Shown here: piece after piece, positions 1 through 53,788 of the stretch | Position numbering within the stretch: position 1 is the stretch's first letter | How the letters are laid out: every line of letters begins with the position of its first letter | Assembly (NCBI GenBank): GCA_023511455.1 | Contig: JAIMBJ010000025.1 | Coordinates: 1-53,788, forward strand | Direction: 5' to 3' | Length of the DNA stretch: 53,788 nucleotides | Source of the DNA: Bacillota bacterium | GTDB taxonomy: Bacteria; Armatimonadota; HRBIN16 | The notes under the pieces: generated by a model | Seen by the model: only the letters and a program-made list of their open reading frames with translations | Databases searched by the model: none | Told to the model about the DNA's origin: nothing | Program-made: the position numbers and the translations under genes

Positions 1-566
1 ACGACTATGTGTCCAATCAGGTGCTGGCGGGCATCGGTGGTGGAGGCAATCTGGGTGAGCCGCGTCTGGTGAACTTTGGCGACATCCCCGGCGAGCAGTA
101 CTTCTGGGTGCCCATGCTGTACAGCATCTCCGGACGGGTGGAACTGCGCGACTGGGACGCGCCCGTCATTGACATTCCCATCACTGTGGAGCTGCGTCAG
201 GGCGGATATACGATTCGCAGCGAAGTCATCTACCTGGACCCGGACGGCAACTACACCATCCCCGATGTGGAAAACGGCACTTACGACCTCGCCTTCAAAG
301 CCAGCCACTGGCTGCGGACGGTGGTGCGTGGAGTGGACGTGGTTGGTTCCGATGTGATGGGTGTTGACGTCTCGCTCACCAACGGCGATATTGACGGCGA
401 CAACGAAGTGACGCTGTTCGACTTCGGTGCACTGGTCGCGGCGTTCGGCAGTGTGCCGCGCGATAGCAACTGGAACCCCGATGCCGACCTGGACGGGGAT
501 GAGGAGGTGACGCTGTTCGACTTCGGGATACTGGTGCTCAACTTCGGCGCGATTGGCGATGAGTAG
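1..566 (+). CDS. C-terminal part of an exported protein with dockerin-like repeats (5' end outside window)
   Basis: The frame is open to the left edge (codons from base 3), so the GTG at 9 is probably internal and the gene starts upstream. The visible part has a carboxypeptidase-regulatory-like beta-sandwich (about residues 38-125, with YSISGRVELRDW near its start and a DGNYTIPDVENGTY stretch) and then two dockerin type I-like calcium-binding repeats. The repeats are nearly identical: GDIDGDNEVTLFDFGALV and DLDGDEEVTLFDFGILV, with Asp/Asn at the usual ligand positions of the loop. Proteins of this kind are large, secreted and surface-associated, and the C-terminal repeats may dock to a cohesin or anchor the protein. 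No cohesin gene is seen here. The function of the missing N-terminal part is unknown. The gene ends just before a strong hairpin at 578-615. Confidence 0.8.
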   Translation, partial: DYVSNQVLAGIGGGGNLGEPRLVNFGDIPGEQYFWVPMLYSISGRVELRDWDAPVIDIPITVELRQGGYTIRSEVIYLDPDGNYTIPDVENGTYDLAFKASHWLRTVVRGVDVVGSDVMGVDVSLTNGDIDGDNEVTLFDFGALVAAFGSVPRDSNWNPDADLDGDEEVTLFDFGILVLNFGAIGDE

Positions 567-577
567 CCCGTATCCCC

Positions 578-615
578 TTACCTCCTCTCCTGTCTCACGA
601 CAGGAGAGGAGGTAA
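578..615. terminator. Perfect 17-bp hairpin between convergent genes
   Basis: TTACCTCCTCTCCTGTC, a 4-base loop (TCAC), then the exact complement. It sits between the stop of the dockerin gene (plus) and the end of the HEAT-repeat pseudogene (minus), so it could stop transcription from both sides. The tail on plus (CGTTTCTC) is only partly T-rich, so intrinsic termination is plausible rather than certain. Confidence 0.6.
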
Positions 616-664
616 CGTTTCTCACTTCCACGTCCAGTATCTGGCTGTCATTCCCTGCGCTGCT

Positions 665-1478
665 TCAGCGTGATGACCGCATCTGCCAGTATGCCCATGC
701 AGGGTCGACCTGCCCGGGCTCCAAAGGCAAGAGGTCCAGGGCTCTTGCAGGGTCCAGAGTGCGCAGTCCTCTGCCGATAACCTCCAGCGCACGCCTGTCG
801 CCGATTTCCGCCAGAGCCTGATGTGCGCCCCACCATACCTCCGACTTCTTACACAGTTCCAGCAACGTGGGAACCGCCTCACGCGCTTTGAGCATGCCTA
901 ACACCGCGCACAGCCATATCTTTGCGGTAGGGTGTCTCCACGTTGACCTGGATCTCCGATAGCCGGTTCCACCGCGTCAGGCGCTGCTCCTGCCACGGGG
1001 TGAAATCGCCCCGTGCCCAACGGATCATCTCGGCGATGTATGCATCCCGCCCTTTCAGTCGCGCCTGTATCCGTTCAATGGTCACCCGAGCGGCAATGGA
1101 GTCCCACAGCGCATACAGGTCACCGTGTTGCAAACGGTGCTTCAGGAAACGCTGCAGCGCGGCGATGGATTCCTCCCCGCCGATATCTCCTAGACGCATC
1201 AACGCATACGCCCTGCGACTGGGCAAGTTGTCTTGACCCCTCTGCCCAATCCATTCCAAGTATTCCCCTCTTTCACACGCCTGCAGATACTGTTCCAGCA
1301 CGTCTAACAGGGGTTGTGGCGAGCGCTGGGAAAGACGATACAGTTGCACCCAACTCTCGGGCGTGCTAAGTAGCACAATCGCAGGCATTCTCAGTTGTTG
1401 CTTGAGCGGCGGCAAGTCTGCACGGCAGGTAGCGGTGATGAGGCACACCGTTAGCCACAGAATCGCTTTCGTTTTCAC
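665..1478 (-). pseudogene. Exported HEAT-repeat protein, frameshifted
   Basis: Reading leftwards, a GTG start at 1478 (AGGAGGT seven bases upstream) gives a signal-peptide-like N-terminus (MKTKAILWLTVCLITATC) and about 190 residues of helical repeat. This frame stops at 879 after an off-frame tail (GVRHAQSA). In the next frame the protein continues as VLGMLKAREAVPTLLELCK and on to a stop at 665. Dropping one base near 904-905 joins the frames as DMAVRVLGMLKAREAVPTLL, a good HEAT-type helix pair, and GDRRALEVIGRGLRTL follows. HEAT proteins are binding scaffolds with no intrinsic catalytic activity. The break is either a real mutation or a one-base sequence error; the unit upstream (1500-1776) is also damaged, which favours decay. 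Confidence 0.7.
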
Positions 1479-1499
1479 GGTTTGACCTCCTGTTTAAAG

Positions 1500-1776
1500 T
1501 CATTTGCCCCGCGGGTAGAAGTAATCCAGCCATCCACCGCGAGACCAGTCTTTCTCGACGAGACCACCGTTATCGGCCATAACCAGTGAACCTAGGATTT
1601 GCCGCCTTATCAGTTACTTCGATGTCCGCGAAGTGTACGATGTATTGCCCTCCGACTTTCTCGTTCATACGCGGAATAACACTGCCCCAGTGATTAGGAC
1701 GATCATCAAACCAGTTGGGCGGATTGGCATTCCGGTCCGGCCTGTTATCCTCTTCGACCAGTAGTCCCCAGGGGGT
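1500..1776 (-). pseudogene. Remnant of an unidentified protein gene
   Basis: No intact frame is present, but protein-like sequence can be read in two pieces. From 1776 to 1570 one frame gives LLVEEDNRPDRNANPPNWF and then SVIPRMNEKVGGQYIVHF and ADIEVTDKAAN, ending at a TAA. From about 1598 the neighbouring frame gives ILGSLVMADNGGLVEKDW and RGGWLDYFYPRGK, ending in TGA at 1500-1502. Joining the two at about 1598 makes a plausible C-terminus. A TGA at 1777-1779 blocks the frame upstream, and I find no start. The stop lies 22 bases before the HEAT-repeat gene, as expected for an operon partner. I do not recognise the family. The rest of the 1479-1938 gap holds only the -10 box listed next. Confidence 0.45.
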
Positions 1777-1900
1777 TCAGTAATCTATACATTCAACCAC
1801 CAATTTCGAACACCCTCGCCGTTTTTCGGAAACAGCCGCCAACTTTTTCTGATCTCCTCTCGTTCCTTTGTTTCACGGAAGTGTTTGCCCCCTCGTCGGG

Positions 1901-1906
1901 TATACT
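1901..1906 (+). promoter_or_regulatory. Possible -10 box of the RibD-C gene
   Basis: TATACT lies 32 bases before the GTG start at 1939, which would give a leader of about 26 bases containing AAGGAG. No good -35 hexamer is visible at 16-18 bases upstream, so this is a weak call. Confidence 0.3.
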
Positions 1907-1938
1907 CGATACAGACTCTGACGAAAGGAGATAGTCTC

Positions 1939-2658
1939 GTGCGCTGTCTGCTTGACCTCGCCGGTGAAACGCATACCGAAGAGACGCTGTATCAACAGTT
2001 ACGCTTTCCCCCTGCCCCACCCGACCGTCCCTACGTGTTTCTGAATATGGTCAGCACTCTGGACGGTAAAATCACGCTGGGGGAGGTAGGAGATACCGCC
2101 GCCGGACTGGGCAGCCCGATGGATCAGGCACTTATGAAACGGCTTCAACGGAACGCACAGGCGGTGCTTATCGGAGCCAGCACGCTGCGAGCCGGACACG
2201 TTACTTACCCGGAGACCTTGTGGCGGGCCGTGGTCACTGCCAGCGGCAATGTGCCTACCGAGTCGCGCTTCTTTCGGGAAGCGCCAGGCAAAGCAGTGGT
2301 TTTCACGACCGAACAGGTGCCGGAGGTCAAACGCAAAGAGTGGCAGGAGTTTGCCCACGTGGTGGTTTGTGGCACGGACAAGGTGAACCTGATGCAGGCA
2401 TTGTCTTTCCTGCGGCAGCAGCTGGGGATAGAGCGTCTGCTGTGCGAAGGAGGCGGCGCCCTCAACTACGAAATGTTCGTCGCGGGGCTGATAGACGAGT
2501 GGTTCCTGACCCTTGCGCCAAAGGTCAAGGGCGGGCGGCACATCCCCACATCCGTAGAGGGTGATGGACTGCCGCGGGAGCAGGTGGTACGAATGGAACT
2601 CGTTTCCGTTTATGAAAACGAGGGGGAGCTGTATCTCCGTTACCGGCGTGTGAGGTAA
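1939..2658 (+). CDS. RibD C-terminal domain / dihydrofolate-reductase-fold reductase
   Basis: A 239-residue single-domain protein of the RibD C-terminal family, which uses NAD(P)H to reduce 5-amino-6-ribosylamino-pyrimidines in riboflavin synthesis or related substrates. Visible signatures are NMVSTLDGKITLG near the N-terminus, the LIGASTLRAG strand-helix that lines the cofactor site, and CEGGGALNYEMF plus LIDEWFLTLAPKVKGG near the end. The deaminase half of full-length RibD is absent. The GTG at 1939 is preferred over the upstream frame start because AAGGAG stands eight bases before it and the fold begins soon after. No other rib gene is adjacent, so the true substrate is open. It is followed by the zincin gene after 6 bases and is probably cotranscribed with it. 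Confidence 0.85.
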   Translation: MRCLLDLAGETHTEETLYQQLRFPPAPPDRPYVFLNMVSTLDGKITLGEVGDTAAGLGSPMDQALMKRLQRNAQAVLIGASTLRAGHVTYPETLWRAVVTASGNVPTESRFFREAPGKAVVFTTEQVPEVKRKEWQEFAHVVVCGTDKVNLMQALSFLRQQLGIERLLCEGGGALNYEMFVAGLIDEWFLTLAPKVKGGRHIPTSVEGDGLPREQVVRMELVSVYENEGELYLRYRRVR

Positions 2659-2664
2659 ACGGCG

Positions 2665-3036
2665 ATGTCTCCCGCAGAGTTTCGCCAGCTGGTGCAAGAG
2701 GCGATCGACTCCCTGCCCGAAGACATCCTGCGCCACCTGAGGAACGTGGAGGTGCTGGTGGAATGGACACCGCTTCCCGAACATCGGCGCACGGCGGGAC
2801 TGCGGGCACGAGAAGACCTTTTCGGGCTGTATGAGGGGGTACCGCTGACCGAGCGCGGCGTCCTCTCCGGCGAACCCATCTTCCCCGACCGCATCACCAT
2901 CTTCCAGCGACCCATTGAACGCCACTATCGCACGCCGGGGCGGATTCGCGATGCCATCCGGCGAACCCTGATTCACGAAATCGCGCATCACTTTGGCATC
3001 AGCGACGAACGCCTGCGCGAGCTGGACGCGTACTGA
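2665..3036 (+). CDS. Minimal metallopeptidase-family zincin
   Basis: 123 residues, the usual size of the small 'metallopeptidase family protein' (possible zinc metallopeptidase) group found in many bacteria. The zinc-binding helix is at the C-terminus: TLIHEIAHHFGISDERL, which gives HExxH with the third ligand probably in the SDE segment. The N-terminal half (EDILRHLRNVEVLVEW) and the DRITIFQRPIE strand are typical of the group. There is no signal peptide, so it is cytoplasmic. Its substrates are unknown in the family. It starts 6 bases after the RibD-C gene and ends 26 bases before the M55 peptidase. Confidence 0.85.
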   Translation: MSPAEFRQLVQEAIDSLPEDILRHLRNVEVLVEWTPLPEHRRTAGLRAREDLFGLYEGVPLTERGVLSGEPIFPDRITIFQRPIERHYRTPGRIRDAIRRTLIHEIAHHFGISDERLRELDAY

Positions 3037-3062
3037 ATCTCTCATCATGCGGAGGAAAAGCC

Positions 3063-3905
3063 ATGATTATCTGGATTTGCACCGACATGGAAGGGCTGGC
3101 GGGCATCGACCGCTGGGAGCAGTGTTACCATCCCGACGACAACGCCCCGGAGTATCTCTACGGACGCAAGCAGCTCACCGAAGAGGTAAACGCCGCCGTC
3201 GCAGGCTGTTTTGACGCCGGAGCGACGGAGGTGCGCGTCATCGACGGGCACGGATGCAATCGCAACAGGGGGTTTCTGCAAGAGAAGCTCGACCCGCGCG
3301 TCAAGCAGGTGTGGTACAGCAGCTTCAACCCCCTGCGCATGGAGGGACTGGACGAGACCGTTCACGCGGTAGCGATGATCGGTCAACACGCGATGGCAGG
3401 CACCCTGAACGGCTTCATCGACCACACGCAGGTGCCTAAAGAGATTTGCCGTTACCGGATTAACGGCGAGGAGCACGGCGAGATGAGCCAGTTCGCGCTG
3501 TACGCGGGCGCATACGGGGTGCCGCTGGTGTATGTGTCGGGCGACGAGGCGTTGTGTGAGGAGGCGCGCCGACTGTTCCCGCACGTGCGCTGCACCCCCA
3601 CCAAACGCGGCACCGGCTGGGCAACCTGCGAACTCTACCCTCCGGATGAAGTGCGCGCCCGCATCCGCCACGACATCGCCGAAGCCATCCAAAACGCCAA
3701 CCGCGCCGACGCCTGGCGGGTAACGCCACCCATCGAAGTGTCGGTGGAATGGGCATACAGTGGACTGGCGGATGAACGCGCCCGTTTTGCCGGGGTGCAG
3801 CGTGTGGATGCCCGTACGGTGGCATGGAAAATCCACGACCCGCGCGACATCTACATGTTCCCCTGTGAAGCATGGCAACCCGGTATGGCATACCGACAGG
3901 GGTGA
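3063..3905 (+). CDS. M55 family D-aminopeptidase (DppA-like)
   Basis: 280 residues, full length for peptidase family M55, self-compartmentalising zinc D-aminopeptidases that release D-amino acids from peptides such as D-Ala-D-Ala. The N-terminal metal motif DMEGLAG, then DGHG, the HAMAGT segment, and the GEHGEMSQFALYAG and VSGDEA motifs are all in the expected order. GGAGGAAAAGCC precedes the ATG. There is no signal peptide, so it is cytoplasmic and likely acts in recycling wall peptides. In Bacillus, dppA and an NlpC/P60 gamma-D-glutamyl endopeptidase serve the same pathway; a cytoplasmic NlpC/P60 protein is encoded here at 15765-16661. The 3' end lies 5 bases before the next start. Confidence 0.9.
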   Translation: MIIWICTDMEGLAGIDRWEQCYHPDDNAPEYLYGRKQLTEEVNAAVAGCFDAGATEVRVIDGHGCNRNRGFLQEKLDPRVKQVWYSSFNPLRMEGLDETVHAVAMIGQHAMAGTLNGFIDHTQVPKEICRYRINGEEHGEMSQFALYAGAYGVPLVYVSGDEALCEEARRLFPHVRCTPTKRGTGWATCELYPPDEVRARIRHDIAEAIQNANRADAWRVTPPIEVSVEWAYSGLADERARFAGVQRVDARTVAWKIHDPRDIYMFPCEAWQPGMAYRQG

Positions 3906-3910
3906 ACACC

Positions 3911-5107
3911 ATGCGGCTAACTGTTGCCCTGTCTTTCTGCCTTCTGCTGCCCTTGTTGTCGACCGCCCAGCCGGAGGTGGTGTGGGTAACCAATAGCGAA
4001 CAGCTCCGGCAGGCGGTGCGCAACGCCCGACCCAGCACGACCATCCTGCTTGCGCCCGGAGAGTACCTAGGCGGGATTTACCTGGAGAACGTGCGTGGCG
4101 AACCGGGCAAACCCATCACCATCGCTGGGCAAGACGCGCAAAAACCGCCCGTCATTCGCGGCGGCGGTACAGGGTTACACATCAGCAGGGCGGCTTACCT
4201 GGAGCTGCGCGGACTGGTCATCACAGGGGCGCGGTATAACGGCTTGAACATCGACGACGGTGGACAGGTTGATTCCCCGACGCACCACATCGTGCTGAAA
4301 GATATCGCCGTGCGCGACATCGGCCCCCAAGGCAACTGCGATGGCATCAAACTTTCCGGAGTGACCGACTTTCGCGTGGAAGGCTGTACGGTGGAGCAAT
4401 GGGGAGACGGCGGACAGGGTATCGATATGGTGGGCTGTCACCGCGGGGTCATCGAGCGATGTACCTTGCGCTTCACCGATGACAGAGGGTATGGGGTGCA
4501 AGCCAAAGGCGGCAGCAGCAACATCACGATACGGCGGTGCCGCTTCGAACACGCGGGCGCACGCGCCGTGCAGATTGGCGGTAGCACGGGGCTGCAGTTC
4601 TTCCGACCGCCGCTAAAGCCGGGTGGGGAACACGCGGAGGCGTGCAACATCACGGTCGAGGGCTGTCTCTTTATCGGTTCCACAGCGGCGGTGAGCTTTG
4701 TGGGCGTCGACGGCGCGACCGTGCGCTACAACACCATCTACCTTCCCAAACGCTGGGCGATTCGCATCCTGCAGGAGACGCGCGAGCCGGGTTTTGTGCC
4801 CTGCTGTCACGGACGCTTTACCGACAACCTTGTGGTCTTCCGTTCCGGCGAGTGGTTCGAGGGAGGGGTGAACATCGGTGCGGCAACCGCACCGCGCACC
4901 TTCACCTTTGCCCGCAACTGGTGGTATTGCGAGGATGCGCCGGAGCGAAGCAAACCGATGCTGCCGGTGTCTGAAAAAGAGGGAGTATACGGCGTAAACC
5001 CCCGCCTGCGCGCGCCACAAAACGGCGACCTGTCAGTGGATGAGGCTAGCCCGGCGCGTGGGGTGGGCGCGCACGCTTTGCCGTCGGAGAGCGAATCCAC
5101 TCCCTGA
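3911..5107 (+). CDS. Secreted right-handed parallel beta-helix protein
   Basis: 398 residues with a signal peptide (MRLTVALSFCLLLPLLSTAQ), then a pectate-lyase-like right-handed beta-helix. The start VWVTNSEQLRQAVRNARPST and the ILLAPGEYLGGIYLENVRG turn are the standard opening of such folds, and repeated coils with Asn-, Gly- and Cys-rich turns follow (GVTDFRVEGCTVEQWGDG, NITIRRCRFEHAGAR). Related proteins are polysaccharide lyases, or surface proteins without known activity. The catalytic site cannot be assigned from sequence alone. A start at 3872 would overlap the M55 gene and hide the signal peptide, so 3911 is chosen. Confidence 0.8.
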   Translation: MRLTVALSFCLLLPLLSTAQPEVVWVTNSEQLRQAVRNARPSTTILLAPGEYLGGIYLENVRGEPGKPITIAGQDAQKPPVIRGGGTGLHISRAAYLELRGLVITGARYNGLNIDDGGQVDSPTHHIVLKDIAVRDIGPQGNCDGIKLSGVTDFRVEGCTVEQWGDGGQGIDMVGCHRGVIERCTLRFTDDRGYGVQAKGGSSNITIRRCRFEHAGARAVQIGGSTGLQFFRPPLKPGGEHAEACNITVEGCLFIGSTAAVSFVGVDGATVRYNTIYLPKRWAIRILQETREPGFVPCCHGRFTDNLVVFRSGEWFEGGVNIGAATAPRTFTFARNWWYCEDAPERSKPMLPVSEKEGVYGVNPRLRAPQNGDLSVDEASPARGVGAHALPSESESTP

Positions 5108-5141
5108 TAAGCTTTGCGTGTAGACGAAGTGGATAACTTGG

Positions 5142-5147
5142 CATAAT
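5142..5147 (+). promoter_or_regulatory. Possible -10 box before the HRSxxTHS protein gene
   Basis: CATAAT lies in the AT-rich 5108-5184 gap and would start RNA near 5154, leaving room for GGAGGT at 5171. The matching -35 (TGTAGA, 17 bases upstream) is poor, so the call is weak. Confidence 0.25.
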
Positions 5148-5184
5148 TTATTGTAAACGGAGATAAGACAGGAGGTAAAGTGTC

Positions 5185-6048
5185 GTGACGCAACAGACCA
5201 GTTCCTTCGCACGCTGGCAAGCAGACGCCTTGTCTGCCGCCCGCATACAGCGCCTTCTGGACGAGCTGCGATACGCTATCCAGCATACCAACCGCGACAC
5301 GATGACCCGATGGGCGCTGCAGAGCGTGAAAATCTTCGGAATGGCTGTAAAAAGGCGTGCGGTAAACGTATACACCTTTGCAAAGAGGATGATTACCGTA
5401 CTGGCTCGCGAAGCAAAAGAGGGCTATGTAGCGGCTGGGCAGGGTCAACTCGCCGAGCACGCCCAGAAGAAGTTACAAGACCTCTCAGCGGCTTTAAAGC
5501 GCACGGGCGAAGGCGTCGCCCAGAACGTGCAGGCGATTGCCCAGCGCATCATGGCTAATCCCCGAGATGCGGCGCCGGAGTTGGCAGCAGCCGTATTGGG
5601 ATTGCTTGCGGGGTCGGGCGGGTTCGACGCCAATGGCGGCATCCCCGATAAAGACATCGCCGTTGGCGGCATTGGAAGCCATCGCTCGGCGTTCACCCAC
5701 TCTGTACTGACGGGAACAGTGCTGGAGACAGCGGTCTTCTCTCTTGCCCTGCTGGTCAATGCTGTTTACCAGAACTTGCCGGAAGAGCATGACCCCTTCT
5801 GGGACAGGATGGTGGCAGAGATGAACCGCATGTCGGTTGCTTTTGTAGCGGGCGCGTGTGCCGGGTTGGCGTATCACCTGCTGGCAGATGCTACCTGGCA
5901 GGCAGGAAAGCCCTATGCAGACCTGCCCTTCACGATGCCGATGGAAGGACATCAGGTGCTCATGGGAGGCAGTGCGCTCGCTGAAGCTCTGAGAGCGGGT
6001 GAATTCGCAAACCAGCAGGGCAGGAAATCGCTGTCCAGTCACTCATGA
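5185..6048 (+). CDS. Uncharacterised membrane protein with HRSxxTHS and HLLAD motifs
   Basis: 287 residues. The first 115 residues are charged and helical with no clear hydrophobic stretch. The second half holds two or three hydrophobic segments (AAAVLGLLAG, the stretch VLETAVFSLALLVNAVY, and SVAFVAGACAGLAYHLL). The key signature is GSHRSAFTHSVL followed about 75 residues later by AYHLLADATW. An HRxxTHS motif followed by H-x(2-3)-D resembles the metal-binding motifs of the YdjM/DUF457 membrane-bound hydrolases, so a metal-dependent hydrolase is possible; this is an inference. GTG start with GGAGGT eight bases upstream. Its stop overlaps a possible ATG of the next gene (ATGA). Confidence 0.6.
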   Translation: MTQQTSSFARWQADALSAARIQRLLDELRYAIQHTNRDTMTRWALQSVKIFGMAVKRRAVNVYTFAKRMITVLAREAKEGYVAAGQGQLAEHAQKKLQDLSAALKRTGEGVAQNVQAIAQRIMANPRDAAPELAAAVLGLLAGSGGFDANGGIPDKDIAVGGIGSHRSAFTHSVLTGTVLETAVFSLALLVNAVYQNLPEEHDPFWDRMVAEMNRMSVAFVAGACAGLAYHLLADATWQAGKPYADLPFTMPMEGHQVLMGGSALAEALRAGEFANQQGRKSLSSHS

Positions 6049-6104
6049 CACCTTGCACGCGGGTAGTGCGTCCGGCGCGTTTTCGTGGTAAGATTAAAGA
6101 TGTG

Positions 6105-6467
6105 ATGAACAATGAACAAACGCACCACGATAACGAGAGGCTATACCATTTAATCTCCCTGCTGCTTCGTGCAGGTAACACGGTAAGCGTGCTGCTACTC
6201 ACGGCAGGCATCGTGCTGATGCTCTGGTATAGAAGCCGTGCCGACTCTCACTCCCACTCCTTCATCACCGCGTGGCATCGCCTGCTGCGGGCAGAACCAT
6301 CGGGCTTTCTGGAAGTGGGACTGCAGACAGTCATCCTGACGCCGATTGTCGCTTCCGCGTCGATATGCCTTTATGCCATCATCCGGAAACAACGCTTCCT
6401 GCTGATACCGTCACTGCTGGTGCTGGGGGGATTGGTGTTGAGCCTATGGATAGGTATCGCGTGGTAG
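6105..6467 (+). CDS. DUF1634-type small membrane protein
   Basis: About 120 residues with three membrane segments. The stretch around FLEVGLQTVILTPIVAS is the hallmark of DUF1634 proteins, followed by an IIRKQRFLLIPSLLVLGG helix hairpin. The function of the family is unknown; in other bacteria it is often beside a TauE/SafE-type permease, which is not seen here. The first ATG in this frame, at 6045, overlaps the previous stop, but it adds a basic 20-residue tail (MTPCTRVVRPARFRGKIKDV) unlike the family, so 6105 is preferred. The 3' end overlaps ispE by 22 bases, suggesting coupled translation. Confidence 0.75.
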   Translation: MNNEQTHHDNERLYHLISLLLRAGNTVSVLLLTAGIVLMLWYRSRADSHSHSFITAWHRLLRAEPSGFLEVGLQTVILTPIVASASICLYAIIRKQRFLLIPSLLVLGGLVLSLWIGIAW

Positions 6468-7327
6468 CCCTGCCATCGTATGCGAAGGTGAACCTCACGC
6501 TGGACGTGCGGCAGCGATTGCCTGACGGCTATCACCTGATTCAGTCGGTGATGCAGCAGGTCAGTCTCGCCGACGAGGTGGTCGTGAAACTGAGCAACGA
6601 GGAAGGGATTCACATCGATTGTACGGACTCCGCGATTCCCTGCGACCAGACGAATCTGGCATGGCGCGCCGCCGAAAAGTTCTACGCCCGCCTGGGCGAA
6701 AACCCGCGTGTACACATCACCCTGCGCAAGGGTATACCCGTACAAGCAGGGCTGGGTGGAGGCAGCAGCAACGCGGCGACCACACTGCGCGCCCTGAACA
6801 TTCTGCATGGACGCCCCCTCTCCATGAAAGACCTGCTATCAATAGCCATCTCTATCGGGTCGGATGTGCCGTTCTTTTTGATTGGGGGTACCGCGCTGGT
6901 GGAAGGGCTTGGCGATGCGGTCAGTCCCCTGCCCGTGCCTGCCAGCTATCCGCTGGTGATAGCGGCTCCGTTAACGGGTGTTTCTACCGCATGGGCATAT
7001 CAGCGCATCGACGAAGAACGCGCTATGAACCAGGAAGAGGAACTGCCTGCACCGCGCACACCGGCAATGGTGAACGCCCTCCGTGCGGGGCTGAACTGGT
7101 TACCGCTACTGCACAACGACTTCGAAGCGGTTGTGCTTCCTGAACACCCCCAAATACAACGCGCCAAACTGCTCATGGTATCCTCCGGTGCGCAGGCTGC
7201 CCTGTTATGCGGAAGCGGATCGGGGGTCATGGGCGTGTATGCCGATGAAGCCACAGCGCATCGCGCGCTCACGCGCCTGCGACGGGCAGGATTTCGCGCG
7301 TGGAGATGTGACTTCTGCTGGCGGTAA
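6446..7327 (+). CDS. ispE: 4-diphosphocytidyl-2-C-methyl-D-erythritol kinase
   Basis: 293 residues, standard for IspE. It phosphorylates CDP-methylerythritol at position 2 in the non-mevalonate isoprenoid pathway. The GHMP kinase signatures are clear: SYAKVNLTLDVRQRLPDGYH at the start, the ATP loop PVQAGLGGGSSNAATTL, and GSDVPFFLIGGTALVEGLG. The C-terminal GHMP motif reads CGSGSGVMGVY. The ATG at 6446 is inside the end of the DUF1634 gene and is chosen because the conserved fold begins at once. A hairpin serving the opposite-strand parB gene begins right after the stop. Confidence 0.95.
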   Translation: MDRYRVVALPSYAKVNLTLDVRQRLPDGYHLIQSVMQQVSLADEVVVKLSNEEGIHIDCTDSAIPCDQTNLAWRAAEKFYARLGENPRVHITLRKGIPVQAGLGGGSSNAATTLRALNILHGRPLSMKDLLSIAISIGSDVPFFLIGGTALVEGLGDAVSPLPVPASYPLVIAAPLTGVSTAWAYQRIDEERAMNQEEELPAPRTPAMVNALRAGLNWLPLLHNDFEAVVLPEHPQIQRAKLLMVSSGAQAALLCGSGSGVMGVYADEATAHRALTRLRRAGFRAWRCDFCWR

Positions 7328-7328
7328 C

Positions 7329-7361
7329 AAAAAGTGGGGGTGCGCTGGGCAACGCACCCCC
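7329..7361 (-). terminator. Intrinsic terminator of the parB-like gene
   Basis: On the minus strand GGGGGTGCG pairs with CGCACCCCC across an 8-base loop, followed by CACTTTTTG. The T run corresponds to AAAAA at 7329-7333 on plus. It lies just beyond the parB stop and directly abuts the ispE stop. Confidence 0.8.
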
Positions 7362-7376
7362 AGTGGGCGGGAGGGG

Positions 7377-8561
7377 TCAGGCTGCTTTGGGCTGGGGTTT
7401 GCGGGCTAAGACCTCGAACTTCGGCTTGTAATCGGGACACTTGTACGACTTGGAATACTCTTTCGGGTTCTCCGCCTCGCTGACGAAAATCTGCGCCCCT
7501 GTCACGCCGCACCGCTCGTAGGTGCGGTCGTAGTTGCCGCAGTCGTAGCAGCGGCGTAGCACCGTCCAGCATACGCTACACCGCAGGCTACCGATAAGCT
7601 CCACGCGCCCGCACAAGGGGCAGTGGATGTACACCTCGCGGAAGCCGTACTCCTTGTTTTGCAAAGCGGTGCGCACGCGCTGATTGAACTGCTCCAGCTC
7701 GTGCTGCAGCTCGCCGGTGGTCGCCAGCAGCTGGTTCATCTGCTGGGTGTTGATGAACTCAATCACGCGGTCATCCAGCAGGTCGGACACCGCGGAGCAG
7801 GCTTTCTGCAGGTTCTTCAGGTGCTGTTCGGCGGTCTGCGGTTTGTAAGGTCGCTGGCGTTCACGCCGCGCCCCCAAGTGCTTGAGCATCTCTTCGGTAA
7901 CGTGCAGCGGGACGCGCAGGAACGCCTCTTTCTTGTTCGGGTATTCCAGAATGGCGTTGACAATCTTCTCCAGGTCGCCGATGGAGAGCTTTTCGTTGCG
8001 CACCTTCTCCACGAGGCGCAGCTGGGTACTGACCTCTTTGTTCAGCGGCAACAGGGCACGCGCGTGTCCCTCGGTGAACGTTCCGCCGCTGCCGTTCTGC
8101 GATGGCGGCTTCATCAGCTCCTGCTGAATGACCTGCGGCAGTTCCAGCAGCTCCAGATGGCGCTTGAGCGTGCTCTCGCTGACACCCAGCGTGCGTGCTA
8201 CTTGCTCCCAACTCATCATGGTCAGTAGCCGCTGGATGGCCTGCGCCCGCTCGATGGGGTTCAAGTCTTCACGCTGAAAGTTCTCCAGCAGCGCATCGGC
8301 GGCGGCTTCCTCGTCAGTCAACTCACGGATGATAGCAGGTATTTCGGTAAGTCCAGCCATCTGCGCCGCCCGATACCGTCGCTCACCCATGACAATCTCG
8401 TAGCGTCCATCAGCAGCCGGGCGGACAACGATGGGTTCCAGTACCCCACGCTCCTTGATGGACTGCGCCAGCTCCTGCAGGCTCTCCTCATAAAAGGTCT
8501 GACGAGGCTGGTTTTTGCCAGCGATAATCTTTTCCAGCGGTATCATCTGCATGTCTGGCAT
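7377..8561 (-). CDS. ParB/Spo0J-family DNA-binding CTPase-like protein with a cysteine-rich C-terminus
   Basis: 394 residues. The N-terminal ParB domain shows QPRQTFYEESLQELAQSI, the phosphate-binding GERRYRAAQ (residues 59-67) and ENFQREDLNPIERA (about 92-106), both central to CTP binding in ParB. A helix-turn-helix follows (WEQVARTLGVSESTLKRHLE). The usual leucine-rich dimerisation tail is replaced by about 70 residues with eight cysteines, including CPLC, CSVC and CYDC pairs, which looks like one or two zinc ribbons. No parA gene and no clear parS palindrome were seen nearby, so this may be a Noc-like or regulatory ParB rather than the segregation factor. The ATG at 8561 has GGGAGG nine bases upstream. 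Confidence 0.88.
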   Translation of the reverse strand: MPDMQMIPLEKIIAGKNQPRQTFYEESLQELAQSIKERGVLEPIVVRPAADGRYEIVMGERRYRAAQMAGLTEIPAIIRELTDEEAAADALLENFQREDLNPIERAQAIQRLLTMMSWEQVARTLGVSESTLKRHLELLELPQVIQQELMKPPSQNGSGGTFTEGHARALLPLNKEVSTQLRLVEKVRNEKLSIGDLEKIVNAILEYPNKKEAFLRVPLHVTEEMLKHLGARRERQRPYKPQTAEQHLKNLQKACSAVSDLLDDRVIEFINTQQMNQLLATTGELQHELEQFNQRVRTALQNKEYGFREVYIHCPLCGRVELIGSLRCSVCWTVLRRCYDCGNYDRTYERCGVTGAQIFVSEAENPKEYSKSYKCPDYKPKFEVLARKPQPKAA

Positions 8562-8683
8562 CTCAGCGATTCCCTCCCTGTATCTCTTCACAGATTCCTT
8601 TCCACACACCCTGCTCTCGAAAACCCGTACCTTTGCGGTTTTCTGAAGGCAAACCCTCTGCTCTACTCTTTGCACAACCGATA

Positions 8684-9112
8684 ATGGTATCAGAAAACGA
8701 AGGGGCGATAACGATGCCGCAAAGCACAGCTCTCGATACCCAGATTATCTGTGGGGTACCCGTGCTGCAGTGGCGCGGTGTGCTCGACGATGCCAGGTTA
8801 GGATGCTGCGAGCGTATCTTGCAGTCGCTAACGCACAGCGGATACCGTGAACTGGTTCTTGACCTGCGGCAGGCAAGTATCGGTGCCCCACGCGAACTGT
8901 GGAGGCTCTTACGTACGCTGGAGAAAATGCTTCCAGCCCACGCGCACGCGGAGGTGGTGTTGCCCGCGGGTAGTCCGCCGGTGCGTCAACCGAAACGGAT
9001 ACGGATAGCCCAATCGGTGGCACTGGCGCTGAGCCATATAACCCGCATTCCCGCAGCAAGTCTGCAGGCATCGCTCACCGTGCATGTGCGCTGGCAAGAA
9101 GATCAGGGATGA
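8684..9112 (+). CDS. STAS-like domain protein (tentative)
   Basis: About 142 residues from the ATG at 8684, or 132 from a second ATG at 8714. The core GVPVLQWRGVLDDARLGCC followed by GYRELVLDLRQASIGAPREL has the strand-helix-strand pattern of STAS domains, which bind anti-sigma factors or transporters. The normally phosphorylated Ser/Thr of anti-sigma antagonists is not obvious. The tail carries a basic linker (RQPKRIRIAQSVALALS). It is divergent from parB and is followed within 12 bases by a small cysteine protein, so the three small genes to 9534 form one unit. The STAS assignment is from pattern only. Confidence 0.55.
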   Translation: MVSENEGAITMPQSTALDTQIICGVPVLQWRGVLDDARLGCCERILQSLTHSGYRELVLDLRQASIGAPRELWRLLRTLEKMLPAHAHAEVVLPAGSPPVRQPKRIRIAQSVALALSHITRIPAASLQASLTVHVRWQEDQG

Positions 9113-9124
9113 GGAGTGAAACGC

Positions 9125-9340
9125 ATGGAGCAGAAGCAACCCACCGACCTGAAAGTGGTGCGAATCATCGACCCCTCGCTTTGCGTGGAGTGTCGTTTTG
9201 CATATATCGCTACTGTTGAGCTGATGGACGGCAGTCTCAAAGAGATGCTCTACTGCCGTCGCCTGGACTGCGATAACTGGGACTACGCCGAGTGGGATGA
9301 GGAGGAATGGAAAGCATTATGGGGGGAAGAGGCGGCATAG
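9125..9340 (+). CDS. Small acidic protein with paired cysteines
   Basis: 71 residues. Two cysteine pairs, LCVECRF and LYCRRLDCDNW, are separated by about 20 residues containing a strand (ATVELMDGSLKEM), as in a small zinc ribbon. The C-terminus is very acidic and Trp-rich (DYAEWDEEEWKALWGEE). GAGGAG stands eight bases before the ATG at 9125; a GTG at 9116 is less likely because it overlaps that site. Family not recognised. It overlaps the start of the next small gene. Confidence 0.6.
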   Translation: MEQKQPTDLKVVRIIDPSLCVECRFAYIATVELMDGSLKEMLYCRRLDCDNWDYAEWDEEEWKALWGEEAA

Positions 9341-9534
9341 TTTCCTCAATCACCAATGAGCGACAACAGCGCCATTTGGTAGCCACCCTTACACTGTTCC
9401 GCGACCTGCAGCGCGAATCGGCGGAGCGGGCACTGTTCACGCTGGCGGCACTGGAGTTCTACGAAGAGAAGCTGCTGCGCACCTTGCGTCAGGGAAGCCC
9501 CAATACCCTGAAGGATGCTGTCGTGGGGTATTGA
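9319..9534 (+). CDS. Small helical protein of unknown function
   Basis: About 71 residues, almost entirely helical and charged (ERQQRHLVATLTLFRDLQRE, ALFTLAALEFYEEKLLRTL). It overlaps the preceding cysteine protein by 22 bases, consistent with coupled translation. An ATG at 9307 is only one base from the GGAGG and is less likely. No family recognised, and the coding call rests on composition and position. Confidence 0.45.
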   Translation: MGGRGGIVSSITNERQQRHLVATLTLFRDLQRESAERALFTLAALEFYEEKLLRTLRQGSPNTLKDAVVGY

Positions 9535-9556
9535 CGGTCTCTCGAAGCACCCCCTC

Positions 9557-9613
9557 GTAGCCGCACGCTTCAGGGGGGTGTCTCCCCCGGCGCAGGCTAA
9601 AGCCTGCGGCTAC
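9557..9613. repeat. Nested inverted repeat (REP/MITE-like)
   Basis: Outer arms GTAGCCGCA (9557-9565) and TGCGGCTAC (9605-9613) enclose two smaller hairpins: GGGGG-TGTCT-CCCCC (about 9574-9588) and GCAGGCTAAAGCCTGC (9592-9607). The last arm overlaps the stop of pyrF. The layout suggests a mobile or dispersed intergenic element that also acts as a transcription stop between two convergent units. Confidence 0.6.
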
Positions 9614-10338
9614 AGATGTTGTGATGTAGTCTCAACCGCTTCTATCTCCCGCACCACCCGAAGTACTTTTCGCACAGGGTCGGCGTCTGCCGTCACCGAA
9701 CGCCCGACGACCAGATAATCCGCCCCCGCCCGAACCGCCTGGGACGGCGTTGTGATGCGCCGCTGGTCGCCTGTACTGTCTCCACTCAATCGGATACCCG
9801 GGGTGACAATCAAAAACCCCTCTCCCAGCCGTTTGCGTAGCGCCCTTGCCTCCTGCGCCGACGCCACCACGCCGTCCATACCCGATTCCTTCGCCAGTGA
9901 CGCCAGATGCACCACCTGATTGCCCGCTCCCCGGCGCGTGCCCACCTGCTCGCGCAACTCCTGCGAGGAGAGGCTGGTCAGCACGGTAACCGCAATCAGC
10001 AAGGGTGGTTCGGATGCGGAACGCGCTGCCTCCACTGCTGCCTCCATCATGGCACGCCCACCGGAGGCATGCACGTTCACCATCCAGACACCCATCCGCG
10101 CGATGGCGCGCACCGCTCGCGCCACCGTGTTGGGGATGTCATGCAGTTTGGCGTCATAAAACAGCCGGCCGGCACCTGCCTCATGCAAACGCCCAAAGAT
10201 ACCGAAGCCTGCGGCGTGCACCAGCTCCAGCCCCACCTTGAAGCCGCCCACATACGGCGACAGCAACTTTACCCACTGCACCGCCTGTTCGGCGTCGGAA
10301 GTGTCCAGCGCAATCAGAATTCGCTCTCGGGCTTGCAT
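9610..10338 (-). CDS. pyrF: Orotidine 5'-phosphate decarboxylase
   Basis: 242 residues, group 1 OMP decarboxylase, the last step of UMP synthesis. Conserved parts are LIALDTSDAEQAV, the catalytic FYDAKLHDIPNTVARAV (the DxKxxDI motif with Lys and Asp), VNVHASGG, and the phosphate-binding TPGIRL and YLVVGRSVT. It overlaps the end of pyrD by 25 bases. Its 3' end runs into a nested inverted repeat. Confidence 0.96.
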   Translation of the reverse strand: MQARERILIALDTSDAEQAVQWVKLLSPYVGGFKVGLELVHAAGFGIFGRLHEAGAGRLFYDAKLHDIPNTVARAVRAIARMGVWMVNVHASGGRAMMEAAVEAARSASEPPLLIAVTVLTSLSSQELREQVGTRRGAGNQVVHLASLAKESGMDGVVASAQEARALRKRLGEGFLIVTPGIRLSGDSTGDQRRITTPSQAVRAGADYLVVGRSVTADADPVRKVLRVVREIEAVETTSQHL

Positions 10339-11252
10339 CGCTTCACCGTGCCCACGATGTCCTGAACGTCTCTCTCGCCCTGTTCGAGCAGGTAGCGCTC
10401 AATTCCCTCCACCACCTCGATACTGACGCGCGGGTTTACATAGTTCGCCGTACCTATGGCTATTGCCGACGCCCCCGCCAGCAGGAACTCCACCGCATCG
10501 GTCGCGTTCATAATACCGCCCATGCCGATAATGGGCACCTTCACCGTCTGGGCGACTCTCCAGACCATATACAGCGCGAGGGGCTTAATCGCCGGTCCGG
10601 ACAGGCCGCCCGTGACGTTTGCCAGTTTGAACCGGCGCGTCTTGGCGTCGATGGCTGTGCCGACGAAGGTATTGACCAAACTCAGAATATCCGCGCCACC
10701 ATCGACCGCTGCCCGCGCGGTGACCGTAATGTCGGTCACGTTCGGGGAGAGCTTCACCATCAACGGCAGGCGGGTGCGCCTTCGCACTCGCGAAACCACC
10801 TCCCGTGTGGCTTCCGGGTCCACCCCAAAATGGATGCCGCCCTTCTCCTGATTGGGACACGAGATGTTCATCTCCAGGGCGTGCACTCCATCTACCCCAT
10901 CCAGCCGTTCTGCCAGCTGTTCGAACTCCTCGTAAGAATCGCCAGCGATGTTCACAATGACCGCGCACCGGTACCGGCGCAAGAAGGGCAGTTTCTCGCG
11001 GATGAACGCCTCCACCCCCACGTTCTGCAGTCCGATGGAGTTCAGGCACCCCGCCGCTGTCTCCACCATGCGGGGCATGGGGTTGCCCACACGCGGATGG
11101 AGAGTCGTTCCCTTGACCATAATGCCCCCCAGCCGGTTCAGGTCTACCAGGTCGGCATACTCACTGCCATAACCGAACGTTCCGGATGCCACCAGCACAG
11201 GGTTTTGCAGGCGCAACGGTCCCAGATTCACAGACAGGTTCACCCCACTCAT
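10314..11252 (-). CDS. pyrD: Dihydroorotate dehydrogenase, class 1B catalytic subunit
   Basis: 312 residues. FMN-dependent oxidation of dihydroorotate to orotate. Motifs are PVLVASGTFGYG, KGTTLHPRVGNP, the NISCPN loop with the class 1 catalytic Cys, MVKLSPNVTD, and the phosphate-binding GMGGI and GTANYVNP. Class 1B is supported by the adjoining pyrK electron-transfer subunit. The ATG at 11252 overlaps the pyrK stop as ATGA, so translation is coupled; a longer frame to 11297 would lie inside pyrK. Confidence 0.96.
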   Translation of the reverse strand: MSGVNLSVNLGPLRLQNPVLVASGTFGYGSEYADLVDLNRLGGIMVKGTTLHPRVGNPMPRMVETAAGCLNSIGLQNVGVEAFIREKLPFLRRYRCAVIVNIAGDSYEEFEQLAERLDGVDGVHALEMNISCPNQEKGGIHFGVDPEATREVVSRVRRRTRLPLMVKLSPNVTDITVTARAAVDGGADILSLVNTFVGTAIDAKTRRFKLANVTGGLSGPAIKPLALYMVWRVAQTVKVPIIGMGGIMNATDAVEFLLAGASAIAIGTANYVNPRVSIEVVEGIERYLLEQGERDVQDIVGTVKRCKPESEF

Positions 11253-12064
11253 TCCCACACCACCTCCGCCGCGTCGAAGACGGGGCCGTCCACACACGCC
11301 CGTTTATAGTCTGTGCCTTCGGCAGTGCGCACCTTCACAGCGCAACCCAGACACACACCCAGTCCGCATGGCATCATCGTCTCCACAGACACCTGGCAGG
11401 GCAACTGGTGCTTACGCGCGAACTTCGCCACCGCCTCTAACATGCCGGTCGGCCCACAGGTGTATATCTGGCAACGGTCATGCAGCAACTCGCTGCGACC
11501 GTACAGCGCTCGCAGCACGTCCGTTACTTTGCCTCGCTCCCCCAGACTGCCGTCTTCCGTGACCGTCCACAGCCGGACGCCCAGGTCTGCAAATTGCTCC
11601 TGACATACCAGCAGGTCGTGCCGACGTGCTCCGTTGACCACCACTATCCTGTCACGCGGCACGCCGTGTTGTATCATCTCCTCCGCCAGCAGGTACAGCG
11701 GTGGCGCACCCACTCCGCCCGCCACCAGCAGATGGGTCGTGTCCTCGGCAGGCTGCGCGACCGCAAAGCGATTGCCCAGAGGCCCTACCACGAAGACACT
11801 CTCGCCCGGCTTCTTGCTTGCCAGCAATCGGGTGAAGGTGCCTCGTACCAGATAGACCACCGAGAAATTGCCCTGCTCGGGGAACCTGCGGAACACGCTG
11901 AACGGTCGGCTGAGCAGCGGCTCGTAACCACATTGCACACGTATCTGCACGAACTGCCCGGGCTGCGCATACTGGGCAACCGTCGGGCAATGGATCTCCA
12001 TTTCAAATTGACCGGTTGCCACCGGTCGGTTGGCAACCACTGCGCAATGCTCTGCACAACGCAT
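11249..12064 (-). CDS. pyrK: Dihydroorotate dehydrogenase electron-transfer subunit
   Basis: 271 residues. A ferredoxin-reductase-type protein that passes electrons from PyrD FMN through FAD and a 2Fe-2S centre to NAD. FAD binding is marked by PLLSRPFSVFR, the NAD side by LLVAGGVGAPPLYLLAEE and YTCGPTGML, and the iron-sulfur cluster by CGLGVCLGCAVK plus a later Cys (YKRACVDGP). It is the first gene of the pyrKDF operon. GAGGTG stands four bases before the ATG. It is divergent from steA; the 123-base gap holds an AATAAT (complement of 12096-12101) that could be its -10 box. Confidence 0.95.
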   Translation of the reverse strand: MRCAEHCAVVANRPVATGQFEMEIHCPTVAQYAQPGQFVQIRVQCGYEPLLSRPFSVFRRFPEQGNFSVVYLVRGTFTRLLASKKPGESVFVVGPLGNRFAVAQPAEDTTHLLVAGGVGAPPLYLLAEEMIQHGVPRDRIVVVNGARRHDLLVCQEQFADLGVRLWTVTEDGSLGERGKVTDVLRALYGRSELLHDRCQIYTCGPTGMLEAVAKFARKHQLPCQVSVETMMPCGLGVCLGCAVKVRTAEGTDYKRACVDGPVFDAAEVVWE

Positions 12065-12152
12065 GAAACACCTCGTTCGCCGTTTCCCTTTGCCGATTAT
12101 TCAGTTTACCTCAAGGCGAATCCTGCCCGCGCCGCGAAGACAGGTAGCCATC

Positions 12153-12181
12153 TTGACTTTTTGCCGTTTTTCGGTTACTAA
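12153..12181 (+). promoter_or_regulatory. Sigma-70-type promoter of the steA cluster
   Basis: TTGACT (12153-12158), a 17-base spacer, then TACTAA (12176-12181). Predicted RNA start is near 12188, which is the GTG start codon of steA. Confidence 0.65.
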
Positions 12182-12182
12182 T

Positions 12183-12201
12183 GTAGTGTGTCGCACACTA
12201 C
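12183..12201. promoter_or_regulatory. 8-bp palindrome over the steA RNA and translation start
   Basis: GTAGTGTG-TCG-CACACTAC, a perfect inverted repeat with a 3-base centre. It begins two bases after the -10 box and covers the predicted RNA start and the GTG codon. Position fits a repressor operator, or a 5' hairpin in the transcript. The binding factor is not known. Confidence 0.5.
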
Positions 12202-13357
12202 CTTCCACATACAACGCTCCACCCCAGATATTCAGGGTGTTGCCCGCTTTGACCGGCGAACGAAGCTTCTGGTACAGCGGCTGCACGCTGGTGACATCGC
12301 TATTATCGACCATCCAGACCTCGACGGCGTAGCGGCGGAGGCGTTGGCAGACCGACAGATAGCAGCGGTTGTCAACCTTTCCCCTTTCATCACAGGGCGA
12401 TACCCCAACGCGGGGCCCAGCATCCTTCTCCGTGCGGGGATACCTTTGTATGAATGCCATGACAGCAATCTGGCGGATGCGGTGCAGGAAGGAGCGAAGG
12501 TTACCATTTCAGGGAACACCCTGTGCCTGAACCACCTGCCAGAGGCTTCCTTTCCGTTACAACGTCTGGATGAGGCGCGCGTCCAGCAGCTGCTGGAACT
12601 TGCCCAGCAACGGCTGAAGAGCGAGCTGCGCGCTTTTGCGCAGAACACGCTGGAATATCTGCAGGAAGAGAGCGACGCCCTGCTGGATGTGCTGGCAGTG
12701 CCGGAAATCAGTACGCCGATAGCCGGGCGACACGCGGTGGTGGTGGTGCGCGGAGAGCGGTTCAAACAGGACCTGATTGCCATTCGCAACTATCTGCGCG
12801 AGATGCGCCCCGTGCTCATCGCGGTAGACGGAGGAGCCGACGCGCTGCTGGAGATGGGCTTCCATCCCGATATCATCGTGGGCGACATGGATAGCGTCGG
12901 CGATAAAGCGCTGCGATGTGGTGCCGAACTGGTGGTGCATCAGTATACCAGCACAGAGCGTGTTTCGCCGGGCCTGGAACGCGTACAGCGGCTGGGATTG
13001 CCACACAAGGTCTGGCGCACTCCGGGCACCAGCGAAGATATCGCCATGCTGCTGGCTTACGAGAAGGGAGCGCAGCTGATTGTGGCGGTGGGCACGCACT
13101 TCAGCCTGCTGGAGTTTCTGGAGAAGGGGCGCAGAGGCATGTCCAGCACTTTCCTGACGCGCCTGCGCGTGGGCGATAAACTGGTGGACGCCAAAGGGGT
13201 GAGCCAGCTCTATCCCAAGCGGTTCGCCTGGCGCGAGTTCGGCTGGCTGTTTGTGGCAGCGCTGACGCCGGTGGTGGTGGCTTTCCTGCTGTCGCCGATA
13301 GGACGTGACCTCGTTCGTCTTTTAATGGTATGGCTGCGTTTGCGCTTGCACTTTTAG
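12188..13357 (+). CDS. steA: SteA-like division/envelope protein
   Basis: 389 residues. SteA of Corynebacterium is a cytokinetic-ring protein; homologues occur in many Gram-positive-type bacteria. Typical parts seen are LVQRLHAGDIAIIDHPDLDG, NLSPFITGRYPNAGPSILL, the thiamine-pyrophosphokinase-like VDGGADALLEMGFHPDIIVG, and a single membrane segment near the end (FGWLFVAALTPVVVAFLL). The only usable start is GTG 12188, which coincides with the predicted RNA start, so the mRNA may be leaderless. The steB gene follows after 12 bases, the pairing seen for steAB elsewhere. Confidence 0.85.
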   Translation: MSHTTFHIQRSTPDIQGVARFDRRTKLLVQRLHAGDIAIIDHPDLDGVAAEALADRQIAAVVNLSPFITGRYPNAGPSILLRAGIPLYECHDSNLADAVQEGAKVTISGNTLCLNHLPEASFPLQRLDEARVQQLLELAQQRLKSELRAFAQNTLEYLQEESDALLDVLAVPEISTPIAGRHAVVVVRGERFKQDLIAIRNYLREMRPVLIAVDGGADALLEMGFHPDIIVGDMDSVGDKALRCGAELVVHQYTSTERVSPGLERVQRLGLPHKVWRTPGTSEDIAMLLAYEKGAQLIVAVGTHFSLLEFLEKGRRGMSSTFLTRLRVGDKLVDAKGVSQLYPKRFAWREFGWLFVAALTPVVVAFLLSPIGRDLVRLLMVWLRLRLHF

Positions 13358-13369
13358 GGGGAGAACGGG

Positions 13370-14236
13370 ATGTTTGCAGACCTGCGTTACCATCTGGTCA
13401 GCCTGGCAGCGGTGTTCCTCGCGCTGTCGGTTGGGATGCTCATCGGGGGGCTGTTTCTGAACACTGCACCCGCGGAGACACAACAGCGGTTGATTCGGCG
13501 CATTCAGGAAGACCTCGCCCGTATTTCTGCCGAAAGCGACCGCAACCGCCGCGATTTCGAGCGCATGGACCAGGCGATGAGAGAGTTAACGCCGCGTCTG
13601 GTCAAACAGCGATTGAAGGCGCGACGGATAGCGGTAGTGCAAACAGGCGATGACGACCGCGCACTGGCAGATACCCTGAAAGCATTGCGCGATGCGGGTG
13701 CGGAAATCGCTTCGGTAACGGTGGTCACCAATCGATGGCTGGAGCTGACGGATGAGGAAAAAGAGCGCATCATTCGCACCTTGCGCAGCCTGAAGCCCAA
13801 TCTGCCCGGCGATTTCACCGCCATCGTCAAAGCGCTCGCGAACGGTGTGGCGCTTTTCGGTTACGACCAGACGGTGGAGATATTGCGTCGTGAAGGGCTG
13901 ATACGCGCTTCGGGCGAATACACCCTGCCCTGCCGCTACGTGGTGATTGTCGGGGGGAGCTCTGTGCCGGACAGCGTCCGTGCGGCAGAGATAGACCGCC
14001 CCCTGATTCGCCAATGGCAGAACATAGGCATCGAGGTGGTGGCTACGGAAAGGCACGATTGCGTGTCTTCGCACGTGGCGGTATATCGGGAAACGGATAT
14101 CGCCAGCGTGGACTGTATCGACATCGCGCTGGGACAGCTGGTGCTGCCTTTCCTGTTTGAGGCGCAGACAGAGGCGTACGGGGTCAAGGACAGTGCGGAT
14201 AGGGTGCTTCCCCCCGCCCTCGTGGAGGGCAAATGA
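13370..14236 (+). CDS. steB: SteB-like / MctB-type (DUF3186) membrane-anchored protein
   Basis: 288 residues. An N-terminal membrane anchor (LVSLAAVFLALSVGMLIGG) is followed by a coiled coil (QQRLIRRIQEDLARISAESD) and an alpha/beta domain facing outside (VVIVGGSSVPD). This is the plan of the family called copper transporter MctB in mycobacteria and SteB in corynebacteria, where it works with SteA at the division site. A transport role is not supported by a single membrane segment. The ATG follows GGGGGAG. It overlaps the next gene as ATGA. Confidence 0.85.
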   Translation: MFADLRYHLVSLAAVFLALSVGMLIGGLFLNTAPAETQQRLIRRIQEDLARISAESDRNRRDFERMDQAMRELTPRLVKQRLKARRIAVVQTGDDDRALADTLKALRDAGAEIASVTVVTNRWLELTDEEKERIIRTLRSLKPNLPGDFTAIVKALANGVALFGYDQTVEILRREGLIRASGEYTLPCRYVVIVGGSSVPDSVRAAEIDRPLIRQWQNIGIEVVATERHDCVSSHVAVYRETDIASVDCIDIALGQLVLPFLFEAQTEAYGVKDSADRVLPPALVEGK

Positions 14237-14931
14237 GGCGCGTCTTTGCCTTAGTGCCAGCGCATAACGAATCGCAAACGGTGGCAGAAACGGTGCGCGC
14301 GCTGCTAGCCCTGCCTGCGGAGGTGCTGGTGGTTGCCGACTGCTGCCGCGACGACACCGCCGAGCGCGCCCGAGAAGCCGGTGCGACGGTGCTGGTGCGG
14401 CAGGGGCGCGGAGATAAGTCGCGTGCGCTGGCGATGGGCTTCCGATGGATAAAGGCACAGGCACCCTCCGACGAGGACATTGTGCTGCTGATAGATGCCG
14501 ACGTGGGTTCCACCGCCAGCGAAGCAGTGCATCTGCACGAAGCGATTGCCCATGACGTAGCGGATATGGCTATCGGGGTGTTGCCGCCTGCAGGAAGACA
14601 CGGCGGTTTCGGGCTGGTGGCAGGGTTCGCGCGATGGGTGTTGCAACGCCGAACGGGCAGACGGTTCCGCACACCCCTGAGCGGTCAGCGAGCCATTCGG
14701 TGGAAACTGCTGCGGCAGCTGGATGCGCTGGCACAGGGCTTTGGGGTAGAGGTGGGTTTGACCATCGACCTAACGCATCTGGGCGCGCGCGTACAGGAGG
14801 TCGATGTGCGCATGAGGCATCGTTACACGGGCAGAAGCTGGCGGGGGTTCCTGCACAGGGCGAGACAGGGCTGGCATGTTTTGCTTGCCAGCATAGGATT
14901 GAGGCGGGTGCAGTTATGGACGCAAGACTGA
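14233..14931 (+). CDS. Family 2 glycosyltransferase
   Basis: 232 residues. GT-A fold with FALVPAHNESQTVAETVRAL at the N-terminus, the nucleotide-binding VVADCCRDDTAE and LLIDADVGS (a DxD motif), and LSGQRAIRW followed by GFGVEVGLTIDLTHLG later. It lacks the C-terminal membrane helices of some relatives, so it acts in the cytoplasm or on the membrane face. Genes of this type follow steAB in several Gram-positive genomes. Start coupled to the steB stop, end overlapping the next gene by 16 bases. Confidence 0.85.
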   Translation: MRRVFALVPAHNESQTVAETVRALLALPAEVLVVADCCRDDTAERAREAGATVLVRQGRGDKSRALAMGFRWIKAQAPSDEDIVLLIDADVGSTASEAVHLHEAIAHDVADMAIGVLPPAGRHGGFGLVAGFARWVLQRRTGRRFRTPLSGQRAIRWKLLRQLDALAQGFGVEVGLTIDLTHLGARVQEVDVRMRHRYTGRSWRGFLHRARQGWHVLLASIGLRRVQLWTQD

Positions 14932-15755
14932 TCGCCATTATCCTCTTTGTGGGGGCGCCTTTCGTGGTGCTGCTGGGTGGTATTGCCGTTTTCCCCAAAC
15001 TCTGCCGCCGCTGGAACTGGCTGAAGGCAAACTATCGCGGCGAGGTCGTGCCCTGCAGCTACGGGGTCATCTGGTGGGCGTTCTGCAGTGTGCTTTACGC
15101 GGAGCTGGCGTGGACAGCGGATTCCGAAACACGCGCGCTGTCGGTAGCGTTTCTGCTGGCGGCGTTTGGCTTCGGGTTGCTGGGACTGATAGACGACCTG
15201 TGGGGTGGCACAGAGTTCAGGGGCTTGCGGGGGCATCTGCGCGCCCTGCGGCAGGGCAAGGTCACAACAGGTCTGCTGAAAGCGGCGGGTGGTCTTGCTC
15301 TCGCGATGGCAATCGCCTCCCTGTTGCAGACAGGCTGGGCAGTGTTGCCGGCAGGACTGCTGATTGCGCTGATGGCAAACGCAATGAATCTGCTGGACAT
15401 GCGCCCGGGCAGGGCGGTTTCCGTGTTTCTGGTGCTTTCGGTTGCCGCGGTGGTTTACCTGTTACGCAGCGAGCAGGCATTGACGGCGGCGTTGCTGGGC
15501 TTCTTGATGGCGGCTGCGCTTTTGCTGCGCCGACGTGACGCCGCTGGCGAGGCGATGATGGGCGACGTCGGCTCCAACCTGCTGGGCGGGGTGCTGGGCG
15601 TCTCGCTGGTGGCGGGTCTGCCGCTGTGGACAGAGGCGACCGTCTTGCTCCTGCTGGCGGCGCTGCATGTTGCCGCGGAACGTGTCTCTCTCAGCCAGTG
15701 GATCGAAAACACCCCTTGGGCACACCAGATAGACCGCTGGATGGGGGTTCGATAG
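14916..15755 (+). CDS. MraY/WecA-like polyprenyl-phosphate sugar-phosphate transferase
   Basis: 279 residues with about eight or nine membrane segments. The family motifs are recognisable though diverged: GLLGLIDDLWGGTEFRG (the magnesium-binding DD), NAMNLLDMRPGRAVSVF and EAMMGDVGSNLLGGVLG. It is shorter than MraY or WecA (about 320-360 residues). Members transfer a sugar-1-phosphate from UDP-sugar to a lipid carrier in envelope glycan synthesis. The ATG at 14916 overlaps the glycosyltransferase gene; a longer frame from 14634 would lie inside that gene. Last gene of the steA cluster. Confidence 0.8.
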   Translation: MDARLIAIILFVGAPFVVLLGGIAVFPKLCRRWNWLKANYRGEVVPCSYGVIWWAFCSVLYAELAWTADSETRALSVAFLLAAFGFGLLGLIDDLWGGTEFRGLRGHLRALRQGKVTTGLLKAAGGLALAMAIASLLQTGWAVLPAGLLIALMANAMNLLDMRPGRAVSVFLVLSVAAVVYLLRSEQALTAALLGFLMAAALLLRRRDAAGEAMMGDVGSNLLGGVLGVSLVAGLPLWTEATVLLLLAALHVAAERVSLSQWIENTPWAHQIDRWMGVR

Positions 15756-15764
15756 GTCTGTCCG

Positions 15765-16661
15765 CTATTGGTCAAGCACCCTGCGTATCCCCCACAGGAT
15801 GGATTTGTAGAAGGGGTCATCGATGCGGGTGATGTGGACGCCAACGCCACCCGATGAGTGGATGAAATGCTCCGCGTCGATAACCATCCCCACATGCGTC
15901 ACGGTACGCTGGTGGGGGTCGCTGCCCCCCGCGAAGAAGATGAGGTCGCCTGGCTGCGTTTCCGAAATGTCCACTGCCGTCGTTCGGGCGAAATCCGCCT
16001 GAAGGTCGGCATCTCGCGGTAGCACCAGTCCACACATGCGATACACCAGCTGCACGAAGCCCGAGCAGTCCAGTCCAAAGGGTGAACTGCCGCCCCACAG
16101 GTAGGGAACACCCAGCAACCGTCTGGCAGTGTATACCAGAGCGTTTTGCCAGCCCATGCGCGGCACACGGTAAGGCTCCACATTTTTGCCCTGCAGGATA
16201 ACCGTCCCTTCCACACGCAGCGAGCCCGCGCGGCTTATTGCAACCCATTGCGGGGTCACGTCCTGCGCCGCCATCCAGCCCGTTCGCCCATCCGGCAGAA
16301 CGACCCGAAGCCAGTCCTCATACCACTCGTTTCCTTCCAGCCATGCTCCCATCGGAGCAATCGTTAAATGGGGGGCATTGTAGTCGGGTTTCTCGCGCAC
16401 GAACGCCCAGAGCGCGTTGACCCGATAAACCTGTCCGGGTGCCGGGTACTCCTCGCTGTCATCCAACAGGCATATCTGCTTCGCCCGTACCCATCCCGTA
16501 TATCCATCGTCCGTCTGCACGTTCACCCAGTTTTGCCCGGAATCGGGAGGGCTCAGCAGCAAAAGGGTGTGTCCCAGCAGCATCTGGGAGACCTGCTCGC
16601 TGTCGCCGTCCGGCTGGGCGTGCATTTTGACCACATTATGGATGGCTACTGCGCGGGGCAA
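15765..16661 (-). CDS. NlpC/P60 peptidase with SH3-like domains (YkfC-like)
   Basis: 298 residues. Two SH3-type domains (about residues 5-75 and 85-150, with NWVNVQTDDGYTGWV and RVVLPDGRTGWMAAQDV) precede an NlpC/P60 catalytic domain: LDCSGFVQLVYRMCG with the Cys, THVGMVIDAEHFIHSSGG with two His. The family cuts gamma-D-glutamyl bonds in wall peptides. I choose TTG at 16661: GGAGG stands six bases upstream and the SH3 fold starts at once (PRAVAIHNVVKMHAQPDG). This gives no signal peptide, so it would be a cytoplasmic recycling enzyme like YkfC, fitting the M55 peptidase at 3063. The longer frame to 16874 is low-complexity read-through. Confidence 0.88.
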   Translation of the reverse strand: MPRAVAIHNVVKMHAQPDGDSEQVSQMLLGHTLLLLSPPDSGQNWVNVQTDDGYTGWVRAKQICLLDDSEEYPAPGQVYRVNALWAFVREKPDYNAPHLTIAPMGAWLEGNEWYEDWLRVVLPDGRTGWMAAQDVTPQWVAISRAGSLRVEGTVILQGKNVEPYRVPRMGWQNALVYTARRLLGVPYLWGGSSPFGLDCSGFVQLVYRMCGLVLPRDADLQADFARTTAVDISETQPGDLIFFAGGSDPHQRTVTHVGMVIDAEHFIHSSGGVGVHITRIDDPFYKSILWGIRRVLDQ

Positions 16662-16763
16662 TTTCGTCCTCCAATGGCTCAAAATACCGTATTTTTCACA
16701 GCTATCAGGCGTGTTCGAATGTCCTAAGATAAAAGTGGCTACGCGCCACGCAGCCGATGCGGT

Positions 16764-16822
16764 GGGCAGGAGGGCGGAAGAGCCGGTGGAGAACGTCGGG
16801 CGCCGCCGTCCTGCCCTTTTTT
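16764..16822 (+). terminator. Terminator-like hairpin on plus without an obvious upstream gene
   Basis: GGGCAGGAGGGCGG (16764-16777) pairs with CCGCCGTCCTGCCC (16803-16816) with one mismatch and a 25-base loop, and is followed by six T. The T tail faces plus, but the genes on both sides are on minus. It may still end transcripts of the ceramidase-like gene as a hairpin without a tail, or terminate an unannotated plus-strand RNA. Confidence 0.45.
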
Positions 16823-16824
16823 GC

Positions 16825-18399
16825 TTAGAACGAGAAGAAGTCGCCGAGACGCTGGGCAAGGAACAGGTCTCCATCCACCACTACCTGTCCGCTCATGTAT
16901 GCCTGTTCCGGACCCATCCTGCCCTCTACCAGCGCGAGGAACGTCTGCGCGTTGGTGGTAATGGTCACGTCTGCCTGCGCACCGGATGCTCCGCGGCGGA
17001 CGTTACACTTGTTGTTGGCAATCTCGATCTCCCACACGCCACCGCCTTCTCCGGTAATCGTGATGCGGTACAGCACCTTAGCACCGTATGCCCGTTCGGG
17101 GCGGAAGCGTGATGGCAGATTGTCAAAGAAAGCGGCTACCGGCGATTTCGCTGCTTCCGCTACCGCAGGAGGCGACTGCTTTGCCATCGCGATGAGCGCG
17201 TCCGCAACCAGCCGCCCCGCTTTCTCGCCAACGCTCATGCTGGTTTCGTAGCGATACAGCGACAGCCCGTAATCCGCCTCAGAGAGGATGTACCCCAGCT
17301 CGTCGTTTGCCAGACCGATGACCAGCTTCGGGTTCCCCTTCATGTGTCGCTTTATCTGGAAGCCGATGTTCGGCAGCGCCTCGCCGGGCAGAGTAACCAT
17401 CTCCACCGGACCCAGCGTCACATGCATCACTTCGGTAACGACCTCATCGGTTTGCAGGACGGGTTCGGGGAACAGTCCGGCTCTCGCTGCTTGCTTGAAC
17501 TGCTCATTCTCGACAGGAATGGTGATTTCAGCGCGTCGTATGGACAGGGATGCCTCCTTCAGCTCGGTAGCATTCTTCAGTGCGTTCAGAGCTGCCTGTC
17601 CCAGCGCGTTACCCACGCGCTCACACTCCCTCCAGTCGTTGCCGGGCGAGTCGACAGTGACCATGCCGCCCAGTGCACCGTTCAGGAACAGGGCGATGCC
17701 GCCCTCCGCGCCCTCGATGGTCTGGCGCATATAGTGCACGATGTCGGAGGTGAGCGAGCGAATGTTCATCAGCTCGGGGTGCACCGCGTAGTTCACGATG
17801 GTGGCAATGGTCTTGTTATCGCTGGCGTTTCGCAGTTGCAACACCGCAATGGAGGTATCCAGTATCTCCGCCACGCGTACATTGCGGGAAACGCCCGTCA
17901 CGCCCTCCCCACTGGCAACACGCAGTACTGCCGGTTGCAGATTCTTTGCTGCCTCTTCAATCGCGTCTGCCACTTTCTGCTTCATCTGGGCGTACCACTC
18001 TTTATCCACACCCGACACGCCCTGCTCTGGCTGTCCCCACAGACCGATGCTGTCCGGACCGCTATGCGTATGGGTCGCCGCGATGATGATGTGGGAGGCC
18101 GGTACAGAGGCGACTTTGCTGCGTATCTCCTGCACTGCGGGGTACAGCAGTCCAATCAGGTCGCAGGAGACGATAGCCATCTTCACCTCGCCCGCCTGAA
18201 TCACCACCGCAGTGGCATACACGTCATCGTGTATCTCTTCCGCACGGCGGTTGGCGCTGTAGCCAGCCAGATATGGTAGTTTCTCCGGGGTTATCTTCAC
18301 ACGAGCTGCGCCTGCCTGAAGGCTCTGTGACCATGATGCAGTCAGGGGCAACAAGACAAACAGCATGGCAATCGAGAACACTGGCATCAAACGGAACAT
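16825..18399 (-). CDS. Exported neutral-ceramidase-like hydrolase fused to an SCP2-like domain
   Basis: 524 residues. A signal peptide (LMPVFSIAMLFVLLPLTASW) is followed by a domain like the N-terminal catalytic part of neutral/alkaline ceramidases: AGAARVKITPEKLPYLAGYS, CDLIGLLYPAVQEI, ATHTHSGPDSIGLW and NYAVHPELMNIRSLTSDIVH (zinc-ligand His motifs), and LFLNGALGGMVTVDS. From about residue 425 an SCP2 sterol-carrier-like domain follows (YRITITGEGGGVWEIEIANN, ADVTITTNAQTFLALVEGRM, YMSGQVVVDGDLFLAQRLGD). This joins a lipid-amide hydrolase with a lipid-binding domain in one exported protein. Many bacterial relatives have no proven substrate, so ceramidase activity is not claimed. Confidence 0.8.
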   Translation of the reverse strand: MFRLMPVFSIAMLFVLLPLTASWSQSLQAGAARVKITPEKLPYLAGYSANRRAEEIHDDVYATAVVIQAGEVKMAIVSCDLIGLLYPAVQEIRSKVASVPASHIIIAATHTHSGPDSIGLWGQPEQGVSGVDKEWYAQMKQKVADAIEEAAKNLQPAVLRVASGEGVTGVSRNVRVAEILDTSIAVLQLRNASDNKTIATIVNYAVHPELMNIRSLTSDIVHYMRQTIEGAEGGIALFLNGALGGMVTVDSPGNDWRECERVGNALGQAALNALKNATELKEASLSIRRAEITIPVENEQFKQAARAGLFPEPVLQTDEVVTEVMHVTLGPVEMVTLPGEALPNIGFQIKRHMKGNPKLVIGLANDELGYILSEADYGLSLYRYETSMSVGEKAGRLVADALIAMAKQSPPAVAEAAKSPVAAFFDNLPSRFRPERAYGAKVLYRITITGEGGGVWEIEIANNKCNVRRGASGAQADVTITTNAQTFLALVEGRMGPEQAYMSGQVVVDGDLFLAQRLGDFFSF

Positions 18400-18501
18400 G
18401 GGTGTTTACTCCTCCCCTCCCTCATGAAGATACTTGCCGGTAACCTGTTCTACGGCAACGGCAGGATTCCTTGCGAAAGCTTCGCCGTTGGGAAGAACAC
18501 G

Positions 18502-19782
18502 CTACCGCGTTGCAGCGCCGACATTGCCGCTGATTTGCACCGCTCCGGCAGAACGGTTCGTGATGCGCACCTCACCCGTGACCACGTTGTCCGTGATAAC
18601 GGCGCGACGCACTCCTTCCCCGATATCCACCTGCGGGCGGTCGTCGCGGAACTCACAACCCCGCACCAGCACCGTGCCGCCGCGTGCCTGAATGGCTGCG
18701 CGTCCCTCCTTGTCCTTGTCCCACTGCATGAATGTGCAGTCGGAGAAGCCAACCGTGCCACTGCCCTCAATCACCGCAATCTGTTTGTTGGGTCCCCAGT
18801 AGGCGCAGTTGACGAAGCGCACCGTGCCCGAATGGGTGGGGGCGACGCGCACCATGGTGGGGTCGCTGCCGCGAAACGAGACGAACTCGCCGTTGGTAAT
18901 CAGCACCCCCATTGGCGCGGTCTGCTCCACCAGCACCGCTACCAGACAGTCGTCCGCGCCGATGCCCAGGAAATTGCCGTTGCACACCCCTGCTTTCGTC
19001 TGGGTGAATCGGTAGCCCACCTTGTAGCCGTAGCAGAAGGTGTTCAAAACGTACTGCCAGTCGCTGCGTCCGAAGATGAACGCCTCGCCGTTTTGCATCT
19101 GCCACTCGAACAGTTTGGGCTTCATGCTGAACCAGGGGTTAAAGTGCACGTTCTCGATGCGTCCGATGTCGTATATCTGGTCCACCAGCACCCCCCGCCT
19201 CAGGGGTTGACCATGCACGTTGCGTATCAGATGGCGCTCGTTCTGGGTGGCGTCGATGCCGTTATAGGGGTTGAGCATCTCCACATCCAGCACAGCAGGA
19301 TTCTTGCCGCGCATGGCGATTGCCCACGGGTAGGGAGTGGGCACGTCGTCGGTCTTCTGTTCGGGATAGTACAGCACCACGCCCTTCAGGGTACTGTTGG
19401 TGTTCAGGGTGATGAAGGCAGCACCTTCCTCACTGCCCGCGCCCCCGGTGATGAGAAAGGTCGTACCGTCATCGGTGGGTTTGGGCAACCCTGCGTCGCG
19501 GATGCCGTTATGTGCGGGTACCGACTCCCACACGCCTTTCAGGGTGACGCCATTGGGCACCACGAGGTGCCCTTTGAACAGGTAATTTCCCCTTGGGGCG
19601 TACACCACGCCGCCGCCCGCCTTGCCCGCCTCGTCCAGTGCGCGCTGAAAGGCAGCGGTATCATCGGTTTTGCCGTCGCCTTTCGCACCGAAATCGCGCA
19701 CATTGTACACATCACGCTCTGCCATCGCAGCTATACCTCCTGTGAACAAGATGACGGACATCACTAACAGAAACCATCGCAT
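18502..19782 (-). CDS. Exported pectate-lyase-superfamily (GH28-type) beta-helix protein
   Basis: 426 residues with a signal peptide (FLLVMSVILFTGGIAAMA). The opening VYNVRDFGAKGDGKTDDTAA and FQRALDEAGKAGGGVVYAPR, GNYLFKGHLVVPNGVTLKG is the classic N-terminus of the pectate-lyase superfamily domain, and right-handed beta-helix coils follow to the end. Plant and phage relatives depolymerise polysaccharides; the catalytic residues cannot be placed here. The start is ATG with GGAGGTATTCC upstream. It is 102 bases upstream of the ceramidase-like gene and likely cotranscribed with it. Confidence 0.85.
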   Translation of the reverse strand: MRWFLLVMSVILFTGGIAAMAERDVYNVRDFGAKGDGKTDDTAAFQRALDEAGKAGGGVVYAPRGNYLFKGHLVVPNGVTLKGVWESVPAHNGIRDAGLPKPTDDGTTFLITGGAGSEEGAAFITLNTNSTLKGVVLYYPEQKTDDVPTPYPWAIAMRGKNPAVLDVEMLNPYNGIDATQNERHLIRNVHGQPLRRGVLVDQIYDIGRIENVHFNPWFSMKPKLFEWQMQNGEAFIFGRSDWQYVLNTFCYGYKVGYRFTQTKAGVCNGNFLGIGADDCLVAVLVEQTAPMGVLITNGEFVSFRGSDPTMVRVAPTHSGTVRFVNCAYWGPNKQIAVIEGSGTVGFSDCTFMQWDKDKEGRAAIQARGGTVLVRGCEFRDDRPQVDIGEGVRRAVITDNVVTGEVRITNRSAGAVQISGNVGAATR

Positions 19783-19854
19783 GACTGGAATACCTCCGTA
19801 TTCGTTTCTCTGGCGGCGAGATTCGGCAGAGAGCGGGAAGCGTCCTTGCGGGAT

Positions 19855-19888
19855 AAAAACGTCGCGCAGGAGCCATTCCTGCGCGACG
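19855..19888 (-). terminator. Intrinsic terminator of the prepilin gene
   Basis: On minus, CGTCGCGCAGGA pairs perfectly with TCCTGCGCGACG around a 5-base loop, followed by TTTTTATC. It lies 15 bases past the prepilin stop and separates it from the beta-helix gene. Confidence 0.85.
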
Positions 19889-19903
19889 CTAATGGTTTAC
19901 GCT

Positions 19904-20773
19904 TTATTGACAGGTTTGTCCCTGCGGATAGGTATAGATGCCCATGCGCTCGTACTCGCAGATGAGCTGTGCCTGCGACTTGCGTGTGCCGTCGGGGTTG
20001 GTCAGGGCGGGGTCGCGGTAATACTTCGCATGCCCGTCGGCGAAAATCCAGTTGCGCCCACCCATGTGGCGCTGTCCCTTAGGCCATCGGCGGTTTGGCG
20101 CGCCGTTGTCGTAGCCCGGTGCGATGTACCAGCCCGCAAAGGCGTTGCCGTTGGGCTCGATGCGGCTGCCGACGTCGGTTACATAGAATGTCTGGGCTGG
20201 GAACTGGATGGACGCCATCGGCAACATCTTGCGGCAGTCATACTGATCCCAGCTAATGTAGTAGCCTCCGGCGAGCAGGTAGTTTCCTGCGTACGACAGG
20301 GGAAGCACGTCTCGCATCCCGTTGACCACATTGCGGATACCGGGGTACGCGCCGGGAACGCCCGCGGCTAACAGCTGCAACTCGTAGCAAGTGGAGCCGA
20401 ATTTGCTGAAACCGCCACGGTCCGGGTCGCTGGGACATACGAGAATCTGATAGTTCTTCTTGTAGGGGATAATCGCCAGCGGGAAGGCAAACACGCCGCT
20501 CCAGTAGGGGTCTGAGCCATCCGTGACCACACGACAGCCCTCCGACTGAGGCGCGCTACATGGACCTACCCATCCCGTCTCCGGAAGTATCTCATCGTAG
20601 TCCTGCGCGTACATCATCGAAGCCAGACCAATCTGCTTGGTGTTGGACAGGCAGCTGGTCTTGCGTGCCTGCTCACGTGCCTGCGCGAATACCGGGAACA
20701 GGATGGCTGCCAGTATCGCGATAATCGCTATCACCACGAGCAGTTCAATCAGGGTAAAAGCCTTTCTGGACAT
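19904..20773 (-). CDS. Type II/IV prepilin-like protein (DUF1559-type)
   Basis: 289 residues. The N-terminus [19 protein letters not shown] is a prepilin leader: cleavage is expected after KA with Phe as the first mature residue and Glu at +5. It continues as [20 protein letters not shown] and [19 protein letters not shown], the DUF1559 arrangement seen in very many copies in Armatimonadota and Planctomycetes. Near the end [18 protein letters not shown] is the usual H-x(n)-DGH motif. These are secreted pseudopilin-like surface proteins of unknown role. AGGAGGT lies seven bases before the ATG; the longer frame to 20839 crosses the promoter. Confidence 0.92.
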
Positions 20774-20810
20774 TGCCCGATACCTCCTCTTGACGTAGAT
20801 TTGCCAATAA

Positions 20811-20839
20811 ATCTTAGCACCGGTAACGAGGAGAGTCAA
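20811..20839 (-). promoter_or_regulatory. Sigma-70-type promoter of the prepilin gene
   Basis: On minus: TTGACT (complement of 20834-20839), 17-base spacer, TAAGAT (complement of 20811-20816). Predicted RNA start near 20804 gives a leader of about 31 bases that includes AGGAGGT. Confidence 0.75.
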
Positions 20840-21078
20840 CTGGTTCCGAGGTGCATCGGTGTTAAAAGGCGTTTAAGGTTCGATGTGTACTGCGACGTGG
20901 TCGGATGAAAACTCTGGGAGGAGACTGCTCTTGCTGCGATTGTGACAGCACCTGTCAGTGATGCCGCGCACCTGCGAAGCACCTCAAGTCGTTTCACTGA
21001 GAGAGCCAGCAAAGGGTCTCCGCCTCCTCGCTGCGGTCAGAAGGGTAGTGGGGTTACAGAATGACCGTTCCCGCCAGA
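20840..21078. other. Intergenic stretch with no gene seen
   Basis: About 240 bases between the prepilin promoter and the end of the outer-membrane gene. It has several stops in all frames, no tRNA-like fold and no good terminator; I see only a short GC-rich stretch (about 21027-21046). Confidence 0.5.
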
Positions 21079-23082
21079 CTAAAACTTCACTCCCAGCTTC
21101 AACCGCGCCTCGTACTCGGTCTGGCTCGGCTGGAAGATGCGGTCGCGCTGGTAGGTGGTCAGTGAGCCTTCCAGACTGACGTTGAACACATCGCTCAGCG
21201 CATAGCGGTAACCGAGTCGATAGGTGTGCGCCGCCAGCTCGCTGGTGGTCTGTTGCCGGCTCAGCTGGTAGCCCGTCAAGATCTCCATCAGCGGCGAGAA
21301 GCGGTAGATGATCGCCACATCCGCCAGCGTCATGTTTGTGCTGTTGAGCAGGTCACGGCGCACACCCAGGCTTCCCCGCAGGGTGAGTGCGTTCATCTGC
21401 GCCTGCAGCTTCACGTCTGCTTGCTCCTGCTGTTTGATGTTGCCCTTGTTGTCCTCCGGGTTGCGCGTGTAGCTGCCCGTGACGCTGAGCGACTGCGACG
21501 GCTGTACACTCAGCGCAAGCCCCCACGTCTCCGGCGGCACCGTGCCCTCCTGCAAGCGCAGCCGATGGGTGGCTTCCAGACGCCACGTGCGGTTGGGAGC
21601 AATCTGCGCCCGCAGGGTGCGTACATAGTCCTCCCGCTCACCAGCATAGCGACCCTGCACCCCGGTCTCCAGCCGAATACCCTGCCATGGCTGCAACGCC
21701 AGTAATACGTCCCGCTTCAGCGATGCCCGCTCGCCTGTGGTTTCCAGCGATGCCCCGGTCTCCAGCTGCAGGGTTGGGCGAGGAGTGCTGACCACACGCA
21801 CACTGGTAGCCGTAGCGCGGTCGCCCAGCTCTCCCTGTCGCTGCATGTAGCTGCCCAGCAGCCGATAGGTGGAAGACGGCTTCGCTTCCAACCCGAGGCT
21901 CAGTTCCGTCTGCTGCTTCTCACCGATTTCGTCGTAGCGGATGCCCGTGCGCACCTGCACACCCTGTGCAGGAGAGGTGGTAACTCCCAGCGCGGCGGCC
22001 GAGCGTTCCGTGGCGCCCTGCATGCCTGTCAGCTTCTGTTGCTCCAGCAACGCCTGCGCCTGCGTATTTGGAGTAAGGTTCACCTGCGCCGTCAGGCGGT
22101 CGGTGGTGACTTCCGAACGCCCCTGCAGCAGGCTTTGCTGTTCCTGTGTGTGCCGCTCGATGCCCGCCGCCAGCGCGCCCCGATGCATACTCACCGATGC
22201 GGAGGTGGTGGTCACGGTCGCGAGGGGGTTCTCCTGATTCAGGTAGGAGACCACGGCGCGGATGCCCTCCGCAGGGTTATAGGCGAGGGTAGCGGACGTG
22301 CCCGCCGCCTTCGCGCCACCCAGTTCGCTCTGCTGGTAACCCAGCGACAGGTTCAGCCGCTGGCTCAGCATCATCTTCAGCGCGGTGCTGAACGCATCGG
22401 TATCGGGCTTTACTTTCCACGCCTGCGCGCCGGCGAACTCGCGCCCGGTACGCAGGTAGCTCAGCGTCCATTCGGCGAGGTCGCTCTTAGCAGTTGCCTG
22501 CAGGCGCAGTCCGCTTTTGTCATCGATTCGCCCTCGCGCGTTGGGGTCGGTCATGAAGGTCGCGCTAATCTGGGTGCTTCCCGCAGGCAACAGTTCGCCT
22601 GTCAGACCCAGCAGGGTGGTCTCTTTGCCGGGCTTATCCAGCGAGGCGGAGTAGGCACCGGTCAGGGCGAGTTTGCCCCGCGCGGCGTTCAGCAGCTCCA
22701 TGTCCAGCGGCAGTTGCAGCGTCCGCGGATTGCGCTGAGCGGTCTTCGCGTCCACCTCATAGGTTACCTGTGCCATGCTCCCGTTGCGCAGCGGTTGCGT
22801 GAAGGTCAGTGTGCCCGCCGCGTAATCGATGGTGTATTCCTCTCCGCGTGTGAGCGTGCGCCCATCCACCACCACGCGCTCGCTTCGGTTCAGCACTCCT
22901 TTCCACGAGAGCAGATAGGGACCGCGCGTGTTGCGACCGATGAACACGTCGGTGTAGCGGAGGTACGCCGAATCCCCACCGGACAGCGCCGCAGGCACGT
23001 TCGCCGGTTGCTGCGCCGCCGTCGGTAATAGCCACGCCATGCACAAGATACCAGTTGTGAGCAGAGCCAACAGGGCGCGCAT
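21079..23082 (-). CDS. Outer-membrane beta-barrel protein
   Basis: 667 residues with a signal peptide (LLALLTTGILCMAWLLPTAA). An N-terminal domain with GGDSAYLRYTDVFIGRNTRG and SERVVVDGRTLTRGEEYTID, YAAGTLTFTQPLRNGSMAQV resembles a beta-sandwich plug. The remainder is a long series of alternating amphipathic strands with short turns (for example TEWTLSYLRTG-like repeats) and ends in YEARLKLGVKF, with the terminal Phe used by the BAM insertion machinery. It indicates a true outer membrane. No substrate or transport role can be read. A -10 box (TATAAT, complement of 23104-23109) stands 22 bases before the start; its -35 is weak. Confidence 0.8.
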   Translation of the reverse strand: MRALLALLTTGILCMAWLLPTAAQQPANVPAALSGGDSAYLRYTDVFIGRNTRGPYLLSWKGVLNRSERVVVDGRTLTRGEEYTIDYAAGTLTFTQPLRNGSMAQVTYEVDAKTAQRNPRTLQLPLDMELLNAARGKLALTGAYSASLDKPGKETTLLGLTGELLPAGSTQISATFMTDPNARGRIDDKSGLRLQATAKSDLAEWTLSYLRTGREFAGAQAWKVKPDTDAFSTALKMMLSQRLNLSLGYQQSELGGAKAAGTSATLAYNPAEGIRAVVSYLNQENPLATVTTTSASVSMHRGALAAGIERHTQEQQSLLQGRSEVTTDRLTAQVNLTPNTQAQALLEQQKLTGMQGATERSAAALGVTTSPAQGVQVRTGIRYDEIGEKQQTELSLGLEAKPSSTYRLLGSYMQRQGELGDRATATSVRVVSTPRPTLQLETGASLETTGERASLKRDVLLALQPWQGIRLETGVQGRYAGEREDYVRTLRAQIAPNRTWRLEATHRLRLQEGTVPPETWGLALSVQPSQSLSVTGSYTRNPEDNKGNIKQQEQADVKLQAQMNALTLRGSLGVRRDLLNSTNMTLADVAIIYRFSPLMEILTGYQLSRQQTTSELAAHTYRLGYRYALSDVFNVSLEGSLTTYQRDRIFQPSQTEYEARLKLGVKF

Positions 23083-23103
23083 TGCTATTCCCCTCCCACC
23101 TGT

Positions 23104-23109
23104 ATTATA
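23104..23109 (-). promoter_or_regulatory. -10 box for the outer-membrane protein gene
   Basis: Perfect TATAAT on minus, 22 bases before the ATG at 23082, with GGGAGGGG as ribosome-binding site between. No convincing -35 hexamer. Confidence 0.5.
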
Positions 23110-23151
23110 GACGCTTTTTGCACGAAATGCATTACAGTCTTTTCATCCCCT

Positions 23152-23179
23152 TTGCGTAGACAGCAAATAGGGATACAAT
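23152..23179 (+). promoter_or_regulatory. Promoter of priA
   Basis: TTGCGT (23152-23157), 16-base spacer, TACAAT (23174-23179). Predicted RNA start near 23186, 13 bases before the ATG at 23199. Confidence 0.5.
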
Positions 23180-23198
23180 ATCCCTCGGGGTATTGCGG

Positions 23199-25688
23199 AT
23201 GGAGAGCGTGAGCCGTTTGCAACAACCGGTCGTGGACGTGGTGGTGGACCTGCCTGCGGCGCTACAGGAGGTGTTTACCTATGTGCTGCCGCGCGCGCTG
23301 GAGCCGAAGGTGCAGGTGGGTAGCTGCGTGCTGGTGCCGTTCAGCGGGCAGGAGGTGCTGGGCTACGTGGCGCGCCGCTACCTGATGGACCCTCGCGAGG
23401 CGGGAAAGCTCAAGCAGGTTATCGACGTGGTGGAAGGCAGCCTGCCTCTGGATGAGAACCGCCTCGCGCTGGCGGAGTGGCTGGCACAGGAATACCGTTG
23501 CGGGCTGGCGGCGGCAGTGCGCCTGCTTGCGCCCACCGAGATGGTGGCGAAGGTGCAGCGCGTGCTCTGCCTCACGCCGCAGGTGCAGCAGCAGGAGCTG
23601 TGGGAACTCTCCCCAAACGCCCCAGAACGTCGCCTGCTGGAGCTGCTGCAGTCGGCAGGAGGTCAATTACCGGAAGCGACGGCGAAAGCGCAGCTGGGCG
23701 CGACGTTATTCAACACCGCCATCTACCGGCTCAAGCGGCGTGGGCTGGTGGAGCAGAAGAACGTGCTGGCGGCGGCAACCGCCAGAGCGCGTGTGCTGAG
23801 ACATGTTCGCCTGAACATCCCACCCGAGCAGGCAGAGAATCTGGCGGAGGCGTGCGCCTCGCGCGCTCCGGCGCAGGCGGCTTTGTTGCGTGCGCTGGCT
23901 GTGGCGCAGGAGGAGATGCTGCCGATGGCGGAGCTGCTGCGGCAGGTGGGGGTCTCCGCCAGCGCACTGAAGAGCCTGCAGATGCGGGGGGTGGTGGATT
24001 TCGCCGATGTGCCCGTTTACCGCTCACCGTTTGGCAAGATAAGCCCGTCGGGCACAGATGCACCTCTACAGGTCACTCCCGACCAGGAGCGATGCCTGTC
24101 CGCCATCGGGCAGGCGATCGAGTCGGGCGAGCATCGCAGTTTCCTGCTGTTCGGCGTGACGGGCAGTGGTAAGACGGAGGTCTATCTTCGGGCGGTATCT
24201 CAGGCGTTATCGCGGGGGCGCAGCGCGCTGATTCTGGTGCCCGAAATCGCGCTGGCGGCGCAGGTGGTGGAGGCGGTGAAGGCGCGATTCGGCAATCTGG
24301 TGGCGGTGCTGCACAGCGCGCTATCGGCAGGGGAGCGATTTGACGAGTGGCGCAGGGCACGCGAGCAGCGGGCGCGAGTGGTCGTGGGGGCGCGGTCGGC
24401 GGTGTTTGCCCCCCTGGAGAATCTGGGGTTGATTGTGATAGACGAAGAGCACGAGGGGGCGTACAAACAGCAGGAGCACGTGCCGCGCTACCATGCCCGC
24501 ACGGTGGCTCTGGAGCGGGCACGTCGTGAGCGTGCGGTGCTGCTGATGGGCAGTGCCACGCCGTCGGTGGAGATGTTCTATGAGGCACAGCAAGGGATAC
24601 ACACACTCCTGCACCTGCCTACGCGCGTGGAAGGGCGTCCCCTGCCAGCGGTGCACGTGGTGGACATGCGCGATTCCCCGAGGGCGCGAGGAGGCGTCTT
24701 CAGCCAGCAGATGGCGCAGGCGATTGCCGAACGCCTGCGGCGGGGCGAGCAGGTCATTCTGTTCCTGAACCGTCGGGCGTACGCCTCGTTTGTGATGTGC
24801 CGAAAATGCGGCTACGTGGTGAAGTGCCATCGTTGCGAGGTATCCTTATCCTATCACAAGGTAGACCATTCCCTGCGCTGCCACCACTGCGACTACCGAC
24901 GAAGCGTGCCTGAGAAGTGTCCTTCGTGTGGCGCGGTGCAGATTTACCCCTTCGGGCTGGGCACGCAGAGGGTGGAGGAGGAGGTACAGCAGCTTTTCCC
25001 TGAGGCGCGCCTGCTGCGCATGGACCGCGATACCACCACCCGAAAGGGCGCGCACCACGTGTTGCTGGCGCGCTTTCGCGCACACGAAGCGGACGTGCTC
25101 ATCGGCACGCAGATGGTGGCGAAGGGACTGGACTTTCCAGATGTGACGTTGGTGGGCGTGGTGAGTGCGGATACCGCGTTGCATATCCCCGACTTCCGCG
25201 CCGGCGAAAGGGCTTTCCAGCTGCTCACGCAGGTGGCTGGCAGAGCGGGCAGGGCACACCAGCCGGGTGAGGTTGTCGTGCAAACCTTCAACCCTGAACA
25301 CGAGGCAGTACAGACCGCAGCTACTCACGACTACCTGCAGTTTTATGAACGTGAAATCGCGCACCGCGAGGAGCTGCGCTACCCACCTTTCTCGCGGCTG
25401 GCGAATATACTCGCCACCCATCCCGAAGAGGCGAAAGCGGAGGAGATGAGCCGCAGGGCAGCGGACAGGATCCGCGACGTGATACAGTCGGAGCATATCG
25501 AAGCGGAGGTTTTGGGGCCGGTACAGGCTCCTATAGCCCGTTTACGCGGCTTGTGGCGGTGGCACTGCCTGGTCAAGTGCTATCAACCAAAAGCGTTGCC
25601 CGATTTGCTGCACTGTGCGCTGGGCGGGATGTCGTATCCGCAGGGGGGTGCATTGCAGGTGGATATCGATCCTTACAGCGTATTATGA
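23199..25688 (+). CDS. priA: Primosomal protein N' (replication restart helicase)
   Basis: 829 residues. PriA recognises stalled forks and reloads the replicative helicase. The N-terminal 3'-DNA-binding domain starts VVDVVVDLPAALQEVFTYVL. The helicase core has GVTGSGKTEVYLRAV (Walker A), VIDEEHEGAYKQ (DEEH box), LLMGSATPSVE, ILFLNRRAYASF, and later IGTQMVAKGLDFP and QVAGRAGRA. Eight zinc-binding Cys are in CRKCGYVVKCHRC, CHHCDY and CPSCG. ATG 23199 is preferred over TTG 23193. The last 16 bases overlap a small minus-strand frame. Confidence 0.96.
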   Translation: MESVSRLQQPVVDVVVDLPAALQEVFTYVLPRALEPKVQVGSCVLVPFSGQEVLGYVARRYLMDPREAGKLKQVIDVVEGSLPLDENRLALAEWLAQEYRCGLAAAVRLLAPTEMVAKVQRVLCLTPQVQQQELWELSPNAPERRLLELLQSAGGQLPEATAKAQLGATLFNTAIYRLKRRGLVEQKNVLAAATARARVLRHVRLNIPPEQAENLAEACASRAPAQAALLRALAVAQEEMLPMAELLRQVGVSASALKSLQMRGVVDFADVPVYRSPFGKISPSGTDAPLQVTPDQERCLSAIGQAIESGEHRSFLLFGVTGSGKTEVYLRAVSQALSRGRSALILVPEIALAAQVVEAVKARFGNLVAVLHSALSAGERFDEWRRAREQRARVVVGARSAVFAPLENLGLIVIDEEHEGAYKQQEHVPRYHARTVALERARRERAVLLMGSATPSVEMFYEAQQGIHTLLHLPTRVEGRPLPAVHVVDMRDSPRARGGVFSQQMAQAIAERLRRGEQVILFLNRRAYASFVMCRKCGYVVKCHRCEVSLSYHKVDHSLRCHHCDYRRSVPEKCPSCGAVQIYPFGLGTQRVEEEVQQLFPEARLLRMDRDTTTRKGAHHVLLARFRAHEADVLIGTQMVAKGLDFPDVTLVGVVSADTALHIPDFRAGERAFQLLTQVAGRAGRAHQPGEVVVQTFNPEHEAVQTAATHDYLQFYEREIAHREELRYPPFSRLANILATHPEEAKAEEMSRRAADRIRDVIQSEHIEAEVLGPVQAPIARLRGLWRWHCLVKCYQPKALPDLLHCALGGMSYPQGGALQVDIDPYSVL

Positions 25689-25897
25689 ATCACCGAATCT
25701 GATGGATTGCCATTGGCAAGGCAGAAGTTGAGGAACGGCTCCACCTCGCGAGCCAGATCTGGGTCTACATGAACCAGTTGACGCCATATCTGGCGGTTGC
25801 GACGCGAAATGTGTTCCAGCTGGTCGGCGGGCACTTCTACCACTACCAGCTGCCAGCTTCGTGGGAACAATAGAGGTGTCCACTTCCGGCTTGCCAT
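25673..25897 (-). CDS. Small hypothetical protein (possible gene)
   Basis: 74 residues, SWQLVVVEVPADQLEHISRR then NRQIWRQLVHVDPDLAREVE. It has protein-like composition and strand-helix patterning, and fills a gap otherwise without a gene. There is no strong ribosome-binding site, and it overlaps priA by 16 bases tail to tail. Family not recognised. It could be a remnant. Confidence 0.4.
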   Translation of the reverse strand: MASRKWTPLLFPRSWQLVVVEVPADQLEHISRRNRQIWRQLVHVDPDLAREVEPFLNFCLANGNPSDSVIHNTL

Positions 25898-25998
25898 CCT
25901 GCGCACTCCATCCCTGGTATTGCGTTACACTCTATATTCTGGCAAGACGGCAAGAGATAAACACGGCAATTGTACGGGGAATGGCTAGAGAAGAAACC

Positions 25999-26604
25999 TT
26001 AGCGAATCAGTTCCCCCACCTTCACACTGGCATCTGGGGCGAACAGCGGAGAGATGCTCTCTTCCCGATGATAGATTCGCAGACTCCGATAGAGCGCGTT
26101 AAACGGCGTCTCGGGTGCAGGCGAGGTGGGTTCGCAGTAGACCTCCAGCCGACGCTCTACGAGGTTCACCACCCAGTATTCGGGGATGCCCGCGCTGGCA
26201 TACAGGCTCGCCTTCACCGTGCGGTCATACTCCAGCGAGGTGTCCGCCACTTCTATCACCAGCAGGGCGGTGCTGGGATGCGCCTGACGGTAGTCTTCGG
26301 GACTGCCGGGCACTACCGCCACGTCCGGAACGGGCTCGTGGTCGCCGATAGCGAGGGGATTTTGAATGCGGACATAGTACGGCTTGCCCGATAGCAACAG
26401 CACCAGATGCCCCGCAATGCGGTCGGTGCTGATACTGTGTTCCGGTCCTGTTGGAGCCATGCGCACAATCTCCCCGTCGATGAGTTCCACGCGGTCATCG
26501 CCGAAGAACCCCTGCTGCACGAGCCAGTGATACTCTTGCAGCGTGAACCTGCGCCGGGCAGGCGCAGTTTGCTTGGTCGGCTTCACCGTTGCTGCCTGCG
26601 ACAT
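25999..26604 (-). CDS. Uma2-family (DUF820) putative restriction endonuclease-fold protein
   Basis: 201 residues, typical for the Uma2 family, which has a PD-(D/E)xK nuclease fold. Signatures are FTLQEYHWLVQQGFFGDDRV, ELIDGEIVRMAPTGPEHS, PVPDVAVVPGS, LLVIEVADTSLEYDR and KASLYASAGIPEYWVVNLVE. The active-site D, ExA-type E and K are present. Families like this are numerous in cyanobacteria and thermophiles and have no settled role; they often spread as accessory genes. It is monocistronic behind its own promoter. Confidence 0.88.
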   Translation of the reverse strand: MSQAATVKPTKQTAPARRRFTLQEYHWLVQQGFFGDDRVELIDGEIVRMAPTGPEHSISTDRIAGHLVLLLSGKPYYVRIQNPLAIGDHEPVPDVAVVPGSPEDYRQAHPSTALLVIEVADTSLEYDRTVKASLYASAGIPEYWVVNLVERRLEVYCEPTSPAPETPFNALYRSLRIYHREESISPLFAPDASVKVGELIR

Positions 26605-26621
26605 CCTCCATCACCCGCCTC

Positions 26622-26650
26622 ATTATACCAGTTACCCCGAAAGCAGGCAA
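26622..26650 (-). promoter_or_regulatory. Sigma-70-type promoter of the Uma2 gene
   Basis: On minus: TTGCCT (complement of 26645-26650), 17-base spacer, TATAAT (complement of 26622-26627). RNA start near 26615 gives a very short leader of about 11 bases. Confidence 0.75.
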
Positions 26651-26849
26651 TCCGTGCTGCGCTTCAGACCTCGCCCGACCAGCACCCGCCGCCGTCCGCG
26701 CTTTGCTCATCACGCGCAGGAGACGCTGGCAAAGAGTAGCAGTTCACCACGAGGTTCGCCCTAGACGCTCAGATGAAACCTCATCCGGAGATCGGCGTGC
26801 ATCGCCAAGGGCGAGGACAGAGTGCCCCTTCCCGCCTTCAATTATACAA

Positions 26850-26870
26850 GGGCGAGGCTCCCGCCGAGCC
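26850..26870. repeat. Short GC-rich repeat, copy 1
   Basis: A 21-base element with the hairpin GGCTC-CCGCC-GAGCC. A second copy matching at 19 of 21 bases lies at 50188-50208. The rest of the 26651-26886 gap holds no gene that I can support. Confidence 0.45.
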
Positions 26871-26886
26871 TTCTGCCTCTGAAAGG

Positions 26887-29664
26887 CTAACCCCTCGTCA
26901 GGGTCCACCAGGCTCCTCCCCGACGGCTACCCAGACGCGCCTCGATCACAAACAGAAGACCATCCGTGAGAGCCATATATTTCGCCTCCATCGGGTTGTA
27001 CACGCGAGGCACGTCGCTTTCTTTCAGCACGAGGGAGTACCGGCCATCTGCCTGGGGTTCCATCGTGCGCCAGCGGAAGGTATCGGGAACCAGCCGCACC
27101 CGCACCTGCGCTCTCGCGGCAGGCTTCCCATCTGGCTGCCAGACCGTCGCCTCTATCCGCCACTCGCTGCCCGCTCGGGTCACCGCAGGACGTATCGCCA
27201 GGCTTTCGGTGACTTGCCTCGACAGGGCAAAGGCTTTGGCAAAGCGCTGCGCCCCGCAGTGCGAGTGTGCGGCAGCAAGCCATGCCTCGAAGGCGGCTGT
27301 GTCCACGCCGAGCCTGCGCCAGTGTCTGATAGTGTTCTCTGCGTTAAGGATTTGCGCCTCGCACACTGCGCGGGACGCCTCCCGCTCCAGCACCAGCAGG
27401 CGCGTGCCGAAAGGCTGCAGCGACACCCGAACCGGCAGCTTGCGGCTGAGCACCTGCCCGCTGATGGCATCGCGCACCGTGTAGCCCGGTTCATTCCCCT
27501 GCAGCAACTGTGAGTCGAGCGACACCTGCACCTCACGCGCAAAGTTGGTCCGATGGAGCAACACCACCACCAGATTCGTGCCGTCGGCGAGAGGCAAACA
27601 CTCCACGCCTTTTGCCCAGCCTGCATCATCGGGGTTGGTTACCTGTACTGGGCGCAATAGCGCCATCTGCTCCAGCTGCCGTTCTATCTGTTCCACGGGC
27701 AAAGGACGCACCTTCACAGACCAGGTGGCAGCCCCGCGGTCGGTGGAGGTCTGGTGGCTAACGGTTACCGGCTCGCCCGGCGCGTCATCGGACAGGCGGA
27801 TGATATTGCCTGGCAACAGTGCGAGGTCGTTACCGTGCTCGTCCTTTTCCGCCAGTGCGCCTACCGCAACCACCTTTCCCCCCGCCCGCAAATACTCGCC
27901 CAGCGCGCGGTGAGCCTGCGCTGAGAGCACAGGGTTATCCACGCTGAGCAAAACGGGCACCGCCCGCGCAAGGTCGGCGTCACACTGTGCATCATGCACA
28001 AACAGCGTATGCCATCCCCGCGAGCAGGCAACGTTATAGAGCAGAGTCCACCGGTGTTGCCACCACCGCCGCCATGTCGCGTCCGAGATAAAAATGCCCA
28101 CCTGCGGTTGCAGGCGGGCACACCCTTCCAGCCACAGCGCAGCCGCCCGCAGTTCCCCAAACAGGCGTTTACACGCCGCTTCCGCGGGAGTGCCGCTGAT
28201 GCCCCACTCTCCGTCCGGCAGGGAGCCTCTCCACTGCACCAGCCCGATATGCCACACGCCCATTCCCAGCGCTTCATACACCGCCCGTCGTGCGGATGCG
28301 GGAGAAAAGCTCCTGCCGCCGCCCTGTGCTCTGCTGTCCAGCTGCTTGTTCGCCAGACGCGGCGCCACCACCATCACCCCGAACGACGTTTGCATATCCA
28401 GCGTCAGGCGGTGAAGTCGTTCCGCGTCGTCGTCTATGGAGATGGGACCTGCCTCAAAGCCATCCGCCGCACCCGCCAGGTCGGTAAGGGGATAGCCCAT
28501 CTTCACGCGGAAATCCAGCGCGAATGGGTTGCCGTGCGTGGGGATGAAAACGGGGCGGGTTGCGTCCAACTGGCGCAGGTGTGCGGTGTAAAGGGCGAAT
28601 CGTTCGGTCATCACCGCTTCGCGGAACCGCCGCCACTGCGCAACGTCTCCGTTTTCCGGTAAACCGTGTTGCCGGCACCAGGCGCGGTAATGCGCCAGAG
28701 ACTCGGGGCGAAAATCCCCTTCCGGCAACCCGAAGTAATCCGGGTAGCCCTGTTCACCGCCAATCACCCAGTAGCGCACCCGCTTTTGCTGGCGCAACAG
28801 GGGCACGGTTTCGCGCATCTGGCGCAGGGTGGCGTCGGTCAGCACCGGGTCATCGAAGGCAATCCATGGGTTCTCACCCGCGCGGATGATATTGCCGTCG
28901 CGGTCGCGCATGGCGGCTTGCGGATGCATCTGCCAGAACCAGTCGGGATACACCACAAAGAAGGCGTTATTGTGTTCGCCGATGCCAGCTCCAGCATCGA
29001 CGCGCAGGTTTGCCAGCGTTGCAAAAGTGGACGTTCCCAGCGGCACAGGTGTGTCATGACGCGACGCGCGAGTAAAGAACCGCACTTTCCCACCGGCGTC
29101 CCGGCACTCGCCGATGATGCCCCATCCGCGCAGGGTCAGGTCACCCATGCGTACCAGAGTATCCTCCTGCACCGCCTGTCCCAGCCACACGTGGGCGTGA
29201 GACTTGCGCACCCCGATGCGCACCCGGTACCTCCCTGCGGGCAGTGGCTTTGCCGGTTGTAGCACCAGGTGTGGCTGGCGGCGTGGCTCTGTGTGCGCCC
29301 GCGCGAGTGGCGTCGCGGAAGCCTTCGCCACAAACAGCTCCCCCACCGCCTCGGCGTGTGAGTTGGAGGTGGTTACCAGCAGGTTGACCTGTGTCAGACC
29401 CGCTGGTGCGTCAAACTCCAGCACCATGCTGCGGCGGGTAGATACCTGCACCGGCGCGGGCAAAGGGCGTACGCCGTATCGAGCGCGTTCCTCTTTCAGG
29501 AGGTGCAGCGGCAAATGGAGTGAGGTGGCATTCGCTCCCGTGCGGTGTACCGCCCCGCGCAAATCTTCCGAACCTGTCCAGTGCCAGAAGCCGTACATTT
29601 CCGCCGGCTGTCGCTGCCAGTGCCAGAAAGCGGGATGAAGCAGGCGGGGCAGAAGGTCCGACAT
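26887..29664 (-). CDS. GH42-like glycoside hydrolase
   Basis: 925 residues. A beta-sandwich region (about 1-200, with MVLEFDAPAGLTQVNLLVTT) leads into a TIM-barrel-like domain (FFVVYPDWFWQMHPQAAMRD, then ENPWIAFDDPVLTDATLRQM, YWVIGGEQGYPDYFG with a likely acid/base Glu). A trimerisation-type Rossmann-like domain follows (LQPQVGIFISDATWRRWWQH) and a C-terminal beta domain. The layout is that of beta-galactosidases of family 42 and relatives in clan GH-A, but the substrate is unknown. There is no signal peptide, so it acts inside the cell. It starts 8 bases after the transporter gene and ends an operon that begins with the nucleoside hydrolase. Confidence 0.65.
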   Translation of the reverse strand: MSDLLPRLLHPAFWHWQRQPAEMYGFWHWTGSEDLRGAVHRTGANATSLHLPLHLLKEERARYGVRPLPAPVQVSTRRSMVLEFDAPAGLTQVNLLVTTSNSHAEAVGELFVAKASATPLARAHTEPRRQPHLVLQPAKPLPAGRYRVRIGVRKSHAHVWLGQAVQEDTLVRMGDLTLRGWGIIGECRDAGGKVRFFTRASRHDTPVPLGTSTFATLANLRVDAGAGIGEHNNAFFVVYPDWFWQMHPQAAMRDRDGNIIRAGENPWIAFDDPVLTDATLRQMRETVPLLRQQKRVRYWVIGGEQGYPDYFGLPEGDFRPESLAHYRAWCRQHGLPENGDVAQWRRFREAVMTERFALYTAHLRQLDATRPVFIPTHGNPFALDFRVKMGYPLTDLAGAADGFEAGPISIDDDAERLHRLTLDMQTSFGVMVVAPRLANKQLDSRAQGGGRSFSPASARRAVYEALGMGVWHIGLVQWRGSLPDGEWGISGTPAEAACKRLFGELRAAALWLEGCARLQPQVGIFISDATWRRWWQHRWTLLYNVACSRGWHTLFVHDAQCDADLARAVPVLLSVDNPVLSAQAHRALGEYLRAGGKVVAVGALAEKDEHGNDLALLPGNIIRLSDDAPGEPVTVSHQTSTDRGAATWSVKVRPLPVEQIERQLEQMALLRPVQVTNPDDAGWAKGVECLPLADGTNLVVVLLHRTNFAREVQVSLDSQLLQGNEPGYTVRDAISGQVLSRKLPVRVSLQPFGTRLLVLEREASRAVCEAQILNAENTIRHWRRLGVDTAAFEAWLAAAHSHCGAQRFAKAFALSRQVTESLAIRPAVTRAGSEWRIEATVWQPDGKPAARAQVRVRLVPDTFRWRTMEPQADGRYSLVLKESDVPRVYNPMEAKYMALTDGLLFVIEARLGSRRGGAWWTLTRG

Positions 29665-29672
29665 GTCTCACC

Positions 29673-31586
29673 TCACACTGGAAACGGTTTGTAAAGGGGG
29701 ATATGGAAGAACCAGCTGGCAAACGCCAGCACGCCACACACCGCGTAGTCGCCCACAATCAGCCCGATGAAGAAAGGCACCGCCTTTTCGTACAGGCGCA
29801 ATCCGCCAGCCCTCAACACCCCTGCTTTCACCGCACCAGCAATCACGATGGGCACCCACATCCACTCCAACGCGCCGCTTTGCGCCATCACGAACCCGCC
29901 CGGATGCAGGGGAAACCACAGGAACTGATGCCGTGCCGCCTGTAGCAACAGCACGAACACCGCCCCCCATCCCGCCGCCAGTAGCTGCGCAGTGTCGGGC
30001 TGAGGTGCAAGACCGTTCAGCTGGGAACGCAGGGTATCGAACGCCAGCCTGCCCTGATAGGTGCGCCACTGGTCGGTGACGGCGGATGCTGCGCCGTAGC
30101 GGTAATACACATCCAGCGCAATCCACAGGCTGGCAAAGATGCTCAGCAGGGAAGCAATGCCCAGCGGCACCAGAAAAGGCTTGCGGGGAATGCGTACCGT
30201 GTCCGCGAGCACCAGCATTTCGGAGTAGGTCGGCAGGGCGTGCGCCCGGAAGTCGCCAAACGAGAACCAGCGCAGGTATGCCAGCCCCACTCCCTCTGGA
30301 ACCGGCATGGGCGAGCGCACCAGCGCGCGCGTCCACCACGCCACGTCGTTGCCGGGGTTCCAGATGGGTCCCAGTGCCGCCCTCAGCCAGCCGATGCTCA
30401 CCATGCACAGAAAAAAGACCACAAACAGCGTCACCGCCGTCGCCGGACGCAGACCCAGCGCGATGCCAAAGGCGATTAACACCGCCAGCGAGGCTGCGAA
30501 AGCCACCCACCACAGCCTTTCTATCGGGTGGCGCAGAGATTCGACCACCCTCTCCCGTGCAGACCACGCCACCACCAGTGCGAGCGCCACAATGGCTCCC
30601 TGCGCCTGCTCCCCCGAATAGGGAAATCCGGAGCCTCCACCACCCGCCTGATTCAGCCCCCACATCCCTGCCATCAGGTTCTCCCCCTTCGACAACGCAA
30701 AAAAGAAGGCGCAGGAGAAGAGGATATTCGTGGGAACCAGTGCGAACAGCCCGATGACGCTCGGGTAAAAGGTCAGGTAGAGCGTGCCTATCCCGTTCCA
30801 GGGCGGGGGCAGTCGGCTGCCGATTTCGGTAGGCAACACGCGCAGTTCGGGCACCGATGGAACCATATAGTGTAAGGCGTTCAGCCCCTGAATCCCCACC
30901 GCCAGCGCGATGCCCACCCAGAGCATCGGTTTGCGGGCAGACCTCTCCTGGGTAAGCACCAGCGGCAGCTGCAGCATCGGGAAGGTGAGGCGTTCACGCC
31001 TCGCCCAGTGCAGGCTGAATACCGCTGCCAGACAGAACTGCGCTACCAGCAACACCGCGACGAAACCCGCCCACACCAGCACTGGCACCAGCCACGCCTT
31101 CCACACCTGCGGTAGATAGAGACTGGATTGCCCCACAAAGAACCCCTTCACCACCTCTGGCGAGCGCGGCGCGACCCACGCGGGGATATGCGCCCAGAAC
31201 TCCTCCCATCGGTTGCCTGCGTTGGCAAACCAGAACGGCGCAGCCAGCGTGGTGACGAGAAACTGCACCATGCCCATCGTCGAGATGCCAACGGTGGCAG
31301 TCACCACCGCGTACATCCACAACACCTCGCGCCTGCCCAGCAGGGGAAACAGACGACGCACCAGCAACAGCCCAAGCAACACCACAACGGCAGCAACAGG
31401 CAGGGAGCTCGAGGCTAAATCCGCCGAGCGATACAGGATTTCGCTGCGGAAGACCCAGACGCACACCAAAGGCGCGAGCAGGATACCGCCTGCCGCGGCG
31501 AGCAGAGCGGACCGGGGAAGCTTTGCTCGCTTGCCCGTCGTCATGGTGCCTTGATGAGTGGCGGGTGCCTCTGCGGTATTTAACAT
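29673..31586 (-). CDS. DUF6785/DUF6784-type polytopic membrane protein (OPT-like)
   Basis: 637 residues with about 14 membrane segments. The pattern YAVVTATVGISTMGMVQFLV, FFVGQSSLYLPQVWKAWLVP, TFPMLQLPLVLTQE, FTY-like reentrant stretches, and GLNQAGGGGSGFPYSGEQAQ matches DUF6785/6784 proteins, which are related to oligopeptide transporters and common in Planctomycetes and Armatimonadota. A solute importer is a fair inference given the GH42-like enzyme after it, but the solute is unknown. ATG 31586 is used; an ATG at 31544 would also keep the first helix. Confidence 0.7.
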   Translation of the reverse strand: MLNTAEAPATHQGTMTTGKRAKLPRSALLAAAGGILLAPLVCVWVFRSEILYRSADLASSSLPVAAVVVLLGLLLVRRLFPLLGRREVLWMYAVVTATVGISTMGMVQFLVTTLAAPFWFANAGNRWEEFWAHIPAWVAPRSPEVVKGFFVGQSSLYLPQVWKAWLVPVLVWAGFVAVLLVAQFCLAAVFSLHWARRERLTFPMLQLPLVLTQERSARKPMLWVGIALAVGIQGLNALHYMVPSVPELRVLPTEIGSRLPPPWNGIGTLYLTFYPSVIGLFALVPTNILFSCAFFFALSKGENLMAGMWGLNQAGGGGSGFPYSGEQAQGAIVALALVVAWSARERVVESLRHPIERLWWVAFAASLAVLIAFGIALGLRPATAVTLFVVFFLCMVSIGWLRAALGPIWNPGNDVAWWTRALVRSPMPVPEGVGLAYLRWFSFGDFRAHALPTYSEMLVLADTVRIPRKPFLVPLGIASLLSIFASLWIALDVYYRYGAASAVTDQWRTYQGRLAFDTLRSQLNGLAPQPDTAQLLAAGWGAVFVLLLQAARHQFLWFPLHPGGFVMAQSGALEWMWVPIVIAGAVKAGVLRAGGLRLYEKAVPFFIGLIVGDYAVCGVLAFASWFFHIPLYKPFPV

Positions 31587-31643
31587 CGGTTTGCCCTCTG
31601 CCGCGGGAACAGGCGGTCAGGCTCGCACCGGCGCCAACGCGCC

Positions 31644-32510
31644 TTACCCCCGCAACAACGCCATCAGGTCGCTCCAGAGCGCGTCGGCACGCACCGCCTT
31701 AATCCATCGGACGGTATCTCCGCCGACAGGGAACTCCAAATCCAGATTGTCCAGCAGACGGGGGCGGGGCAGAAGCTCCACTTCGGTCAAACCCAGCAGG
31801 TGCGCGGTGACCGTCTCATCCCAGATGGGCCAGGCGTCCTCCCTGCCCGTCGTCTGGCGGCACAGGTCGGGATGCTCGGCGAACCACCACTCCAGCAATC
31901 CCACCAGATAGTCTGCCGCCGCGCTGATTCCACCAAACCGCTCCTTCGCCTGTTCGCGCGAAAGAGTGAGACAGCGGATACACATCTCCGCACAGCCAAT
32001 CGTGAGCGGCACGGAGGTTTCCAGAATCACCTGCCATGCTTTGGGGTCGTTCTGCACGTTGAACTCGCGCCCGCCGTTCGGCACGCTGTGAAACGCCATC
32101 GACACCATCCGCACCCGCTGCGCCAGCGAAGGGTCCAACAGCAGAGCCGAGGCAGCATCGGTCGCCGCGCCGATGGTTAGTAGCGTCAGCGGTTTCTCTG
32201 GCGAGTAATGTCGCGCCGTTTCCAGAATGAATTCGATCCCCTCGTTCTGCTGCGGCTTGCCCACGCTCTCCAGTGGTGTGCTGGAGCCGGGCACCACAGG
32301 CGGTTTTTCCTGTATCGGCAGGTGGTGCAGCACCTCCTGCGCTATCTCGGCGGAGCGTTGCGCCGTCAGATAAGGGGTATGCGTGGTGACAATGCCCAGC
32401 AGATTCACGCGCGGGCTTAAGGCCAGATGGGCAATCGCCCACTGGTCGTCGACCTCTGCCCCCACATCGGTGGAGAGCAGGGTATCGATGGCTTTATCCT
32501 TTGTTGTCAC
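31644..32510 (-). CDS. Inosine/uridine-preferring nucleoside hydrolase family protein
   Basis: 288 residues. The calcium-binding opening is present though modified: LLSTDVGAEVDDQWAIAHLA (family DTDxGxDDxxA). Further motifs are NLLGIVTTHTPYLTAQRS, PLTLLTIGAATDAASALLLD and EFNVQNDPKAWQVILETS. The first two Asp of the standard motif read T-D, so activity may differ from the classic ribonucleoside hydrolases. GTG start with GGAGG 14 bases upstream, a loose spacing. No signal peptide. First gene of the operon with the OPT-like protein and the GH42-like enzyme. Confidence 0.82.
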   Translation of the reverse strand: MTTKDKAIDTLLSTDVGAEVDDQWAIAHLALSPRVNLLGIVTTHTPYLTAQRSAEIAQEVLHHLPIQEKPPVVPGSSTPLESVGKPQQNEGIEFILETARHYSPEKPLTLLTIGAATDAASALLLDPSLAQRVRMVSMAFHSVPNGGREFNVQNDPKAWQVILETSVPLTIGCAEMCIRCLTLSREQAKERFGGISAAADYLVGLLEWWFAEHPDLCRQTTGREDAWPIWDETVTAHLLGLTEVELLPRPRLLDNLDLEFPVGGDTVRWIKAVRADALWSDLMALLRG

Positions 32511-32647
32511 TGCGGTCTTTCACGCCTCCATCTTCGCAATGGGTCATCTCTGGCAAGCATATTCGGCAACCACTGCTTGCCTGCCTGCACTGTGGCGCAG
32601 GAGCCTGCGGTTCAGCCAAGAAATAGATGCACGAACGGAGGTGTTGG

Positions 32648-35110
32648 ATGGTAAGGCGTCTGCGTTTTTCCGCACGCACGCCAGCCGAAGCGCGGCAGTG
32701 GCAGGCGCAGTGCCGCCAGAAGCTGATGGAACTCATGATGGGAGGGACACCGCCACCGCGCGTGCCGCTGCAGCCGCAGGTGCTTCGGCGCATCGAGGTG
32801 TCAGCAGGGGGATACATGCTGGAGGAAATCACCCTGCAAACCCTGCCGGACCGGCGCGTACACGCATGGATGGCGACTCCATGGAAGGTTCGGGGCAAAG
32901 TGCCTGCGGTGCTGGCGCTGCACGGGCACGGCGGCAGCGGCGAGCAAGTGGTTAAAGGCGAGGGGCTGTACTGGTACGGACGCACGCTGGCGGAGTTGGG
33001 CTATGTAGTCATCGCGCCCGACATCGGCTCGCACGACCTGCAACACGCCAGCTGGTCGCTGATGGGTGAGCGCGTGTGGGATAGCCTGCGCTGTATCGAC
33101 TATCTGGTGAGCAGACCGGAGGTGGACGCCAGACGCATCGGCGTGGTGGGGCTGTCGCTGGGCGGAGAGACCACCATGTACGTCGCCGCGCTGGACGAGC
33201 GGGTGCGCCTCGCCTGCAGCAGCGGCTGGCTGACCACCGTGGAGAACATGAAGAACGGGCACTGTCCCTGCTGGAACTTTGCGGGGCTGGAGGAGCATTT
33301 CGACTTTGCCGACATCTTCGCCTGCGTTGCGCCGCGCGTGCTGCTGTGCGAGCTGGGAGAGAAAGAGCGCGCGCCAGGAGGCTTTCCCGTCGAGATTGCC
33401 CGACAGCCGGTGGAGGAGATACGGCAGGCGTATCGCGTCTTTCGGGCGGAGCAGAACTTTCACTTCGACACGCACCCGGGCGGACACGTGTTCGTGGGCA
33501 GCCGCTGGTGGGCGATGCTGCCGCAGGTGCTGGGCACAGTCGCCCCATGGCGCACGCAACGGGAGCCGGTGCAGGAGGCACTGCGTCGGGGAGAGATTGC
33601 CCGACGTGCCTTTTGCCGCGCGCTGGGCGTGCTGGATGGCTGGTGGGCAATCCGCGATAAGGAGACCCACCTTCTGCCCCGCCGCACCGACCAGCGCGTG
33701 TGGGCGCCCAACGACAACGCCGCCGACCTGATGCCCTTCCTGTATCTCACCGCCCACTTCATCGCCCTCGAGCGACTCGGCGACCTGAAACGCACCTTCG
33801 ACAGCGAACGCAAACTCACCAACCGCGTGGGAGCGCTGCCCGACTGGTACGACCTCGAGAAAAAGGCGTTCGTGTATCCCGACGTGGACATCCGACGCCT
33901 GATTTTCGGCGCGGCGGAATACTGTAAGGACGGTTTACTGCCGATGACGGAGGTGATGGGCAGAGGCTGGTGGACGGAGCGCATGACCGAGCTGATAGAT
34001 GCCATCTTCGAACACGCCCCCGTCCGTTCCGATTTCGGCAACCTGCCTGCCGATGACACCGAAGTGAACGGCGAACTGCTGCAGGTGCTCAGCCGTCTCT
34101 ACGCGATGACGCAAGAGGAACGCTACCTGCGCTGGGCGGAGCGCATCGGCGACGCCTACTGTCTGGAGATGATCCCGCGCAACGGCGGACTACCCGCCCA
34201 CCGGTGGGACTTCTCCCGCCACCAGCCCATCAGCGACGTGCTGAGCCTGAACGACCATGGTAACGAGATTATCGGCGGTGTGGCGGAGCTTTACGTAATG
34301 ATGCAGCAGGCGAGCCCGCCGAAGGCGCGCCGCTATGAACGTGCCCTGCGCCAGATGTTCACCCGCTTGCTGGAGAAAGCGCGCAACACCGACGGCTTGT
34401 GGTATGCTCTGCTCACCGCCTCTACCGCCGAGGTACGCACCCGCGCAGTACCCGATACCTGGGGCTACGCGCTGAGCGGCGTATACACTTTCGGCATGGC
34501 GACAGGGGACGAAGGGTTTATCCACGCAGCGCGGCGCGCCCTGCAGAACATCCACCAGCCGCAGTATCTGCTATGGGAAGGCGCGGACTCCTTCGCCGAC
34601 TCCATCGAGGGCGCGCTGTTGCTGCTGAACCGCCTGCCCGTGGAAGGCGGCTTTCGCTGGCTGGAGGCGGTGCTTCCCCATTTTCTCAGCAGGCAACGGG
34701 AGGACGGCATCGTAGAGGGCTGGTATGGCGACGGCAACACCGCCCGCACCGCGCTGATGGTCGCGCTCTACCACACCCAGGGCATCGTGCCGCGCCCCTG
34801 GCGAACCGATTTGTGCGTGGGAGCCATCCACCATGGGGGTGGTCTGACCGTTGCGCTATCTGCCAATGCCGATTGGCAGGGCGTGCTACGGTTCGACCTG
34901 CCCCGCCACCGCGAATACCTGAAACTACCGATAAACTATCCCCGCCTGAACGAGTTCCCCGAGTGGTTTACCGTTAAAACGGGACGGAACTACCGGGTGA
35001 GAGTGGGGCGGGAGGAGCGGCACGCACGCGGCGCAGAGTTGCAGCACGGACTGCCTGTCGTGGTGCGCCGGCAACAGACACTCGTGGTGAGAGTGCAGGA
35101 TAGTCGTTGA
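32648..35110 (+). CDS. Alpha/beta hydrolase fused to an alpha/alpha-toroid domain
   Basis: 820 residues. Residues 1-310: acetyl-xylan-esterase/dienelactone-hydrolase-like alpha/beta fold, with VPAVLALHGHGGSGEQV (oxyanion strand), GVVGLSLGGETTMYVAALDE (nucleophile Ser), and HFDTHPGGHVFVG (His). From about 330 to 720 the protein is a series of helical hairpins with Trp- and Asp-rich ends (PDDTEVNGELLQVLSRLYAM, DFSRHQPISDVLSLNDHGNE, EGWYGDGNTARTALMVALYH), like six-hairpin glycosidases or lyases. A small beta domain closes it. Such a fusion could pair deacylation with glycan cleavage. There is no signal peptide. ATG 32648 follows GGAGGTG closely, so it is preferred to the ATG at 32627. Confidence 0.72.
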   Translation: MVRRLRFSARTPAEARQWQAQCRQKLMELMMGGTPPPRVPLQPQVLRRIEVSAGGYMLEEITLQTLPDRRVHAWMATPWKVRGKVPAVLALHGHGGSGEQVVKGEGLYWYGRTLAELGYVVIAPDIGSHDLQHASWSLMGERVWDSLRCIDYLVSRPEVDARRIGVVGLSLGGETTMYVAALDERVRLACSSGWLTTVENMKNGHCPCWNFAGLEEHFDFADIFACVAPRVLLCELGEKERAPGGFPVEIARQPVEEIRQAYRVFRAEQNFHFDTHPGGHVFVGSRWWAMLPQVLGTVAPWRTQREPVQEALRRGEIARRAFCRALGVLDGWWAIRDKETHLLPRRTDQRVWAPNDNAADLMPFLYLTAHFIALERLGDLKRTFDSERKLTNRVGALPDWYDLEKKAFVYPDVDIRRLIFGAAEYCKDGLLPMTEVMGRGWWTERMTELIDAIFEHAPVRSDFGNLPADDTEVNGELLQVLSRLYAMTQEERYLRWAERIGDAYCLEMIPRNGGLPAHRWDFSRHQPISDVLSLNDHGNEIIGGVAELYVMMQQASPPKARRYERALRQMFTRLLEKARNTDGLWYALLTASTAEVRTRAVPDTWGYALSGVYTFGMATGDEGFIHAARRALQNIHQPQYLLWEGADSFADSIEGALLLLNRLPVEGGFRWLEAVLPHFLSRQREDGIVEGWYGDGNTARTALMVALYHTQGIVPRPWRTDLCVGAIHHGGGLTVALSANADWQGVLRFDLPRHREYLKLPINYPRLNEFPEWFTVKTGRNYRVRVGREERHARGAELQHGLPVVVRRQQTLVVRVQDSR

Positions 35111-35118
35111 GAAGAGTC

Positions 35119-36366
35119 TTAGGAAACCGAAGGCGGTTCCTCCGCCACTGCTTTCCCCCCGTGGTTGGGACGCAGGGAAGGGAACAGCGCCAGGATGACA
35201 ATCCACAGGCTTGCCGCTACGGGCATCGCCAGCAACATCCCCCAGATTCCGAACAGCTTCGCCCCCACAATCAGTGCGAAGATGCTGGCGATGGGGTGCA
35301 ACCCCACCGAACCGCCCACGATTCGCGGCACCAGCAGCTGGTCAAACAGCGTATTGACCACCATCGCCGTGCCCACCACCAGCAGGGTGTACTTCCACGA
35401 ATGCGCCGACACCGCGAACAGCCACAGCACCTGCCCCTCCCCTCCGAAAAAGGCAACCAGTCCGGAGGTGAGCGCGATGGACAACGCGCCGATGTAGGGC
35501 ACCAGATACAGCAGACCAGCCAGTGTGCCCAGCACGATGCTGTAGCGCAGTCCCAGCAGGGTGAAGAGAACTGCCATCGTGATGCCGTAGAGGATGGCGA
35601 CGGTAGTCAGCCCTTTCAGGTAGCCTGTCCACACCACGCCCAGTGCGCGCAGCAGCGATTGCACGGAGGCGCGTGAACCCTCGGGGATCATGTCCAGCAC
35701 GCGCTGGCAGATGCGCGGCAGATCCACCATCGCAAAGAACGCAATGATAGGAATAAGCACCAGCCACAGCAGTTTGCCCAGCAACGAGGTGACGTAGTTC
35801 AGCAGGTTGCTCATCCACGCTGTTACCTGCGCGTTAATCTGCTCCGAGTAGCGGTCTATCAGCTGCTGGGGGTCTTCGGGCAGGTTCATGCGCTGAAGGG
35901 TGGCATGATGCCGTTTGAGAAACGGCTGCAGTTCCTCCTGAAACCAGTCGTTGGCGCCGCGAATATATCCCGGCAGGTCCTTAATGAGTCCCTGCAATTG
36001 CGTGACAATCAGGGGAACCACATACAGCAGCAACGCTACAATCAGCAAAATGAAAGCGATGAATACCAGCACGGTGGACATCCGGCGGGAATAGCCCCGA
36101 CGCTCGAGCGCACGCAGCTGACCATCTAGCAGACCTGCTATCGCGAACGCGATGACGAACGGTACAAGCACATCCCGCACGTAGTAGAGTGCCGCTACGA
36201 TCAGCAGCAGCATGCCCCCTCCCACCCATGGGCGGATACGTGCGGGCAACAGCGAAGGGAGGTCTGCCTGTGCCTCACCGAACAGAGCTGTAACATCGCC
36301 CGCCCGATTCACGGGCGGGCGACGGGTTTGTGCGGGTTCACTATGCTTGCGCTTGCTCCGGGGCAT
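35119..36366 (-). CDS. AI-2E family transporter (PerM-like permease)
   Basis: 415 residues with seven or eight membrane segments and the long soluble stretch (GYIRGANDWFQEELQPFLKR to MSNLLNYVTSLLGKL) of the family. Conserved parts are FVIAFAIAGLLDGQLRALER, VVWTGYLKGLTTVAILYGIT, IGALSIALTSGLVAFF and LLVPRIVGGSVGLHPIASIF. Members export AI-2 or small cations in some species, but function here is unproven. It overlaps the end of the YtxH gene by 26 bases and is the last gene of the holB-mnmA unit. It meets the toroid gene tail to tail with 8 bases between. Confidence 0.9.
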   Translation of the reverse strand: MPRSKRKHSEPAQTRRPPVNRAGDVTALFGEAQADLPSLLPARIRPWVGGGMLLLIVAALYYVRDVLVPFVIAFAIAGLLDGQLRALERRGYSRRMSTVLVFIAFILLIVALLLYVVPLIVTQLQGLIKDLPGYIRGANDWFQEELQPFLKRHHATLQRMNLPEDPQQLIDRYSEQINAQVTAWMSNLLNYVTSLLGKLLWLVLIPIIAFFAMVDLPRICQRVLDMIPEGSRASVQSLLRALGVVWTGYLKGLTTVAILYGITMAVLFTLLGLRYSIVLGTLAGLLYLVPYIGALSIALTSGLVAFFGGEGQVLWLFAVSAHSWKYTLLVVGTAMVVNTLFDQLLVPRIVGGSVGLHPIASIFALIVGAKLFGIWGMLLAMPVAASLWIVILALFPSLRPNHGGKAVAEEPPSVS

Positions 36367-36634
36367 GCTCTCCTGCCTCAACGGCTTGCTCCCCGCCAGC
36401 AGTCTTCTGGCGTATCGTGGACGCTACCGTCTCCAGAGCGGGCTTGATGCGTTGAGAGAGCTCGGACACGCTCTCCTTCAGCTTCTCGATGGATTTCGCA
36501 AGCTCCTCACGGGTCTCCTGTCCCGACTTGGGTGCCAGCAACAAAGCCACCACTGCACCCACAATCGCGCCAATGCCAATCCCAGCCAGCACGCTCAACA
36601 ACACGGTGCGCTCACCTTCCGAGTTGTTCGCCAT
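36341..36634 (-). CDS. YtxH-domain protein
   Basis: 97 residues: one membrane anchor (VLLSVLAGIGIGAIVGAVVA) followed by LLLAPKSGQETREELAKSIE and a coiled coil, the YtxH (DUF4366-like) plan. In other bacteria YtxH and YtxG (DUF948) lie side by side, as here; a stress link is known in Bacillus, but the molecular role is not. GGAGGAGAG precedes the ATG. Overlaps both neighbours. Confidence 0.85.
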   Translation of the reverse strand: MANNSEGERTVLLSVLAGIGIGAIVGAVVALLLAPKSGQETREELAKSIEKLKESVSELSQRIKPALETVASTIRQKTAGGEQAVEAGEHAPEQAQA

Positions 36635-37244
36635 CGTTCTCTCCTCCTCTCTCTTGTTCAGATTGTGCCCCAGCAGGGGGCTCTTCCGTGTTTTTTGACC
36701 CATCCGGCGACGGTGGAGTTTCGGTGGGTTGTTCGCCCTTCAGCACCGCGAAACCCTTCCGCAACGCCTCCATCCATACACCCGGACGGGACAGGGGCGA
36801 AGCAGCTACCGATTTCACCGCCTTCGCCACCTTCTGCGGACGTGTGACCGCGTCCACCACAGACAGAACGCGCTCGATGCGCTCGATCTTCGCGACGAGA
36901 CTCTGCGCCACTTTCAGCAGGTGCCTTATGGTCACCAGCGCGTCGCGGGCGGAAGGGATGACCTCATCGTTCAGCGTGGCGCCTGCCTCTTTCATCGCAG
37001 GCATCAATGCAGCGCGCGTTTCGTTCAGGATGGTATCTGTCGATTCCAGAACACGATTCAGCCGGTTGATGGCAGGAGGCAGTTCCTGAAGCGCGGGCAA
37101 CGCCTGACCACGAAGCTCCACGATAGTACGTTCTGCTTCGGTGACCGTGCGACGCAGGCGAATCACCACAGGTATCAGCAACGCCAGCACCACAATCGCC
37201 AATATAATCAGGACCACAACGCCAAGCTGAATCAACCCTTCCAT
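36612..37244 (-). CDS. DUF948 (YtxG-like) membrane-anchored coiled-coil protein
   Basis: 210 residues: one N-terminal membrane helix (LIQLGVVVLIILAIVVLALL), then a long coiled coil (TVTEAERTIVELRGQALPAL, KVAQSLVAKIERIERVLSVV) and a low-complexity acidic tail rich in Pro, Glu and Gly. This matches DUF948 apart from the tail. Starts 13 bases inside the end of mnmA and overlaps the YtxH gene by 23 bases. Confidence 0.85.
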   Translation of the reverse strand: MEGLIQLGVVVLIILAIVVLALLIPVVIRLRRTVTEAERTIVELRGQALPALQELPPAINRLNRVLESTDTILNETRAALMPAMKEAGATLNDEVIPSARDALVTIRHLLKVAQSLVAKIERIERVLSVVDAVTRPQKVAKAVKSVAASPLSRPGVWMEALRKGFAVLKGEQPTETPPSPDGSKNTEEPPAGAQSEQERGGENDGEQLGR

Positions 37245-38350
37245 TCTTCCTGCTCCAATCGCTTCGAAATCGTACCGCCACCAACCACTATCTCGCCGCG
37301 GTAAAACACCGCCGCCTGCCCCGGCGTAATCGCCCGCTGCGGCGACTCAAACTCCACCTCCACGCACGTTGCCGTGTCCGTCGGGAAGATGGTTGCAGGC
37401 GCCTCAGGCATATTGTAACGTATCCTTGCCTGTACTGCAAGTGGCTTCGTTAACCTGTCAACCGCAATCCAGTTGACATCTTCCACCAGAAACCGGCGGC
37501 AGTAGAGATACCGCTCGGGACCAACGAGCACCACGTTGTTCTGGGCGTCGATATCCACCACATACAGCGGTTCCTGATGCCCCGAGAGCCCCAGACCGCG
37601 CCGTTGCCCGATGGTGAAAAAGGCGATGCCCGGATGCCTGCCCAGCAGGTTGCCGTACACGTCGCGTATCTCGCCCGGACGCATCGACTCGGGGACACGT
37701 CTCTGCAGAAAAGCGCGATACCCTCCCGCCTCGGCGACGAAGCAAATCTCCTGGCTGTCCGGCTTGTCGGCAACGGGCAACCCCAGCTCACGAGCCAGCG
37801 CGCGCGTCTGCGTCTTGCTGGGCAACTCCCCCAGTGGGAACAGCGTGCGCGCCAGCTGCGCCTGCGTCATCGGAAACAACACGTAGGACTGGTCTTTCTC
37901 GTGGTTGACCGCCTTCAGCAACAACCACCGTCCGCTCTTTTCGTCGTACTGGATCCGAGCGTAGTGCCCGGTGGCGATGTACTGTGCGCCCAGCTCGTCC
38001 GCTTTCTCCAGAAAGGCGTCGAACTTCACAAAGCGGTTGCACTGCACGCAGGGGTTGGGCGTGCGCCCGCGCTGATACTCCGCGATGAAGTCGGCAATCA
38101 CTGTTTGCGCGAACTGCTGGCGGAAATTCAGCACATAGTGGGGAATACCCAGTATCTTCGCCACGCGGCGCGCATCCACCACCGCACCCAGCGAACAGCA
38201 ACCGCTGTGGCGTGGGTCGGTCTGGCTCTCCTGCCAGATTTGCAGGGTAATGCCCACGACCTCATAGCCCTGCTTTGCCAGCAGCGCTGCTGCCACCGAA
38301 CTGTCTACGCCGCCACTCATCGCCACGGCGACCAGAGGCTTGTTTGCCAT
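37232..38350 (-). CDS. mnmA: tRNA-specific 2-thiouridylase
   Basis: 372 residues. MnmA adds sulfur to U34 of Lys, Glu and Gln tRNAs. Visible are the PP-loop AMSGGVDSSVAAALLAKQGY, the NPCVQCNRFVKF motif with the nucleophile Cys, GHYARI, KDQSYVLFPMTQ, and the persulfide Cys in DSQEICFVAEAGGYRAF. The C-terminal beta-barrel contains ATCVEVEFESPQRAITPGQA. GGAGGG precedes the ATG at 38350. Second gene of the holB-to-permease unit. Confidence 0.96.
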   Translation of the reverse strand: MANKPLVAVAMSGGVDSSVAAALLAKQGYEVVGITLQIWQESQTDPRHSGCCSLGAVVDARRVAKILGIPHYVLNFRQQFAQTVIADFIAEYQRGRTPNPCVQCNRFVKFDAFLEKADELGAQYIATGHYARIQYDEKSGRWLLLKAVNHEKDQSYVLFPMTQAQLARTLFPLGELPSKTQTRALARELGLPVADKPDSQEICFVAEAGGYRAFLQRRVPESMRPGEIRDVYGNLLGRHPGIAFFTIGQRRGLGLSGHQEPLYVVDIDAQNNVVLVGPERYLYCRRFLVEDVNWIAVDRLTKPLAVQARIRYNMPEAPATIFPTDTATCVEVEFESPQRAITPGQAAVFYRGEIVVGGGTISKRLEQEEWKG

Positions 38351-38380
38351 CTGCTTTCCCTCCGTGTGCATTATACCTGC

Positions 38381-39508
38381 TCAGGGGGAAAGCAGTCGCA
38401 TCATCAACACTTCGCTAGCCAGCTGCACGTTGGCGTTGCCTTCCACTGCGCGGCGCATGTCCAGGATGGTTTCCAGTGTTCGCATCAACCGCTGTACACC
38501 CATTGCGGTGGCGGCGCGCCGCAATCGCGGTTCATCCCCCTGATAAACAACGCCGCTGGTCTCTCCCCCGCACGCCATCCACAGCGCATCGCGGAACCAC
38601 GCGCACAGCGCATCCATCGCTAGCAGCAGCGCGCCGCGAGAGGGGGCTTTGGTTTTGCTGGAGGGTTCGGCGTCGCCGCCATCTTTCTCATGGAGAGAGA
38701 TATCGATGCTGGCGAGTGCGCGTAACCGTTCCGCAAGCACCAGTGCCGGGGCTGTGCCGTGCGGTTCCGTTGCCACCGCATACGCCAGGTCTGCCAAAGA
38801 GTCCCACAGCTTCATCGCCTGCGGTTGTGTGGCGAACGACCAGGCTCTGCCGGGGCACCCCTGCGACAACAGCGCGCCCCGCTGAGCCAGCGACGGCTCC
38901 ACCCCGTGCTGGGTGATGAGCCAATCAGCGATCACAGATGTCTGCACAGGATAAAGCGGCACCCACTGGCAGCGGGAGCGGATGGTCTCAATCACATCCT
39001 CTGGCATCGGCGCGAGCAGCAGAAACACGGCGTATGGCGGTGGTTCCTCGATGGTCTTCAGCAGGCTGTTCGCAGCGGCTTCAGTGAGCGTTTCGGCGCG
39101 TGTGAAGATATACACTATCCGCCTGCCAAATTGCGGAGCAAAGTTGATCGTGCGCCCGATAACCCCCACCTGATGCGCTTTTGCCTCGCGCGGCACGCTG
39201 TGCCCATCCCAGAGCTGCCAGATAAGCGTCTGCTCGGAGTAAGGGGCTATGGTATGGATTTCGGGGTGCGACCCGCGCATCAGACGACGGCAGCTCTCAC
39301 ACTCTCCGCAGGCTTCTCCCTCCAGCGAGGGGTAAAGACAGGCAAGCGCGGCGGCAAAGGCATGGGCGACCGTATGTTTGCCCACCCCTGCCGCCCCAGT
39401 CAACAGGTAGGCGTGCGCCACCTCTCCAGAGGCAATCGTCCGGCGCAGCAGGCGCAACGCCATCTCATGCCCCACCACCTGCGAAAAGAATATCGGTAAT
39501 GCCGCCAT
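38381..39508 (-). CDS. holB: DNA polymerase III subunit delta' (clamp-loader subunit)
   Basis: 375 residues. AAA+ clamp-loader protein: VVGHEMALRLLRRTIASGEV, Walker A LLTGAAGVGKHTVAHAFAAA, the Cys zinc finger EACGECESCRRLMRGSHPE, the sensor/arginine region AETLTEAAANSLLKTIEEPP and RSRCQWVPL. Walker B is weak (VYIFTRAETL), as in many delta' proteins. It is read 22 bases after the first Gfo/Idh/MocA gene and 30 bases before mnmA. Confidence 0.92.
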   Translation of the reverse strand: MAALPIFFSQVVGHEMALRLLRRTIASGEVAHAYLLTGAAGVGKHTVAHAFAAALACLYPSLEGEACGECESCRRLMRGSHPEIHTIAPYSEQTLIWQLWDGHSVPREAKAHQVGVIGRTINFAPQFGRRIVYIFTRAETLTEAAANSLLKTIEEPPPYAVFLLLAPMPEDVIETIRSRCQWVPLYPVQTSVIADWLITQHGVEPSLAQRGALLSQGCPGRAWSFATQPQAMKLWDSLADLAYAVATEPHGTAPALVLAERLRALASIDISLHEKDGGDAEPSSKTKAPSRGALLLAMDALCAWFRDALWMACGGETSGVVYQGDEPRLRRAATAMGVQRLMRTLETILDMRRAVEGNANVQLASEVLMMRLLSP

Positions 39509-39530
39509 GCTGTTGTAAAGACTCTCCGCG

Positions 39531-40796
39531 TTAAATCAGCGGCGTCTTGCCCGGCATTGCTACCTCATCCACCGGCATATCGCCGAACTGGGTCAGGTTC
39601 TTAACCAGGTTCAGTTTGGACTCCTTCAGCGCGAAGTGCCACGTCACCTCCTGTCCGGTGTATGCCGCCATCCGTCCCATAATGGCGGTCAGCGTGCTCA
39701 GCGCGACCTGCTCACCCTCGTTCAGCGGCTTGCCTTCGCGGATGCTGTTGATGAGGTCGGTATGCTCCTGCACGTAGGGGTTATTGCCGCCCTCGTTGCG
39801 CCACTGAACCTTGCCGCGAATCCAGCCAGCAGGGTCGGACACGCCCTCCGTGCCGATGACGTATTCACCCACGCGGTTAGCACAGCCGTCAATCTGCCGG
39901 CACATGCTCAGCACGCGCACACCTCCCGGATACTCATACTCGATGGCGAAGTGGTCGTAGATGTGACCGTATGCCGGGTCAGTGCGCACCTGCCGCCCGC
40001 CCATGCCAATGCACTTCACGGGATAGGCTTGCAGTACCCAGTTGATGACGTCCAGGTTGTGGATGTGCTGTTCCACAATGTGGTCGCCGGACAGCCAGGT
40101 GAAGTACAGCCAGTTGCGAATTTGCCACTCGATATCGCTCATGCCCGGCTGCCTGTCCCACTTCCACAAACCGCCCTGGTTCCAGTAGCACTGCGCCGCC
40201 ACGATTTTGCCAATCGCTCCGTCATGGATGCGCTTGATGGTCTCAATGTAGCCTTTCTGGTGCCTGCGCTGCGTACCAGCCACCACGCCCAGCCCCTTTT
40301 GCTTTGCCAGATTGGCGGCTTCCAGCACCATACGCACCCCAGTGGGGCAGACGGCGACGGGCTTCTCCATAAACACGTGCTTGCCCGCCTCCACCGCCGC
40401 TTTGAAATGAATGGGGCGAAAGCCCGGCGGCTCTGCCAGTATGACCATATCCACGCCGCTGTGGATGACTTTCAGGTAGTTGTCGAAGCCCCAGAAGACG
40501 CGCTCACGGGTGACCTTAAAGCGGTCGCCAAGGTTCTGCAGGCTATTGAACGCGCCTTCCGCACGGTCCTGGAACAGGTCGCCCAGTGCCCAGATTTCCA
40601 CGTTGGGCGCGGCGTTGACGGCATCACGGGCAGCTCCGGTGCCGCGCCCACCACATCCGATGACGCCGACCCGGATGCGGTCACTACCCTGCGCCCAGGC
40701 GTAGTTCCAGCCCAGCACACCCGACGCCAGCGCTACCGTGCCAGCGCCCAGCGAGGTTTTCAGGAAGTCCCTGCGGGTGACGTTTCTGCGTTTCAT
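39531..40796 (-). CDS. Tat-exported Gfo/Idh/MocA-family oxidoreductase, paralogue 1
   Basis: 421 residues. Twin-arginine signal VTRRDFLKTSLGAGTVAL ending at AWAQ, then a Rossmann NAD(P) domain (RIRVGVIGCGGRGTGAARDA), the EKPVAV segment, the family GVVAGTQRRHQKGYIETIKR, and a C-terminal beta-sheet domain ending in QEVTWHFALKESKLNLVKNL. Relatives such as glucose-fructose oxidoreductase fold with the cofactor before export. Substrate unknown. Three ATG codons run together after AAGGAGG; the third (40796) is best spaced. Close paralogue of the next gene. Confidence 0.88.
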   Translation of the reverse strand: MKRRNVTRRDFLKTSLGAGTVALASGVLGWNYAWAQGSDRIRVGVIGCGGRGTGAARDAVNAAPNVEIWALGDLFQDRAEGAFNSLQNLGDRFKVTRERVFWGFDNYLKVIHSGVDMVILAEPPGFRPIHFKAAVEAGKHVFMEKPVAVCPTGVRMVLEAANLAKQKGLGVVAGTQRRHQKGYIETIKRIHDGAIGKIVAAQCYWNQGGLWKWDRQPGMSDIEWQIRNWLYFTWLSGDHIVEQHIHNLDVINWVLQAYPVKCIGMGGRQVRTDPAYGHIYDHFAIEYEYPGGVRVLSMCRQIDGCANRVGEYVIGTEGVSDPAGWIRGKVQWRNEGGNNPYVQEHTDLINSIREGKPLNEGEQVALSTLTAIMGRMAAYTGQEVTWHFALKESKLNLVKNLTQFGDMPVDEVAMPGKTPLI

Positions 40797-40853
40797 CATC
40801 ATCGCCTCCTTAAGGATTAAATCTGTTCGAACGCTTTGTCTGTGCAAGGCAAC

Positions 40854-40916
40854 GAGATGCTTCGCTATTGCTCAGCATGACAGCGACATGTCATTCTGAG
40901 CAACGCGAAGAATCTC
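40854..40916. repeat. Imperfect inverted repeat between the two Gfo/Idh/MocA genes
   Basis: Left arm 40854-40882 and right arm 40889-40916 are nearly perfect complements (29 and 28 bases, differing by a few bases and one indel). The right arm contains TGTCATTCTGAGC and GAAGAATCTC. Sequences of this kind (TGTCATTCTGAGCGAAG...) recur between genes in many bacterial genomes. Confidence 0.7.
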
Positions 40917-40974
40917 CATACCCATTCGCCAGCGCACAGGGTGGCGCAACCGGGCCCAACTGGTCAAAGCCTCC

Positions 40975-42246
40975 TCACACCAGCGGCGTCTTGCCCGGCA
41001 TTGCCACCTCATCTACCGGCATCTCACCGAAAGCGGTCACGTTGCGCACCAGGTTCAGCTTCGACTCTTTCAGTGCAAACTCCCACGTGACCTCCTGACC
41101 GGTGTATGCCGCCATGCGTCCCATGATGGCGGTCAGTGTGCTTTCAGCGACCTGCACACCTTCGTTAATCGGCTTGCCCGCGCGCACGCTGGCTATCAGG
41201 TCGGCGTGTTCCTGCACATAGGGGTTAGCCCGCCCCTCCCAGCGCCAGTTCTCCTTGCCGCGCACCCAGAAGGTGTCGAACCCCTCCAGTTTCGCCTGCC
41301 CTTCGGTGCCGATGACCTGATTGGTCACCCGGTTCAGGCAACCGTCCATTTGTCGGCACATGGCGGTGACCCGTGCGCCGTTGGGATACACGTACTCGAT
41401 GGCGAAGTGGTCATAGATGTGACCGTATGCCGGGTCGGTGCGCACCTGCCGCCCGCCCATGCCGATACACCGCTCCGGCGGCGAGCCCATCACCCAGTTC
41501 ATGACGTCGATGTTATGCACGAACTGTTCCACGATGTGGTCGCCGGACAGCCAGGTGAAGTACAGCCAGTTGCGGATTTGCCACTCGATATCGCTCATGC
41601 CGGGCTGGCGGTCCCACTTCCACAGCCCGCCGGTCAGGTAGTAGGCATACGCCGCCACCACCTTGCCGATGGAACCACCGTGGATGCGTTGGATGGTCTC
41701 GATGTATCCCGGATGGTGGCGGTACTGCGTACCGGCGACCACCCCCAGCTTCTTCTGTTCCGCCTGTTTCGCTGCCGCGATGATCATCCGCACGCCTTCG
41801 GGGCAAACGGCGACGGGTTTCTCCATAAACACATGCTTGCCTGCTTCCACCGCTGCCTGAAAGTGGATCGGGCGAAAACCGGGCGGGGTGGCGAGCAGCA
41901 CGTAGTCCACGCCGCTGTCTATCACGCGCTTGTAGGCATCAAAGCCCACAAAGCACCTGCTGTCGGTCACCTTCATTTTATTGCCCAGGTTCGCCAGCGA
42001 CCGGCGGCAATTGTCCAGCCTGTCCTGGAATAGGTCACCCAGCGCCCAGATTTCCACGCCCTCGGCAGCACTGGCGGCGTCACGCGCGGCGCCCGTACCG
42101 CGTCCGCCGCAGCCGATAAGGCCCACCCGAATACGGTCGCTACCCTGTGCCCAGGCGTAGTTCCAGCCCAGTGCGCTGGCAGTGATGACAGTAGCCCCTG
42201 CGCTCTTCAGGAACTGTCGTCGTGAGAGATGGCGATTATGCTGCAT
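40975..42246 (-). CDS. Tat-exported Gfo/Idh/MocA-family oxidoreductase, paralogue 2
   Basis: 423 residues with LSRRQFLKSAGATVITASAL, AWAQ cleavage, RIRVGLIGCGGRGTGAARDA, EKPVAV, KLGVVAGTQYRHHPGYIETI and the same QEVTWEFALKESKLNLVRNV ending. It shares most motifs with paralogue 1 and the last residues (AMPGKTPL), so the pair arose by duplication. AGGAGGT stands seven bases before the ATG at 42246. It follows the GH9 gene by 16 bases, which links it to carbohydrate use. Confidence 0.9.
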   Translation of the reverse strand: MQHNRHLSRRQFLKSAGATVITASALGWNYAWAQGSDRIRVGLIGCGGRGTGAARDAASAAEGVEIWALGDLFQDRLDNCRRSLANLGNKMKVTDSRCFVGFDAYKRVIDSGVDYVLLATPPGFRPIHFQAAVEAGKHVFMEKPVAVCPEGVRMIIAAAKQAEQKKLGVVAGTQYRHHPGYIETIQRIHGGSIGKVVAAYAYYLTGGLWKWDRQPGMSDIEWQIRNWLYFTWLSGDHIVEQFVHNIDVMNWVMGSPPERCIGMGGRQVRTDPAYGHIYDHFAIEYVYPNGARVTAMCRQMDGCLNRVTNQVIGTEGQAKLEGFDTFWVRGKENWRWEGRANPYVQEHADLIASVRAGKPINEGVQVAESTLTAIMGRMAAYTGQEVTWEFALKESKLNLVRNVTAFGEMPVDEVAMPGKTPLV

Positions 42247-42262
42247 GGTAACACCTCCTGTA

Positions 42263-44464
42263 TCAGCGATGTATCGCCGAGAAGTAGCCCGCCAGAAAGA
42301 CCAGTGGGGCATTGTAGTAAATAGCAGGCTCCGTTAGAGTCCAGTTGTTCGGGTCTGGACGGAAATGCTTCGATGGATAGGCGGAGATTCCGCGCGACTC
42401 CCACTGGTTGACCCCTCCGGGCACGACGCCGGGTGGAGTGGGCAGTCTTGCCGCAGCCGAGCGTCCATAAATGGTGTGGTAAATCGTCGTGACGCGCGAA
42501 CCGTACCCTGTCACCATGCTGGTGGCTACTGCGTTTCTGCCCAGCAAGTAGTGCAAAGCGTCCTCCGCCAACCGGACATACTCCTCCTTCGGGACGAACC
42601 GATTCGCCAGCAGGGTGTAGTAGCCCATCTTGGCGATAATCTGGTTGGAGCTCCAGCAGTAATGGTCAGAGTTCCAAAGCGGCACGGAATGGGCATCCGT
42701 TCGCCACGCTTGCACGGCGCGGTCTGCCAGCTCCAGCCAGTAGGCACGTGCTTTCTGGCGCAGTCCGCCACCTTCTCGCTGTGAAAGCGCCAGCACGCCT
42801 ACCGAGCAGTCATACACCGCCCACATCAGCGTGTCCGCGACTGCCATCTGTCGCCGTTCACGCAGTAATTCGTCCAGCGCGCGCTCCGCGGCCTTTCGGT
42901 ACTCCTCCTCACCGGTGGTATCCCACAACGGTGCCGCGGCTGTCAGCAGATGTTCAGGCTTCGCCCCATCGGCGAAAAGACGCCTCCACGCCAGTCTTGC
43001 CGCCTCCAGATAACGCTGCGCCTTCGCACGCAGGGCGGGTATGGTGGCAAAGGTGCGCGCCGCGCGAGCCCATACGGCAGCGCATACCGCCGTTGCCTCC
43101 TGCGTGGGGGGGAGCAGGCGGCGTTCCTCCTGCAGCCACTCGGTGGTCTGCCGTCGGGGTGCTGCGCTCTCGTGCAGACGGTCATACACCGCCCCTGCCT
43201 GCGCGCCCTCGCGAATCTGCATCTTCAGTAGCCAGTCGAGCTCCCATGCCGCTTCGTCCAGAATATCTGGAATGCCGTTACCCGATTCGGGAATGTTCAG
43301 CTGCCCATCGGTAAACGCTTCCGGCTTCAGGTCGTACAGGTCGAGCATGAAGAACAGTGCATGGCGCACCCACGGAGGATATTTGTTGCAGTCGCCCGCG
43401 TCATGCCAGCCGCCAGTGACATCGCGCGGGTCCTTGCCCTCGCGCGTTACCGCCTGCTTGTCTCCGAGGTGACAGAGTGGACGGGCATAGTCACCCGCAT
43501 ATTGTTTCGTGAGCTCGATGTTGCAGCGTTGCAGGTAATAGAAACGCACCGCGTCCACGAAGAGCCTGTCGTAGATGCCCTCACGGATTTCAAAAGCTGG
43601 CGAAGGTTCCATGCCCTCCGCCTCGATGCGGTACTTGCCCGGCTGCCTGAGCGCGCTGAAATCCGCCTCGTAAACTGTATCGCCCGACACCGGGTCGTTC
43701 TCCTTAACCAGGCGCGCTGCGCCCTCGTAGACTACCTTGCCCGAATCCGCTTCCACCACACGAAACCGTTTCACTGGCGCACTGATTTTGGCAATCTTTA
43801 CCATGCGCGGCAGGTAGCCCAGTTGATTCACCTTGATGGGCGGATGTTGCCGTTCGGGCGACGTGGTGACGAAGCGAATCTGCCGAAGATAGAAGGTCAT
43901 CGGGCGCGCCTCACCTTCGTTGAGCACGACCACCTTGATGCAGTCGTCCAGTTCCACCCCTGAAGAATCACGAACAAGGTCGGCGATGGGAATACGCACC
44001 TTTTGCCAGTTGGTAGATACCCGGACATAGCGAGAGATAGGCACGACCGCGTTGACATCGGTGTCTGGTCCCGCGCTATCCCGGTCCGAGTCGGCAAAAC
44101 CGATGCGAAACGCCTCACCGCCAGCCTCGCCCTTTACTTCGAACTCCATCACACCGTCCGGCAGGTAGTCGTCCAGATACCAGCGCACCCAGCCTCGTCG
44201 CGCCAGACCGATGCCCCAGTTGCCCCCTGTACCGGCAACCCGCACCTGAATAGCAGGCTGTCCGTCCACCTGCACCACCGGTACCTGTCCGTTCACGTTC
44301 GCAACGACACATCCCCCGTTCGCAAACTGGTACCCGTCCGAATAGGCAGGCGGGGAAAGCGTGTCCACAATGGCAGTAACACGCTGAGGTGCCCTGATAG
44401 ACTCGGATTGCGCACACCCTGCCACCACAACAATCCACACCATCAACGCAAGAATCCACCGCAT
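42263..44464 (-). CDS. GH9 glycoside hydrolase lipoprotein
   Basis: 733 residues. Lipoprotein signal with lipobox VAGC near residue 17. Then a carbohydrate-binding-like beta-sandwich (about 35-205), a CelD_N Ig-like domain beginning IKVNQLGYLPRMVKIAKISA, and the (alpha/alpha)6 GH9 barrel: GGWHDAGDCNKYPPWVRHAL (catalytic Asp pair), NIPESGNGIPDILDEAAWEL, and NNWTLTEPAIYYNAPLVFLA (acid Glu). GH9 enzymes are inverting endo- or exo-glucanases or glucosaminidases; here the substrate is unproven. It is attached to a membrane facing the outside of the cytoplasm. Confidence 0.9.
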   Translation of the reverse strand: MRWILALMVWIVVVAGCAQSESIRAPQRVTAIVDTLSPPAYSDGYQFANGGCVVANVNGQVPVVQVDGQPAIQVRVAGTGGNWGIGLARRGWVRWYLDDYLPDGVMEFEVKGEAGGEAFRIGFADSDRDSAGPDTDVNAVVPISRYVRVSTNWQKVRIPIADLVRDSSGVELDDCIKVVVLNEGEARPMTFYLRQIRFVTTSPERQHPPIKVNQLGYLPRMVKIAKISAPVKRFRVVEADSGKVVYEGAARLVKENDPVSGDTVYEADFSALRQPGKYRIEAEGMEPSPAFEIREGIYDRLFVDAVRFYYLQRCNIELTKQYAGDYARPLCHLGDKQAVTREGKDPRDVTGGWHDAGDCNKYPPWVRHALFFMLDLYDLKPEAFTDGQLNIPESGNGIPDILDEAAWELDWLLKMQIREGAQAGAVYDRLHESAAPRRQTTEWLQEERRLLPPTQEATAVCAAVWARAARTFATIPALRAKAQRYLEAARLAWRRLFADGAKPEHLLTAAAPLWDTTGEEEYRKAAERALDELLRERRQMAVADTLMWAVYDCSVGVLALSQREGGGLRQKARAYWLELADRAVQAWRTDAHSVPLWNSDHYCWSSNQIIAKMGYYTLLANRFVPKEEYVRLAEDALHYLLGRNAVATSMVTGYGSRVTTIYHTIYGRSAAARLPTPPGVVPGGVNQWESRGISAYPSKHFRPDPNNWTLTEPAIYYNAPLVFLAGYFSAIHR

Positions 44465-44581
44465 CTTTCCGTGCCTCCGGTTTATTCTTCGCCAGAGGAA
44501 GCCGTTTTCCTGCGCCCCAAACTGTCTAAAGGAGAGGCAGTCAGAGCCGTCGAATGAAAAGATAAGGGGGTGAAACTACCG

Positions 44582-45694
44582 ATGCAATCACCGGTCTGGC
44601 AGCTACGGTTGTCCTGGAGCGATGACCCAAAAACCACCATGAGTATCACCTGGCAGAGCCGGGAGCCGCTATCGCAGCCAACGGTGCATTACGGCGAGGG
44701 CGGTGCGTTGTCGCAAACCGCTGCGGCGCGACGGATTCGCTACGCACAGGAAACGGGTCCGCTCTATCAGGTTACCCTGTGCAACCTGAATCCGGGTGCT
44801 ACTTACTCCTACCGTGTGGGCGACGCTGGCAAGGGATGGAGCGAGGCACACACCTTCCGAACCGCTCCGGCAGCGCCCCCTGCCCGCTTCGTGTTCACCG
44901 CTTTTGCCGACCACGGCGTGACTCCCGCTGCGAAGCAGAACGTGCGTCGCGTGCTGGCAGGAGAAAAGCCGGCTTTTCACCTCATCATGGGCGACCTCTC
45001 CTACGCCAACGGCAACCAGCCCATCTGGGACGACTGGTTCGAACTGCTGGAACCGCTGGCATCACAAGTGCCTGTGATGGTATGTCCCGGCAACCACGAA
45101 GACGAGCGTGACATCCGCTTTGCGACCTATCTGGCTCGGTTTGCTCTGCCCGAGAAGGAGCTGTACTACCGCTTCGACTACGGCAACACCCGCTTCATCC
45201 TGTTCAACTCGCAGGACTTCCGTGATGCGGAGCAGCTGCGCTGGTTCGAAAGGGAACTCCGTGAAGCCCGACGCGACTCCACAGTGCGCTGGGTTATCGT
45301 GGCGATGCATCACCCGCTGTATAGCTCCACCGTCAGGCGCCTGAACGACACCGCGCGCATCGCGGTACTGCAACCGCTGTTCGACAAATACCGCCCAGAT
45401 TTGGTGCTGCTTGGACATCACCACAATTACGAGCGCACCTACCCTCTGCTGGGCGGCAAGCCTGTGGTGCGCCATCCGAACCGCTACCGGCGAGGGCAGG
45501 GCGTCATCTACGTCACCAGCGGGGGCGGCGGCAAGTCGCTGTACGATCTGACCCCCGAACAACCAGCCTTCACTGCCAAACGCGAGAAATGCTACCAGTA
45601 CCTGCGCATCACTGTTTCCGACAAATCACTGCGGGTAGAATGCCATCGTACGGAGGATAACAGTCTTCTGGAACGGTTCGAAATCGTGCGCTAA
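44582..45694 (+). CDS. Purple acid phosphatase-type metallophosphoesterase
   Basis: 370 residues. An N-terminal fibronectin-III-like domain (TMSITWQSREPLSQPTVHYG, YQVTLCNLNPGATYSYRVGD) and a metallophosphatase core: FTAFADHG, IMGDLSYANGNQ, CPGNHEDERD, VIVAMHHPLYSS and LGHHHNYERTYPL. All metal ligands appear to be present. The usual signal peptide is absent from this start, so it would be cytoplasmic unless the true start is upstream, and no upstream frame adds one. ATG 44582 is preferred over GTG 44570, because GGGGG lies at a normal distance. Likely cotranscribed with the two frames that follow. Confidence 0.88.
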   Translation: MQSPVWQLRLSWSDDPKTTMSITWQSREPLSQPTVHYGEGGALSQTAAARRIRYAQETGPLYQVTLCNLNPGATYSYRVGDAGKGWSEAHTFRTAPAAPPARFVFTAFADHGVTPAAKQNVRRVLAGEKPAFHLIMGDLSYANGNQPIWDDWFELLEPLASQVPVMVCPGNHEDERDIRFATYLARFALPEKELYYRFDYGNTRFILFNSQDFRDAEQLRWFERELREARRDSTVRWVIVAMHHPLYSSTVRRLNDTARIAVLQPLFDKYRPDLVLLGHHHNYERTYPLLGGKPVVRHPNRYRRGQGVIYVTSGGGGKSLYDLTPEQPAFTAKREKCYQYLRITVSDKSLRVECHRTEDNSLLERFEIVR

Positions 45695-45711
45695 AGGAGG
45701 GTGCTGGCACA

Positions 45712-46674
45712 ATGTCCGACTACATTCCTGTGGACCTGACGGCGCAGGCGAACGTGGGCGTTGCGTTCTACGAGAGTATGCCTGCGCCTTTGCTGGGCGA
45801 GCAGACCTTTCACGGTCTCCCGTTTCGCATCGGGAGCTCCCCCGAGAGGTGCTTTCTCGGCTTCGGCACGCCGGAGCTGCGGAGTGCGCGTTCTATACCC
45901 ATCGGCAACACGGCGCGTCATGTGATTTTCGCGCACGTCCTGCTGGAATCGCGTCTCTTCGAGGGGGAACCCGTCGGGCGAGTGATTGCCCACTACGTGT
46001 TTTGCTATGAGGACGGTGAAGAGGTGCGCGTGCCCATTCGCGAGCGGTTCGAAATCGCCAGCGCACCAGCGCCCTGGGGGACACAGCCTTTCCTCGCGTA
46101 TCCTGACATGAAAGATAGTCTGATGCCACGTGCGGAGGGACGTTGGGACAGTATGGGATTGCGACAGACGGAAGCGCTGGCGGGACATCCGCACAGCTAT
46201 TACCTGTGGGCGTGGCAGAACCCCCATCCCGAAAAGCCCATTCAGGCGATACGCATCGAGCCGGGCGACCGCAAGTTTCTCATCGCTGCCATCACGTTGG
46301 GACAGGTTGAGGAGTATCCGTTTGTGCGCACAGGGCGAGTACCGGTCAAGATTACTCTGCGCCGTGAGGAAGACGCGCGACAACCTTTCGCGCTGCAGGT
46401 GGACGTGGACCGGGGCGTGGCGACCTATGTGTACGCTCTGCCACAGGCACCCCCTGAAGAGTTCCTCCGCGCGCCGCTCAAAGGCTGGGGCGAGGAGCAA
46501 AACACAACCAACAGCCCGGCATACGTGGAAATCGCCGCCATCCCCTCGGCGACGGTGACGGTGAAAAACGGTGAAGAGCCTCTGGGCAGCGCAAATTGGG
46601 GCGAACTGCAACGGACGGGGCGCGCAGAGACACCGCGCGTGCAGCTGGAGGTGGTGGACAGGGGCAAGAACTAG
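45712..46674 (+). pseudogene. N-terminal part of a CehA/McbA-type metallohydrolase (stopped by an amber codon)
   Basis: 320 residues of beta-rich sequence, opening SDYIPVDLTAQANVGVAFYE and including NTARHVIFAHVLLESRL and HPHSYYLWAWQNPHPEKP. It ends in VQLEVVDRGKN-TAG. The next frame is the same frame and begins at the very next codon, with VHVTVVDDATGKPVPCRVHF continuing the same beta-sandwich. The N-terminal region and metal-dependent domain are expected as one protein. Either this is a truncated separate chain or half of one gene. Starts 17 bases after the phosphatase. Confidence 0.6.
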
Positions 46675-48201
46675 GTGCACGTGACGGTGGTGGACGATGC
46701 AACAGGCAAGCCCGTGCCCTGCCGGGTGCACTTCCGCTCGCCGGAAGGTATCCCTTATCAACCACACGGGCACCATGACCATGTGAACTCCAATCTGAAC
46801 ACCTGGCATGTGGACGTGGGCGGCGACCTGCGCTTGGGGCAGATTACCTACGCCTACATCGACGGAACCTGTCAGGGCTGGCTGCCGCGTGGGGAGGTGC
46901 TGGTAGACATCGCACGGGGCTATGAGTACGAGCCACTGCGTAGCCGCGTGTACATCGCTCCGGGTCAACGGGAGCTGACACTGCGCCTCAAACGATGGAC
47001 GGATATGAACGCGCGGCGATGGTTCAGCGGCGACTCGCATGTGCATTTTCTGGGCACACAGGGGGCGCATCTCGAAGCGCAGGGCGAGGACCTGAACGTG
47101 GTGAACCTGTTGCAGTCGCAGTGGGGACATCTCTTCACCAACACAGAGGATTTCATCGGCGAGCCGACGGTGAGCAACAGGGGGCGCACCATCGTCTATT
47201 GCTCGCAGGAGAACCGTCAGCACGTGCTGGGGCACCTTATCCTGTGGGGGCTGAAGCGAGCGGTAATGCCCTGGTGTACTGCTGGACCCGACGAAGCGGA
47301 GCTGGGAGGCACACTGGAAGAGACGCTGGCGCACTGGGCAGACCGCTGTCATGAGCAGGGAGGCACGGTCATCATTCCCCACTTCCCGTTTCCTAACGGC
47401 GAACCGGCGGTGTTAATCGCCACCGGCAGAGCGGATGCACTGGAGATGATCGGTTTCGATAACTTCCAGCACCGTGAGTATTACCGTTACCTGAACTGCG
47501 GCTATCGCCTGCCCCTGGTGGGTGGGACCGACAAGATGAGCAGCGAGGTGGCGGTAGGGCAGTACCGCACCTACGCTTACATCCCGCCCGAGGAGGAGTT
47601 CACCTACGAGAACTGGTGCAAAGCGGTGCGTGCGGGCAGGACGTTCCTCAGCGGTGGCGCGCTCATCCATTTTAGCGTGGAAGATGCGCAAATCGGCGAC
47701 ACACTAAGGCTGCCATCGGGCGGCGGCATGGTGGAGGTAGAAGCCGTTGCCGAGTCCATCTTCCCCATCCACACGCTGCAGATTGTACAGCAGGGGCAGG
47801 TAGTGGCATCCGTGGACGAGCCGAAAGGAGCCAATCGCCTGCAACTGAAGACCAGACTGCGTGTGACGGGTAACACCTGGATGGCAGCACGCTGTGCCGG
47901 ACCCAACTACACCGCGGTGCCCCACTTTGATGTCTGGCGCAGGGGCGTGTTCGCACACACATCCCCCATTTACATCGCCTGTGGCGACCGCTGGAGTCTC
48001 TTTGACCGCGGGACGGCGCAATACATGCTCACGCTGATAGAAGGCGGTCTCGCCTACATCCGCGAGAAGGCGGCACACCATCCATCGCATCACGTGACAC
48101 ACCACCATGGGGAAGACGACCATTTCGCCTATCTGGAACGCCCCTTCCGCGAGGCGATAGAAGCCATCCACCGACGGATGCATGAGGAGTTCAGAAGTTA
48201 A
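46675..48201 (+). CDS. CehA/McbA-family metallohydrolase (PHP-like), C-terminal part
   Basis: 508 residues. HVTVVDDATGKPVPCRVHFR is followed by GHHDHVNSNLNTWHVDVGGD, then a PHP-type metal site: WFSGDSHVHFLGTQGAHLEA, GGTVIIPHFPFPNGE, NFQHREYYRYLNCGYRLPLV and GGTDKMSSEVAVGQYRTYA. CehA/McbA proteins hydrolyse carbamates and esters in characterised cases; most members are untested. GTG at 46675 directly follows a TAG in the same frame and has no ribosome-binding site of its own, so translation probably depends on read-through, re-initiation, or the TAG being an error. Confidence 0.8.
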   Translation: MHVTVVDDATGKPVPCRVHFRSPEGIPYQPHGHHDHVNSNLNTWHVDVGGDLRLGQITYAYIDGTCQGWLPRGEVLVDIARGYEYEPLRSRVYIAPGQRELTLRLKRWTDMNARRWFSGDSHVHFLGTQGAHLEAQGEDLNVVNLLQSQWGHLFTNTEDFIGEPTVSNRGRTIVYCSQENRQHVLGHLILWGLKRAVMPWCTAGPDEAELGGTLEETLAHWADRCHEQGGTVIIPHFPFPNGEPAVLIATGRADALEMIGFDNFQHREYYRYLNCGYRLPLVGGTDKMSSEVAVGQYRTYAYIPPEEEFTYENWCKAVRAGRTFLSGGALIHFSVEDAQIGDTLRLPSGGGMVEVEAVAESIFPIHTLQIVQQGQVVASVDEPKGANRLQLKTRLRVTGNTWMAARCAGPNYTAVPHFDVWRRGVFAHTSPIYIACGDRWSLFDRGTAQYMLTLIEGGLAYIREKAAHHPSHHVTHHHGEDDHFAYLERPFREAIEAIHRRMHEEFRS

Positions 48202-48250
48202 AGAGTGGTGGAGCGAGCGGTGACTGTGGTATCATGGTCAAGGGGGATGC

Positions 48251-48475
48251 ATGATGAGCACTATCAATATCCCTGTGGATGCAAACACGGCGAAGCTTTA
48301 TGCAGAGGCTTCTGAAGACATGCAGGCAAAGCTGCAGTTCCTTCTCAGCCTCTGGTTACGAGAGTATCTCTTTTCAACTCGCTCGCTCCCAGAAATCATG
48401 GACGAGATCGGTCGAAAAGCAGAGCAACGTGGCTTGACGCCAGAGATTCTGGAGTCCCTACTGAATGCAGAGTGA
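48251..48475 (+). CDS. Antitoxin-like partner of a PIN-domain toxin
   Basis: 74 residues: a short strand (TINIPVDANTAKLYAEASED) then helices (MQAKLQFLLSLWLREYLF, PEIMDEIGRKAEQRGLTPEI). Small proteins of this plan sit directly before PIN toxins. Either ATG 48251 or 48254 may be used after AAGGGGG. It overlaps the toxin frame by 11 bases, the usual coupling. Confidence 0.7.
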   Translation: MMSTINIPVDANTAKLYAEASEDMQAKLQFLLSLWLREYLFSTRSLPEIMDEIGRKAEQRGLTPEILESLLNAE

Positions 48476-48895
48476 CCTGCGTTTTGTCTTCGACACCAAT
48501 GTTTTGGTGAGCGCGCTTTTGCTCAGACGTTCGGTAGCTCGCCAGTCTCTCGACAAAGCGCTGCAATATGGAAAACTGCTGGTCTCGCGGGATACTGTGG
48601 AGGAGTTAAATTCTGTCTTGGGCGAAAGGGCTTCGAGATTTACGTCACCGAAGAAGAGCGCATGGAGTTCGTCAGCGCGTTTGTTCGGCACGGAGAGTGG
48701 GTTGAAATAGCAGAAAGGTTAGATGTATGCCGTGATCCAAAAGACAACATGTTTCTGGAATTGGCTGTGAGCGGCAACGCTTTTTGCATCGTCACTGGCG
48801 ATGACGACCTGCTAGCTTTGCGTTCTTTTCGCGGTGTAAAGATTATGACGCCAAGGCAATTTGTCGAACACCCACTAACTGGCACGGGCAATTAG
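48465..48895 (+). pseudogene. PIN-domain toxin, frameshifted
   Basis: The first frame gives RFVFDTNVLVSALLLRRSVA and LVSRDTVEELNSVLG, with the first acidic site (FDTN) of a PIN nuclease. At GGG 48621-48623 the frame breaks; the other frame continues RKGFEIYVTEEERMEFVSAF then VCRDPKDNMFLELAVSGNAF and CIVTGDDDLLALRSFRG, with the remaining acidic residues. One missing base (for example a G in GGGG) restores a full 140-residue toxin. With this break the RNase would be inactive, leaving an orphan antitoxin. Could be a sequencing error in a G run. Confidence 0.75.
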
Positions 48896-48910
48896 CCCTT
48901 GCCCGTGCCA
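48880..48910. terminator. 12-bp hairpin at the end of the toxin gene
   Basis: TGGCACGGGCAA, a 7-base loop, then TTGCCCGTGCCA. It contains the toxin stop and lies between convergent genes. No T tail on plus; it could act on either strand. Confidence 0.5.
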
Positions 48911-48926
48911 ATGAGACCTACCACGC

Positions 48927-50090
48927 TTAAAGCCCCAACGCCTCGTCCAAATCGCGCTGATAGTTGGCAATGGCTCCGGCTTCCACGTCCGCCACCGCAA
49001 CCGTGCTTCCGTTCAGCCAGCTGGACTCGTACAGCGCCATGCAGATGGCTTCGTCCTTGTAGCCTTCTACGCCGTCGATCTCCACCTGCATCTTGCCCTG
49101 CACCGCCTGAATGAACTCCCACAGCTCGGTGGCGATGGTGTCGGTAACGCCTTTGGGGAACATCTGCTCCCAGCCGTCTTCACCGATGGCTTTGCGGAAG
49201 CGAGCCACCATCTCCTGCAGGGTTTCCTCCCGTCCGGAGCGCGTTTTTAGCCCGCTGCCGAAGTCGATGGAGCCATGCTCACCGTATAGTATGCGCTGGC
49301 TGAAGCCCTTGCCCGGCGCGGCGGAGACCGACGTCCACTGCCCCATCGCGCCGTTCTCGAAGGTGAGCGTTGCCATCACGGTGTCTTCCACGTCCACCGG
49401 AATGGGGTCTTCCAGCGTTTCGGGCTTGCCGTAGCGATAGGGATGGAAGGCGTGTGTACGCGCCGCGACGGTATCCACCTCGCCCACATGGTAGCGGAAC
49501 AGGTCGGCGAAATGCACCCCGCCGTCCAGTACCCATCCGCCACCCGCCTCGAAGCGGTGCTCCCGCCATGTCCAGTACCACAACCGTTCGCCCACATCCA
49601 GCCAGAAGACCATGCGTATCTCGCCAATGTCGCCCTGCCGCACTGCCCAGTGGATGGCGCGATGTTCCGGCGCGCGCCGGTAGTTCTCCGCCACCTGAAA
49701 GACCGTGCCTGCCTTCTCGGCTGCTGCCAGCATCTGTCGCCCGGCTTTCAGGGTCAATGCCAGCGGCTTTTCTATGGTCACATGCTTGCCCGCCTCAAAG
49801 CACGGGATCGCCAGGGTGTGATGGTTGCGGTGCACGGAGCAGATGTCCACCGCCTGCAGGCTCTTCTCGGTCTGCAGCATCTCCTCCAGCTGCTGATATG
49901 GCGTGGGACGCTTGCCCTGAAACTCTGCCACCTGGTCCGCCATCTTCTCGGCGCGGGCGCGGTCGATATCCACTGTTGCAATGACCTCGAAATCACGGAT
50001 ACCCGCCTCCCAGAGCTTTCGCAGCCCCTCGCGGTGCGCACCCGCGATACCGCCACAACCGACAATCGCCAGTGTTACCTTCTCTGCCAT
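48927..50090 (-). CDS. Cytoplasmic Gfo/Idh/MocA-family oxidoreductase
   Basis: 387 residues without a Tat signal, unlike the two paralogues at 39531-42246. TLAIVGCGGIAGAHREGLRK (Rossmann), HHTLAIPCFEAGKHVTIEKP with the EKP Lys, VAENYRRAPEHRAIHWAVRQ, and GGGWVLDGGVHFADLFRYHV (the catalytic-site G-x(2-3)-D-x(2-3)-H pattern). Typical for inositol- or sugar-dehydrogenases; substrate unknown. GGAGGGG precedes ATG 50090. A palindrome (50112-50123) is 22 bases upstream. Confidence 0.88.
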   Translation of the reverse strand: MAEKVTLAIVGCGGIAGAHREGLRKLWEAGIRDFEVIATVDIDRARAEKMADQVAEFQGKRPTPYQQLEEMLQTEKSLQAVDICSVHRNHHTLAIPCFEAGKHVTIEKPLALTLKAGRQMLAAAEKAGTVFQVAENYRRAPEHRAIHWAVRQGDIGEIRMVFWLDVGERLWYWTWREHRFEAGGGWVLDGGVHFADLFRYHVGEVDTVAARTHAFHPYRYGKPETLEDPIPVDVEDTVMATLTFENGAMGQWTSVSAAPGKGFSQRILYGEHGSIDFGSGLKTRSGREETLQEMVARFRKAIGEDGWEQMFPKGVTDTIATELWEFIQAVQGKMQVEIDGVEGYKDEAICMALYESSWLNGSTVAVADVEAGAIANYQRDLDEALGL

Positions 50091-50111
50091 GTTCTTCCCC
50101 TCCATGTCAAA

Positions 50112-50123
50112 GTCGACGTCGAC
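50112..50123. promoter_or_regulatory. Perfect 12-bp palindrome upstream of the Gfo/Idh/MocA gene
   Basis: GTCGACGTCGAC, fully self-complementary, 22 bases before the start codon. It could be an operator, though a chance match is possible in GC-rich DNA. Confidence 0.25.
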
Positions 50124-50187
50124 GCAATTCGGCAGGGTGGACATGGGTTTCCTGCCGATGTGCGCCTGACTGCCCGCACCATCTGGA

Positions 50188-50208
50188 GGGCGATGTTCCC
50201 GCCGAGCC
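50188..50208. repeat. Short GC-rich repeat, copy 2
   Basis: Matches the element at 26850-26870 at 19 of 21 bases. The hairpin GGCTC-GAGCC of copy 1 is partly lost. Lies in the gap between the HET-C-like and Gfo/Idh/MocA genes. Confidence 0.45.
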
Positions 50209-50226
50209 GCTGCACAACCTCCGCCG

Positions 50227-52437
50227 TTACCGCTCCAGCCGCGGCGGGACAATCACCGGCAGGCGCACGGGTAGCCGTTCCAGATCGGCGGGAGCCACCC
50301 GCCAGTCGCGCACGGCGGAGGTATTCAAACGGAAGGTGATGCTCTTGCCGCCCTTCACCCATGCGTTCACCGGCTGGTCCAGCACCTTACCGCTGCGCAA
50401 ACTGTCAACGCGCGAGAAGGCGTACACTTCGATATGCGCCAGACGCCAGTCGGCGGCAATCGCCGCGCCAAGTGCATCCAGAAAACCGCGACGGGGCACC
50501 TCCGTTTTCGTGCTGGTCTCTCCGGCGAATTTATTCAGCAGGTTGTCGCGGTCGGATGCGCTTTCGTCGTCGCTCTCCCAAAGCGAGAGCGCAAGGCTCA
50601 GCATACCCGAACCCTTCGGGATGCGCACCGTCTGGAACACATGTCCGATGTTGCGCGTCTCCTTGTCGTCCACATCGTTGTAAGGTCCGGCACGGTGCTT
50701 CTGCACCTCGCCGGGCAGGGGTACCAGCAGCGCGAGCACAAAGGGTTCATCCGAGTTGCTGCCCCGGTCCCACTCGCTTTCGGCGTTACAGTACAGCCGG
50801 TCGAGGCTGACACGATACTCCGCCCACTCTCCGCGCGCGTCGCTCCCTTCGCGCACTTTACGGATGGTGCCGTATACGGTGTACTTGCCCTCGCCGCCGC
50901 CGTTCAGGTAGATGGAGAACTCCGTGCCGTTCGCACCGACCCGTGCAAGCTCCTCTGCCGTCCATACCTTTTTGTTGCTCGCCACGTGGTCGGCGTTACC
51001 GCCGATGAGGCTCAGCAGGAAGGTGCGCGCATTGGAAATCACCCACTCGATGCCATCGACAAACGCCCTGCCCAGCGCACGAGCCACCTCTTCGGCATCG
51101 GCGGCGTCGTTGCGCAACGTGATGCTGTCGGGGAGGATGCCAAACGGTCCCACCACATACACCATATCATCGCCCGCTTCGAAGTCGTTCACAGCGAGTA
51201 CGGGATTGGCTCGCGGCATGTAGTCCAGCAGGAACCGTTGCCCTCGAGCCTCCAGCAGGATGTCGGCATCGGTGCCGGAACCCGTCTGTGAAGCGGTCTT
51301 CAGGCGCAGGCGCAGGAAGAACTGGTTATCTCCAGCAGGGCGCACGGCGGGTGTGGGATACATCCCCGCGCTCAGGAACGTGTAGGGAAGCCTGTGGTAA
51401 TGCTCATACTGTTTGGTGCGTTCCGATTCGGCGAAGCCGGTGGTCTTCACCCGCTGCCAGAACTCCCCTGCTCCCAGCGCGTTCATCTTCTCTTCCAGAA
51501 TGGTGAGCCACTGCACCGAGGTGCGCTCCGCCAGCGCCAGCGCGATTTCGAACAGCTGTTCGCCCGTGACGTCGGTAACCCCACGAACCTGTACGGCGAT
51601 GTTTGCCACCCAGCGGTTGTCCAGCGCGATGCCCGGTGGGGAGAGATAGACGAAATTATCGGGTACACGCACCCCAAGCACCTGTGGCTGCACCGCTTTG
51701 CCGTCCTTTACGTTTTTCCACTGCTCACACAGTCCGCTATTACTCAGTGGCGAGAACGGCGAACACACCAGCGGCATGATGTCTGCCACTCCCGACATCT
51801 TCAACAGCGTCGCTGCGGGTTCGATCTTGCCGTGCGGTTTGATACCCAGCTGGAGCGGCTTCTCGTATGCGCCGGTCCAGAGGCTCATCCGTTTGCGCTC
51901 TTCGGGCGGTACCTCAAACCAGGTACGGTTGCGCCGGTTGGGGTCATCCACCCAGTTGGAGTGCGCGTAGAAGTCCTGAATGGCGTGTAGTGAAACCCCC
52001 AGAATGTTTTGCGCGGCGGAGACATCGTCTTGCTCCTTTGCCCACAGCAAGCCGAGCAACGTGCCTGCCAGAATACGCCGCCAGTTTGCCTCCACCTGCG
52101 CGGTGGAGAACAGGTCATCGAAGTGGAGCTTCGCCAGCTCATCATAGGTGGCCAGCGACACCTTGAGGCGGCTCAGTCCACCGTCAGCCCACCAGAGCGG
52201 GTTGTAGGCGTAAGAGTCGATGTAGTCGGCGTGCCATTTCAGGGAACCGATGGCGGCTTCGGAGAAACCGCAGGCACTCGCCGCTCTCTCGGTCAGCAGC
52301 TGATGGTACCAGGGGTTGCCGCGCAAAATGTCTTCGCCCGAAAATGCGCTGGCACGCGGCAAGATGACTGTTGAGGTGAGAAGCATTGCCGTCAACAGCC
52401 CCAGCCGAAATCTTCTCGCGAACAGGTTCCTCATCAT
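50227..52437 (-). CDS. Exported HET-C/phospholipase C-like protein
   Basis: 736 residues with a signal peptide (LGLLTAMLLTSTVILPRASA). The N-terminal helical domain (about 30-330) has HQLLTERAASACGFSEAAIG, KWHADYIDSYAYNPLWWADG and the key SLHAIQDFYAHSNWVD, a His-rich motif found in Het-C and zinc-dependent phospholipase C-like proteins. The C-terminal half is beta-rich (EFSIYLNGGGEGKYTVYGTI, SDEPFVLALLVPLPGEVQKH) and may be a C2-like or lipid-facing domain. Bacterial members are secreted; activity is not proven here. Starts 21 bases after the beta-propeller gene, same operon. Confidence 0.7.
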   Translation of the reverse strand: MMRNLFARRFRLGLLTAMLLTSTVILPRASAFSGEDILRGNPWYHQLLTERAASACGFSEAAIGSLKWHADYIDSYAYNPLWWADGGLSRLKVSLATYDELAKLHFDDLFSTAQVEANWRRILAGTLLGLLWAKEQDDVSAAQNILGVSLHAIQDFYAHSNWVDDPNRRNRTWFEVPPEERKRMSLWTGAYEKPLQLGIKPHGKIEPAATLLKMSGVADIMPLVCSPFSPLSNSGLCEQWKNVKDGKAVQPQVLGVRVPDNFVYLSPPGIALDNRWVANIAVQVRGVTDVTGEQLFEIALALAERTSVQWLTILEEKMNALGAGEFWQRVKTTGFAESERTKQYEHYHRLPYTFLSAGMYPTPAVRPAGDNQFFLRLRLKTASQTGSGTDADILLEARGQRFLLDYMPRANPVLAVNDFEAGDDMVYVVGPFGILPDSITLRNDAADAEEVARALGRAFVDGIEWVISNARTFLLSLIGGNADHVASNKKVWTAEELARVGANGTEFSIYLNGGGEGKYTVYGTIRKVREGSDARGEWAEYRVSLDRLYCNAESEWDRGSNSDEPFVLALLVPLPGEVQKHRAGPYNDVDDKETRNIGHVFQTVRIPKGSGMLSLALSLWESDDESASDRDNLLNKFAGETSTKTEVPRRGFLDALGAAIAADWRLAHIEVYAFSRVDSLRSGKVLDQPVNAWVKGGKSITFRLNTSAVRDWRVAPADLERLPVRLPVIVPPRLER

Positions 52438-52458
52438 TGCTCCTCCTTACAAGGGTTG

Positions 52459-53788
52459 TCAGTCTGTCTCGTTCAGGAAACCGAAGTATCGCCCCCGCCA
52501 GTACGCCTCCAGATAGTCCGCGCTGCCCACCTCGCGCTGCGTGTTCTCCTCGAAGATGAGCACCAGATTCGCGCTTTGCCAGCGAGATCTGCCCGGCTCC
52601 AGAACGTACAGTCCGGCTGGGGAGGAACAGAAGACCCTCTTGCTGCCATAAGGCACGAACACCGCATACACCAGCGGAATGTCCAGCCCTTCGTGAGCCA
52701 TCTGCCAGCGTTTTGACGAAGGCTCCAGCCGCATGACTCCTTTGTCGGTATGCGCCCAAAGCACCCCATCATGTGTGTTATCCACCGCCAGCGAGCGCAG
52801 GGTTGCTGGTACAATGTCGCGCATCAGCCCCTGCGGTCCCTCCTCGCGCATCCGCCGATAAAGGGTCTGCGCTTCGTGCGAATGCGTGCGCCCGGCGTCG
52901 TCGCTCTGGCACAGCACGCTACCCTGGAACACGCCGTAGTTGACGCGGAAGGCGGCATACACCCATCCGCTGCGTTTCGCATCCGCTACCAGTAACGGCA
53001 AAGGTGGGGCGTTGTCCTCCAGCCCGACGGTTGCACCCTTCTGCCAGGATTTGTCTGGCGGCTGTTTGCTCCATAACACCCCATCCAGCAGAGCGTAGAC
53101 TCGCACTGGCTCGCTTTCGGAGACGGCAAACAGCCGCTGTCGAGCAGGTGGTACATCCTCCGTCAGGCACTCCCAGCGGTGTCCCGTCCACTCCTCGCCA
53201 TCGTCCCGGCTGCGATAGACCCCCTGCTCTGCCACGGCATAAAGCACGTTTGGGTTCCTGTGAGAGAGAAACACCTGCCGGATGGTGCCTGCAGTGGCGG
53301 GGAGGGGTAGTTTCGCCCATGTCTGCCCCCCATTCAACGTCTGGTAAAGTGCGCTACCGGCGGCGGCGTAGAGATGCCCTACCCGTTTGCCCGCCGCAAT
53401 CAGGTGCGCCTTTTCGGGAGGAAGGGTGGGGAGCTTGCGCCAGGTCTTCCCTGCATCGCGCGTGCGGTAGATGATACCGTTCTCTTCCAGCGCAAACCAC
53501 ACGTTTTCGTCCTCCGGCGCGACCGCCACGCTCAGCAGCGGTCGGCTCAGCCAGCCGTCCAGCGCGTACGGGTCACCTTTCCACTGGAACTCATTGTCGC
53601 GGGGTGATTCGTGCAGAGGCAATGGCTCCACCGCTCTGCCGTCCTCGATGGTGATGTCGGTGCGCAGGCTGTTCATGCGAGGGCGGAAAACCTTATCCAC
53701 CGGGTAGTGTTGTAGTGTCCACCGTGCGCCCTGCAGTGCCTCCTCTTTACCGGGTGTATCGGGGAAGAGCGCAAAATGGATGTAGGTG
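52459..53788 (-). CDS. BNR/YCF48-like beta-propeller protein (5' end outside window)
   Basis: The frame is open to the right edge (TYIHFALFPDTPGKEEALQ just before the first GTG at 53700), so the gene begins beyond 53788. It has repeated blades with Asp-box-like turns: GIIYRTRDAGKTWRKL, ALYQTLNGGQTWAKL, GVYRSRDDGEEW and GVLWAHTDKGVMRLEPSSKR. Such propellers are found in sialidases, photosystem II assembly factors and many exported sensors. No sialidase RIP motif or catalytic residues are seen. The N-terminus with any signal is missing. Its neighbour is the HET-C-like gene. Confidence 0.78.
   Translation of the reverse strand, partial: TYIHFALFPDTPGKEEALQGARWTLQHYPVDKVFRPRMNSLRTDITIEDGRAVEPLPLHESPRDNEFQWKGDPYALDGWLSRPLLSVAVAPEDENVWFALEENGIIYRTRDAGKTWRKLPTLPPEKAHLIAAGKRVGHLYAAAGSALYQTLNGGQTWAKLPLPATAGTIRQVFLSHRNPNVLYAVAEQGVYRSRDDGEEWTGHRWECLTEDVPPARQRLFAVSESEPVRVYALLDGVLWSKQPPDKSWQKGATVGLEDNAPPLPLLVADAKRSGWVYAAFRVNYGVFQGSVLCQSDDAGRTHSHEAQTLYRRMREEGPQGLMRDIVPATLRSLAVDNTHDGVLWAHTDKGVMRLEPSSKRWQMAHEGLDIPLVYAVFVPYGSKRVFCSSPAGLYVLEPGRSRWQSANLVLIFEENTQREVGSADYLEAYWRGRYFGFLNETD

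Follow-up and report, generated by a model that had tools for sequence, protein, structure and literature searches.

The CehA/McbA family (NF038032) is named after the carbaryl hydrolases CehA and McbA. Internal stop codons in bacterial genes have been considered from several sides. Spurious stops are common in assemblies, depending on the assembler and on coverage, and many "pseudogenes" with a single stop are assembly artefacts (Cooley and Wright 2024, PMC11017572). On the other hand, many single in-frame stops of bacteria are read through according to Belinky et al. (2021, PMC7918605), who counted only stops common to two or more genomes. A tRNA-Trp with a 4-bp anticodon stem raises the reading of UGA (PMC13092985). 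Here, a CehA/McbA-family gene broken by one amber codon is compared with these systems.

The window, a stretch of 53,788 nt, is contig 25 of a 3.85-Mb draft genome (73 contigs, estimated 99% complete). On its plus strand, a first frame of 320 aa (positions 45712-46671) begins with ATG 45712, downstream from a strong Shine-Dalgarno (SD) sequence (AAAGGAGGG). A second frame of 508 aa (46675-48201; coding 46675-48198, TAA 48199-48201) opens with GTG 46675, directly 3' of an in-frame TAG at 46672-46674. The two frames share one register and the TAG is their sole separation, exactly as described in an earlier, sequence-only reading of the locus. That reading gave the restored protein as 830 residues, a figure that includes the final stop; the actual read-through length is 829. 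A search of the genome at E <= 0.001 found no second copy of the gene.

A purple acid phosphatase-like gene (44570-45694, plus strand; PF16656, PF00149, PF14008) lies upstream, with 17 bp between its end and the ATG. Since sister genomes retain the pair, the two genes probably form one operon. On the minus strand, a GH9 cellulase gene (42263-44464; CelD_N, GH9, CBM30) is absent from the corresponding site of the sister genome, where about 170 bp separate window positions 42261 and 44612; two tandem paralogues beyond it (39534-42249, minus strand), about 72% identical, are both kept there. On the other side, a small antitoxin-like gene (48251-48475) precedes a PIN_3 toxin gene that occupies two frames, 48465-48710 (PIN_3 positions 1-62) and 48662-48892 (positions 78-113), with an apparent frameshift around 48617-48630. 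The toxin-antitoxin cassette (48250-48879) is absent from the sister species, in whose sequence (G007) the matches to 48249 and 48880 are about 17 bp apart.

To establish the ancestry of the two frames, relatives were drawn from 60 related genomes and from a set of Bacteria and Archaea in which each species was represented by one genome. Removal of duplicates left 87 distinct loci, the comparison being limited to those that cover the junction. All of them continue across it in one open frame, usually of 830-880 aa, and 87/87 have TGG (Trp) where this gene has the TAG. These loci span Armatimonadota, Poribacteria, Chloroflexi/SAR202, Planctomycetota, Latescibacterota, Lentisphaerae, Gemmatimonadetes and others; the near relatives in public records are Armatimonadetes MAGs. 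In an alignment of 29 sequences W321 is an invariant column, set in the motif (D)RGKNWVHV. TGG also occupies the site in the closest species (96-97% protein identity), to which the 829 codons of the gene align without gaps, as do the 3.6 kb around the gene. The two halves of the interrupted protein align end to end with the single-chain orthologues, bearing out the continuity across the TAG proposed from the sequence. Altogether, these data strongly support the view that the two frames are halves of one single-chain gene split by a single amber codon; the orthologues are all single-chain, and a consistent two-gene pattern was not seen. With TGG at the site in all relatives, the lesion is one G-to-A transition, from the invariant TGG of Trp321 to TAG. 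It also disposes of TAC, which had been put forward as the codon that would restore the frame.

The product appears as a single-chain predicted metallohydrolase of the CehA/McbA family (PHP-fold-like), encoded by 829 codons. Its N-terminal 320 residues are conserved in all single-chain orthologues and have no match in Pfam or NCBIfam. The second frame starts with a beta-rich segment, followed by a CehA/McbA-family metallohydrolase domain (NF038032, E 4.9e-44). The C-terminal part covers positions 1-314 of the 315 in the NF038032 model and scores 151 bits as the second frame and 150.2 bits within the read-through protein, against a curated cut-off of 80 bits; all 29 aligned orthologues match the model as well. 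Residues D441, H443, H445, H504, H508, H557 and D607 are invariant in the 29 sequences, this gene included, and are likely metal ligands, the first three as D441-x-H443-x-H445. The catalytic part lies entirely 3' of the stop. In an AlphaFold model of the read-through protein (mean pLDDT 83, pTM 0.78), the stop falls at the first strand (residues 319-328) of the beta segment preceding the catalytic domain, placing the split at a domain border.

Relative to the nearest species, dN/dS is 0.067 before the stop and 0.044 after it. With four other congeneric species used to polarise the changes, the part past the stop was found to have accumulated 8 nonsynonymous and 46 synonymous changes on this lineage, resembling the 6 and 38 of the sister lineage; relaxed selection was tested for and not seen. 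About 100-140 nonsynonymous changes would be expected had this part been neutral over the whole branch, and neutral decay can have occupied at most about 5-8% of it (95% limit). The codons past the stop are under strong purifying selection, in a gene that appears otherwise intact. A progressive pseudogene is ruled out by these ratios, and decay is conceivable only if the lesion is very recent. The confinement of neutrality to so small a fraction of the branch means that the lesion is very recent, or unreal, or that the protein is still made somehow.

The sequence-only reading had named sequence error and recent nonsense mutation among its options, and these are still the right pair. We favor, at a probability of roughly one half, a nonsense mutation that is genuine and very recent, or else a strain variant caught in the assembly. 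One G-to-A transition would have turned the invariant TGG into TAG; translation would end once the N-terminal 320 residues are made, and there would be little or no synthesis of the catalytic part. Both the reality of the change and the loss of the enzyme are inferred. In the last 20 kb of the window, which was compared with the sister genome, the other genes common to both are intact, which argues that the assembly is not broadly error-ridden there. Two considerations weigh on the opposite side: absence of decay is as compatible with an error as with a recent event, and the frameshifted PIN gene about 2 kb away could hint at local sequence errors.

The second of the two options is an error of base calling, assembly or strain consensus, in an organism whose gene really carries TGG and whose product is a single protein of 829 residues. 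We regard this as a serious contender, albeit at somewhat under even odds. The assembly is a draft in 73 contigs, decay is seen nowhere else in the gene, the altered position is invariant in 87 loci, and a second broken gene, that of the PIN toxin, is nearby; moreover, false internal stops are of the kind that assemblies commonly produce (PMC11017572). Yet the intact state of the neighboring genes common to the sister genome speaks against it, and so does a survey of other stops. In an 854-kb sample, made of 20-kb stretches of the genome with the window included, 64 same-frame stop junctions with coding-like flanks were listed (not checked singly), most of them with a start codon just past the stop. 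Four junction pairs without a nearby Met were scanned with Pfam: two had differing families on each side (DeoC/RecO and TGT/HD); of the others, one had a family on a single side and the last had none. The junctions of the sample looked mostly like ordinary gene borders, giving no sign of many false stops.

Next to be weighed is a fission of the gene, in which ribosomes re-initiate at the GTG touching the TAG and produce either two cooperating polypeptides or a working C-terminal enzyme. The second frame had been said to have no ribosome-binding site. This was too strong: a weak SD-like stretch, AGGGG (46660-46664, plus strand), lies 10 nt before GTG 46675, and its pairing with the anti-SD sequence (-6.1 kcal/mol) is close to the median of putative ATG starts in the genome (-6.3). 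The stretch is uninformative all the same, because 20% of internal in-frame GTG codons reach the same level of pairing; it also sits within the conserved coding motif DRGKN and so belongs to the protein. Besides the adjacency of TAG and GTG, re-initiation would be in keeping with the position of the break, at the first strand of the C-terminal beta segment in the model, and with low dN/dS on either side of the stop, although recency explains the latter too. A distant stand-alone homologue of the C-terminal half, L017:1342-2799 (G014:C72), shares 29% identity and has a Met close to where the second frame begins. Among near relatives, however, none is split, all 87 loci being single-chain. Although possible, re-initiation at this GTG has no support, and we consider the fission as a whole very improbable. 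The more specific proposal of a fresh fission, with the TAG-GTG at the domain border yielding a working two-polypeptide enzyme that matches the architecture of L017, is if anything slightly less credible.

Equally slim are the prospects that amber read-through or suppression yields the full-length protein in the organism. The persistence of purifying selection past the stop would suit such a mechanism, as would the precedents of Belinky et al. (PMC7918605). The decoding apparatus argues otherwise. RF1 (prfA) is present (529 bits) and TAG terminates 130 of the 413 long frames in the 854-kb sample, about 31%. No CUA anticodon occurs among the 43 tRNA matches found, a draft set that is incomplete, since tRNA-Tyr and tRNA-Ile(GAU) were not found. 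One tRNA-like match among them (L155, 34.5 bits), not called by ARAGORN, was judged by eye to be a truncated tRNA-Gly(CCC), not CUA. Matches to PylS in the genome were all sub-threshold. A short-stem tRNA-Trp was ruled out, the anticodon stem here being of the normal 5 bp. On the strength of RF1, TAG usage, tRNAs and PylS, a dedicated amber suppressor or pyrrolysine system was rejected, and dedicated amber suppression is unlikely. None of the relatives has a stop at the site (0/87 loci), and a stop common to several genomes is the criterion by which Belinky et al. excluded errors. The programmed read-through or suppression that the sequence-only reading had entertained thus finds no support, and there was no sign of TAG read as sense in this genome. 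Finally, two separate genes with their own starts are ruled out by the 87 single-chain loci.

The main consequence is for annotation, which should list a single interrupted CehA/McbA-family gene here in place of two. A real stop would mean that an otherwise strongly constrained enzyme has only just been lost, or only just divided, in this lineage; an erroneous one would make the locus a case of a false pseudogene arising in a draft assembly.

Among solved structures, the best high-probability fold found by Foldseek for the catalytic region is the PHP-fold endonuclease Q (PDB 5zb8 and 7k30; probability 1.00, E about 2e-4 to 4e-4). Over some 250 alignment columns, identity to it is only 11-12% and the TM-score is at most 0.34, so that the resemblance is one of fold level, not of family membership. 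Foldseek matches outside the PHP region were long and of low probability or low TM, and were set aside; a sequence search of the PDB with the second half gave no match. Closer is the relation to the CehA/McbA family, in which the GDSHVHFL motif of this protein resembles the PHP-type D-x-H-x-H; this likeness does not imply carbamate hydrolysis. The gene departs from the family in being interrupted and in carrying a 320-aa N-terminal part that falls outside any named family. As to the interruption, we found no sign of a special decoding system. The stop is known in a single genome, unlike those in the set of Belinky et al.; the locus resembles the single-stop interrupted genes of PMC11017572 and PMC7918605 in having one in-frame stop, a frame otherwise intact and a low dN/dS past the stop.
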